64,000 nt of DNA from Phycisphaerae bacterium (GTDB lineage Bacteria; Planctomycetota; Phycisphaerae; UBA1845; JAFGLZ01): assembly GCA_016927755.1 (NCBI GenBank), contig JAFGLZ010000265.1:1-64000 (forward strand), given 5' to 3'. Positions 1 to 64,000 of the stretch are shown here, one piece after another (the stretch's first letter is position 1; every line of letters starts with the position of its first letter). Position numbers and translations under genes: made by a program. A model generated the notes under the pieces. That model had not been told where the DNA came from. It saw nothing but the letters and a program-made list of their open reading frames with translations, and did no database searches.

Positions 1-1733
1 GAGGGGGCGTCGGTCAGGGGACAGACGGCGCGCTGGGTCTTTGGGAACGCGATGACGTCACGGATGCTGTCGTAGCCGAGCAGGAGCATGACGAATCGAT
101 CGAGGCCCCAAGCGATGCCGCCGTGGGGGGGAGCGCCGAACTTGAGTGCGGTGAGCAGGTGCTCGAACTTGGCGTGCGCCTCGGCTTCGTTGATGCCGAG
201 GGCGCGGAAGACCTTCTGCTGGACCTCCCGCCGATGGATACGAATGCTTCCGCCGGCGACCTCGATGCCGTTGAGGACGATGTCGTAGGCCTTGGCGCGG
301 ATGCCGCCGAGATCGCCGCTTTCGAACTTGTCGAGGTCCTCGTCGCGCGGGGAGGTGAAGGGGTGGTGGGTGCTGTACCAGCGTCCGTCGTCATGGTTGT
401 ACTCGAAGAGCGGGAAGTCGACGACCCAGCAGAAGTCGAATCGGCCCTGTGGAATCAGGCCGCGTCGCTCGCCGAGCTCGCTTCGGAGCCAGGCCAGGTA
501 CTTGCAGACGTTGGCCTCGGTGTCGGCGGAGAAGAAGATGGCGTCGCCGATCTGGGCTCCGGTCGCGGCGATGAGCTCTGTGGCCAAGTCGCCGGCGAAG
601 AATTTGGCGATGCCCGTCTGGAGGGCGGGCTTGCCGTCCTCGGCGATGACCTTAGTCAGCGGCAGGCCGCCGGAGCCGATGCCCTTGATCTGCTCGGTCA
701 GCCCGTCGGTTTCCTTGCGGGTCATCTCTCCGCCGCCGGGGCAGACGACACACCGGACCACACCCGCGGCGTCGAGGGCGCCCTTGAAGACGTTGAAGTC
801 CATCTTGGCGGCGAGGGTGCTGATGTCGATGAGCTTCATCCCGAACCGCGTGTCGGGGCGGTCGATGCCATAGTCCCGCATGGCTTGCTCGTAGGTCATT
901 CGCGGCATGGGTAGCGGTACGTCGATGTCGAGGACCTGCTTCATGATGTAGGCCATGGCGCCTTCGGTGACGGAGATGACGTTCTCTTGCTGGACGAAGG
1001 CCATCTCGACGTCGACCTGGGTGAACTCGGGCTGGCGGTCGGCCCGGAGGTCCTCGTCGCGGAAGCAGCGGACGATCTGCATGTAGCGGTCCATTCCGCC
1101 CATCATGAAGAGCTGCTTGAAGAGCTGCGGCGACTGGGGCAGGGCGTAGAAGCTGCCCTGCTGGACGCGGGAGGGGACGAGGTAGTCGCGTGCGCCTTCG
1201 GGCGTGCTCTTGGTCAGGAAAGGGGTCTCGATTTCGAGGAATCCCTGTCGGTCGAAGTAGTCGCGGATGGCCTTGGTGATCTTGTGGCGCATGCGCAGGG
1301 CGCGTTGTACGGGGCCGCGTCGCATGTCGAGGAAACGGTATCGGAGACGGGTTTCCTCGCCGACCTCGATGTCTTCCTGGATCTCGAAGACGGGGGTCTC
1401 GCTCTTGTTGAGGAGATCGACCTGGCGGCCGTTGACCTCGATCTCGCCGGTGGGCAGCTTGGGGTTGACGTTCTCGCCGCGGAGGGCGACGTCGCCTCTG
1501 ACGGCGATGCAGTCCTCGCTTCGGAGGGCGCGCGCGACCTTGTGGGCGTTTGGGTCGGTCTGGGGGTTGAACTTGATTTGGGTGAGGCCGTCATGATCTC
1601 GGAGGTCGATGAAGACCATTCCGCCGTGGTCGCGATAGCTGTTGACCCAGCCGACGAGGACGACCTGCTGTCCTTGGTCAGCGGCTCGGAGTTGTCCGCA
1701 GAGATGCGTACGTTGGTGATAGGGGACGGCCAC
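1..1733 (-). CDS. aspS: aspartyl-tRNA synthetase (C-terminal end runs off window)
   Basis: Minus-strand translation from GTG at 1733: MAVPYHQRTHLCGQLR...VVLVGWVNSYRDHGGMVFIDLRDHDGLTQ...RYRFLDMRRGPVQ...FRDEDLRADRQPEFTQVDVEMAFV...GLDRFVMLLLGYDSIRDVIAFPKTQ; class II AspRS motifs. Confidence 0.96.
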   Translation of the reverse strand, partial: MAVPYHQRTHLCGQLRAADQGQQVVLVGWVNSYRDHGGMVFIDLRDHDGLTQIKFNPQTDPNAHKVARALRSEDCIAVRGDVALRGENVNPKLPTGEIEVNGRQVDLLNKSETPVFEIQEDIEVGEETRLRYRFLDMRRGPVQRALRMRHKITKAIRDYFDRQGFLEIETPFLTKSTPEGARDYLVPSRVQQGSFYALPQSPQLFKQLFMMGGMDRYMQIVRCFRDEDLRADRQPEFTQVDVEMAFVQQENVISVTEGAMAYIMKQVLDIDVPLPMPRMTYEQAMRDYGIDRPDTRFGMKLIDISTLAAKMDFNVFKGALDAAGVVRCVVCPGGGEMTRKETDGLTEQIKGIGSGGLPLTKVIAEDGKPALQTGIAKFFAGDLATELIAATGAQIGDAIFFSADTEANVCKYLAWLRSELGERRGLIPQGRFDFCWVVDFPLFEYNHDDGRWYSTHHPFTSPRDEDLDKFESGDLGGIRAKAYDIVLNGIEVAGGSIRIHRREVQQKVFRALGINEAEAHAKFEHLLTALKFGAPPHGGIAWGLDRFVMLLLGYDSIRDVIAFPKTQRAVCPLTDAP

Positions 1734-2117
1734 GATTCTCTCCTTGCTCTAGTTGCCCTGTGTCTATCCAGACGGCACACGGGGCAAACGCCGATTTTGG
1801 CGTCGCGTCCTGCAGCCGTCAACGGTTGCGGTTTCTAGCGGTTAGCGTCGAGACGATTGGCGGACAGCGTTGGCGGCGGCAAGAGAACGGTCAGGATGGG
1901 ATCGGCGATCCTCATGGGTTCACCCAATGGCCTGCTGCCCAAACGTGCGACCCGGGGACCGGCTGAATCATCGGCGAGCGCACGAACACAGACTATACCT
2001 GAGGCGCCGGGCAGGGGCAAGCCCAGGTTTGAGGGATAGGCGTACACGAGCAGTCGTCGAGCCTACGTGTTGTCGATATGGCCGGTGAGCGGGTGGCGTC
2101 CAGCTCAGGATGGTCGG

Positions 2118-3161
2118 CTAGAGAGAGCCGCCCACAATCAGCTTTCCCCTCTGGGCGAAGGTGTGCCGGCTGAGCCAGTCGAGCATGTCAGCTAGCGCCG
2201 TATAGAGTAGGAGCGGGTTACTGCCGCTCATGTTTGCCCAGAAGGTTCTCGTCAACTCGACGTGTCCGTCGTAGCATCCGACGTAGCCGCACTTGACATG
2301 TAGAGGGTCCACTTCGGGTGGGAGTCGATCGTTGCGAATGGGGCGACCGTGGTAGGAGCCGATCTCGTCAGCGAGGAGGAAGTGCATGCAATCCACGGCG
2401 GCCCATCCGCCGGAGGCAATTGCGTCCCTTGGGGGAATGTGCTCTTCGTAGGCGGAGCCGACGTGGCGCAGGGCGGATTCGTCGTAGATCATCGGCAGCC
2501 AAGACGGCCTGTGTATCTCGCTGGTCCTCATGATGGGGCCGGGCGCGCCGAAGTCGCTTCCGCCCCAGTAGTCGGACTCTTTTCCACTTTGCGCCCAGTC
2601 ACCCATGATCCACTTTCGACCGAGGTCGGTCCTGGTGTAGTTGAAGGCGTTCTGGGACTTGTCGGGGATGCGCTCGAATTCGGGGCATCGGTAGAGGGTC
2701 TCGAATCGGGTGTAGGTGAAGAGCAGACCGGTGCTCAGGCCGACGCCGTTTTGCTGCCATTCGTTCTCGGGCAGCGTTCCGTTCCAGAGGAGTTGGTGGT
2801 TCTGAGTCAGCCATGTCTCGGCGTACGCCCAGGCGCGTCGGTCAGGCAGGGCCAGCAGGGGCGGCGGGGGAGAGGGGCTCTGGGAGGCCAAGGGGGCGGT
2901 GCTCGGCTTGTCCGGGTAGTGGATGCTTTCCCAGCCGATTCCCATGAAGGGGGGCGTTTCGTCGTAGTCCTGGGCATAGACGAGCATCGCTTTTGTGAGC
3001 TGGGCGATGCGCGTGGCGCAAATGGCCTGGCGGTTGCGGTCGCGCAGTCCGATGAGGGCGGGGATGAAGATCGTGGTGATGAGTCCGACGATGGTCGCCA
3101 CGGAGGTGGCGGTCTGGATGAGGGTTATTCCCCTGAGTCTGGATTGCAGTTTCGTTGTCAT
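2118..3161 (-). CDS. prepilin-like secreted protein (degenerate N-terminal methylation motif GITLIQ)
   Basis: MTTKLQSRLRGITLIQTATSVATIVGLITTIFIPALIGLRDRNRQAICATRIAQLTKAMLVYAQDYDE; start taken at internal Met rather than the 464-aa ORF start. Confidence 0.7.
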   Translation of the reverse strand: MTTKLQSRLRGITLIQTATSVATIVGLITTIFIPALIGLRDRNRQAICATRIAQLTKAMLVYAQDYDETPPFMGIGWESIHYPDKPSTAPLASQSPSPPPPLLALPDRRAWAYAETWLTQNHQLLWNGTLPENEWQQNGVGLSTGLLFTYTRFETLYRCPEFERIPDKSQNAFNYTRTDLGRKWIMGDWAQSGKESDYWGGSDFGAPGPIMRTSEIHRPSWLPMIYDESALRHVGSAYEEHIPPRDAIASGGWAAVDCMHFLLADEIGSYHGRPIRNDRLPPEVDPLHVKCGYVGCYDGHVELTRTFWANMSGSNPLLLYTALADMLDWLSRHTFAQRGKLIVGGSL

Positions 3162-3175
3162 GACGATCCTCCGAT

Positions 3176-4258
3176 CTAGGGCATCGGCGGCTGGTTTTGC
3201 CGCAGGAAGGCGTGCATCTCGCCGGTGGGCGTGACGGCGGATCCGACCTTGTTGAGGAGTGCGCCGCCGATGTCGTAGACGAACACCGGGCCGTTGCCGC
3301 CTAGAGGCTGGCCGATGGACCAAACCTGTACGGTCCCGCCTGACCAGATGCCGTCCAACTGCCCGTTGGGGTCCAGACCGTAGCCGACGAAGGATCCTGG
3401 TCCGAGGCCCCAGGCCTCGGCGACCGGCCCGCCAGGGGTGCCCAGGTCCTGCATCGCGCCGTTGGGGTCCCACACGCAGACGTGTCGCTCGCCTTCGGGG
3501 GTGTCGGACCATCCGGTGACGTAGCCGGCTTCGTTGACGGCGTACGCGGCGCTATTCCGCCCGCCGAGGGTTCCGAGATCGGTCATGCCGCCGGCCTCGG
3601 TCCAGAGGAAGGCGCGCTTGACCGGGGCAGGCTCGGGATTGTTCGGGTCCTGGTCCGGCGGGCTCGGGGCCGTGGACCAGCCGACGACGAGCCCGGCGCT
3701 GTTTACGCCGTAAGCGAAGCTGTTGTCGCCGCCGAGCGTGCCGAGATCCGTCATCGAGAGCGACTGCCACAGGAAGGCGTGCCAGTCGCCCTCGATGGTT
3801 TCGGAGGCGCCGACGATCTTGCCCGTATCCGAGATCGCCCAGGCCTCGCTGCTGTCTCCACCGAGCGTGCCGAGCTCGGTCATGATTCCGGCGAACCAGA
3901 CGAAGGCTCGCTCGACAGACTGGTTTGCATCGAGTGGATGCGGCATGTCGGATGTGCCAACGATGGTTAGGCCGTCAGCGGTCGTGACGTCGTGGCCCTC
4001 GCTGTCGGGACCTCCCAAGGTGCCGAGGTCCGTCATGCCTCCGGACTCGGACCATAGGAAGGCATGCCACTGGCCACTGGCGGTCTCGGCCCCGCCCACG
4101 ACGTGTCCGGCGTCATCGAGCGCGGCGGCGATGCTCTCGGTTCCGCCGAGGGTGCCTAGATCGATGTCCTCCGACATGCAGACGAGGCCTGCGGGGGTGA
4201 TGAGCAACCCCGTGGCCACCACGACCAACGCCCGTTTCAGGACGCGTTTGCGAATCAT
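3176..4258 (-). CDS. HAF-repeat extracellular protein
   Basis: Signal-like N-terminus followed by six (D/E)LGT(L/P)GG repeats alternating with HAFLW/AFVW motifs. Confidence 0.85.
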   Translation of the reverse strand: MIRKRVLKRALVVVATGLLITPAGLVCMSEDIDLGTLGGTESIAAALDDAGHVVGGAETASGQWHAFLWSESGGMTDLGTLGGPDSEGHDVTTADGLTIVGTSDMPHPLDANQSVERAFVWFAGIMTELGTLGGDSSEAWAISDTGKIVGASETIEGDWHAFLWQSLSMTDLGTLGGDNSFAYGVNSAGLVVGWSTAPSPPDQDPNNPEPAPVKRAFLWTEAGGMTDLGTLGGRNSAAYAVNEAGYVTGWSDTPEGERHVCVWDPNGAMQDLGTPGGPVAEAWGLGPGSFVGYGLDPNGQLDGIWSGGTVQVWSIGQPLGGNGPVFVYDIGGALLNKVGSAVTPTGEMHAFLRQNQPPMP

Positions 4259-4539
4259 GGCGAATGCCTCCTCGTTTCTCAGTTGTCACGCGCGACCCGC
4301 GCGAAGGCAGCGGTCCCGCGCGCGGCACGGGCGGAATCGGGGAGAATAGACCGATAACCGAAGTAGTTCGGTGTGTTATCCACCACAGTCTGACTGAAGG
4401 TTAACAGCATGGTCTCTTCCCCTCTGGTCGGGAGACCCGACCCATCTGAATTGCATTGTACGCGTGGGGCATGGACACGACAACCTATAAAACCAGTATA
4501 TGGGATAGCCTTGGAGCCAATGTGATTGAGGCGTTTGGG

Positions 4540-5958
4540 CTATTGAGACTGGGCAGGCATGGTCGTCGTCGGCGTTGTTGGGATGGCGTCGCGCAGGATG
4601 AGCCAGAGGCGGCGGAGTGGCAACTCCATCGTTACGGCCACCTGTCGTTTGTCTTTGTCCACGGCGGGTGGCACCGCGAGTCTGGCGGCGCTGAGGAACG
4701 TCAGGATGTCCTCGGCGAGCATTTCGTGCCGGTCCAGAAACGTCGCGACGGTGACACCGCCCGGCAGCTCGAGGGCGTCGATCTTCTTGGCGATATCGAG
4801 TTGAGCGGCGATCCGGGCGTCCTGAACGGCCAATTCCACGAGCCGATCGGTGACCGGTTGCTGTTTGGACATTGACGTTTCGCCTTTGGCCCGGATCGAC
4901 TCTCTGGCCCAGGCGGGCTGGTCGACATCAAGGACGGCCCAGCGGTTCTTGCGGAGCATCGACGCGGGCGGCAGGCCGTAGCCCACAGCGCGAAGGCGCC
5001 GTACGCTCGCCAGTCGCGTTATGCTTCGGACGTCTCCCTCGGGCACGTCGATCTTGGTCTGGAGGCTTGCGAGTAGTCGTTCGAGCCGGGTCACGACGTC
5101 GTTGACGTTCACTTCGGCGTAGGTCCGGCAGACCTGTTCGGGGACGTACTCTGGCTTGCTGAAGCCCAGGCCGGCGAACGGTTGACGGAGCCCGTCGCCG
5201 ATCGCGGGGGCGGTGGCGATGAGGTTGCCGACGGTGCCCGATCGGTCCATCTTGAGCTCGGCGATCTTCCTGGCGAGGTGGTCGGCGGCGTCAAGTTGAG
5301 CGGCCCTCTCGGCGGCCTTGAATCCAGCGGGGGCGACGTCGGCCCAGCCCGCGGGGGGCAGGTCACCGGCGTCTTTTCCTCCGGGCCAGCCGGGCGGGCC
5401 GGTCAGCTCTTCCGGCGTCGGCTCCTGGCCGTAGCCGGTTACGAGGAGTGCCTGCTGACCGGATTGGCTCGCCGTCGCTTCCAGGTCGGCAACCTTGACA
5501 GGCCCCGTCGGCTCGGCGGCGGCGTAGAGCTTGGCGAGTCTCTCGATGAGGGGTTGGAGCGGCAATCGAAGATCGATTTCGACGTCACCGTTGCGGTATC
5601 GCCGCAGCTTGCCGAGGCGGTCCGCCTGAGCGGTCAGCCGGCGCAGCCCCATCGCCATCGAGTCCGAGGTGGCCGCGACGTCGTTGAGGGTGTGCCCGTT
5701 TTTTACGGGCACGGCCAGGACCTGTTCGCGGAGTTGCCGATAGCCGTCGGCGAGGGCGGCTTGCTCGGCATATGCGCGGCGTTGCTCCGGGCCCCACCTC
5801 GTGGCGGCAGCGGCGCTCACCCCGAACGCGGAGCAGAGCAGGAGCGGCACGACCGTCGGCCAACGTCCTGGCTCTCGGGGCGCCGATGAGCGTATTCCGC
5901 CGGGACGTCCGGGATCGGCCAGTCTTCTGAACTCGCGAATCGTCGATTGCATGAGCAT
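4540..5958 (-). CDS. secreted/envelope protein with three internal LPP20-like repeats, function unknown
   Basis: ORF with signal-like N-terminus (MLMQSTIREF...VVPLLLCSAFGVSAAAA) and three related approx. 80-100 aa segments. Confidence 0.65.
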   Translation of the reverse strand: MLMQSTIREFRRLADPGRPGGIRSSAPREPGRWPTVVPLLLCSAFGVSAAAATRWGPEQRRAYAEQAALADGYRQLREQVLAVPVKNGHTLNDVAATSDSMAMGLRRLTAQADRLGKLRRYRNGDVEIDLRLPLQPLIERLAKLYAAAEPTGPVKVADLEATASQSGQQALLVTGYGQEPTPEELTGPPGWPGGKDAGDLPPAGWADVAPAGFKAAERAAQLDAADHLARKIAELKMDRSGTVGNLIATAPAIGDGLRQPFAGLGFSKPEYVPEQVCRTYAEVNVNDVVTRLERLLASLQTKIDVPEGDVRSITRLASVRRLRAVGYGLPPASMLRKNRWAVLDVDQPAWARESIRAKGETSMSKQQPVTDRLVELAVQDARIAAQLDIAKKIDALELPGGVTVATFLDRHEMLAEDILTFLSAARLAVPPAVDKDKRQVAVTMELPLRRLWLILRDAIPTTPTTTMPAQSQ

Positions 5959-6287
5959 ATCCACCACCGGTGACCGTGGCTCCGGATCGGCAGTGTGAGG
6001 ATACGCCGAGGCGGGCGGATGCTCAAGAGGGGCGTGAGGAGTTCCGCGAGGTGTTTGAGCCGCCGAGGTCCCGTGGGCCCAGGGGGGTTCGAAAGGCGCA
6101 AGTTGTTTGTAATCGCGGGGTAGCCGATCAGGGAGTATGATAGTAGACAGGATGGGAGTTTGGTTTTCGTGTAATAGGTTGTCCCTGAGAGCGTCTCCCA
6201 TTCCTGAGGGGTCGGGGTCGGTCCCCGTCCGATAACGCCGTTCGGGGTATGTTGCGGCGGCGAGCAGGCGTTTCGGGTCACGGGCAA

Positions 6288-6351
6288 GATGCCCGTGCTA
6301 CGAGATGCCCGTGCTACGCGATGTCCGTGCTACGCGATGCCCGTGCTGCGA
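6288..6351. repeat. four tandem 16-bp repeats, consensus GATGCCCGTGCTACGM
   Basis: gatgcccgtgctacga / gatgcccgtgctacgc / gatgtccgtgctacgc / gatgcccgtgctgcga, read directly. Confidence 0.95.
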
Positions 6352-6393
6352 TGGCGCGGGATTCCGCGCGGAGATTTGGATCGAGGCTTGGCG

Positions 6394-7467
6394 ATGTATC
6401 AGCCGAAGTCAGGTGATCGAATCAGCGAATACCTCCTGCTGGAGCAGGTGGGGGCCGGGAGCTTCGGTGAGGTCTGGAAGGCCCGGCACCACGTGTGGCA
6501 GGATCAGATCGTGGCGGTCAAGCTCGCCACGGACGCGCAGTACGTCCGCAATCTTCAGCGCGAGGGGGTGACGATTCACGGGCTGCGTCATCCGAACATC
6601 GTGCGGGCGCTGGGCCTGGATCCGTACGCCGCGCCGCCTTACCTGGTGATGGAGTTCATCGACGGCCCGTCGCTGCGGCAGGTGGTGGACACCCACCCGG
6701 AGGGGATCCCTCTGGCATCGGCCATGGCGGTTCTGCGCGGCATGCTGGAGGCGTTGGCGGTCGCGCATGAAAACGGCATCATCCACCGTGACGTCAAGCC
6801 GGCGAACGTGCTGATCGCCTCGAGAGAGGGCGTCGAGGCGTGGACGCCTGAAGTGGTTCGGATCACGGATTTCGGGCTCGGGCAGGCGGCGGGGCTGACG
6901 ACGACGTCGATCATGGCCTCCGGGAGCCTGCTGACCGACGAGGGCAAGAGCATCTCGGGTACGATCGCCTACATGGCCCCGGAACAGCGGGACGGGCTGG
7001 ACCTGGACGCCCGGGCGGACCTGTACTCTTGCGGCGTCGTGCTGTTCGAGCTGGTCACGGGCAAGCGGCCGCAGGGCGGCGATCTGCCGAGCCATCTCCG
7101 CAGCGAACTGCCCAAGTGGCTGGACGAGTTCTTTGCCCGGTGCTACACGCGTCGCGAGCATCGGTTCTCGTCGGCACGGGAGATGCTGGACGAGTTGGCG
7201 AGACACGCGCGCGTGACCGAGCTTCCTCGCGCGACGCCGGTGGCCCGTTTGCCCAAGGCGATTCCGCCCGCGGCGAAGGGCAGGACCCGACGGGAGTTCT
7301 GCGAGAAATGCGGCACGCGTCTAGCCCCGGAGGACAACTTCTGCATCAAGTGCGGCCAACAGGTGAATCCGAATCCGCCGCGGTGCACGAAATGCGGCGC
7401 CTACATCGACGCGGGGGACAAGTACTGCATCCTGTGCGGGGCGTCTTTGGTGAGCAGGGGGTGCTGA
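6394..7467 (+). CDS. Ser/Thr protein kinase with C-terminal double zinc ribbon
   Basis: GAGSFGEVWKA, HRDVKPANVL, DFGLGQA, APEQRDG kinase motifs; C-terminus CEKCGTRLAPEDNFCIKCGQQ...CTKCGAYIDAGDKYCILCGASL. Confidence 0.93.
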   Translation: MYQPKSGDRISEYLLLEQVGAGSFGEVWKARHHVWQDQIVAVKLATDAQYVRNLQREGVTIHGLRHPNIVRALGLDPYAAPPYLVMEFIDGPSLRQVVDTHPEGIPLASAMAVLRGMLEALAVAHENGIIHRDVKPANVLIASREGVEAWTPEVVRITDFGLGQAAGLTTTSIMASGSLLTDEGKSISGTIAYMAPEQRDGLDLDARADLYSCGVVLFELVTGKRPQGGDLPSHLRSELPKWLDEFFARCYTRREHRFSSAREMLDELARHARVTELPRATPVARLPKAIPPAAKGRTRREFCEKCGTRLAPEDNFCIKCGQQVNPNPPRCTKCGAYIDAGDKYCILCGASLVSRGC

Positions 7468-7569
7468 GTTGCGGCGGGGAAGGCTCGAGATGTCGCGGCG
7501 GCTGAAGACTGGCAGATGGACTCTCGATCGCCCGTGGCCGCCGGTGCGATGCCAGGAGTTGAACTGGCC

Positions 7570-7887
7570 ATGTTGAGGTTTACGCTCATCCCGTGTGTGT
7601 TCGTCGTCATGCTGCCTGTGATCGTGATGATCTTCCTGCGGCTGGTGGCGGCGGTGTTTCGACTCGCCGACCGCGGCGCGCGTTACGGGCAGGGCGGCCT
7701 ACCGCGCGGTCGAGGGCGCGGGGGGCGTCGAGGGGGACGCAACGGGTGGGGGCCTTACGCCATGAACCAAGAGGAGCCGCCGCCGCCGATTGATGCCGAG
7801 CCGGTCTGCCCCAACCCGCAGTGCCGGCACCCCAACCGATCCGGCGCGCGATACTGCGGGCGATGCGGGACTCGCCTGACCTTCTAG
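7570..7887 (+). CDS. small membrane protein with C-terminal zinc ribbon
   Basis: N-terminal hydrophobic helix MLRFTLIPCVFVVMLPVIVMIFL; C-terminal CPNPQCRHPNRSGARYCGRCGTRL. Confidence 0.65.
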   Translation: MLRFTLIPCVFVVMLPVIVMIFLRLVAAVFRLADRGARYGQGGLPRGRGRGGRRGGRNGWGPYAMNQEEPPPPIDAEPVCPNPQCRHPNRSGARYCGRCGTRLTF

Positions 7888-7918
7888 CGCGCGCCCCGCA
7901 CCGTCGAATGTAGAGGCC

Positions 7919-9358
7919 ATGAGCACGACACTTGATGACGCACGAAAGGTCGAGTCGCAGTTCCTGTCCGCGATCGAGCGACGGTTCGACGCGGCGAAGG
8001 AGTGGATGGCGGGTTCGTCTTACCGCCGGCGGGGCGGCGATCAGCGCGATCGGCTTCGCGAGCAGATGCGGGCTCGGCGCATGACCGACCTCGACCTGCT
8101 CGATCGGCTGCCGAACAATCGGCGGATCGAGCAGATCGGCTACGTGCGGCCGTGGTACTGGTTTCGGCGGAGGAAGGTCAGTGCCCTGACCGCGGGGGTG
8201 GTGACTCCCCTGGACGACGCGCTGAGACTCGGCGAAATGGGGGCCTCTGGCGGTGAGGGTCTTCGACCCGTTGCCCGGCACGAGCTGGCGGAGTACGTGG
8301 ACGGGCTGCTTGCGGGCAAGATCCGTCAGCGGGTCATCGGGATCTGCAGCCCGAGCGGCTTTACGGACGAGGCGAGACGATCGGGGCTGACTCGTTCGGG
8401 GTTGACACTAGTGCTGATCGAGCCGGGGCCAGGGGGGGGGTGGCGGATCACGGGCGTCTCGGGGGAGAAGCTGGAGCAGGCCTGTAAGCTGTTCGACCCG
8501 GAGGGGCAGCGTGAGAAACAGGAGCGGGTCCGGCAGGCGTTGGAAGCGCGGCGCGGGTCGTTGATGACGGACGGGATCAGCGCGGCCGAGCTGGCCGAGA
8601 CTCTAGGAGTGGAAACTCGGGTCGTCGAGGAGGCGTTCAAGACGATGGCCTCGGAGAACGCGCATCTGAACGTGACGAGAGGATCGCGGGCCAGTATCCT
8701 GTATTACACATCCACCGTGGTGAAGGAGGCCCGGCCCATGTCCGTGATGGATTTCCTGAAGCGCATCCTGGGACGAGACGCTTTGCCGGCGGAGAAGATC
8801 CGCGAGCTGAGCGGCAAGCAGGCGGAGATCGACGAGCAGCGACGCGATATCGAGAAGGCTCTGACCGAACTGGTCGATCAGGAGAAGGCCATGCTCGACG
8901 AGGGGGCCCAGGCGACTTCGCCGACGGTCAAGCGTCGGTTGGCCTCGCAGCTCGCTCAGCTTCGTCAGAAGATCGGCCTACAGAACGAGAAGGTCTCGAT
9001 CCTGAACAAGCAGAGCCAGGTTTTGGGGCGGCACATCCATAACCTCGAGCTCGCTCAGACCGCCAAGCCGGAGGGGCTGCCTGGGTCGGAGGACATCACG
9101 GAGGCGGCGGCAGCGGCCGAGGCCGCCATCGAGGAGTTGGACGAGGCTTACGAGACCGTTCGGACGGTCGGCAGCGCGACGGGCGAGTCGGCGATCACGG
9201 AGGAGGAGCAGGCGATCCTGGCGGAGTTCGAGGCGCAGGCGTCTCGGAAGACGGACGAGACGGCGACGCAGGCCAGCAAGCGCTCCGAGGCAGACGCCTC
9301 GGACGAGGCGACGCCGCACCGCGCCCCAGAGGAGCGGCGTCGCGAGGCGGACGCGTAG
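7919..9358 (+). CDS. winged-helix-like domain fused to Snf7/ESCRT-III-like coiled coil (candidate)
   Basis: 479-aa ORF; wH-like segment SAAELAETLGVETRVVEEAFKTMASENAHLNVTRGSRASILYYTS followed by MSVMDFLKRILGRD...SGKQAEIDEQRRDIEKALTELVDQEKAMLDEGAQATSPTVKRRLASQLAQL... Confidence 0.75.
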   Translation: MSTTLDDARKVESQFLSAIERRFDAAKEWMAGSSYRRRGGDQRDRLREQMRARRMTDLDLLDRLPNNRRIEQIGYVRPWYWFRRRKVSALTAGVVTPLDDALRLGEMGASGGEGLRPVARHELAEYVDGLLAGKIRQRVIGICSPSGFTDEARRSGLTRSGLTLVLIEPGPGGGWRITGVSGEKLEQACKLFDPEGQREKQERVRQALEARRGSLMTDGISAAELAETLGVETRVVEEAFKTMASENAHLNVTRGSRASILYYTSTVVKEARPMSVMDFLKRILGRDALPAEKIRELSGKQAEIDEQRRDIEKALTELVDQEKAMLDEGAQATSPTVKRRLASQLAQLRQKIGLQNEKVSILNKQSQVLGRHIHNLELAQTAKPEGLPGSEDITEAAAAAEAAIEELDEAYETVRTVGSATGESAITEEEQAILAEFEAQASRKTDETATQASKRSEADASDEATPHRAPEERRREADA

Positions 9359-9382
9359 CAAACGTACCGGGAGACGGCATCG

Positions 9383-18853: not shown

Positions 18854-20305
18854 ATGTCTCAGTATCTGTCCCAGGTTGCAGCGCAGGTCCTTCGGCAAGA
18901 GCAACGACTCACGCCGCAGCTCATCCAGTCGATGGAGTTTCTGCAACTCCCGCTGCTGGCCTTTGAGCAGCGACTGCAGCAGGAGATGGAATCGAACCCC
19001 GCTCTCGAGGTCGAGCAACTCACGCCCGAGGTCTCTTTGGATGATCAAGGCGAGGCGCCCGCCGAGACCGACGCCGCCGCAGGGGACGACGGGTTCGATC
19101 GTCTGGACGAGTTGACGCGCGAGTACGATTTCGACGACGGCGACCGGGCGTTCATGGGCGCCAGCCGCAGCGACGGCGAGCGCGACGCCAAGATGGACGC
19201 CATGGCCAGCACGGCCAGCCGCCCGATCTGCCTGCAGGAATACCTTCTTCAACAGTGGGCGCTCGTCGATGAGTCTCCGGACGTCAAGAGGGCCGGCGAG
19301 CTGATCATCAACCAGATCGACGAGGACGGCTACCTGCGGACATCGCTCGAGGAGATAACGCGCTCGGTGTCTCCGCCGCTGACGCTCGACCTGGTGGAGT
19401 ACGCGCTGGTGGCGGCTCAGGACCTCGAGCCGACGGGGGTTGCGGCGAGGAATCTGAAGGAGTGCCTCCTGTTGCAGCTCGACGTGCTGCCGGGGCACTA
19501 CGACCTGGAAGAGCGGATCATCCGGCACCACCTGGAGGACATCGAGAAGAACCGGTATCCGGCGGTGGCCAAGGCGCTGGGGTGCGAGATCGCGGAGGTC
19601 AAGGAGGCCGTCGAGACGATCGCGCACCTGAACCCGAGACCGGGCATGCTGATCACGGAGCACGAGGTGCCTCGGATCACGCCCGACGTGATCGTGGATT
19701 ACGACGACGAGGGACGAGACGGCTACACGGTGCGACTGGCCAGGGGCAATACGCCGCGCTTGCGGATCTCGCCGTCGATGCGCCGGCTGCTGGAGGCCAG
19801 CAAGCAGGACAAGGAGGTCCGCGAGTTCTTGCGGAAGAACATCGAGGCGGCCAGCGCGATCATCGACGCGGTGCAGTATCGCCAGCAGCGACTGCTCGAG
19901 GTGGCCAAGATCGTCGTGGACCGGCAGAGGGAGTTCCTGGACAACGGTCCGTCGGGGCTCAAGATCCTACGGATGAACGATCTGGCCCGGGAGCTGAATT
20001 GCGATCCGTCCACGATCAGCCGGACGGTGGCCGACAAGTACATGCAGACGCCTCGGGGGATCTATCCCGTCCGCATGTTCTTCACCGGGGGCACGGAGAC
20101 GGCCAGCGGGGAGTCGACGAGTTGGGACAGCGTCAAGGCGCACGTGAAGGAAGTGATCGCCAACGAGGACAAGTCGGACCCGCTGAGCGACGAGGCGATC
20201 GCGGCGGTCATCCAGAAAGAGGGCGTGGACATCTCGCGGCGGACCATCGCCAAGTATCGCAGCCAGCTTAACATTCCGGCCGCACGTCAGCGGCGAGCGT
20301 ATTGA
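18854..20305 (+). CDS. rpoN: RNA polymerase sigma-54 factor
   Basis: RQEQRLTPQLIQSMEFLQLPLLAFEQRLQQEMESNPALE; core-binding and RpoN-box-type C-terminus ISRRTIAKYRSQLNIPAARQRRAY. Confidence 0.98.
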   Translation: MSQYLSQVAAQVLRQEQRLTPQLIQSMEFLQLPLLAFEQRLQQEMESNPALEVEQLTPEVSLDDQGEAPAETDAAAGDDGFDRLDELTREYDFDDGDRAFMGASRSDGERDAKMDAMASTASRPICLQEYLLQQWALVDESPDVKRAGELIINQIDEDGYLRTSLEEITRSVSPPLTLDLVEYALVAAQDLEPTGVAARNLKECLLLQLDVLPGHYDLEERIIRHHLEDIEKNRYPAVAKALGCEIAEVKEAVETIAHLNPRPGMLITEHEVPRITPDVIVDYDDEGRDGYTVRLARGNTPRLRISPSMRRLLEASKQDKEVREFLRKNIEAASAIIDAVQYRQQRLLEVAKIVVDRQREFLDNGPSGLKILRMNDLARELNCDPSTISRTVADKYMQTPRGIYPVRMFFTGGTETASGESTSWDSVKAHVKEVIANEDKSDPLSDEAIAAVIQKEGVDISRRTIAKYRSQLNIPAARQRRAY

Positions 20306-20449
20306 AGTCAGGACGAACTTGCTGATGTGAGGCGGATATTCTCCGCCGCGGTCGGGAAGGCGGCGTCGAGCCCCAACGGGGCAGGCCGCGAGCACTCCGA
20401 AACGGTGTGATCCTTGTCCCGCCGAGGGGATTGGACCAAGCCGACCTGA

Positions 20450-20725
20450 CTACTTCTTGCCCTGCTGCTTTTCGAGTTCGACGCAGTGGTCGTGGCCGTT
20501 TTTGCCGCAGCAGTGTTTGAACTTGAGGACCTTTCCGCCGGGCCCGGTCTTGCCGAGGGGGCAGGGGTCGTTGCGTTTGGGCTTGTCGTGGTCGGTCTTG
20601 ATGGGCTCGACGGGCTCGGGCAGCGGGGGGTCGTCATCCGTGGGGAGCATCTTGGCGTGCTGCTCCTCCTTACGCTTCTTGCCTAGAAACCGATCGCGAA
20701 ACCAACCGCTGTCTTTGGACATCAT
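20450..20725 (-). CDS. small SEC-C-like zinc motif protein adjacent to secA
   Basis: KRNDPCPLGKTGPGGKVLKFKHCCGKNGHDH. Confidence 0.65.
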   Translation of the reverse strand: MMSKDSGWFRDRFLGKKRKEEQHAKMLPTDDDPPLPEPVEPIKTDHDKPKRNDPCPLGKTGPGGKVLKFKHCCGKNGHDHCVELEKQQGKK

Positions 20726-20737
20726 CGCTCCAACTCG

Positions 20738-23700
20738 CTATACGACGCCCTTGCCGCAGCACTTCTTGAATTTCTTTCCGCTGCCGCAGGGGCAGGGGTC
20801 GTTTCGGCCGACCTTGGGCTGTTCGCGGCGGATCGTTTGCGGTCTGGACGCCTCGCCCTGGGGACCGAGGCCTTCGACGTCGGCCTGGCTGAAGCCCACG
20901 TTGACGGCGTCGTCGTGGTGGGTTTCGATGCCACGGTAGACGCTGGAGACCCCGCCGCCGAGACGGGCGCGGAAGATCGTCTGCGTGACGCGTTCGCGGA
21001 GGCGATCCATCATCTCGCCGTACATCCGCATGCCTTCCCGCTTGTACTCGACCTTCGGGTCCTTCTCGGCGTAGCCGCGTAGCCCGATGGCGGATTTGAG
21101 CAGGTCCATCTCGTACATGTGGTCCTTCCACTCGTCGTCGAGGGCGGTGACGAGGACCACCTGCTCCAGCCGCGTCAGCTCGTATCTCAGCAGCCTGCGC
21201 CCGACTCCCACCAAGAGCTCGCGGGCGTTGCCGTCAGTGCGAATCGTCTCCTCGTCGGCCTCCTCGAGGACCCGCCCGAACCTTCGACGCGCCCAGACGA
21301 TCAGGTCATCGCCGTGGTGCTCGGCGAGGGCCGAGTCGATCTCCTCAGAGAATCGACCGTTGTTGAGGTATTCCTCGTTCAACTCGAGGATCGTCTCGAA
21401 GATCTCGCGGGGGCTCTTGCCCTGAACGTTCTCGAGCGTCCAGCCTTGGTTGAACTTGCCGTTGACCCATTGGACGATGCGATCGGCGGCATACGCACTG
21501 TCGCCGACCGCCTGGGGGCCGAACGTGGCGTCCATGAGCTCCTCGACCGGGTAGGTTACCTCTCGGCGGCGGTAGGCCTGACGGACCAGGGCCGTGAGGT
21601 TCTCTCCGGTGGCGCGGCCGTCGGGGCCGACGAGCTGCTCCTGGCTGATCGCGACGCCGAACTGGAGCCGCGCCCACTCTGCCAGGCGGGCGAGCGGATA
21701 GGCCTCTTCGAGCAAGGGCTCCACGGCCGACAGATCGGTGTTCTCGATCTGCTCGGCGGCGCCGGTCATGAACCGCTCCTCGATGTCGTCGGGGGTCATC
21801 CGGCGGAGCTGGTTCTGCGTGAGGTTGATGCCGTAACGGTTAGCCCAGGTGCTGAGTCCTCGGAGGTCCCACTCGCTGGGGTCGACGTCAGGGTCGATGT
21901 ACTCCCCGATGGTGCGGGAGATATTGGTGCGGGCCTCGTCGCGGGCCTGATCGCGGATGCTCTCGACGGCCGAGCGAACGTCATCGGTCTCGATGCGGCC
22001 GGCCTCGACGGGGATGCCCAGTTTCTGTTGGGCCCACTGGGCAATCGACTGCCGCTGGAAGTCGGGGCCGAGGAACGTCGAGACCGCCTGATCGATCGTG
22101 TGGCCGATCATGCTCCATATGAGTTCCTCGAGCCGATCGCCCTCGAGAACCCGTTGGCGACTCTTGTAGAAGTCGCGTCGCTGGTAGTCCCAGACCTCGT
22201 CGTACTCGAGCAGTTGCTTGCGGATGCCGAAGTTTCGCTCCTCGACCTTCTTCTGTGCTCGCTCGATGGCCTTGCTGACGTGGCGGTCGTCCAGGGCGGT
22301 TCCGCCGGTCATTCCGAGGCGCTCGAGTAGGGCGATCATCTTTTCGCCCATGAACATCCGCATCAGGTCGTCCTGTAGCGAGAGGAAGAACCGGCTGCTG
22401 CCGGGGTCTCCCTGACGACCGGACCGCCCGCGGAGCTGGTTGTCGATTCGGCGGGCCTCGTGTCGCTCGGTGCCGACGATGTGGAGCCCGCAGGGCGAGT
22501 TGACGGCGCAGACGCGCCGGCCGAGCATGGGGAACCGCGCATCGAGCTTCGGCTTGAAGCAGTGGGCGCAATTCGTTCGGGCGTCGTACTCGTCGCAGTG
22601 GATGCAGCACTTGGTCGCACGACGCTCGCCCTCTTCCCGCCGATCGATGATCTGCTCGTAGCCTCGCTCGTCGTAGATCAGCCGCCCGATACATCCCCCG
22701 TAGACGACGCCGGGCTCGAGCTTGATGTCGGTTCCTCGACCGGCCATGTTCGTGGCGATGGTGACGTTGCCGACGGGGGGTCGATTCTTGCCGCGGGGGT
22801 GGGGGTGTCGATGCCCGGCGACGGCGACGATCTCAGCCTCGCGGGCGTGGTTCTTGGCGTTGAGGACCTCGTGGGCGATTCCGTAAGTCTTGGTGAGCAG
22901 GTTTGACAGCTTCTCGCTGTTCTCGACGCTGGTGGTGCCGACGAGCACGGGTCGACCGCCGGCCATGGCGCCCATCGCCTCGTCATAGGCGGGGGCGAGC
23001 TTCTCGTCGGTGCCCTCGCCCTGGTCCCACGCCTTGAGCGCTTCGTTGATGGTTCCGACGGACTCGTCCCGGCTCGCGCGAAGGTCCCGGAGCGCCTCCA
23101 GCACGTCGGCGAGCAGCCAGGGATCGTTCGGCCGGCCGCATTCGTGCATCTGGTGGATTTCCTCGACGATGGCCTCGTACTTGGCGTCGACGCTGCGGTA
23201 GATTCGGTCGTTGTGGTCGATCCGGTTGACCGGGCGGTTGGTCGGGATGGCGACGACCTCGAGCTGGTAGATCTTCATGAACTCCTCGGACTCGGTCATG
23301 GCCGTTCCGGTCATGCCGGCGAGCTCGAGGTAGAGCTTGAAGAAGTTCTGGATGGTGACGGTGGCGACGGTCTGGGTTTGCTTCTTGACGGGGACGGCCT
23401 CCTTGGCCTCGATGGCCTGGTGCAGGCCCTCGGACCACTGTCGGCCGTGCTGGAGTCGGCCCGTGAAGGGATCGACGATGATGATCTCGCGTTGGGGGCT
23501 GACGACGTAGTCGACGTCGCGCTCGTAGACGACGTGCGCGCGGATCGCGTTTTCCATGAGGTGTCGGACGTGGGTGTTGGATACGTCGGAGAGGCTTCCG
23601 AGGGCGAGCTCGTTCTGGACGATGAGCTCTCCCTCGTCCAGCAGGCTGGCGCCCTTGCGATCCTTCTCGACCTTGTAGTAGTGGCGGTGGAGGATCGCCT

Positions 23701-24949
23701 CGCCCTCGTCTCCGTCGATCCAGTCCGGGTCGGTCTCGAACTTCTTGATCGCCTGGGGGAACTTCTGGTTCTTGGACAGCTCCTCGGGCGGCTTGTCGGC
23801 CCAGTCCTTGATTCGCTTGGCCGTGTCCTTCTGGGCTTGTTTTTGGAGCTGGATGAGCTTACGGGCGACCTGGTCCATCTGCTTGTACTGGAGCGGGTCG
23901 TCGCGTGCCTCGCCGGAGATGATCAGCGGCGTGCGGGCTTCGTCGATCAGGATGCTGTCGACCTCGTCGATGATGGCGTAGTCGAGACGGCCCTGGACCT
24001 GGTCCTCCCTCGACATCTTCATGTTGTCGCGGAGGTAGTCGAACCCGAATTCACTGTTCTGTCCGTAGGTGATGTCGCTCTCGTAGGCGCCGCGTCGCTC
24101 CTCGGCCTCGGCGCCCCAGGTGCCCATCTCGGACTGGATGTAGCCCACGCGCGCCCCCAGCATCGCGAGAATCGGCTGGGCGAACTCGGCGTCGCGCTTG
24201 ACCAGATAGTCGTTGACGGTGACGATGTGGACCTTCCGCGCGATGAGGTAATGCAGGTACGCCGCCAGGTGGCAGACGATCGTCTTGCCCTCACCGGTCT
24301 TCATTTCCGCGATCTTGCCGTCGTTGAGGATCTTTCCGCCGATGATCTGGCACTCGAACTGGCGGTGGTCCCTGGCGCGGCGGGAGGCCTCACGGAGCAG
24401 GGCGAAGGCCTCGGCCAGCATGCCGTTGGTCTCGATTTCGGCCAGAAAGACATTCGTTCGCCGGCGATACTCCTTGCAGTAGTATTCCTCGGCCTTCTCC
24501 TCGAGCGACAGGCGCGTCCACCAACGATCCAGGGGGGAGATGAGCTCGCGCATCCGGTCGCGGAGGTCGTCGCTTCGGCCGAGCAGGTCCTCGTCGCTCA
24601 CCGCTCGCAGGTCGTCCTCGGCCGGATCGACCTGGCCTCGCACCCACCGCCTGAGCGATAGGACGAGTCGATCGTTTCGTCCCGGCATGCAGCGATACAG
24701 TGCGTAGGCGTCGATGAAGAAGCAGACGATCGCCCAGACGCTGAGGGCCATGCCCAGCGTTGCGGTGTACTCTCCGAGGGCGGACTCACCCGAGAGCGCC
24801 GCCAGGCCGGTGGCCAGGAGGAGCAGGATTAGCAGGCCGGTAGCCAATACGGCGGACAGGCCCGAGATCCACCGGATCCTACCCCGGTCGATCAACTCAC
24901 CCCATGCGCTGGTCTGATATCGAGAAAGTTGTCCGATTGAATCAGGCAC
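20738..24949 (-). CDS. secA: preprotein translocase subunit SecA, very large, with N-terminal membrane segments
   Basis: EMKTGEGKTIVCHLAAYLHYL, TYGQNSEFGFDYLRDNM, IDEVDSILIDEARTPLIISG, GTDIKLEPGV, GTERHEARRIDNQLRGRSGRQGDPGSSRFFLS, C-terminal VGRNDPCPCGSGKKFKKCCG. Confidence 0.98.
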   Translation of the reverse strand: MPDSIGQLSRYQTSAWGELIDRGRIRWISGLSAVLATGLLILLLLATGLAALSGESALGEYTATLGMALSVWAIVCFFIDAYALYRCMPGRNDRLVLSLRRWVRGQVDPAEDDLRAVSDEDLLGRSDDLRDRMRELISPLDRWWTRLSLEEKAEEYYCKEYRRRTNVFLAEIETNGMLAEAFALLREASRRARDHRQFECQIIGGKILNDGKIAEMKTGEGKTIVCHLAAYLHYLIARKVHIVTVNDYLVKRDAEFAQPILAMLGARVGYIQSEMGTWGAEAEERRGAYESDITYGQNSEFGFDYLRDNMKMSREDQVQGRLDYAIIDEVDSILIDEARTPLIISGEARDDPLQYKQMDQVARKLIQLQKQAQKDTAKRIKDWADKPPEELSKNQKFPQAIKKFETDPDWIDGDEGEAILHRHYYKVEKDRKGASLLDEGELIVQNELALGSLSDVSNTHVRHLMENAIRAHVVYERDVDYVVSPQREIIIVDPFTGRLQHGRQWSEGLHQAIEAKEAVPVKKQTQTVATVTIQNFFKLYLELAGMTGTAMTESEEFMKIYQLEVVAIPTNRPVNRIDHNDRIYRSVDAKYEAIVEEIHQMHECGRPNDPWLLADVLEALRDLRASRDESVGTINEALKAWDQGEGTDEKLAPAYDEAMGAMAGGRPVLVGTTSVENSEKLSNLLTKTYGIAHEVLNAKNHAREAEIVAVAGHRHPHPRGKNRPPVGNVTIATNMAGRGTDIKLEPGVVYGGCIGRLIYDERGYEQIIDRREEGERRATKCCIHCDEYDARTNCAHCFKPKLDARFPMLGRRVCAVNSPCGLHIVGTERHEARRIDNQLRGRSGRQGDPGSSRFFLSLQDDLMRMFMGEKMIALLERLGMTGGTALDDRHVSKAIERAQKKVEERNFGIRKQLLEYDEVWDYQRRDFYKSRQRVLEGDRLEELIWSMIGHTIDQAVSTFLGPDFQRQSIAQWAQQKLGIPVEAGRIETDDVRSAVESIRDQARDEARTNISRTIGEYIDPDVDPSEWDLRGLSTWANRYGINLTQNQLRRMTPDDIEERFMTGAAEQIENTDLSAVEPLLEEAYPLARLAEWARLQFGVAISQEQLVGPDGRATGENLTALVRQAYRRREVTYPVEELMDATFGPQAVGDSAYAADRIVQWVNGKFNQGWTLENVQGKSPREIFETILELNEEYLNNGRFSEEIDSALAEHHGDDLIVWARRRFGRVLEEADEETIRTDGNARELLVGVGRRLLRYELTRLEQVVLVTALDDEWKDHMYEMDLLKSAIGLRGYAEKDPKVEYKREGMRMYGEMMDRLRERVTQTIFRARLGGGVSSVYRGIETHHDDAVNVGFSQADVEGLGPQGEASRPQTIRREQPKVGRNDPCPCGSGKKFKKCCGKGVV

Positions 24950-25037
24950 CGATCACGCTCGTGTAGAGTTACTCGCGGTCATAGGCCAGCGCCTGGGGGC
25001 CCGAGGAAACCGCCAACGACCGCTTGGTTTTGATGAA

Positions 25038-25065
25038 GGGTCTAGGGTCTAGGGTTTGGGGTCTA
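25038..25065. repeat. four tandem GGGTCTA-type heptamers
   Basis: gggtcta gggtcta gggtttg gggtcta; inverted partner ctagaccct at 25091-25099. Confidence 0.9.
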
Positions 25066-25133
25066 GGAAGCCGAACGCCTTGCCGGCGTGCTAGACCCTC
25101 CCGCCTAGGCCCTGGGCCCGAGACCCGGTCATG

Positions 25134-25694
25134 TCACTTGGCTCGTTCGACGTATTCGCCGCTGCGCGTATCGACGCGGACCCGCTCGCCGATCTCGATA
25201 AACGGCGGCACCTTGACCCTCGCGCCGGTCTCCAACAGTGCGTCCTTGTTTTGGTTGGTGGCCGTAGCGCCCTTGATCGCCGGCGGCGTGTCGGTCACTT
25301 CGAGGTCGACGACGTTGGGCAACTCGGCCGAGATCACCTTTTCCTCATAGATCTGGCAAGCCAGTCGCTCGTTGGGCTTGAGGAACTTGATGCCGTCACC
25401 GATGACGTCCTTCTCCAGCGGGATCTGATCGTACGTCTCCGTGTCCATGAGGATGAGTTTGTCGCCCTCTTCGTAGAGGTACTCCATCTCCTTGGATTCG
25501 AGGAAGGGCGTCTCCACCGGGTCGTCCACGCGGTATCTGACATCCAGGATCTGCCCAGACTTAATGCTCTTCATCCTGATCTGCATGTAACTCCGCCAGT
25601 TGCCTTTAGCCACGTGCTGGGAATCATGGACGACGTAGAGTTCGCCCTCGTGGAGGATGGTTCGGCCCTTGCGAATTTCAGTGGCTCTAATCAT
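25134..25694 (-). CDS. efp: elongation factor P
   Basis: MIRATEIRKGRTILHEGELYVVHDSQHVAKGNWRSYMQIRMKSIKSGQ...LPNVVDLEVTDTPPAIKGATATNQNKDALLETGARVKVPPFIEIGERVRVDTRSGEYVERAK. Confidence 0.97.
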   Translation of the reverse strand: MIRATEIRKGRTILHEGELYVVHDSQHVAKGNWRSYMQIRMKSIKSGQILDVRYRVDDPVETPFLESKEMEYLYEEGDKLILMDTETYDQIPLEKDVIGDGIKFLKPNERLACQIYEEKVISAELPNVVDLEVTDTPPAIKGATATNQNKDALLETGARVKVPPFIEIGERVRVDTRSGEYVERAK

Positions 25695-25887
25695 GCTCTG
25701 CTCCGGCCCGGCAAACAGTCCCATCTCGACCAAACCCCGATTCTCGCAGCCCAAGCGGGTTAAGTCAACGCGTGGGGCGGGCTCTCCTTACGCCGCGCGC
25801 GTGGCTTGACCGAGTGCCCCCGCGCCCCGTATGGTTCGGTCGAGACGGACGGTGGCCGAGGTCCGGAACCGGTGAGCGCCAAAGGCG

Positions 25888-27885
25888 ATGGAATCCCGAG
25901 ACGAACCGACACCTGGTCAGACGCGGATACCTTGGAGGGATCGCCTCGATGCGCGATGGCGGCTCGTGCTGGTCGCCGTCTTCGCGCTGGCGGTGGCGTT
26001 CCGGCTCGTCTACGCGATCGAGATCGGGCGCAGCCCGATTCCCGATCTCTGGCGCGACACCGAGACCGACATCTACTTCTTCGCCGCCTGGGCGGGCGTG
26101 ATCGCCGACGGCGACTGGCTGACCGATCAGGCGCTGCACCCTTATTTCTCGTGGCAGCGGATGATCGCCCCGCTGGAGCAATGGAACGCTTGGTACGGGG
26201 GGAAGGCGTTCCATCAGGCCCCCCTGTACGCCTATCTGCTCGCTGTGGTGTTCAAGGTATTCGGCCAGGGCATGTGGTTGCTGTACGCGCTGCAGGCATT
26301 GGGCAGCAGCCTGACGGCCTTGCTCCTGGCTTCGATCGGGCGGCGGCTCTTCAATCCCATCGTCGGGCTTCTGGCGGGGATCCTGACGGCAGTGTACGGG
26401 CCGCTGCTGTTCTACGACTTCGTCGGGCTTCGGGCTTCGCTAACGACGCTGGCCCTGGCGGGTGCCATCTGGTGCCTGGTCTGGGCGTGGCCGGCGTTGC
26501 GAGAGCCAGCGGCGTTACGTCCTGGACGGTTCTTGCTCGTCGGTGCGGTTGCGGGCCTGGGGTGTCTGCTCCGATCCAACGCAACGGTCCTACCGGTGCT
26601 GGTCATCGCGGCGCTGGTGCTGTTCGGATGGCGTGAGCGAAGGAGGATGGTCGCCGCGTGCTTGGCGCTCGTGGCGGGATTCGCTGTCTGCCTCGTTCCG
26701 CTGGTCGCCCGGAATGTCGTGGTGGGCGCACCAGCGCTATCGATCGAGGCGGTGGGGCCCTCGACGTTCTACCTGGCCAACGCCTCGGGGGCGCCGGGGA
26801 CGGGTTGGGGCATGCTGGGCGGGTTCGCGGAGGCGATGCGTCGAACGGACGGGCGTTTCGGCCCGCTCATCGGGGAAGCCCTGGCTTCGTACGATTCGTT
26901 CACGGGTCCGGTGGGGCTCTTGCTGGCGAAGCTGTCGGCCACCGCGCACTACTTCGAGCGGACCAACAACGCGAACCCCTACTACGCCGAGCGTTTCAGC
27001 CGGCTCTTGCGCTGGGGGACCGTGCCGTACTGGGTCGTGTTGGCGCTGGCCGTTGCGGGGTTGGTCGCGACATGGAGCGATCGCCGGTCGCTCATCTGGC
27101 TTTACGTGGCGGTGCTTGCGCCGCTGCTTACGATCGTGTTGGTTTATCAGACGGCACGGTTTCGACTTCCGATGCTGGTCGGGCTGATTCCCCTGGCGGC
27201 GGCGGCGATCGAGTGCCTGATCGCACGGCGAGGGCAGGTTGTTCCGATCGTCGTCATGATCGTGGTTGCGGGCGTCTTTGTCCGCTGGCCTCGCGACAAC
27301 GACCCGCCGAAGGTCAGGCCCAGGGACTATCAGTCCGGGGCGAACGTGCTCGTCGCCGCGGGTCGGATGGCGGCGGGTCTGGCGGAGGCGAGGGAGGCCG
27401 TGAATCGGTCGCCCGATGACCCGCTCTCGCGTTTGACGCTGATCAGGGCGCTCGCTCGCTCCGGACTGCGCGACGAGGCCATCAAGACGTGCGAACAGGC
27501 GGTCCGGGACTTCCCCGACCATGGCCCCCTGCGCGTGCAGAAAGGCGATCTGTACCTCGATCAGGGCAGGGCGGCTCGGGCGATTGAAGTGTATCGTTCG
27601 ATGCTGGGGACGAATGCGGCCCACGTGCCGGCGATTCTCGGCTTGTCGCGGGCGATGGCCGCGCCCGGTCCGAGCCGGAATCTGAATCGAGCGGCCGCGC
27701 TGGCCCGGCGCGCCGTGGAGTTGGCCCCGAACGACGGCGAGGCCTATGAGGTTTACGCCCGGAGTCTCGTTGCCGCGGGACTGTCGGCCGAGGGCGTCGA
27801 CGTGCTGGACCGGGGGCTGACCCACGTGGCGCGAACGGATCCTCGCTACGGGGAGTTGGCTCGCCTTCGGTCCGAGACGAAGTAG
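25888..27885 (+). CDS. GT39-type membrane glycosyltransferase with C-terminal TPR repeats
   Basis: Multiple TM helices, D-E near N-terminus (LWRDTETDIYFFAAWA), HQAPLYAYLLAVVFKVFGQG; C-terminal AIKTCEQAVRDFPDHGPLRVQKGDLYLDQGRAARAIEVYRSML. Confidence 0.82.
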   Translation: MESRDEPTPGQTRIPWRDRLDARWRLVLVAVFALAVAFRLVYAIEIGRSPIPDLWRDTETDIYFFAAWAGVIADGDWLTDQALHPYFSWQRMIAPLEQWNAWYGGKAFHQAPLYAYLLAVVFKVFGQGMWLLYALQALGSSLTALLLASIGRRLFNPIVGLLAGILTAVYGPLLFYDFVGLRASLTTLALAGAIWCLVWAWPALREPAALRPGRFLLVGAVAGLGCLLRSNATVLPVLVIAALVLFGWRERRRMVAACLALVAGFAVCLVPLVARNVVVGAPALSIEAVGPSTFYLANASGAPGTGWGMLGGFAEAMRRTDGRFGPLIGEALASYDSFTGPVGLLLAKLSATAHYFERTNNANPYYAERFSRLLRWGTVPYWVVLALAVAGLVATWSDRRSLIWLYVAVLAPLLTIVLVYQTARFRLPMLVGLIPLAAAAIECLIARRGQVVPIVVMIVVAGVFVRWPRDNDPPKVRPRDYQSGANVLVAAGRMAAGLAEAREAVNRSPDDPLSRLTLIRALARSGLRDEAIKTCEQAVRDFPDHGPLRVQKGDLYLDQGRAARAIEVYRSMLGTNAAHVPAILGLSRAMAAPGPSRNLNRAAALARRAVELAPNDGEAYEVYARSLVAAGLSAEGVDVLDRGLTHVARTDPRYGELARLRSETK

Positions 27886-27958
27886 CGCCAGCGACACCAG
27901 AAGGGACTACGTGCCGGGCGGACGGGGCTTTGTCTGAACGAAGATCACGGTCTCCCAT

Positions 27959-29140
27959 CTATCCCAAGAACTCGGCCAGGCGGTCGAGGCCCTTGTCGAT
28001 CTGCTTCATACTGGTGGCGAAGCTGAGGCGTACGTTCTGGTCGCAGCCGAAGGCGGCGCCCGGGACGAGGGCGACGTGGGCCTCTTCGAGCGCCTTGGTC
28101 GCGAACTCGACTGAGCCCTTGACGCCGAGTTTTTCGTACGTGGCCGAGACGTTCGGGAACGTGTAGAACGCTCCGGTCGGTCGCACGCAGGTCACGCCCG
28201 GCATGGCGTTCAGCCGCTCGTACATGTGGTTGGCGCGGCGCTCGAATTCCTTGCGCATCTCCTGGACGCATGACTGATCGCCGGTGAGGGCCGCGGCAAG
28301 GGCGTGCTGGCAGAACGTGGGCACGCCGCTGGTGTCCTGCGATTGGATCTTTGCCATGCCCTTGATGATCGGCGCGGGACCGGCGGCGAAGCCCGTCCGC
28401 CAGCCCGTCATGGCGTAGGTCTTGCTTCCCGCGTTGAAGGTGATGGTCTGCTCGTAGGCCTTTGGGCTCACGGCGCCGTAGCTGATGAACTTTTGGTCGC
28501 CGTAGATGAGGTGCTCGTACATCTCGTCGCTGAAGACGAGCAGGTCGCGCTGAGTCAGGACCTCTGCCAGGGCCCGGACCTCATCGGGGGTGTAGCAGAA
28601 GCCGCCGGGGTTGCTCGGGTAATTCAGGACCACGACCTTCGTCCGATCCGTGAGCACGGCCTCGATTTCGCCGGGGGTGAGTTTGAAGCTGTTGGCCTCG
28701 TCGCCGGTGACGAAGACGCTCTTGCCCTCGGCCAGGCGGACCTGCTCGGGGTAGCTGACCCAGTATGGGGCGGGGATGACGACCTCGTCGCCGGGATCGA
28801 GCACGGCCTGGAACGCCAGATACAACGCGTCCTTGCCGCCGATCGTGGCGATGACCTGCGACGGTTCGTAGAGGAGGTCGTTATCGCGTTTGAGCTTCTC
28901 GCAGATCGCCTGTTTGAGCTTGGGGATGCCGTGGGCGGGCTTGGCGTAGCGTGTCTCGCCGGCGTCCAGGGCGTCCTTGGCCGCCTGGATGATGTGCGCG
29001 GGGGTGTCGAAATCGGGCTCTCCGGCGCCGAAGCTGACGACGTCGACGCCCTCTGCCTTGAGGGCCGCGGCCTTGGCGCTGACGGCCAGCGTGGCTGATT
29101 CGGCGAGGCTCTTTACGCGTTGAGAGACGTGATCGCTCAT
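27959..29140 (-). CDS. class I/II aminotransferase (aspartate aminotransferase-like)
   Basis: FGAGEPDFDTPAHI, NYPSNPGGFCYTPDEV, GSKTYAMTGWRTGF. Confidence 0.95.
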   Translation of the reverse strand: MSDHVSQRVKSLAESATLAVSAKAAALKAEGVDVVSFGAGEPDFDTPAHIIQAAKDALDAGETRYAKPAHGIPKLKQAICEKLKRDNDLLYEPSQVIATIGGKDALYLAFQAVLDPGDEVVIPAPYWVSYPEQVRLAEGKSVFVTGDEANSFKLTPGEIEAVLTDRTKVVVLNYPSNPGGFCYTPDEVRALAEVLTQRDLLVFSDEMYEHLIYGDQKFISYGAVSPKAYEQTITFNAGSKTYAMTGWRTGFAAGPAPIIKGMAKIQSQDTSGVPTFCQHALAAALTGDQSCVQEMRKEFERRANHMYERLNAMPGVTCVRPTGAFYTFPNVSATYEKLGVKGSVEFATKALEEAHVALVPGAAFGCDQNVRLSFATSMKQIDKGLDRLAEFLG

Positions 29141-29394
29141 GCTACCCGTGCTCCTGGCTGGTTGGGGCGTACGGGGACCTGATCCATTCCGGGTCCGCCT
29201 CAGATTCGCCGAGAGTGTATGCAAGCCGGATGCGACGGGCAAGCGTTGCGCGGTCCGGGGAGTGGCGAAGCCTCCGGAGGGAGCGTGGGGTCTCGTGTCG
29301 GGGACACTGTCCGGGGAGAGGGGGATGCCGTATGATCGTCTGCTTCGCGCCGGGGGACTTGGTGCCGTCGGGCGTATCCGAGTGAGGGTCTGCG

Positions 29395-30609
29395 TTGAAG
29401 CTGGAACCCATTCGCACGTCAATCCTGCTTGGCTGGCGTCAGCGTCTCGTTTCGCTGTACGTTCCGGTCTTCATGCAGGCCGTCTGCGCGGGGATCTACA
29501 CACTGGTCGTTCCGTTCGAGGTGCACCGTCTCGGCGGCGGGGCGGAGGCCATCGGGGCGGCGGGGGCGCTTTGGACCGGGTCTTACGTGGCATCGCTGTT
29601 GATCGTCGGCGGTCGGATCGACCGGTTCGATCCTCGGTTGCTCGTTCGGATCGGGTTGGTGTGGATCACCGCGGCGATCGCCCTGACGAGCGTGGCCCCG
29701 AACCTGACGGTGTTGTTCACGGCCAGCGCGGCCTATGGTCTCGTGACGGGGCTGTTCTGGCCGCCGATCATGGGCTGGATCTCGACGGGGCACGAGGGTC
29801 TGAGCCTCAACCGGCGTCTGAGCCTTTTCAACGTGAGCTGGTCGAGTGGGATGGTCATCGGGCCGCTCGTGGGCGGGGTGCTGTACAAGGTGGCTCCATG
29901 GGTGCCGTTCGGCTTCGCCATCGGGTGTCTGGTCATCGCCATGATCGTGGTGAACGTGATTCGCTCGCCGGAGGGCTCGCAGCCGCTTGGCCCTGATGCG
30001 GAAGCGGCCGACTACGCCGAGGACGTCGACGCGGTCCGCAACGCCGTCTTCAAGCCAATGGCGCGGATCTCGCATTTCCTCAGCTACGCGGCGATGGGGA
30101 TGTTCCGATATCAGCTTCCGTCGCTGGCGATCGCGCTGGGAATAACGACGGATCTCTTCGGGCGCGTCGGGATGGCGTTGAGTGGGGCTCTGGCGCTGTC
30201 GTTCTGCCTGCTTGGACGAACGCATCGCTGGCACTATCGGTTGGGCGTGTTCCTGGGCGCGCAGATCGCTCTGGCCGGGTCGTGTCTGGCGCTGTTGATC
30301 GTGTCTACGTGGTGGCACATGGCGCTGGTCATGATCGTCGGGGGGGCGTGCGTGGGGGTGACGTACAGCTCGAACCTGTTCTACGGCGTTAGCGGGGGGA
30401 CGCAGCGGGGTCGGTCGATGGCCATCCACGAGTTCATCCTGTCCGTGGGCATCGTCATCGGATCGTTCGGCTCCGGCTGGATTACCGAGCACGTTTCGCT
30501 TCGGATCGTCTATCCGCTCTGCGCGGGGCTCGTCGCGCTGGGGGCGTTGGCACAGGTAGGCATCTTGCTGGCCAAGCGCGCCAGACGACCTCTGGCGGGG
30601 TCCGCGTGA
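29395..30609 (+). CDS. MFS transporter
   Basis: About 12 hydrophobic segments; FMQAVCAGIYTLVVPFEVHRLGGGAEAIGAAGALWTGSYVASLLIVGGRIDRFDPR. Confidence 0.88.
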   Translation: MKLEPIRTSILLGWRQRLVSLYVPVFMQAVCAGIYTLVVPFEVHRLGGGAEAIGAAGALWTGSYVASLLIVGGRIDRFDPRLLVRIGLVWITAAIALTSVAPNLTVLFTASAAYGLVTGLFWPPIMGWISTGHEGLSLNRRLSLFNVSWSSGMVIGPLVGGVLYKVAPWVPFGFAIGCLVIAMIVVNVIRSPEGSQPLGPDAEAADYAEDVDAVRNAVFKPMARISHFLSYAAMGMFRYQLPSLAIALGITTDLFGRVGMALSGALALSFCLLGRTHRWHYRLGVFLGAQIALAGSCLALLIVSTWWHMALVMIVGGACVGVTYSSNLFYGVSGGTQRGRSMAIHEFILSVGIVIGSFGSGWITEHVSLRIVYPLCAGLVALGALAQVGILLAKRARRPLAGSA

Positions 30610-30689
30610 CATGCCGTGACGGTTCTGGTACTGATGCCGGCATTCGAAGCGAGGACAACAGCCCGGCGCGGGCAACGGAGGATACGACG

Positions 30690-31472
30690 ATGAAGAAGGT
30701 GCGCTATGAGGACATGCTTCCGTATGAGATCGTGCCCGCGCGGCTCGAGAAGGCGGTGGCGTATCTGCCGCTGGGCGGTCTCGAGTGGCACGGGGAGCAC
30801 ATGGCGGTCGGGAACGACGCGTTGAAGGCGCATCGTCTCTGCGAGCTGGCAGCGGCGCGGGGCGGGGGTCTGGCCATGCCGGTTCTGTGGTACGGCGAGC
30901 CGCGCGTGAGTCATCTGATGGAGTCGAATGCCGAGGACCGGGCCGACATCATCGGGGCGATGAAGCTCGACCCGGCGCACTTCGTCACGGCGAAGGAGGA
31001 GAATCCGTTCGGCACGTCGGCCGAGGAGCAGGAGGAGTTTTACCGGAAGCTCATCCGGCACACCCTCGTTCAGATCCACACGCTGGGGTTCAAGGCGATC
31101 GTTATCTTGACGGGGCACTATCCGCTCTATGACTGGGTCCAGCCGGTGGTGGAGACCTTCAACGCCGAGCGCAATGATTGCCAGGCGTTCGTCGGGATCG
31201 AGTTTCACTACGACGTTGCCGCCCTGGGCGAGGACAAGATCGGCGGCGACCACGCGGCCAAGTGGGAGACGTCGTACCTCATGGCCCTGCGCCCGGAGTG
31301 CGTGGACATGAGCGTGTTTCAGGGACGCCCCGCCGACGAGCGATTGATCGGGGTGGGTGGGGAGGATCCACGCGTCCATGCGAGCAAGCGGCTCGGCCAG
31401 GCCGCGTGCGACCTGATCGTCAGGGGCATGATCGAGAAGGGGGAGGAGCTACTCGAGAAGGCGAAGGCATGA
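30690..31472 (+). CDS. creatininase-family protein
   Basis: YLPLGGLEWHGEHMAVGNDALKAHRLCELAAARGGG...VILTGHYPLYD...GGDHAAKWETSYLMALRPECVD. Confidence 0.93.
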   Translation: MKKVRYEDMLPYEIVPARLEKAVAYLPLGGLEWHGEHMAVGNDALKAHRLCELAAARGGGLAMPVLWYGEPRVSHLMESNAEDRADIIGAMKLDPAHFVTAKEENPFGTSAEEQEEFYRKLIRHTLVQIHTLGFKAIVILTGHYPLYDWVQPVVETFNAERNDCQAFVGIEFHYDVAALGEDKIGGDHAAKWETSYLMALRPECVDMSVFQGRPADERLIGVGGEDPRVHASKRLGQAACDLIVRGMIEKGEELLEKAKA

Positions 31473-31500
31473 CGCGGCCACCTGGCATGGCGTAAAAGCG

Positions 31501-31529
31501 ACCGTCGCCGCCTAGGAGGCGGCGACGGT
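31501..31529. terminator. perfect 12-bp stem hairpin downstream of creatininase gene (possible terminator, no T-tract)
   Basis: accgtcgccgcc-tagga-ggcggcgacggt. Confidence 0.55.
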
Positions 31530-31989
31530 TCGGGCGCGGTACTTAGGGATGGCAAGAGAAGGCTTAAGGAAAGAAGGTTTCGTTGGGTGTTCTGCTAACT
31601 CCTATGTATTTCAAGCTCCCACTCCCTCCAGAGTCTCCCGCCGAGGCGACCTGCTTTTCAGCGGTCTGTCCCAGGCTCGGCAGGCTACTGGGTGGTTCCC
31701 TCATTGCGTGAATAGATGGGCAAGGCTTGTGCCAGAAGCGGCGGATTGCTGGACGATTGGGGGCGAAGAAACAGTTCAGGGCACGGTCCTAGTACGCAAG
31801 TAGTTCCTTGATTGATGTTTAAGATCAGAGAAAAAAAGTCCGGTCTTGCCACCCGCCGGACGCTAATCCGTCACTTGCGGGTATCGTGCTGAATATTCCC
31901 CAGCCCAGTTCCCCAGTTTTGGGCAATGGGGCTGCTTTCCTCGGTCTTCTCTGCTCCGATAGGGCTCCCGTGAGGGTCGTGGCGAGCGG

Positions 31990-33141
31990 TCAAGTCCGAT
32001 GAATCCGGACGAACACGTTGCCGGGTAACCGCCTGACCCGCCGCTTGAGCTGGAGCGTCGTCAGGGAGGCCGCGACCTCAGCGGCCGATAACCCCGATGC
32101 ATCGACGATCATCTCGATGGGCAGGGGTTCGTCGCTCAACGCATCGAAGGCTTTGCGTTCGCGGTCGGTCAATGCTGGTAATGGGGCATCCTGGTCGGGC
32201 GTATCGGGGACGCCCTTCCGTGGTTCCTCGCCGGAGAGGATCCGCCCGACCTCGCCTAGATCGTCGAGGATGTCGGCCGTGCACATGACCAGTCGGCCCA
32301 TGCCCTCGCGTATCAGGATGTTCGGCCCGCGGCTCATCGGGGCGTCGCACTGGCCGGGGAGGGCGAAGACCTCGCGGTTGTAGTCGTTGGCGTGGCGGGC
32401 GGTGATCATTGCTCCGCTCCGCTCGGAGCCTTCGACGACGAGGGTTCCCAGGGACATTCCGGCGATGATGCGATTGCGGCGGGGGAAGTTGCCGGCCTCC
32501 GGGGCAGTGGCCATGGGCAGCTCGCTGACGACGGCGCCCGAGGCGGCAATCGCCTCGGCAAGCTCGCGGTGCCGAGGGGGATAGATGTCGCTCAATCCGT
32601 TGCCGAGGACGGCGACGGTTCGTCCGCCGGAGGCGAGGGCCCCCTGATGCGCGGATGCGTCGACGCCGTAGGCCAGGCCGGAGATGATCGTCATGCCCAG
32701 GGACGCGAGGCTGCCGGCGTAGTGGCCTGCGTGCTCCTGGCCGTGGTACGTCGGGCGGCGGCTTCCGACGATGGCCAGGGAGACGCCATCCTGCTTCTGG
32801 AGCCGGCCTTTGACGTACAGGCAGACGGGGGCGTCGGGGATGTGTTTAAGCAGCGGCGGGTACTCCTCGTCTTGGGGGCAGACGATGCGGACGCCGTGCT
32901 TGGCGGCGAGGTCGATCTCCCGCTCGGGCTCATCCGACCGGGCGGCGTGGCGAATGGCCTCGGCGATCTTCGGCCCGACGCCGTCGACCCTCCGAAGCGC
33001 GTCGGCCGAGGTTGACAGGACCTCCTCGACGCTGCCGATTCGCTCGATGAGCTTCGACAGCGTGATGGGCCCGACTCCATCGGCCAGATGGAGGCGGAGG
33101 TAGACTCGCGCGGTCTGCGAGATTGTCGGTGGGTCGGACAC
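31990..33141 (-). CDS. dprA: DNA processing protein DprA
   Basis: AIVGSRRPTYHGQEHAGHYAGSLASLGMTIISGLAYGVDASAHQGAL...TVAVLGNGLSDIYPPRHREL...FPRRNRIIAGMSLGTLVVEGSERSGAMITA; GTG start at 33141 preferred over 460-aa ORF start. Confidence 0.97.
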   Translation of the reverse strand: MSDPPTISQTARVYLRLHLADGVGPITLSKLIERIGSVEEVLSTSADALRRVDGVGPKIAEAIRHAARSDEPEREIDLAAKHGVRIVCPQDEEYPPLLKHIPDAPVCLYVKGRLQKQDGVSLAIVGSRRPTYHGQEHAGHYAGSLASLGMTIISGLAYGVDASAHQGALASGGRTVAVLGNGLSDIYPPRHRELAEAIAASGAVVSELPMATAPEAGNFPRRNRIIAGMSLGTLVVEGSERSGAMITARHANDYNREVFALPGQCDAPMSRGPNILIREGMGRLVMCTADILDDLGEVGRILSGEEPRKGVPDTPDQDAPLPALTDRERKAFDALSDEPLPIEMIVDASGLSAAEVAASLTTLQLKRRVRRLPGNVFVRIHRT

Positions 33142-33283
33142 GGGCTGTTCCCTCAAGGCTGCCAGGCGATTATGGCGGTCCGTGGCGTCGGGGGGAAGAA
33201 AAAACTTGCGTTGACCCACCGGGTGTGACAAGAATCTTGGGCATTGTGGCACATGCATTTCCGTGGCGCGAGGGAGTCTTGCG

Positions 33284-33856
33284 ATGAATCGCGATGAGGC
33301 CTGGCAGTTGCTGAATGAATTCACGAAGAACGAGTCGCTCCTGAAGCACGGCTTGGCTGTCGAGGCGGCCATGGCCCACTACGCTCGGCACTTCGGCGAG
33401 GACGAGGAGCTTTGGCGGGTCGTGGGTCTGATCCACGATTTCGACTATGAGCGGTGGCCCGATCCGGCGGATCACTCCCAGCGCGGAGCGGAGATCCTTC
33501 GCGAGCGGGGCGTCGACGAGACCATCGTCGGGGCCGTCCTGAGTCACGCCGAGTGGAACCGCCAGGAGTATCCGCTCGACAGTCCGCTCCGCAAGGCGCT
33601 CTCTGCCGTGGACGAGCTTTGCGGGTTCATCACGGCCTGCGCGCTTGTTCGTCCGGGGCGGCTGGAGGGTCTGGCGCCCAAGAGCGTCCGGAAGAAGATG
33701 AAGACGCCTGCGTTCGCCGCGGCCGTTTCTCGGGACGACATCGCGCAAGGCGCGGAACTGCTGGGGATCGAGCTGAACGACCACATCGCGCACGTCGTCG
33801 AGGCGATGCAGTCGGCGTCCGAGCCGTTGGGGCTGGCGCCGGAGCCGGGGCAATAG
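33284..33856 (+). CDS. HD-domain protein
   Basis: LKHGLAVEAAMAHYARHFGEDEELWRVVGLIHDFDYERWPDPADHSQRGAEIL. Confidence 0.9.
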   Translation: MNRDEAWQLLNEFTKNESLLKHGLAVEAAMAHYARHFGEDEELWRVVGLIHDFDYERWPDPADHSQRGAEILRERGVDETIVGAVLSHAEWNRQEYPLDSPLRKALSAVDELCGFITACALVRPGRLEGLAPKSVRKKMKTPAFAAAVSRDDIAQGAELLGIELNDHIAHVVEAMQSASEPLGLAPEPGQ

Positions 33857-33911
33857 CGTCCAGGCGCGTCGCGGCTGGTGTGGACTGAGTGCTCCAAGCG
33901 GAGGCTGCGCG

Positions 33912-35300
33912 ATGAACGGTTTCTTGCGGATCGGGATGATGGCGTTGCTGGTGCTGACGAGTGGTTCGCTCTCCATGGGAGCCGAGGGGGACTCGGAGAA
34001 GAACCGGATCAAGCCGTACGCCGAGAATCCGCACTACTGGCAGTACAAGGGCAAGCCCGTGCTCCTGCTCGGCGGGTCTGTGGAGGACAACCTGTTTCAG
34101 ATTCCTGACTTGGTCCCGCATTTGGAGCTGCTGGCCTCTGTCGGCGGGAACTATGTCCGCAACACGATGTCATCGCGCGACCCGGGCAACGTTCAGCCGT
34201 TCGCCAAGGTGGAGGGCAAGTACGATCTGGAGCGGCTGAATCCGGAGTACTGGCGGCGGTTCGAGACGTTCCTGGCCGAGACCGCCAAGCGGGACATCAT
34301 CGTCCAGATCGAGGTTTGGGCGACGTTTGACTACTATCGGGAGCTCTGGGCCGGCGGTCCGTTCAATCCGAGGAACAACGTCAATTACACCGTCGAGGCG
34401 TCACGCCTGCCCGTGGAGGTCAACAGCCATCCCGTTAGGGCTCAAAACGACTTCTTCCGCTCGGTTCCCGGGGCGAAGGATCTCAAGGTGGTTCGCAAGC
34501 ACCAAGAGCGGTTCGTGTCCGAGATCCTGGCCCACAGCCTCCGGTACGACCACGTCTTGTACTGCATGGACAACGAGACGGCGGTTGGGCCCGAGTGGGG
34601 TGCGTATTGGGCGACGTTCATCCGTCAGAGCGCGGCCAAGCAAGGCAAGCAGGTGGAGGTGACGGAGATGTGGGATCCCTGGGACATCCGGCACCCGAAG
34701 CACCAGGCGACGATCGATCACCCGGAGACGTACACGTTCATCGACGTCTCACAGAACAACCACCAGAAGGGTCAGGCCCACTACGACAACCCGCAGTGGT
34801 TACGGGCGAGGATCAAGGACCACCCGCGACCCATCAACAGCATCAAGATCTACGGCGCCGACGGCGGACGGTTCGGCAACAGCCGGGACGGCATCGAGCG
34901 GTTCTGGCGAAACATCTTCGGCGGGTTGGCGGCGGTGAGGTTCCATCGTCCCGATTCCGGCATTGGGCTGAGCGAGAAGGCGCAGCGGATGATTCGATCC
35001 GCCAGAACGGTGACCGACGCGTTTGACCTGTTCGCGTGCGAGCCGCGCAACGACCTGCTCTCGGACCGCCAGCCCAACGAGGCGTACTGCCTGGCGAATG
35101 CGTCCGGCGAGTGCGTCGTCTACTTTCCGGCGGAGGGCCAAGTCGCGGTCAAGCCGATCAAGCAGGCCGGCGGATGGCAGGCGCGATGGTTCAACATCGA
35201 CGCGGGGGCATGGTCGGCGGCGCGGACGGTTGCCGGGCAGACCGTCGCCCTGCAAACACCGGGGAAGGGTCAGTGGGCGGCGGTGGTGAAGCCTCAGTGA
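33912..35300 (+). CDS. secreted glycoside-hydrolase-like (TIM-barrel) protein
   Basis: Signal peptide MNGFLRIGMMALLVLTSGSLSMGA; GGNYVRNTMSSRD, YDHVLYCMDNETAVGPEW, GADGGRFGNSRDGIERFWRNIFGGLAAVRFHRPDSG. Confidence 0.75.
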   Translation: MNGFLRIGMMALLVLTSGSLSMGAEGDSEKNRIKPYAENPHYWQYKGKPVLLLGGSVEDNLFQIPDLVPHLELLASVGGNYVRNTMSSRDPGNVQPFAKVEGKYDLERLNPEYWRRFETFLAETAKRDIIVQIEVWATFDYYRELWAGGPFNPRNNVNYTVEASRLPVEVNSHPVRAQNDFFRSVPGAKDLKVVRKHQERFVSEILAHSLRYDHVLYCMDNETAVGPEWGAYWATFIRQSAAKQGKQVEVTEMWDPWDIRHPKHQATIDHPETYTFIDVSQNNHQKGQAHYDNPQWLRARIKDHPRPINSIKIYGADGGRFGNSRDGIERFWRNIFGGLAAVRFHRPDSGIGLSEKAQRMIRSARTVTDAFDLFACEPRNDLLSDRQPNEAYCLANASGECVVYFPAEGQVAVKPIKQAGGWQARWFNIDAGAWSAARTVAGQTVALQTPGKGQWAAVVKPQ

Positions 35301-35304
35301 CGGC

Positions 35305-36537
35305 TTACTTGGGCGGCTGGTATCTGGCCTTGAACCATCGCAGGACGATATCTTCCGCCGGGGAGTCGTTTCCGAGGGTCCGTTCGATGAAGCCGATGTC
35401 CTGACCGAAAATGACCCGCCTCATCAGGTTCTCCTGAGGTTGGTGCTTTGGACCCAGCCCCGATCGGGTGACCGAGGGGAGCACGGCGACGCAGTCCCAC
35501 TCCGGCTTGCCGAAGGAGAGGCTCCAGTTGAGCACCCAAGAGTAGGAGCGGATCAGCTTCTCGACGTCGTCAGGCAGGGCGTCTGGGGGGACGGCCACGA
35601 TGACCAGGTCGGGCTTCTGGTCTCGAATGCCCTTGGACCAGGGCTCGATCTCCGCCAGGGACTTGCCCGCGACGGGGCAGGAGACCACGGTGACCTTCGA
35701 CTTGGGATTCAACTTGGCCAGGACGCGAGGGAGGATCTGATCGTACGGCGGCATGGCGATCAGCTTGATCGGCTTGCCACCGGCGAGCAGGGCGGCCGTG
35801 TGGGGGATACACGGCTCAACCGCTCGGACGTCGGCCAGCGAGACCCGCTTGCCGCTGATCACCTGGGCGATGTCCTCGGCGAAGAGCTTGTGACCGTTCA
35901 TGTTCGGATGGATAGTCTCGCTCATGAGCAGCTTCCACTCGGTCGGGTCCTTGGCTCGAACCGCCTCGTAGGAGGCGTAGCAGTCGCAGAGCGGGACCTT
36001 CATTTCCTTGGCCACGTCGCGGACTGTCTCGGCGAAGGCCGCCAGGCGATCCACGGGACGGTTCCCGTCCTCCGGATAGATCGAGTTGGGCGTGCAGAGG
36101 ATCACCTCGGCGCCCACACGTTGGCACTGCGTGACGATGTTCTTGAGGTTCTCGGCGTAGTCGCCACGCTTGACGCGGGTCACGTCGTTCATGCCGAACA
36201 TGATCACGACAAGATGGGGCTTCTTGTCCAGCACGTCCTTCTGGATTCGCGCGAGGGCGTTCACGGTGGTGTGGCCGCTAATGCCGGCGTTGATCATCTG
36301 GAGCTTCGCGTTGGGATAGATTCGCTGCAGGGCGATGCCGAGCATGTCGCACCAGGCCCGGTTTCCGCCGGTGTGGTAGTAGGCGCCGGTGATGCTGTCG
36401 CCGAAGCAGACGATGCGAACCGTTTCCTTACCGGCGTTGAGGAGGTCGGCGGTCTTGGGCACGGGCGACTGCTGCTCGGCCGCCGCCATCGGGCCGGTGA
36501 TCGTGATGAGAACCAGTGCCGTCAGTTTGGTCTTCAT
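35305..36537 (-). CDS. secreted SGNH/GDSL hydrolase
   Basis: VRIVCFGDSITGAYYHTGG, NAGISGHTTVNALARI, VVIMFGMNDVTR, DTIHPN-like ETIHPNMNGHKLFAEDIAQVI. Confidence 0.93.
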   Translation of the reverse strand: MKTKLTALVLITITGPMAAAEQQSPVPKTADLLNAGKETVRIVCFGDSITGAYYHTGGNRAWCDMLGIALQRIYPNAKLQMINAGISGHTTVNALARIQKDVLDKKPHLVVIMFGMNDVTRVKRGDYAENLKNIVTQCQRVGAEVILCTPNSIYPEDGNRPVDRLAAFAETVRDVAKEMKVPLCDCYASYEAVRAKDPTEWKLLMSETIHPNMNGHKLFAEDIAQVISGKRVSLADVRAVEPCIPHTAALLAGGKPIKLIAMPPYDQILPRVLAKLNPKSKVTVVSCPVAGKSLAEIEPWSKGIRDQKPDLVIVAVPPDALPDDVEKLIRSYSWVLNWSLSFGKPEWDCVAVLPSVTRSGLGPKHQPQENLMRRVIFGQDIGFIERTLGNDSPAEDIVLRWFKARYQPPK

Positions 36538-36579
36538 GATACGTCCCTATTCGGAAAGGCTTTCCTCTTATAACGTGCG

Positions 36580-37398
36580 TTAGACGATGGCATTGCCCCC
36601 GAGTCGCGTTGGCGTGGCATCGCCCATCGCGGCGCGGAGGTGCGTCAGGTCATGCTCCAGGCTGAGGGTCGCGGCCCGGAGGTCAGTACTATGGACGATC
36701 AGGTTCATCCCGGCCTCGATCCATTCGACCTCCTGGTCGAGATTCTGCCAGAAGAAGTGTACGCCCGCGCCGATACCCGCGGCTCGGGCCGTATTCAGGA
36801 TTGTCCTGATGGCCGTGCCGTATTCGTCGGTCTGGTACTGCTCTGGATTACCTAGGTTGACCGAAAGATCGTGCGGGCCGACGAGGACCGCGTCCAGGCC
36901 CTCGACGCCGACCAAGTCGGATAGGGCCTCGATGGCGGGGACGCTTTCGACGTTGATGATGGCCACGCCGCCTGCGTTTCTGCTGTCGAGGTACTCGAAG
37001 CACTTCTCGGACGGCGCCTGCCCTCGCTCGAGCAGGTCCGCGAGTCGCTTGCCTTTGAGCGGGCGACGCCTGATCGCCCCGACGAGGTCTCGCACCTGCT
37101 CGGGCCGCTCGACGTAGGGGAAGATCACCCCGTGCGCCCCGGCGTCCATCATCATCGTCGCCAGATATGGATTCGGTTCCGGCACGCGGACGATCGGGGC
37201 CAGTCCGACGCCGGCGTAGGCCAGGCACATCCAGGCGACCCGTTCGCGGTCGATGGCGATGTGCTCGGTGTCGATGAAGACGAAATCGAGCGGCAGGCCG
37301 GTGATCACCGGGGGCCACTTGGTGGACGTCGAGGTGATCAGGGTGCCATACACGCGCTGGCCCACGTGGAGGGCCTCGCGCATCTGCTGTCCGTTCAT
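36580..37398 (-). CDS. HpcH/HpaI-family aldolase
   Basis: VYGTLITSTSTKWPPVITGLPLDFVFIDTEHIAIDRERVAWMCLAYAGVGLAPIVRVPEPNPYLATMMMDAGAHGVIFPYVERPEQ; VGPHDLSVNLG. Confidence 0.95.
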   Translation of the reverse strand: MNGQQMREALHVGQRVYGTLITSTSTKWPPVITGLPLDFVFIDTEHIAIDRERVAWMCLAYAGVGLAPIVRVPEPNPYLATMMMDAGAHGVIFPYVERPEQVRDLVGAIRRRPLKGKRLADLLERGQAPSEKCFEYLDSRNAGGVAIINVESVPAIEALSDLVGVEGLDAVLVGPHDLSVNLGNPEQYQTDEYGTAIRTILNTARAAGIGAGVHFFWQNLDQEVEWIEAGMNLIVHSTDLRAATLSLEHDLTHLRAAMGDATPTRLGGNAIV

Positions 37399-37481
37399 GG
37401 TGCTCTCCGCGTTTTTCCGAGACGGTATCGTCGTCGCCGGAGACGGATCGGTCAAGGCGGGCGGCGCGTGCGGGGCATTCG

Positions 37482-37805
37482 TCAGTCTTCCTCCGTCGTG
37501 GGTGCGTTCGGGGGAGGGCAAGCGTCGTGGCGGTCACACGAGGAGTCCCGGTGAGATCTGGAGAACCGGAGTATCCGTCTTCTGAGTGAGATGATGACCG
37601 CCATGACGGCGCCCAGCAGGCCCGCGCCGGCGGCGCCGCCGCCACAGCCGGGTTGGCCGCAGAAGGGGCACACCGACATCGGGCCCAAGACCGCGAACAT
37701 GCCGCCCCACCAGCCGAGGAACCGGAGGAACGGCGCCAAGTATCGCGAACGCCTCAAGCGTCGACCGATCGAGGCGAGGCGTGTTGTTTTCTGATTCGGC
37801 TCCAA
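37482..37805 (-). CDS. small membrane protein, unknown
   Basis: 107-aa ORF with hydrophobic segment around SVCPFCGQPGCGGGAAGAGLLGAVMAVII; no other feature in this interval. Confidence 0.4.
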   Translation of the reverse strand: MEPNQKTTRLASIGRRLRRSRYLAPFLRFLGWWGGMFAVLGPMSVCPFCGQPGCGGGAAGAGLLGAVMAVIISLRRRILRFSRSHRDSSCDRHDACPPPNAPTTEED

Positions 37806-37809
37806 TCGG

Positions 37810-38787
37810 CTAACTCCTCGGGCCTCGTCTTGATCGACGGTTCACGGCGGCGCAGACCAGTGAGGCGACTGTGAGCAGGGGCAACGCCTGGTCCAGGCCG
37901 CTGCCACACTTGAACAGTGCCTTGACTTCCCGATCCTGGTCCATGAGCAGGGTGATGGACAGATTGGCATCCGCGGCGGCGTGGTTGGCATCTCCGGGGA
38001 AGTTCGGGTCGAAGATCTGCCAGGTGTTGAATCCGCGTCCCTCGGCCGGGACCGCCGAGAGGGTCACGGGGACCCCCTGGGGATATGCCGGCGGGTCGTT
38101 GGGTTCGGCGTTCGGGTCGTAGTGGGCGCCCGGGGTGACGGGCATCGGGGGCTCGGGGTCCATCGTGACCGTGCCGTACTGGGGGTTGCCGAGGGTGAGA
38201 TTCAGGGCGTAGTAGTTGGGTTCGGCGCCGAAGTGGACGACCCACGGTCGGGAGGGGCGATAGCCGCCGGCGTTGGGATCGTTCGAGTCGAAGAAGTCGT
38301 CGTAATAGCGGAACATGACGAAGGTTGGCTCGCCCGGCGCGTTGGGGACGACGTAGCGCATGTGGAAGTGGAACTCGGAATAGGTGCTGGTGCAGACCGC
38401 GTCGCCGTCGGCGCTCAGGATCGGCGAGACGCCTTCGTAGAACGACATTGCCGGCGAGGCGTAGAGGCGCTGCAGCATGATGCGGTAGTCGACATTGGGC
38501 GTGCCGGGGAAGTGGTAGTTGGGGTCCTCGACGTAGCCGGGGCCGGGCTCGGTCCGGTTGTAGGAGCCCATGATGGTTTGGATCCATTCGTAGTAGTCGG
38601 CTCCGTAAGGGTCAGGGTTCGTGCCGTAGTCGTTGTTCCAGTGGCGGTAGAGCTGCCAGGCGTTGCAGATCATCGTTCCATTGTCCTGGCCGACGCGGTA
38701 GTGATCCAGGGGGCACTCGGCATGGGTCATCGACGCCATGCCCGCGCAGGCGAGGAGGGCGGTACTTAGGAAGAGAGTGAGTCGCAT
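37810..38787 (-). CDS. secreted protein with InlB-B-type repeat and putative C-terminal sorting helix
   Basis: Signal peptide MRLTLFLSTALLACAGMASMTHA; YGTVTMDPEPPMPVTPG...YPQGVPVTLSAVPAEGRGFNTWQI...DREVKALFKCGSGLDQALPLLTVASLVCAAVNRRSRR. Confidence 0.75.
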   Translation of the reverse strand: MRLTLFLSTALLACAGMASMTHAECPLDHYRVGQDNGTMICNAWQLYRHWNNDYGTNPDPYGADYYEWIQTIMGSYNRTEPGPGYVEDPNYHFPGTPNVDYRIMLQRLYASPAMSFYEGVSPILSADGDAVCTSTYSEFHFHMRYVVPNAPGEPTFVMFRYYDDFFDSNDPNAGGYRPSRPWVVHFGAEPNYYALNLTLGNPQYGTVTMDPEPPMPVTPGAHYDPNAEPNDPPAYPQGVPVTLSAVPAEGRGFNTWQIFDPNFPGDANHAAADANLSITLLMDQDREVKALFKCGSGLDQALPLLTVASLVCAAVNRRSRRGPRS

Positions 38788-38851
38788 GGTCTATTCCTCC
38801 AGATTGACGTGAGTCCTCGGCCCATGTGGGCCTTCGAGTGTTCTACCACGG

Positions 38852-39541
38852 CTACCAGGGCATGTCCATGCCGAGGTGCCACCATTCGGGAGCGTGCTTC
38901 GGGTGCCAGAGATTGACCTGATTGGGCTCCCAGGTTTCCTCGATCTTCACGACGGCGACGTGACTATCCACGAACAGGTAGTTGGACTTGTCGGCGTGCC
39001 GCTTGTGCGCGACGTTGTTGTTCGGGTCCTCGCCCCAACCGTAGTTCTCGGGGTGGACGTGGATGGACCCGGCGGTGTTGTCCGGGGTTTCTAGGACCCA
39101 GATTACGTATGGTGGATGCTTCACCTTGCTGACGGCGTTGGCGTTTGGATCGTCGAGCAGGCCGTTTGTGGAGAAGCTCGCCCATCGGAGCTCATCGCTC
39201 CGAGCCACGTCGCGCGGATCGTCCCAGTTCAGGAAGTTGTCGCTGCGATCGGCGGGGCAGCGATAGAGGAGTCTGGTCTTCGAGTAGGGCTGTAGGGAGT
39301 GGAGCCACCATGACCCCTCGGGGCTGTCGGCGAAGGGACAGTCGCTCGGCGGGATGGCCTCCTTGTAGTCCATCCCGTACATGGTCAGGGCCAGGCCCAT
39401 TTGGTGGAGGTTGCTCATGCAGACAGTGGCCTTGGCCCTGTCGCGAGCGGCCTTGAGGGAGGGGACCAGGATGGAGATGAGCAGCGCGATGACGGCGACC
39501 ACCACCAGCAACTCGATCAGCGTGAAGCTGCGACGCGTCAT
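38852..39541 (-). CDS. prepilin-type N-terminal cleavage/methylation domain protein
   Basis: MTRRSFTLIELLVVVAVIALLISILVPSLKAARDRAKATVCMSNLHQMGLAL...HADKSNYLFVDSHVAVV. Confidence 0.93.
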   Translation of the reverse strand: MTRRSFTLIELLVVVAVIALLISILVPSLKAARDRAKATVCMSNLHQMGLALTMYGMDYKEAIPPSDCPFADSPEGSWWLHSLQPYSKTRLLYRCPADRSDNFLNWDDPRDVARSDELRWASFSTNGLLDDPNANAVSKVKHPPYVIWVLETPDNTAGSIHVHPENYGWGEDPNNNVAHKRHADKSNYLFVDSHVAVVKIEETWEPNQVNLWHPKHAPEWWHLGMDMPW

Positions 39542-39665
39542 GACAGTCTCCTTTGGTCGGGTGACGGCTGCCGGTCCGGCCGGCAGGTCGGGACGGGTTC
39601 TCGCGTGGATCGACGATGGCCCGACCCGACCTGCTTCGTTGCGGCCTGCCGGCAGCGCCGGAGCG

Positions 39666-40346
39666 TCAGCGTTTCCGGCGACGGAGGACGATCATCCCGA
39701 CAACGAGGCTTGCCGCCGTAAGCGGCTCCGGGACGGTGACGAACGTCATCGTGTAGGCGTCGGAGGGCAGGTAGCCTGCCGCTCCAACGTCCAGCGCACG
39801 GAACGTGGCGGCGAAGGTCTCGCCCTCGACTGCCGTCGGGGCGACGGCGAAGAGCGTGTGCACGTGGAATCCCCAGGCTCCCAGGGTTCCGTTCTCGTTG
39901 TATTTGTCGTCCATCCAGAGGTGGTCGAACGTGACGGTGGCGGCGTCGGACGTGAGGAGCGGCGCCAACGTGTCCTCGTCGAGGACGTAGAAGCCAGCGT
40001 CGAACGACACCCTCTCGATGGCGATCAGCCAGTCCGGGGCGGCGTTGGGGTCGTCGCCTCCCAACTGCCAGTTGCCGTGATCGGGATGGGCCGAATGCCA
40101 GCAGTCGAGGTGTTCGCAGACGTACCAGCCGTCGAGCAGGCCGCCGTCCTGCTTGACGAGCTCGAGGGGCTCGCCCCAGTCGGGCCACCCGGGGACGCCG
40201 GGCATTGCGAAGAACCAGAGCTTGTCGTCGTCGGCGTTGCCCCAGGTTTGGTCCTGGTTCCGGCCGACGTGAGTGTGAGCGTGAGCAAGGACGGCCTGCG
40301 TCCCGACCGTTGAGGCCAGGATCATGGCTAGGGTTTTGATGGTCAT
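39666..40346 (-). CDS. PEP-CTERM-type secreted protein, His-rich N-terminus
   Basis: AHAHTHVGRNQDQTWGNADDDKLWFFAMPGVPGWP...; C-terminus VPEPLTAASLVVGMIVLRRRKR. Confidence 0.85.
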   Translation of the reverse strand: MTIKTLAMILASTVGTQAVLAHAHTHVGRNQDQTWGNADDDKLWFFAMPGVPGWPDWGEPLELVKQDGGLLDGWYVCEHLDCWHSAHPDHGNWQLGGDDPNAAPDWLIAIERVSFDAGFYVLDEDTLAPLLTSDAATVTFDHLWMDDKYNENGTLGAWGFHVHTLFAVAPTAVEGETFAATFRALDVGAAGYLPSDAYTMTFVTVPEPLTAASLVVGMIVLRRRKR

Positions 40347-40575
40347 TTCTTCTTTCTCCTTTGATCTCGTCGTGGCGGCGCCGATTGCGGCAACGCCTGT
40401 GACCCCCGCGCGATGGACGCGCGCGGGGGGGGGGCGGACGGACGACGTCAACTCGATGCGATTCGGCTCAAGCCGTGGATCGAACGGCCGTCGAACGTGC
40501 CGCCACCAGATGGGAACCGGCGCATGACTCGGCGAGCAGGCGCACGGTCATGGCACGATATCTGTTATTGTGTCG

Positions 40576-40935
40576 TTAGTTGACGGAGATAGGGCTTGGG
40601 GGGGCGCGGGGGCCGAACGGGTCGTGGTCCTTTCGAGGCACGGGCGCCTCGGAAGGCGCCGGGCCCGGATACGCGCGGAGCGCGAGCACCACGATCGGGC
40701 AGGGCGGTGGTGTCAGCACCGCGCGGGAACCGATCGTGAGCAGCAGGCAGATAGGGCAGTCATCGGAATGGTGTCTTGGCGCGGGGTCCTTCGATCCGAC
40801 TCCCGTGCAGGAGGCGGCCGGCGCGTGGCTAGCGTGACAGGCGAGGAGGTGCAGGGCGCGGTCAGCGCCCGTGCAGGCGGCGACGAAGCCGAAGACGGCC
40901 GCAAGACGTGCTGCGCGATGTACGGCCCGGATCAT
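40576..40935 (-). CDS. small membrane/secreted CxxC protein, paralogue of 41931-42293
   Basis: FVAACTGADRALHLLACHASHA...HHSDDCPICLLLTIGSRAVL...KDHDPFGPRAPPSPI. Confidence 0.65.
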   Translation of the reverse strand: MIRAVHRAARLAAVFGFVAACTGADRALHLLACHASHAPAASCTGVGSKDPAPRHHSDDCPICLLLTIGSRAVLTPPPCPIVVLALRAYPGPAPSEAPVPRKDHDPFGPRAPPSPISVN

Positions 40936-40957
40936 AGGGGGACCTCATCCCAGCCAA

Positions 40958-40972
40958 TAATACAATGTATTA
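40958..40972. promoter_or_regulatory. 15-bp perfect palindrome TAATACA-A-TGTATTA, candidate operator
   Basis: Ends at 40958, 23 bp upstream of the ATG (40935) of the minus-strand CxxC gene; TACA/TGTA half-sites resemble BlaI/CopY-type boxes. Confidence 0.55.
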
Positions 40973-41075
40973 CCACGGTTGGCCCCGCGATGTCAAGGGC
41001 CGGTGTCGCACATCATCGAGGGCGTCCGCGGTTCGCAGACGTGCCTGGACAGTTCTCGGCAGCGACTGTTCGTGC

Positions 41076-41798
41076 TCATTCCCCCGGTCGTTCTCCGGTT
41101 TCGGTGGTGGGTGGGTTGAACTCCGGCAGATAGTGGCGATCCTCCTCGTCCTTGCCGGTGCCGATGGTGTCTTCCCACTCGAGATTCTCGACGTGGAAGT
41201 CGACGAAGAGGTAGTTGCTTCGGTCCAGGTGTCGCTCTTTCTTGATCAGGTCGGTCCAGACTTCTTGTGCCTTCCATGCGGGGTAGCCCTGGTGGTGCAG
41301 GGCTTCGCCCTCGTCTCCCCTTTCGGAGAGGCAGATCTTGTCGGCGGGGCGGATGACGGCGTCCATCTTCTTTCCGAAAACGAACATACCGTTGATGATG
41401 TAGCTCTGGATGCGCTCCGGCACGTCATGAGCGTGAGGATCCTCGTTGGGGTCGTGCTCGATGACGTCGTCCCGGTGTGGGTCGGCCGGGCAGAGCATGT
41501 ACTCTCGCCGGAACTTGTACGGCGCGAGAAACTGCCACCACTCCTGGACGGCGGGTTGAGGGTCCGCGTAGTCGGTCCCGTGGACGACGGGGAAGAAGCC
41601 GTTTTGGTCCTCGGCGTAGAAGTTCAGGGCCTTGCCGATCTCTCGCATGTTACCCATGCAATAGGTCCTTCGGGCCATCGCGCGGGCTCGACTGAGGCTC
41701 GGCAAGAGGATCGAGATCAGCAGGGCGATGATGGCCACGACGACAAGCAGCTCGATCAGCGTGAACGCCCGTCGAGTGGGGGTAGCAGACACGTTCAT
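41076..41798 (-). CDS. prepilin-type N-terminal cleavage/methylation domain protein
   Basis: MNVSATPTRRAFTLIELLVVVAIIALLISILLPSLSRARAMARRTYCMGNMREIGKALNFYAEDQ...HLDRSNYLFVDFHVENL. Confidence 0.93.
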   Translation of the reverse strand: MNVSATPTRRAFTLIELLVVVAIIALLISILLPSLSRARAMARRTYCMGNMREIGKALNFYAEDQNGFFPVVHGTDYADPQPAVQEWWQFLAPYKFRREYMLCPADPHRDDVIEHDPNEDPHAHDVPERIQSYIINGMFVFGKKMDAVIRPADKICLSERGDEGEALHHQGYPAWKAQEVWTDLIKKERHLDRSNYLFVDFHVENLEWEDTIGTGKDEEDRHYLPEFNPPTTETGERPGE

Positions 41799-41930
41799 GG
41801 TCCATCCCTTCAGGCGGGAGACTCGAACCGACGCGGGGTCGATTCCGAATCATCTCATTCCGCGTCTTCATTGGTTGAGTGACGCGATAGCGGCCGCGCT
41901 GCGCGGATCGATGCTCTCAGATGAGCGGTA

Positions 41931-42293
41931 CTAGCAGGGGATTGGATCGGTGGCCGGCGGCCCACGCGGAACGAAGGGGTCGTGGTGCCTGAGCAGGTCC
42001 GGCGCCCGCGCGGGGCAGACCGTCGAGAAGGCGACGAGGCCGAGATAGTCGAGCGGCGGGGGCGACCAGTCGAGGACGGCGAGGGTCCCCACCGCAAGCT
42101 CGTGGCAGACGGGGCACTGCCGCGGCGCATGGGGGGTCGCCGGGCGTTCGCTATTGGATTCGCAGTTGGTCTGTCCGCAGGCATGCCCCGCCGAGGCGAC
42201 CCGCACGTGGATGGCGCGATCCATGCCCGAGCAGGCCGCCAGGAAGCCAGCGACCATGACGAGATGGACGAGCTTACGCGATTCGCGAGACAC
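41931..42293 (-). CDS. small membrane/secreted CxxC protein, paralogue of 40576-40935
   Basis: FLAACSGMDRAIHVRVASAGHA...APRQCPVCHELAVGTLAVLDWSPPPLDYLGLVAFSTVCPARAPDLLRHHDPFVPRGPPATDPI. Confidence 0.65.
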   Translation of the reverse strand: MSRESRKLVHLVMVAGFLAACSGMDRAIHVRVASAGHACGQTNCESNSERPATPHAPRQCPVCHELAVGTLAVLDWSPPPLDYLGLVAFSTVCPARAPDLLRHHDPFVPRGPPATDPIPC

Positions 42294-42494
42294 CCAGTAC
42301 GCTCCATGGCCGGATGTGCGGGACCTTACCTATCTATATTTCGGTGGAAGTGGCTGGGCGGTCAAGGGGCAAGGCCGGGAATCTTCTCATATCTTGAACG
42401 CGTGACCGCCGTGCGTCGGTCCCACGCGGTCGGACGACGGGCGAGAGCGGCCCGGGGGCAAGGGCTGGACCCATCGGGCGAGCCGGGGATGCGG

Positions 42495-43646
42495 CTAGGG
42501 CTTGAGCTCCTTCTCCATGATCTTGATGGCGTCTCGAATCTTCTGCTTCCGTAGCTCGTTGATGTGTTCCGGGAGGTCGGACTCTCGGATGAAGAACTCG
42601 AACTGATAGACGCCGCTCTTTCCTGGGACCGTGACCTTGCCCACGATCGGGTCCTGCGATCGGATCGAGATTGCGGGCGCCTGTTGCGTGGCGGCCGCAG
42701 CGCTGGCCTTCGTGTGCTTGATGAGGATTTCTTCGGTGTCGGGCTTGATTTCGTAGGCCAGCCCGGTCGAAGCGCCGATCATTTCGAGCGCCGTTCGGAT
42801 CGTGGCCTCGCGCATCATCAGCCCGAAGCTCTCTCGGGCCTCGACGGGCAGCCCCATGAGGACGCCCGGCTCCAGTCGGATCTTGAGGTCGGCCTGGCGG
42901 GCCAGATCGGCGAAGACGTCGGCCAGGGCCACGTGGTTGTAGCGGACGGTGATGGGTTTCTCGAGGAATCGTTCGGCCTGGTCCTTCTTGGACAGCACGA
43001 CGATCCAGTTGTCCCAGGGATACCAGGTCCAGCCGAGCCGGTTGCATGCGGTCTCGAGGACCTCGGCGATGGTGCCCTCGCCGGCTTTTGCGGCCTGGTC
43101 CATCAACTGCTTCTTGGGGTCGGCTTCGGCGCGGACCTGGAAGTTGAGAGGGATCTTGGCCGCCGCCTCTGCCGACCAGGGGGTCGTCAGCGCATGGTGC
43201 AGCAGCTTGAGCTCTCCCCACGTGGCTCGGCGGCAGACCCGCCGGAGCGCATCGACGGGCTCGATCGCCACGTCGCTGTCGCGCACCTGGAGCGTCATGC
43301 CGATGTACCAGAGCATGCCTTCCTTGCCGACGAGGCCCTCGCGGAGGGACATGCCCTCGATCTTGGCGCTGACGAGGGTCTGCTTGCCGTAGGGCAGCAA
43401 CTCGACGACTTGGGGACGGATGGTGAGCCTCACGCCGGTCTGTTTGCTGATGAGCTCGAAGGCCGAGGCCAGCGGCTGCTTGTCGATCGTGAAGTTCACC
43501 TGTTGGTCGAGTGCCTGTTCGATCAGCGCCCGCATGGACTGCGACTGTTCCTCCGCCGCCAGAGCGAACGGCGATGCTTGGAAGAGGGCCCAGCACGCGG
43601 CGACGGTCCAGGCCGGCGGCTTCGTCCTGAGATGGTTTCTGCTCAT
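42495..43646 (-). CDS. secreted protein with STN-like (secretin/TonB short N-terminal) repeats
   Basis: Signal-like N-terminus; VNFTIDKQPLASAFELISKQTGVRLTIRPQVVE and ITVRYNHVALADVFADLARQADLKIRLEPGVL. Confidence 0.75.
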   Translation of the reverse strand: MSRNHLRTKPPAWTVAACWALFQASPFALAAEEQSQSMRALIEQALDQQVNFTIDKQPLASAFELISKQTGVRLTIRPQVVELLPYGKQTLVSAKIEGMSLREGLVGKEGMLWYIGMTLQVRDSDVAIEPVDALRRVCRRATWGELKLLHHALTTPWSAEAAAKIPLNFQVRAEADPKKQLMDQAAKAGEGTIAEVLETACNRLGWTWYPWDNWIVVLSKKDQAERFLEKPITVRYNHVALADVFADLARQADLKIRLEPGVLMGLPVEARESFGLMMREATIRTALEMIGASTGLAYEIKPDTEEILIKHTKASAAAATQQAPAISIRSQDPIVGKVTVPGKSGVYQFEFFIRESDLPEHINELRKQKIRDAIKIMEKELKP

Positions 43647-43665
43647 CGATGACCTCTTGATTCGG

Positions 43666-44457
43666 TTAGAATATCATTTCATCCGACCCGATTTCGGGCC
43701 TCGTCCGTGGGCCCTTGAATCCCCCGATGGAGATAACGACGGCGCTGCCGCCTTCCTCGCTTGCCCGCGCGACGGTTTGGATGGGGGCATCCTGGGCGAT
43801 CCCGAAGGAGACCTGTACGACGGCCTTGGTTCCGGGCTTGGGCGAGGGCGGTCCGACCAGGGCCACCTGAATCTGCGGTTGGCCCGGAGCCGGCTCCACG
43901 GTCGCCTGGCGGGCGATCCACCACGCGCCGAGCGCGATGAGGATGGAGGCCGCGGCGGCAAGCGGCGTGTACAGCCTGATGACCTTTCGCGGCCAGGGGA
44001 TCACCTTGGGCCGCGCGTCGGTCCGAATCGTCTGACAGAGGCGCTCGTAGAAGAGATCGTGGTCGACCGGCGGCTCGTAGTCGCCCCAGGAGCGAACCAG
44101 CATCTCCGCCCGCCGATATTGGTGCTCGAGCAGTCCGACGCCGGGCTCGCGCTGGGCGTAGCTGGCCAGCGCCTCTTCCGCCTGCTCGTCACCATCGAGT
44201 GCCTGGCTGATGATGAACTCCGGGTCCTCCTGGACTCTCTCACCTAGGGCTGCCTTGAAGCGACCCTCGTCCATGGGGACCGGTTGCCGACCCCAATGCC
44301 CGATGAGGCTGTCCAGCCGCCTCATCCGCTCGAGATCGGCGCGGGCGTCGGGGTTCTCGGCCAGGCAGCGGTCCAGCAACTCGGCATCCTCATCCGAGAG
44401 CTGGCCGTCGATGGCTTGGCTCATCAAGAACTCGAGTTGTTCGGGATCGATGTTCAC
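43666..44457 (-). CDS. membrane anti-sigma-factor-like protein with duplicated N-terminal domain
   Basis: Single TM (LYTPLAAAASILIALGAWWIA), tandem SQAIDGQ.../SQALDGD... modules, immediately downstream of sigma-factor gene. Confidence 0.75.
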   Translation of the reverse strand: MNIDPEQLEFLMSQAIDGQLSDEDAELLDRCLAENPDARADLERMRRLDSLIGHWGRQPVPMDEGRFKAALGERVQEDPEFIISQALDGDEQAEEALASYAQREPGVGLLEHQYRRAEMLVRSWGDYEPPVDHDLFYERLCQTIRTDARPKVIPWPRKVIRLYTPLAAAASILIALGAWWIARQATVEPAPGQPQIQVALVGPPSPKPGTKAVVQVSFGIAQDAPIQTVARASEEGGSAVVISIGGFKGPRTRPEIGSDEMIF

Positions 44458-44577
44458 GGCAAGATCCTATCCAGTCATGGCGCTGCGTCGTTTCTTCTTC
44501 GGCAAGCGCCGCCGTCCTGTATCTTCTCGCGGCCGCCTCCGTCATCGCCGCGTCTAGTTCCGTCAAGCACGCCGGGG

Positions 44578-45189
44578 CTACAGATAGTCTCCCAGCTTCT
44601 CCTTGAGCGTCTTGCGGGCTTTGAACACGTGCCATTTGACGGCCTCGACGCTGCAATCGAGGACCTCGGCGACCTCCTTCTGAGGCATGCCCTCGATCGA
44701 AAAGAGCACGAGGGCCAGCCGCTGCTTCTCGGGGAGCTCGCCGAGGGCCTTCTGAATCGCCTCACCGAGCTCTGAAGCCAGCGCGTCGTCCGGAGGCATT
44801 CCCGCACTCACCATCCAGTCGCTACCTCGCCCTTCCTCGCTGCCGGGCAGCAGGCAATCGTCCACGGGGATCGGATTGCTCTGCCGTCTCGACCGACGGA
44901 AGTTGAGCGACAGGTTGCTGACGGTCCGCATCAACCATGGGCCGAAACGCTCCGGATCCTGCAGCGTGTCTAACGCACGAAAGGCCCGCAAGAAGGCCTC
45001 TTGGCAAACCTCCATGGCGTCGTGCGAGTTGCCGAGCAGCCGATAGGCCACCGACACGGCACGGCGCTGAAACCGGTGAATCAGCTCATCGAAGCCAGTC
45101 GTATCGCCGGCGAGAGTCCGCCGGACCAACTCGGCGTCGTAGAGCCGCTCGTCGGTTTGCTCACGATTTGCCTGCATGTGTTTAGACAC
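44578..45189 (-). CDS. ECF-type RNA polymerase sigma factor
   Basis: RRTLAGDTTGFDELIHRFQRRAVSVAYRLLGNSHDAMEVCQEAFLRAFRALDTL...LPEKQRLALVLFSIEGMPQKEVAEVLDCSVEAVKWHVFKARKTLKEKL. Confidence 0.96.
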   Translation of the reverse strand: MSKHMQANREQTDERLYDAELVRRTLAGDTTGFDELIHRFQRRAVSVAYRLLGNSHDAMEVCQEAFLRAFRALDTLQDPERFGPWLMRTVSNLSLNFRRSRRQSNPIPVDDCLLPGSEEGRGSDWMVSAGMPPDDALASELGEAIQKALGELPEKQRLALVLFSIEGMPQKEVAEVLDCSVEAVKWHVFKARKTLKEKLGDYL

Positions 45190-45482
45190 GGACCTCGGGG
45201 CAAGGTTAGTAGTGATCGAGCCCTAGCTCAATGCCACACGTTAGGGGATAACTCTCTGCTTTGCAATAGGTTATTACGACTCCTTCGCTGGCCGGCGGCG
45301 CGGTTTCCGTCGTCGGGGCGATTTCGTCCGACGCTCGGGGAGCCCTTGGACCCGACCGCCGACGGGTTCGAGACAGGCGGGGCGTTCGGCTTGGGTAGGT
45401 TGCCCCCGACTTGACATCGTCAAGAGCCAGTTCGGACAATGATATCGAGTTCTCCGTCAAACAGCCTTTTTCGTGGTGGCTT

Positions 45483-46688
45483 ATGAGCAAAGGCAAGGGC
45501 AAAGGCGGATCATCGAAGAAGGGCCCGCGAAAGGTCCGCGTGCACTTCCGCGCCAACCGCCTGACGCCCAAGCGCGACAAGGGCTGGACGCAATGGTTCA
45601 AGGAGGGGCGTTTCGAGCGTGAGGATGAGACCGGCCAGGAACGGCTCAACCGCAAAGGCGACCTCAGCCGCAAGCGGACGGTCATCCAGGACGAGGATGG
45701 TCAGGCGACGGTCGCGCCCGGTAACGAGCAACGAGAAGGCATCGTCTTGGCGATGCGCGGTCAGATCGCCGACATCGACGACGGCCAACGGACGTGGCCT
45801 TGCACCCTTCGCCGGATCCTGCGAACCCGGACGATCGAGGAGCGTCATCCGCTGGCCGTGGGCGATCGGGTGAGCTTCACCGTGGTGGCCGACGAGGAGG
45901 GCGTGGAGCGTGAGGGGGTGATCGAGTCGGTGGCCGAGCGCAAAGGACAATTGTCCCGGCGATACGGCGACCGCGAGCACACGATCGCGGCCAACGTCGA
46001 CCAGGTCGTCATCGTCGGCTCGATCATTCTGCCGTTCATCAAGCCCCATCTGATCGATCGCTACCTGGTGGCCGCGTCGATCGGCGAGCTTCATCCCGTC
46101 GTCTGTATCAACAAGGTTGATCTCGACCGCGAGGGCTTGACCGAGGAGTTCCTCGATCGGTTCCGCCAGCTTGGGGTGGATACGCTGGCCACGAGCGCGG
46201 TGAGCGGACAAGGCATGGCGGCGCTTTCCGAGCGGCTCAAGGACAGGGTCTCGGTGCTCGCCGGTCAGAGCGGCACGGGCAAGAGCTCGCTCCTGAACGC
46301 CATCCAGCCCGACTTGCGGCTTCGCGTGGCCGAGGTGAGTTCCGATAACTTCAAGGGCCGACACACCACGACCACCGCCCAGTTGCTCAAGCTGGACATG
46401 GGCGGGTACGTCGTCGATACGCCGGGCATTCGCCAATTCGAGATGACGGGCATCGAGCCCGGCGAGCTCGAGGCGCATTTTCCCGACTTCGAGCCCCACC
46501 TATCGCGCTGCAAGTATCCCGACTGCGCGCACACCAACGAGGGCGAGTCCGACTGCGGGGTCAAGCAGGCCGTCACTGACGGCCGGATTCACTTCGAACG
46601 TTACGAGAGCTACCTCCGCATGCTGGACGAGCTGATCCAGCTCGACGGCGCCCGCCAGACCGGGCAATCGCGGACGATGGAGACGTAG
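45483..46688 (+). CDS. rsgA: ribosome small subunit-dependent GTPase A, with basic N-terminal extension
   Basis: NVDQVVIVGSIILPFIKPHLIDRYLVAA, CINKVDL, AGQSGTGKSSLLNAI, RHTTTTAQL, DTPGIRQFEM, zinc CKYPDCAHTNEGESDCGVKQAV. Confidence 0.96.
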   Translation: MSKGKGKGGSSKKGPRKVRVHFRANRLTPKRDKGWTQWFKEGRFEREDETGQERLNRKGDLSRKRTVIQDEDGQATVAPGNEQREGIVLAMRGQIADIDDGQRTWPCTLRRILRTRTIEERHPLAVGDRVSFTVVADEEGVEREGVIESVAERKGQLSRRYGDREHTIAANVDQVVIVGSIILPFIKPHLIDRYLVAASIGELHPVVCINKVDLDREGLTEEFLDRFRQLGVDTLATSAVSGQGMAALSERLKDRVSVLAGQSGTGKSSLLNAIQPDLRLRVAEVSSDNFKGRHTTTTAQLLKLDMGGYVVDTPGIRQFEMTGIEPGELEAHFPDFEPHLSRCKYPDCAHTNEGESDCGVKQAVTDGRIHFERYESYLRMLDELIQLDGARQTGQSRTMET

Positions 46689-46691
46689 GTC

Positions 46692-47303
46692 CTACCTCCT
46701 CTTTCTCACCGCCAGGCGATAGATGTGGCGTCCCTGGCGCAGGTACTTCACCTCGAAATTCGTCTCTGTTCGTTCGTCGGTCGTGCCGAACTCGGGGTCG
46801 TCGAATTCCATGGGTTCCAGTTGGGGATGGTTGAGAAGGAGGCCCTGGATGATCTCGGCGTACTCGGCGTGGTCCGTCTGGACGGCCCACCGCGCGCCCG
46901 GGATCAGGGCGCCGACCGCGGCGTCGACAAACTCGGCATTGAAGAGTCGTCGTTTGTGGTGCCGCTTCTTGGGCCAGGGATCGGGGTGGTAGACGTGCAG
47001 GACCGATAAGACGGCGTTGGGGAACTGATGGGTCATCAGATGGCGGGCGTCCGTCCGCATGAGCCGCACGTTATCGAGGCCCCAGCGACGGAAGCGGTCG
47101 GCGGCGTAAGTGTAGTACTTGCTGGCCCACTCGATGGCGAAGTAGTTGCGCTGGGGATGCTCTCGGGCCCGGCGGAGCAAGAACCCGCCCTTGCCGCAGC
47201 CGATCTCCATCTCGATCGGCGCGGCGCGAGTGAAGAGCCCGGCGACGTCGAGCACCTCGCCGATGCCGGGCGGCTCCGCGATGATCTCTTGCAGGTCGGC
47301 CAT
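46692..47303 (-). CDS. trmB: tRNA (guanine-N7-)-methyltransferase
   Basis: IEMEIGCGKGGFLLRRAREHPQRNYFAIEWASKYYTYAADR...YHPDPWPKKRHHKRRLFNAEFV. Confidence 0.96.
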   Translation of the reverse strand: MADLQEIIAEPPGIGEVLDVAGLFTRAAPIEMEIGCGKGGFLLRRAREHPQRNYFAIEWASKYYTYAADRFRRWGLDNVRLMRTDARHLMTHQFPNAVLSVLHVYHPDPWPKKRHHKRRLFNAEFVDAAVGALIPGARWAVQTDHAEYAEIIQGLLLNHPQLEPMEFDDPEFGTTDERTETNFEVKYLRQGRHIYRLAVRKRR

Positions 47304-47408
47304 AACGTTCGATCATGACGAATCGGTTCGGTCGGTGTCAACCGACGCGTCGGGCGGACGGCGTTTGCGTTGACACTCTCGTCGATGGCTACGTATAATT
47401 CGCGCGTT

Positions 47409-48014
47409 ATGGATTCTTATAGGACGTTGCCGCAAATCCGTTTCGCGACAAGGCTCTGGCGATCTCGCGCCCTTGCCGTTTTCGTGCTTGCCACGGTGGG
47501 TATGGGGACGTTGGGTTGCAGCGGGGGTATGAAGTGGGGGGCAAGTAAGGGCCCGGTGGACCCCGAGGCCATGGCCTTGCTGCTGCCGGTCAAGGTAAAG
47601 ATCCACAGCTTCACGAAGGTCAAGGCCCTGTTCGGCAGCAGTTTGCCGAACGGGGTGGAGGTCTGGCTGGAGCCGCTCGATCGATTTGGCGACGCGGTCA
47701 AGGTCGTGGGTGATTTCCGCTTCGAGTTGTACAGCTACAAGCCGGCTTCGGCCGACCACAAAGGCGAGCAGGTGGAGTTCTGGGAAGCCCAGATCGGCAA
47801 GGCCAAGGAGCAGCAGCGCTACTGGGATCGCGTGGCGCGGATGTACCGGTTTCCGCTGGGATGGGACTACGCTCCGCCGCCCGGCAAGAAGTATATCCTT
47901 CTGGTCACGTACGAGACCCCGACCGGCGAGCGGCTCACCGACGAGTTCGAGCTGGAGTTCAGTCTGACTCGCGATGGGTTGCTGGAGTCCCTTCAGCAGA
48001 AGCCGGAGCCGTGA
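47409..48014 (+). CDS. putative lipoprotein, unknown function
   Basis: Lipobox-like VGMGTLGCSGG; 200-aa ORF. Confidence 0.7.
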   Translation: MDSYRTLPQIRFATRLWRSRALAVFVLATVGMGTLGCSGGMKWGASKGPVDPEAMALLLPVKVKIHSFTKVKALFGSSLPNGVEVWLEPLDRFGDAVKVVGDFRFELYSYKPASADHKGEQVEFWEAQIGKAKEQQRYWDRVARMYRFPLGWDYAPPPGKKYILLVTYETPTGERLTDEFELEFSLTRDGLLESLQQKPEP

Positions 48015-48187
48015 GATTCGCGCCGTCGATCTGAAATGATTGCGCCAACCTCGGCATCCCCGGCGTGTCCAAGGGGTGTAAGAGATTCGGTCGTCGCCTT
48101 CCACGTCCGATCGAGGACGTTGGTGTGGGCGGCGCCGGACGGAACGGTGGTCGTTCGGTTCAGCCGGTTACGGCAAGGAGTTCGCTC

Positions 48188-48544
48188 ATGAGACGCAGTG
48201 TGACGTTGGCATCGATAGGATTGGTCGGGGTCGTGATCATGATGGGCCTCGGGTGCGAGCAAAAGCTGACCTATCAGCGATACGAGCTCATTCACATGGG
48301 GCAGGAGCAGCTCGGAGTCGAGAAGACGCTCGGCGAGCCCGTGGTCAAGATGACCGACCAGTGGACGTGGAACGACAGCGACCGAAGCATCACTGCCCAC
48401 GTTTGGTTCAACCAGGAAGGCAAGGTGCTCGCCAAGCAGTGGTTCGACCCGAAGCGGGGGATGGTCGGCGGGCCTCCGGGCGGCGACGCCACTCAGGGCG
48501 GAGAGGTCATCCAGCAGAAGACCAAGATCATGGTCGTGCAATAG
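48188..48544 (+). CDS. putative small lipoprotein
   Basis: MRRSVTLASIGLVGVVIMMGLGCEQKLTYQRYELIHMGQEQLGVEKTLGEPVVKMTDQWTW. Confidence 0.75.
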   Translation: MRRSVTLASIGLVGVVIMMGLGCEQKLTYQRYELIHMGQEQLGVEKTLGEPVVKMTDQWTWNDSDRSITAHVWFNQEGKVLAKQWFDPKRGMVGGPPGGDATQGGEVIQQKTKIMVVQ

Positions 48545-48701
48545 TCGCGCAAGCAGCGGGTTGTTTGCGGGGAAGGCACGTTCGTCCACGACGGGCCCGG
48601 CTATGGCGGGCTTGTCGTGGGCGGGTGTGCCTAGCGATCTTGACTCCGGAAGTCCCGCCTCGCTCCGCCAGGGCTGCCGACCGGCGGGCCCTCGAGCGGA
48701 T

Positions 48702-49775
48702 CTAGCCGCCCCCGGCCGACGTCGTGGGCGGCATCGCGTCTAGAGACGACGATCCTCTGATCAGTACGAGCCGCCGATCGATGGCTTGGGCCGCCAGTCG
48801 AATGCCCTTGGTGTTCCAATGACCGTCCTTTCGATAGTAGAGGGATCGCGGATCGGAATGGCCCCGCATGACGGGCCTCAGGTCGAGGACGTCGACCTTG
48901 TCGTTGGGGAGTTCGTGTGCGAGCCGGTCGTAGCATTCTTCAGCCAGCTTCAGGCCGTGGAATAGCGTTTGGGTGCCGGGGATGAGCAGGACGAGTAGGT
49001 GGGCACCTTGGGCTTGACACATTCGATTGGCCGCGATGATGTCGCTGTGGACGCGCTCCTGAGCGTGTCCCAAGGTCTGCTGGAGTCGTCGGGCCTCCAT
49101 GCGGGCTGGCGTGAGCGCGTTGGCCAGGGCGAGGTAGCCTCTCGGCCACAGGAGCTTGCTTCGGAAGTAGGGCGGGCCGCACCAGTATCCGCTGTGATAC
49201 GCGAAGTAGTCCATGCCCGATTCCCGCCAGGCCTCGAAGTCCGCCAACTCGAAGAAGTCGTTTTCGAACACGCCATAGAGCACGAAGTCGGGCTTCAGCG
49301 GCAGGACATACTTGGCCAGGATGATGTTGTACTGCGGCGTGCACTGCCTGTGCATGGCGAAGCTGTGATATCGCTGCCCGCGCCGGGCGAAGAATTCATG
49401 GAAGGGTCCGGCGGCCATCTCCACGAACGAGTCACCGACGCCCGCGATGTTCACGGGTAGGCCCGTCGCTCTGTCCTTCTTGGCCCCCGGAGGATTGCGG
49501 AATCCCCAACGATCCGTGCAGAGGGTGGTGAACTCCTTCTCCTGGTCGGCCCAACTCAAGACGATCTTGCGTTCGTGACTGATGTTCGGCTCCCAGAGGA
49601 AGCCGATCTCATCTTGAAGGACGAGGTGCCGTTGAATGCGGTCGACGGCGGCTGTTCGCCGGTAGGTGACCCGCTCGAAATAGAGTCGCAGCAAGACCTC
49701 GCCCAGAATGAGGGCAATAACGAGAGAGGTTGCCGAAACGGCGAGTTTCCAAAGCGTTCGTCGTTTTCCAGACAT
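48702..49775 (-). CDS. membrane-anchored SGNH-like (AlgX/acyltransferase-associated type) protein
   Basis: N-terminal TM; VNIAGVGDSFVEMAAGPFHEFFARRG..., DGHWNTKGIRLAAQAI. Confidence 0.72.
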   Translation of the reverse strand: MSGKRRTLWKLAVSATSLVIALILGEVLLRLYFERVTYRRTAAVDRIQRHLVLQDEIGFLWEPNISHERKIVLSWADQEKEFTTLCTDRWGFRNPPGAKKDRATGLPVNIAGVGDSFVEMAAGPFHEFFARRGQRYHSFAMHRQCTPQYNIILAKYVLPLKPDFVLYGVFENDFFELADFEAWRESGMDYFAYHSGYWCGPPYFRSKLLWPRGYLALANALTPARMEARRLQQTLGHAQERVHSDIIAANRMCQAQGAHLLVLLIPGTQTLFHGLKLAEECYDRLAHELPNDKVDVLDLRPVMRGHSDPRSLYYRKDGHWNTKGIRLAAQAIDRRLVLIRGSSSLDAMPPTTSAGGG

Positions 49776-49827
49776 GTCATGGCCAGAGGAGGGATTACGA
49801 TTGGCCGAGTCCCCCTCATAGGCAACG

Positions 49828-51123
49828 CTAGGACCTCTTTTCCCACTTGTCAAGCTCGACCACCGCGGCCAATGTGCTGCCCGCGTCGATCTCGGCGCGG
49901 ATGCGGTTCTCTCGCTCGAGAACATCCTGGGCGCGGTTGGCGATTTCGACGGCGTCGGCCTTGGGGATGACGATGACTCCGTCGTCATCGCCGACGATCC
50001 AGTCCCCCGGGCGAACGCGGCAGTTGCCGACGATGATCGGCGCGTCCATCTCTCCGAGGCCCTTCGGGTCGCCCGCGGCCGGTACGATGTACCTGGCGAA
50101 TGCGGGGAAGCCCATCCGCTTGATCTGGAAGGTGTCGCGGATGGCCCCGTCGATGACGACACCGGCGATCTGTTTGGTCTGGCAGCTATGCGTGGCGAGC
50201 TCTCCCCAGATGGCGGGGGGCTTGCCTCCAGCGTCGATGACGATCACGTCGCCGGGTTGGGCGTGATCGATCGCCTCGACGGGCTTGGCCCAGTCGCCCG
50301 CCGCAGTGCGAACGGTGAAGGCGGGGCCCGCCACGCGAAGCCCCTCCTTGATCGGTCGGACGCCTTCGATCTCCCTGGCGTTGTGCATCGCGGCCGAGAT
50401 GTCGGCCGTGCTCACCCGTTCAAAGACCTCTCTGAGGGCGTCCTCGCCGACGCGCCGGAATAGCTCGCTGACGATCGCCTGGCCGGAAGCGATGGCCTGC
50501 CTAATCTCCTCCGTGGCCTTGCGGGCATCCGGAGACTTCGTAATGGCCCCGCCCACGATCACGATTCCCGCGCCGTTCCTGACGGCCTCCACGCACGTCT
50601 GAGAGTTGATTCCCCCGGCGATGGCCAAGATCACGTCGACGGACTTGGCGATCTCGGCCAGCACGTGGAAGCTGACCTTCCCGTGCATCTGCTCGTCGAT
50701 TCCCGTGTGGACGGCGATGACGTGCGGACCGAGCTTGGCGAGTTGCCTGGCCCGTTCGACTGGATTGGGCACGGCGATCAGATCCACGGCGATCCGCGCC
50801 CCGTAGTTCGCCCCGGCCTCGATGCACTCGGCGATGGTCTCATCTGTGGCCTGGCCGAGGACGTCGACGATGTTCGCTCCGGCCTTGGCCGCAGCCTCGA
50901 CCTCGGTCCGCCCGGCATCCATGACCTTCATGTCGGCCACGATGGTCTTGTCGGGAAACTCGGCGCGTAAGCGTCGAACGGCGTCGAGGCCCTCCGCTTT
51001 GATGAGCGGCGTACCGGCCTCTAGCCAATCAACGCCGCCAGCGACGGCCTCGCGCGCGACGCGCAAGGCCTGCTCCAGATTCAAGAAGTCGAGTGCGACT
51101 TGGACGACCGGTCGCGTCGCCAT
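49828..51123 (-). CDS. 3-hexulose-6-phosphate synthase / RraA-like fusion protein
   Basis: N-term VQVALDFLNLEQALRVAREAVAGGVDWLEAGTPLIKAEG...IVADMKVMDAGRTEVEAAAKAGANIVDVLG; C-term RraA-like GDVIVIDAGGKPPAIWGELATHSCQTKQIAGVVIDGAIRD. Confidence 0.93.
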   Translation of the reverse strand: MATRPVVQVALDFLNLEQALRVAREAVAGGVDWLEAGTPLIKAEGLDAVRRLRAEFPDKTIVADMKVMDAGRTEVEAAAKAGANIVDVLGQATDETIAECIEAGANYGARIAVDLIAVPNPVERARQLAKLGPHVIAVHTGIDEQMHGKVSFHVLAEIAKSVDVILAIAGGINSQTCVEAVRNGAGIVIVGGAITKSPDARKATEEIRQAIASGQAIVSELFRRVGEDALREVFERVSTADISAAMHNAREIEGVRPIKEGLRVAGPAFTVRTAAGDWAKPVEAIDHAQPGDVIVIDAGGKPPAIWGELATHSCQTKQIAGVVIDGAIRDTFQIKRMGFPAFARYIVPAAGDPKGLGEMDAPIIVGNCRVRPGDWIVGDDDGVIVIPKADAVEIANRAQDVLERENRIRAEIDAGSTLAAVVELDKWEKRS

Positions 51124-51427
51124 GGGGTGGCCCTCTCAGCATGAGGCCGCGGGAGAAAGTAAGCAGTCACTAACCCCTAGTATTGTGACTCGGTTCACGG
51201 CATGCAAGCCGTTCCTGGAGGATCATGGTATCGCAAGGGCATCGGCGGTCAACGACGGGTCATTGCCGCTCGCGAGAAACGTTGGATGGGTGCGGTCGCG
51301 GACACGGCCGTGACGGGTCGACAAGGCCCGCTTCGGCTGCTGTTGTGGCCCCCCAAGGCGCGGTCGGACTTGACAGGCCGAGCGGCTGGAAATAGCTTAT
51401 GTACAGATTGAGCCTTTCGCGCCCGAA

Positions 51428-51511
51428 GGGGATGTGGCGGAACTGGCAGACGCGCAGGCTTCAGGTGCCTGTTGGGGCAACCCAGTGGAGGTTCGAGTCC
51501 TCTCATCCCCA
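51428..51511 (+). tRNA. tRNA-Leu (CAG)
   Basis: Acceptor GGGGATG/CATCCCC, anticodon stem-loop caggc-ttCAGgt-gcctg, long variable arm, T-arm gaggTTCGAGTcctc, discriminator A; no encoded CCA. Confidence 0.96.
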
Positions 51512-51524
51512 GTGATGGCAGATG

Positions 51525-51549
51525 AGCCGCTGTTGAAGCGGCTTTTTTT
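51525..51549 (+). terminator. Rho-independent terminator after tRNA-Leu
   Basis: agccgct-gttga-agcggct-tttttt. Confidence 0.92.
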
Positions 51550-51751
51550 CTGCCGACATTCCCGCCGGAGTATTCCGCCAGAGTCTGTCTGCTATTCATC
51601 TTGAAGGCAAGCGTACAAGCGATTCGACCAAGCATCAGATGCACCTAGGCGCAGTGAGCCGGCCGTGCGGGTGGACCAGCTCAGGAGGATGGCGTACAAA
51701 GAACCGAGCAGGTCTGGTTCTCAGGCTTGACCGACGGTGCGGAGTTGAATC

Positions 51752-52699
51752 GTGACGGACGAGGTCGTGGTTAGGATCGAGCGGGTGAGCAAATCCTTCG
51801 GCTCGGTCCGGGCCGTGCGGGAACTGGACCTCGTCGTGGCGGCCGGGTGCGTCTACGGGATCCTCGGGCCGAATGGCGCGGGCAAGACGACGGCTATCCG
51901 AATGATGATGGACATCATCGCTCCGGATACCGGGCGGATCGAGCTGATCGGCTCGCCGGACCTGTCGACGGTCAAAGACCAGGTCGGCTACCTTCCGGAG
52001 GAGCGGGGCCTGTATCGCAAGATGCGGGTCGCCGAGACGCTGCGGTACTTCGGCTCGATCAAGGGCGTGCCGACCAGGCAACTGAAGCACGCCATCGCCC
52101 AGAGGCTGGAAGAGGCAGGTCTTGCTGATTGGGCGTCCTCCAGAGTCGAGGAGCTGTCCAAGGGGATGCAGCAGAAGCTCCAGTTGCTCGTTGCGACGAT
52201 TGCCGATCCGGATCTACTCATCCTGGACGAACCGTTCGCCGGACTGGACCCGGTCAACGTTGAGGCGCTGACGCGGCAGATCCTGCGGCTCAGGGATCAG
52301 GGATGCAGTATCCTGCTGTCGACCCACATGATGGCGCAGGCGGAACGACTGTGCGACTCGGTGATGCTGATCCACCAGGGTCGGAAGGTTCTCGACGGTC
52401 CCGTCGCCGAAGTTCTGGGGCGGTACGACCCGCGTCGAATCATCTTGCAGACTCGGGACGAAGCGCGCGACGTCGGCGATTTCCCGATGGTTGAGTCGGT
52501 GGCGATCAACGGCGCGACGAAGGAAGTCATGCTGGCCGAGGGGGCGAGCTACAGGGATTTCCTGGCCGAGGTGATCAAGCATCATGACGTGCTCCGGTTC
52601 GAGGTGAAGCGCCCCTCGCTGAATGAGGTGTTCCTGACCCTGGTCGGCGCATCGGGGCAAGCGGAGCCAGCCGAGGCGTCGCAGCGCGCGTCCTTGTGA
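51752..52699 (+). CDS. ABC transporter ATP-binding protein (NatA-like)
   Basis: GILGPNGAGKTTAIRMMMDI, EELSKGMQQKLQLL, LLILDEPFAGLDPVN. Confidence 0.97.
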   Translation: MTDEVVVRIERVSKSFGSVRAVRELDLVVAAGCVYGILGPNGAGKTTAIRMMMDIIAPDTGRIELIGSPDLSTVKDQVGYLPEERGLYRKMRVAETLRYFGSIKGVPTRQLKHAIAQRLEEAGLADWASSRVEELSKGMQQKLQLLVATIADPDLLILDEPFAGLDPVNVEALTRQILRLRDQGCSILLSTHMMAQAERLCDSVMLIHQGRKVLDGPVAEVLGRYDPRRIILQTRDEARDVGDFPMVESVAINGATKEVMLAEGASYRDFLAEVIKHHDVLRFEVKRPSLNEVFLTLVGASGQAEPAEASQRASL

Positions 52700-52715
52700 A
52701 TTGGGAAGCGGGAAC

Positions 52716-53984
52716 ATGAACGTTCGGAAGATCGCAGCCGTGGCGCAGCGCGAATACGCTCAGACGGTCAAGACGAAGGCCTTTCTGATCGGAGCGATCG
52801 TCATGCCGCTCGTGATCGTCGTTCTGATCGGACTGTCGATGAAGTTCCAGATCGACCAGGAGAGCAAGGTAGACCCCATCGAACTGGCCGTGGTCGATCG
52901 AACTCACCGCGTGGCCGATTGTCTGGTGAAGCTGGCCGCGGGGTATAACGCCGACAACGGCGTGCCGCCGGTGAACATTCATGTAGAGCCGGGGACGAGC
53001 GATGCCGGCGACGCCCTCGACTCGCTCAAACGGCGCGTGGACAAGGACGAGTTCTTTGCGACGATCTGCATCCCGGCCGACGTCATCGAGGCCGAGGACA
53101 CGCCCTGCATCGTGTACACTCGTGCGGGATCGTTCGGCTCTCGTCGGCATACGGTGCAGTGGCTTGTCGGCGAGGCCGTCAAGTGCGTCCGGATCGCCGA
53201 GGCGAATCTCGATTTCCGGCAGGTCATGCACGCGACGCGAGGCGTTCGGTTCGAGCAGCGCGACGTCAACGGGAAGCCAAAAGGCGAGATGGAGGAAGTC
53301 ACGGGCGTGATGACGCCGCTGGCCTTCGCGATGCTGCTCTTCGTAGGCGTCTTCGGCGTGAGTCAGTCTCTGCTGACGAGCCTGATCGAGGAAAAGGGCT
53401 CGCGCATCGTTGAGGTGCTGTTGTCCGCGCTGAGCCCCTTCGAACTCATGTCCGGCAAGATCCTGGGGATCGCGGGGGTCGGGTTCACGCTCGTGCTCAT
53501 ATGGGCCACGGCCGCTTACGGGGCCGCGACCTGGAAAGGCCTCGATGGACTGCTGCGGATCGACAGTGTCGGGCAGTTCCTTCTGTACTACGTCCTGGGG
53601 TTCCTGCTGTTTTCCTCGATGCTGGCGGCGCTCGGGTCGGCGTGCAACTCGCTGAAGGAGGCTCAGAGCCTCATGGGGCCTCTGAGCATCGTGATTGTCA
53701 TCCCCCTGGCGTGCTGGCTCTACATCGTCCGCAATCCGGACTCGCTGGCGAGTACGGTACTGAGCTTCATACCGCCGATCACGCCGCTGGTCATGATCCT
53801 CCGAACGGCTTCGCCGGTGAGCACGGGCCTACCGCTCTGGCAGCAGATCGGCGCTCCGATCTGGCTGGCAGCGTGGGTGGTCGTCACCATCTGGGCCGCG
53901 TCCAGGATCTTCCGCGTCGGCATCCTGCTCTACGGCAAGCCGCCCGGGCTGTTCGAGCTCGTGAAGTGGATCGGGCGTCGGTAG
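52716..53984 (+). CDS. ABC-2 type transporter permease (NatB-like)
   Basis: MNVRKIAAVAQREYAQTVKTKAFLIGAIVMPLVIVVLIGL; ALSPFELMSGKILGIAGVGFT; six TM pattern; adjacent ATPase. Confidence 0.93.
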   Translation: MNVRKIAAVAQREYAQTVKTKAFLIGAIVMPLVIVVLIGLSMKFQIDQESKVDPIELAVVDRTHRVADCLVKLAAGYNADNGVPPVNIHVEPGTSDAGDALDSLKRRVDKDEFFATICIPADVIEAEDTPCIVYTRAGSFGSRRHTVQWLVGEAVKCVRIAEANLDFRQVMHATRGVRFEQRDVNGKPKGEMEEVTGVMTPLAFAMLLFVGVFGVSQSLLTSLIEEKGSRIVEVLLSALSPFELMSGKILGIAGVGFTLVLIWATAAYGAATWKGLDGLLRIDSVGQFLLYYVLGFLLFSSMLAALGSACNSLKEAQSLMGPLSIVIVIPLACWLYIVRNPDSLASTVLSFIPPITPLVMILRTASPVSTGLPLWQQIGAPIWLAAWVVVTIWAASRIFRVGILLYGKPPGLFELVKWIGRR

Positions 53985-54073
53985 GGGACTCGCCGGTCAG
54001 CAAGCCGGCAAGCCACCGTACGGGCCAGGTCCTGTCCGCAAGCATTTCGGGGAGGGGAAGCCTGAGTTAGCGG

Positions 54074-54101
54074 TTGATTGATCCGATGAGTATGGTACAC
54101 T
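54074..54101 (+). promoter_or_regulatory. candidate sigma-70 promoter upstream of cimA leader (TTGATT - 16 bp - TACACT, TGG extended -10)
   Basis: ttgattgatccgatgagtatggtacact. Confidence 0.55.
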
Positions 54102-54128
54102 ATGCGTAGTTGTCTGCGGAGCAGTCCC

Positions 54129-54227
54129 ATGGTCCTGTCGAATGATACGCTCGTCGCGTGCTGCCCGATATGCCCGGGTGGGGGTACGTACGGGGCGATT
54201 ATCATTATTCGGGAGGAGACCGGGTAG
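54129..54227 (+). CDS. Ile-rich attenuator leader peptide (32 aa) upstream of cimA
   Basis: ATG GTC CTG TCG AAT GAT ACG CTC GTC GCG TGC TGC CCG ATA TGC CCG GGT GGG GGT ACG TAC GGG GCG ATT ATC ATT ATT CGG GAG GAG ACC GGG TAG = MVLSNDTLVACCPICPGGGTYGAIIIIREETG*. Confidence 0.8.
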   Translation: MVLSNDTLVACCPICPGGGTYGAIIIIREETG

Positions 54228-54285
54228 GGCTGTGGCCGAGCACGCGAGATTCGACAGCCCTGCCCGATCGTGGCAGGGCTTTTTT
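54223..54285 (+). promoter_or_regulatory. transcription attenuator: antiterminator (54223-54233 with 54254-54264) mutually exclusive with terminator (54256-54285)
   Basis: GGTAGGGCTGT pairs with ACAGCCCTGCC (11 bp incl. one G-U); AGCCCTGCC pairs with GGCAGGGCT followed by T-tract. Confidence 0.8.
54256..54285 (+). terminator. Rho-independent terminator within cimA leader
   Basis: agccctgcc-cgatcgt-ggcagggct-ttttt. Confidence 0.92.
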
Positions 54286-54352
54286 GATTGGGTTCGGCTC
54301 GGTTGAGCGATCCGAACACGGACCGAGATCTTCGCCGTAAGGGGAGACGTTC

Positions 54353-55996
54353 ATGGGATTCCCCCAGACAAGGCGCGTCGTGTTGTACGACACGACGTTG
54401 CGGGACGGGATGCAGGGCGAAGGCGTGGCCCTTTCCCTGGGCGACAAGCTGGGGATCGCTCGTCGGCTCGACGAGTTGGGGATGGACTACATCGAGGGCG
54501 GGTATCCCCTGAGCAACCCGAAGGATGCCGAGTTCTTTCAGGAGATGAGGCGCAATCCGCTATCGCATGCTCGCCTGACGGCCTTCGGGATGACTCGCAA
54601 GAAGGGCCAGACTGCCGCGGAAGACGTGGGACTTGGCGCTCTCTTGTCGGCGGAGACGCCTGCCGTCGCGATCGTCGGCAAGACGTGGGAGCTGCACGTT
54701 CGGGACGTCCTGGGCGTGACGCCGGAGGAGAACCTGGCGATGATCGCCGACTCGATCGCCCACTGTGCTGCGGCCGGGCGAGAGGTCATCTATGACGCCG
54801 AGCACTTCTTCGACGGCTACGCGGCGAACCCCGAATACGCCAGACGAACGCTTCTGGCGGCGCAGGAAGCCGGCGCGTCCTGCATCGTGCTGTGTGACAC
54901 GAACGGCGGGTCCCTCCCGGAGCGCATCGTCGAGTTCGTCGAGGCCGTCCGATCGGACCTGTCGGTACCGTTGGGGATCCATCCGCACAACGACGGCGGC
55001 CTTGCGGTGTCCAATGCTATCAGCGCCGTCAAGCACGGCGTGTATCACGTGCAGGGCACCATTAACGGCATCGGCGAGCGGTGCGGCAACGTGGATCTGA
55101 CCACCGTGGCGGCAAACCTCACACTCAAGCTGGGGTACGACGTGTTGGTCCCCGGGGCTCTGGAGGGGCTCACCGAGGTGAGCCGGTACGTGGACGAAAT
55201 GGCTAATCTCGTGCCGAGGGAGAATCAGCCCTACGTCGGATCGGGCGCTTTCGCGCACAAGGGCGGCATGCACGTCCATGCGGTGCAGAAGGTCGCTTCG
55301 AGCTACGAGCACGTGGACCCGGTTCGCGTCGGGAACCGTCGTCGCATCCTGATCAGCGAGTTGAGCGGGGCGAGCACGGTTGCGGCCAAGATCGGCAAGA
55401 AGTTCGGCATCGCCGAGGATCGACCACTGTTGCGCCGTGTCCTGGAACGCGTGCAGGAGCGGGAGAACGAGGGGTACACGTTCGAGGCGGCCGAGGCGAG
55501 CTTCGAGCTGATCTGCCGCAAGGAAATGGGCAGGTACCACCCGTTCTGGGAGTTGGACCACTACCGCGCGGTGATCCTCAACGTTCACGGACAGATCCAG
55601 ACGACCGAGGCGATCGTGAAGCTGCGGATCGACGGGGTCCAAGAGCACCAGGTGGCCGAGGGCGACGGACCGGTCGACGCTCTGGCGGGCGCGCTCCTAC
55701 GGGCGCTTCGCCCGCGTTATCCGCACGTCGATCGGGTTCGGCTCGTCGACTACAAGGTTCGGGTCACGAATCCTCGCGAGGCCACCGCCGCCCGGGTCCG
55801 CGTGACGATCCAGTTCCGGGACGACGAAAGCCACGAGGTCTACGGAACGGTGGGCGTGAGCGAGAATATCATAGAAGCGTCGTGGGACGCCCTGGTGGAC
55901 GGCATAGAGTACAAGCTCCTCCAAGTCGAAGAGGCGCTCGATACCGGCGTCGGCGTCCGTCGGGCCGGCGCCGAGGGGGAGGGTTTTGACGCGTGA
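54353..55996 (+). CDS. cimA: (R)-citramalate synthase
   Basis: VVLYDTTLRDGMQGEGVALSLGDKLGIARRLDELGMDYIEGGYPLSNPKDAEFF; GIHPHNDGGLAVSNAISAVKHGVYHVQGTINGIGERCGNVDL; FAHKGGMHVHAVQKVASSYEHV; regulatory C-terminus. Confidence 0.95.
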   Translation: MGFPQTRRVVLYDTTLRDGMQGEGVALSLGDKLGIARRLDELGMDYIEGGYPLSNPKDAEFFQEMRRNPLSHARLTAFGMTRKKGQTAAEDVGLGALLSAETPAVAIVGKTWELHVRDVLGVTPEENLAMIADSIAHCAAAGREVIYDAEHFFDGYAANPEYARRTLLAAQEAGASCIVLCDTNGGSLPERIVEFVEAVRSDLSVPLGIHPHNDGGLAVSNAISAVKHGVYHVQGTINGIGERCGNVDLTTVAANLTLKLGYDVLVPGALEGLTEVSRYVDEMANLVPRENQPYVGSGAFAHKGGMHVHAVQKVASSYEHVDPVRVGNRRRILISELSGASTVAAKIGKKFGIAEDRPLLRRVLERVQERENEGYTFEAAEASFELICRKEMGRYHPFWELDHYRAVILNVHGQIQTTEAIVKLRIDGVQEHQVAEGDGPVDALAGALLRALRPRYPHVDRVRLVDYKVRVTNPREATAARVRVTIQFRDDESHEVYGTVGVSENIIEASWDALVDGIEYKLLQVEEALDTGVGVRRAGAEGEGFDA

Positions 55997-56086
55997 AGGC
56001 GTCGAGTTTCGGGATCTAGATAAGGTCCGCTGCCTCCAGGAATCCGATCGGCGACGCCCGAGCGGAACGGGAGGACGGGCGAGGAT

Positions 56087-64000: not shown

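Follow-up and report, generated by a model that had tools for sequence, protein, structure and literature searches.

A predicted isoleucine-responsive transcription attenuator in front of cimA, with a leucine counterpart on leuA, in Planctomycetota

A short open reading frame with a run of isoleucine codons near its stop, closely followed by a hairpin with a T-tract, lies in front of the citramalate synthase gene cimA in the contig JAFGLZ010000265.1 of a Phycisphaerae bacterium. Does this arrangement control cimA according to the supply of isoleucine, or did the ORF and the hairpin come together by chance or for another purpose? The original prediction, made within the window (the whole stretch of 64,000 nucleotides analysed), read the locus as an Ile attenuator. 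The features on which the question turns are given below, in window coordinates and as read from the sequence unless another basis is named.

54074 to 54101, + strand: promoter-like TTGATT-N16-TACACT, weak (8/12)
54118 to 54121, + strand: Shine-Dalgarno-like GGAG, 7 nt upstream of the leader start codon
54129 to 54227, + strand: leader ORF MVLSNDTLVACCPICPGGGTYGAIIIIREETG, with Ile-rich leaders at the corresponding place in many relatives
54198 to 54209, + strand: Ile codon run ATT ATC ATT ATT, putatively regulatory, codons -6 to -9 from the end of the leader
54221 to 54233, + strand: segment 2, 5' arm of the predicted antiterminator, containing the leader stop at 54225-54227
54254 to 54266, + strand: segment 3, 3' arm of the predicted antiterminator and left arm of the terminator (sequence and pairing tests)
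54256 to 54280, + strand: predicted intrinsic terminator hairpin (segments 3:4), 9 bp with a loop of 7 (sequence and terminator scan)
54280 to 54285, + strand: T-tract, predicted premature 3' end
54353 to 55996, + strand: cimA, citramalate synthase (NCBIfam TIGR00977)

The leader ORF runs over 32 codons from an ATG at 54129 to a TAG stop at 54225-54227 and its product ends in GAIIIIREETG. An additional Ile codon, ATA, is found upstream of the run at 54168-54170. ORF, run and ATA all lie where they had been predicted. A second in-frame ATG at 54102 directly follows the -10-like hexamer; the start at 54129, with GGAG upstream, is the better candidate. The promoter that had been proposed is present as a motif, but it is weak: 8 of 12 positions fit the consensus, under the scanner threshold of 9/12.

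Downstream of the run, GGTAGGGCTGT (54223-54233), which encloses the TAG stop as had been claimed, pairs with ACAGCCCTGCC (54254-54264) over 11 bp including one G.U pair at 54225:54262. This helix can be extended to 13 bp (54221-54233 with 54254-54266). Folded alone, the 2:3 helix has a predicted energy of -25.4 kcal/mol and the 3:4 terminator of -20.1 kcal/mol. The sequence check places the antiterminator, the 9-bp terminator and the T-tract at the coordinates originally given for them. The terminator is the sole terminator-like site found in 53985-54355, where shuffled sequences average 0.3. When the upstream region was dinucleotide-shuffled 4000 times, an ORF with four consecutive Ile codons arose once, and in no shuffle did one stand in register with a terminator.

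This organization suggests ribosome-mediated transcription attenuation of cimA in response to charged tRNA-Ile, a reading that we hold to be very probable. Under a shortage of Ile-tRNA, a ribosome on the leader would stall at the Ile run and leave segment 2 free to pair with segment 3; the terminator would then not form and RNA polymerase would continue into cimA. With ample Ile-tRNA, the ribosome would reach the stop inside segment 2 and cover this segment, allowing the 3:4 terminator to form. The elements, their conservation, spacing and covariation, and the fit of amino acid to gene are observed; we infer that stalling and readthrough would take place and that the signal would be the charged tRNA and not the free amino acid. 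An end-product codon run near the stop of a short leader ORF, an intrinsic terminator separating this ORF from the gene, and a regulatory amino acid that is the product of the pathway (Ile on cimA, Leu on leuA) are all found. The placement is also that of an attenuator: a ribosome at the stop would mask the antiterminator, one at the codon run would not.

The gene downstream is citramalate synthase, as had been stated, since its product scores 641 bits against the cutoff of 450 of the equivalog model TIGR00977 for CimA. The closest cimA relatives of this genome are in Planctomycetota. In the 9.25-Mb draft genome, estimated to be 98.7% complete with 7.5% contamination, a model search gave no threonine deaminase near the cutoff (best 57.6 bits versus 378.75), and citramalate is therefore probably its route to isoleucine. 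In the planctomycete Kuenenia stuttgartiensis, 13C labelling favoured the citramalate route over the threonine route (PMC8027424). About 90 nt after cimA, on the same strand, lies hflX (window 56087-57451), which could be co-transcribed with it. A conserved cimA-hflX operon under the attenuator was considered and rejected: an HflX-like gene stands beside cimA only in the window's own locus. The window also carries a bacterial large SRP RNA at 15728-16009 (Rfam RF01854, 113 bits) and a tRNA gene at 51428-51511 (Rfam RF00005, 52 bits).

Comparison with relatives supports the attenuator. Regions upstream of cimA were gathered from named genomes and from genomes sampled over the order and the phylum; 199 distinct regions are of Planctomycetota and 38 belong to other phyla. 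Strong terminators precede cimA in 50% of the former, in 5% of the latter and in 6.5% of shuffles. All 20 amino acids were then scored in ORFs ending near the stem, at the 95 terminator-bearing Planctomycetota loci with enough upstream sequence. Ile is enriched with z=27 relative to shuffled sequences, followed by Val (z=8.8) and Met (z=5.1), Leu not being enriched (z=1.1); these scores treat loci as independent, compared without a tree, and kinship among loci inflates them. At least four Ile within 9 codons are found at 61% of the 95 loci versus 1.2% after shuffling. Among the genomes sampled, the signal is seen in ten families or more, with leaders like MTTANASIIAIAIIITYPM of strain ZRK32 (L005) and those ending in SSIIIICEITDSQ (Gimesia, L009) or SGIIIAIIIGITG (L091). 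The Ile codons peak at positions -6 to -13 before the stop in 75 distinct leaders, left from 82 after deduplication by ending, a step applied to this position profile only. The distance from leader stop to terminator stem has a median of 30 nt (interquartile range 27-34). An SD-like 4-mer stands before a possible start in only 40 of 82 leaders. Relatives that kept the hairpin and lost the Ile run or the ORF would speak against the prediction; the Planctomycetota present the opposite, the Ile-rich leader, its stop about 30 nt before a terminator and the antiterminator recurring together in sequences that are otherwise unalike. The cimA genes sampled from other phyla are without this arrangement.

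Among the Ile codons of the leaders ATT outnumbers ATC (229 versus 107), whereas at these loci cimA itself has ATC 1111 times and ATT 285 times; the response may be sharpened by this choice of the rarer codon. Val is found besides Ile in several leaders (e.g. L003, L018, L029, L167), some runs being mixed or mostly Val; some cimA leaders may sense Val too, or such runs may be weakened Ile runs. The element is frequent in families f39 (22/26), f81 (8/9), f12 (5/7) and f11 (3/3). In the order's family f5 it is recognized by the strict rule in 6 of 12 loci, terminators being present in 12/12, and it was not found in f40 (0/21) and f62 (0/7). It is lineage-specific and not universal, roughly one in two cimA genes sampled from Planctomycetota lacking it.

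The antiterminator recurs as well. For 82 leaders, pairing between the stretch close to the stop and the terminator's left arm is better than in shuffled sequences (median rank 0.01), and in 70 of them this stretch, segment 2, overlaps the leader stop codon. Clustering of terminator arms by common 6-mers was uninformative, most arms chaining into one class, and a swap test was used instead. Segment 2 paired with its own arm gives a mean of -13.2 kcal/mol, permuted arms give -9.6 kcal/mol and the best of 2000 permutations reaches -10.6 kcal/mol. Own arms pair better than swapped ones, which means that segment 2 and segments 3 and 4 have changed in concert. Conservation of a 1:2 pause hairpin across the group is not supported: pairing is possible in the window, but over the 82 loci it is no better than in shuffles (median rank 0.33).

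The window's own genome offers another instance of the design, on leuA. A Leu leader, MPMSGTHRSSLVAPGLGLLLRLRLHSGA, is found upstream of this gene (L151:1101-1270, G000:C157); its TAG stop lies in CATAGGGCTCC, a segment that pairs with GGAGCCCTA in the terminator before leuA. Its sequence identifies this element as a putative leucine attenuator of the same design as that on cimA. Within the phylum, 29 of 70 leuA upstream regions have a strong terminator. In leaders at terminator-bearing leuA loci Leu is enriched with z=16 and Ile is not (z=0.3), to be compared with the Ile z=27 of cimA leaders, all values again raised by kinship among loci. The codon run therefore follows the pathway of the gene, and the Ile leader suits that of cimA as had been proposed. 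No comparable element was recognized by eye in the regions upstream of ilvB (L144) and hisG (L301) of the same genome.

Among other explanations, the one that fares best, although we regard it as very unlikely, is a leader acting as a TnaC-like arrest peptide whose signal is free isoleucine or some other ligand in place of charged tRNA. A peptide arrested at those Ile codons would give an equivalent switch. Arrest peptides, however, usually need specific residues, and cimA leader peptides have no common sequence beyond the Ile run, which is what is expected if the codons alone matter. The Leu codons set in a matching layout in leuA leaders argue in the same direction. Slightly less probable still is a leader acting on the translation of cimA, by sequestration of its start site or by reinitiation. 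Half of the Planctomycetota loci lack a strong terminator and a few of these have Ile-rich ORFs upstream of cimA nonetheless, as such a role could predict. In the window, however, a classical terminator with a T-tract separates leader and cimA, and among relatives the distance from terminator to cimA start ranges from 12 to 269 nt, which is unsuited to either form of translational control.

The hairpin could also be an ordinary terminator belonging to the ABC-permease gene upstream, which ends at 53984 on the same strand, with the Ile run a product of chance; terminators downstream of genes are common. This we consider highly improbable because the hairpin stands 270 nt beyond the end of that gene, the Ile run keeps its register with the terminator in unlike sequences (the kinship-inflated z=27 above), the antiterminator overlaps the leader stop, and shuffling never reproduced the joint arrangement. 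A T-box binding uncharged tRNA, as controls Ile genes in other phyla, or another ligand-binding riboswitch is the least credible of all, Rfam giving no match at the gathering level, its T-box model not recognizing a core at the locus and the search at E up to 1 returning nothing but a weak, chance-level antisense match (22.3 bits versus a gathering score of 70). We thus privilege transcription attenuation through translation of the Ile leader, and the sequence evidence supports the original prediction of this function.

A leader-peptide attenuator can work only when a ribosome closely trails RNA polymerase, and its retention would therefore imply coupled transcription and translation. This touches on Gemmata, for which a spatial separation of the two processes was claimed in 2014, as cited in passages of PMC6212462 and PMC5394234. 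Gemmata sp. IIL30 (L029) has an Ile/Val-rich cimA leader ending in VAIIATVVVITTG, with terminator and antiterminator. On balance we favour the view that several Planctomycetota lineages, Gemmata included, carry compact three-segment attenuators for Ile on cimA and Leu on leuA, with the stop inside the antiterminator, and that they couple transcription to translation. If functional in Gemmata, the element would argue against strict separation, an argument drawn from one named Gemmata locus, and the separation claim becomes testable with one reporter. The Ile leader also offers a criterion, readable from sequence, to tell which route to isoleucine is under Ile control in a given planctomycete.

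Leader-peptide, ribosome-mediated attenuation is a textbook mechanism. In the enterobacterial ilvGMEDA, ilvBN and leuABCD operons, a short ORF with a run of branched-chain amino acid codons and mutually exclusive 2:3 and 3:4 hairpins, the latter an intrinsic terminator, precede the genes. The planctomycete element shares the codon-run ORF, the exclusive hairpins and the terminator. It differs in the gene (cimA), in a leader specific for Ile, in the phylum, in a leader stop placed inside segment 2 and in a 1:2 hairpin whose conservation is not supported. No description of attenuation on cimA or in Planctomycetota was found in the literature searched, in agreement with what the original prediction supposed; subscription papers (Lopatovskaya et al. 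2010) lay outside this search and absence is thus not proven. The main text of a broad attenuator survey (PMC2965389) makes no mention of planctomycetes or cimA. The His leader peptides of Firmicute hisS and hisZ described in that text are alike in being attenuators outside Proteobacteria and Actinobacteria, and differ in amino acid, gene and phylum. Short ORFs with Ile, Val or Leu runs also precede branched-chain amino acid genes in actinobacteria, where ilvB leader ORFs overlap terminator hairpins and the LEU element of leuA forms a pseudoknot engaging the SD, without classical attenuation (PMC1262725). In the planctomycetes, in contrast, terminator and antiterminator are clear, and some 30 nt separate the end of the ORF from the stem. 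Leader-peptide attenuation, of which we found no description in this phylum or on this gene, would hence extend to both. The mechanism itself is known; novelty appears to lie in the gene, in the phylum and in the pairing of an Ile with a Leu system.
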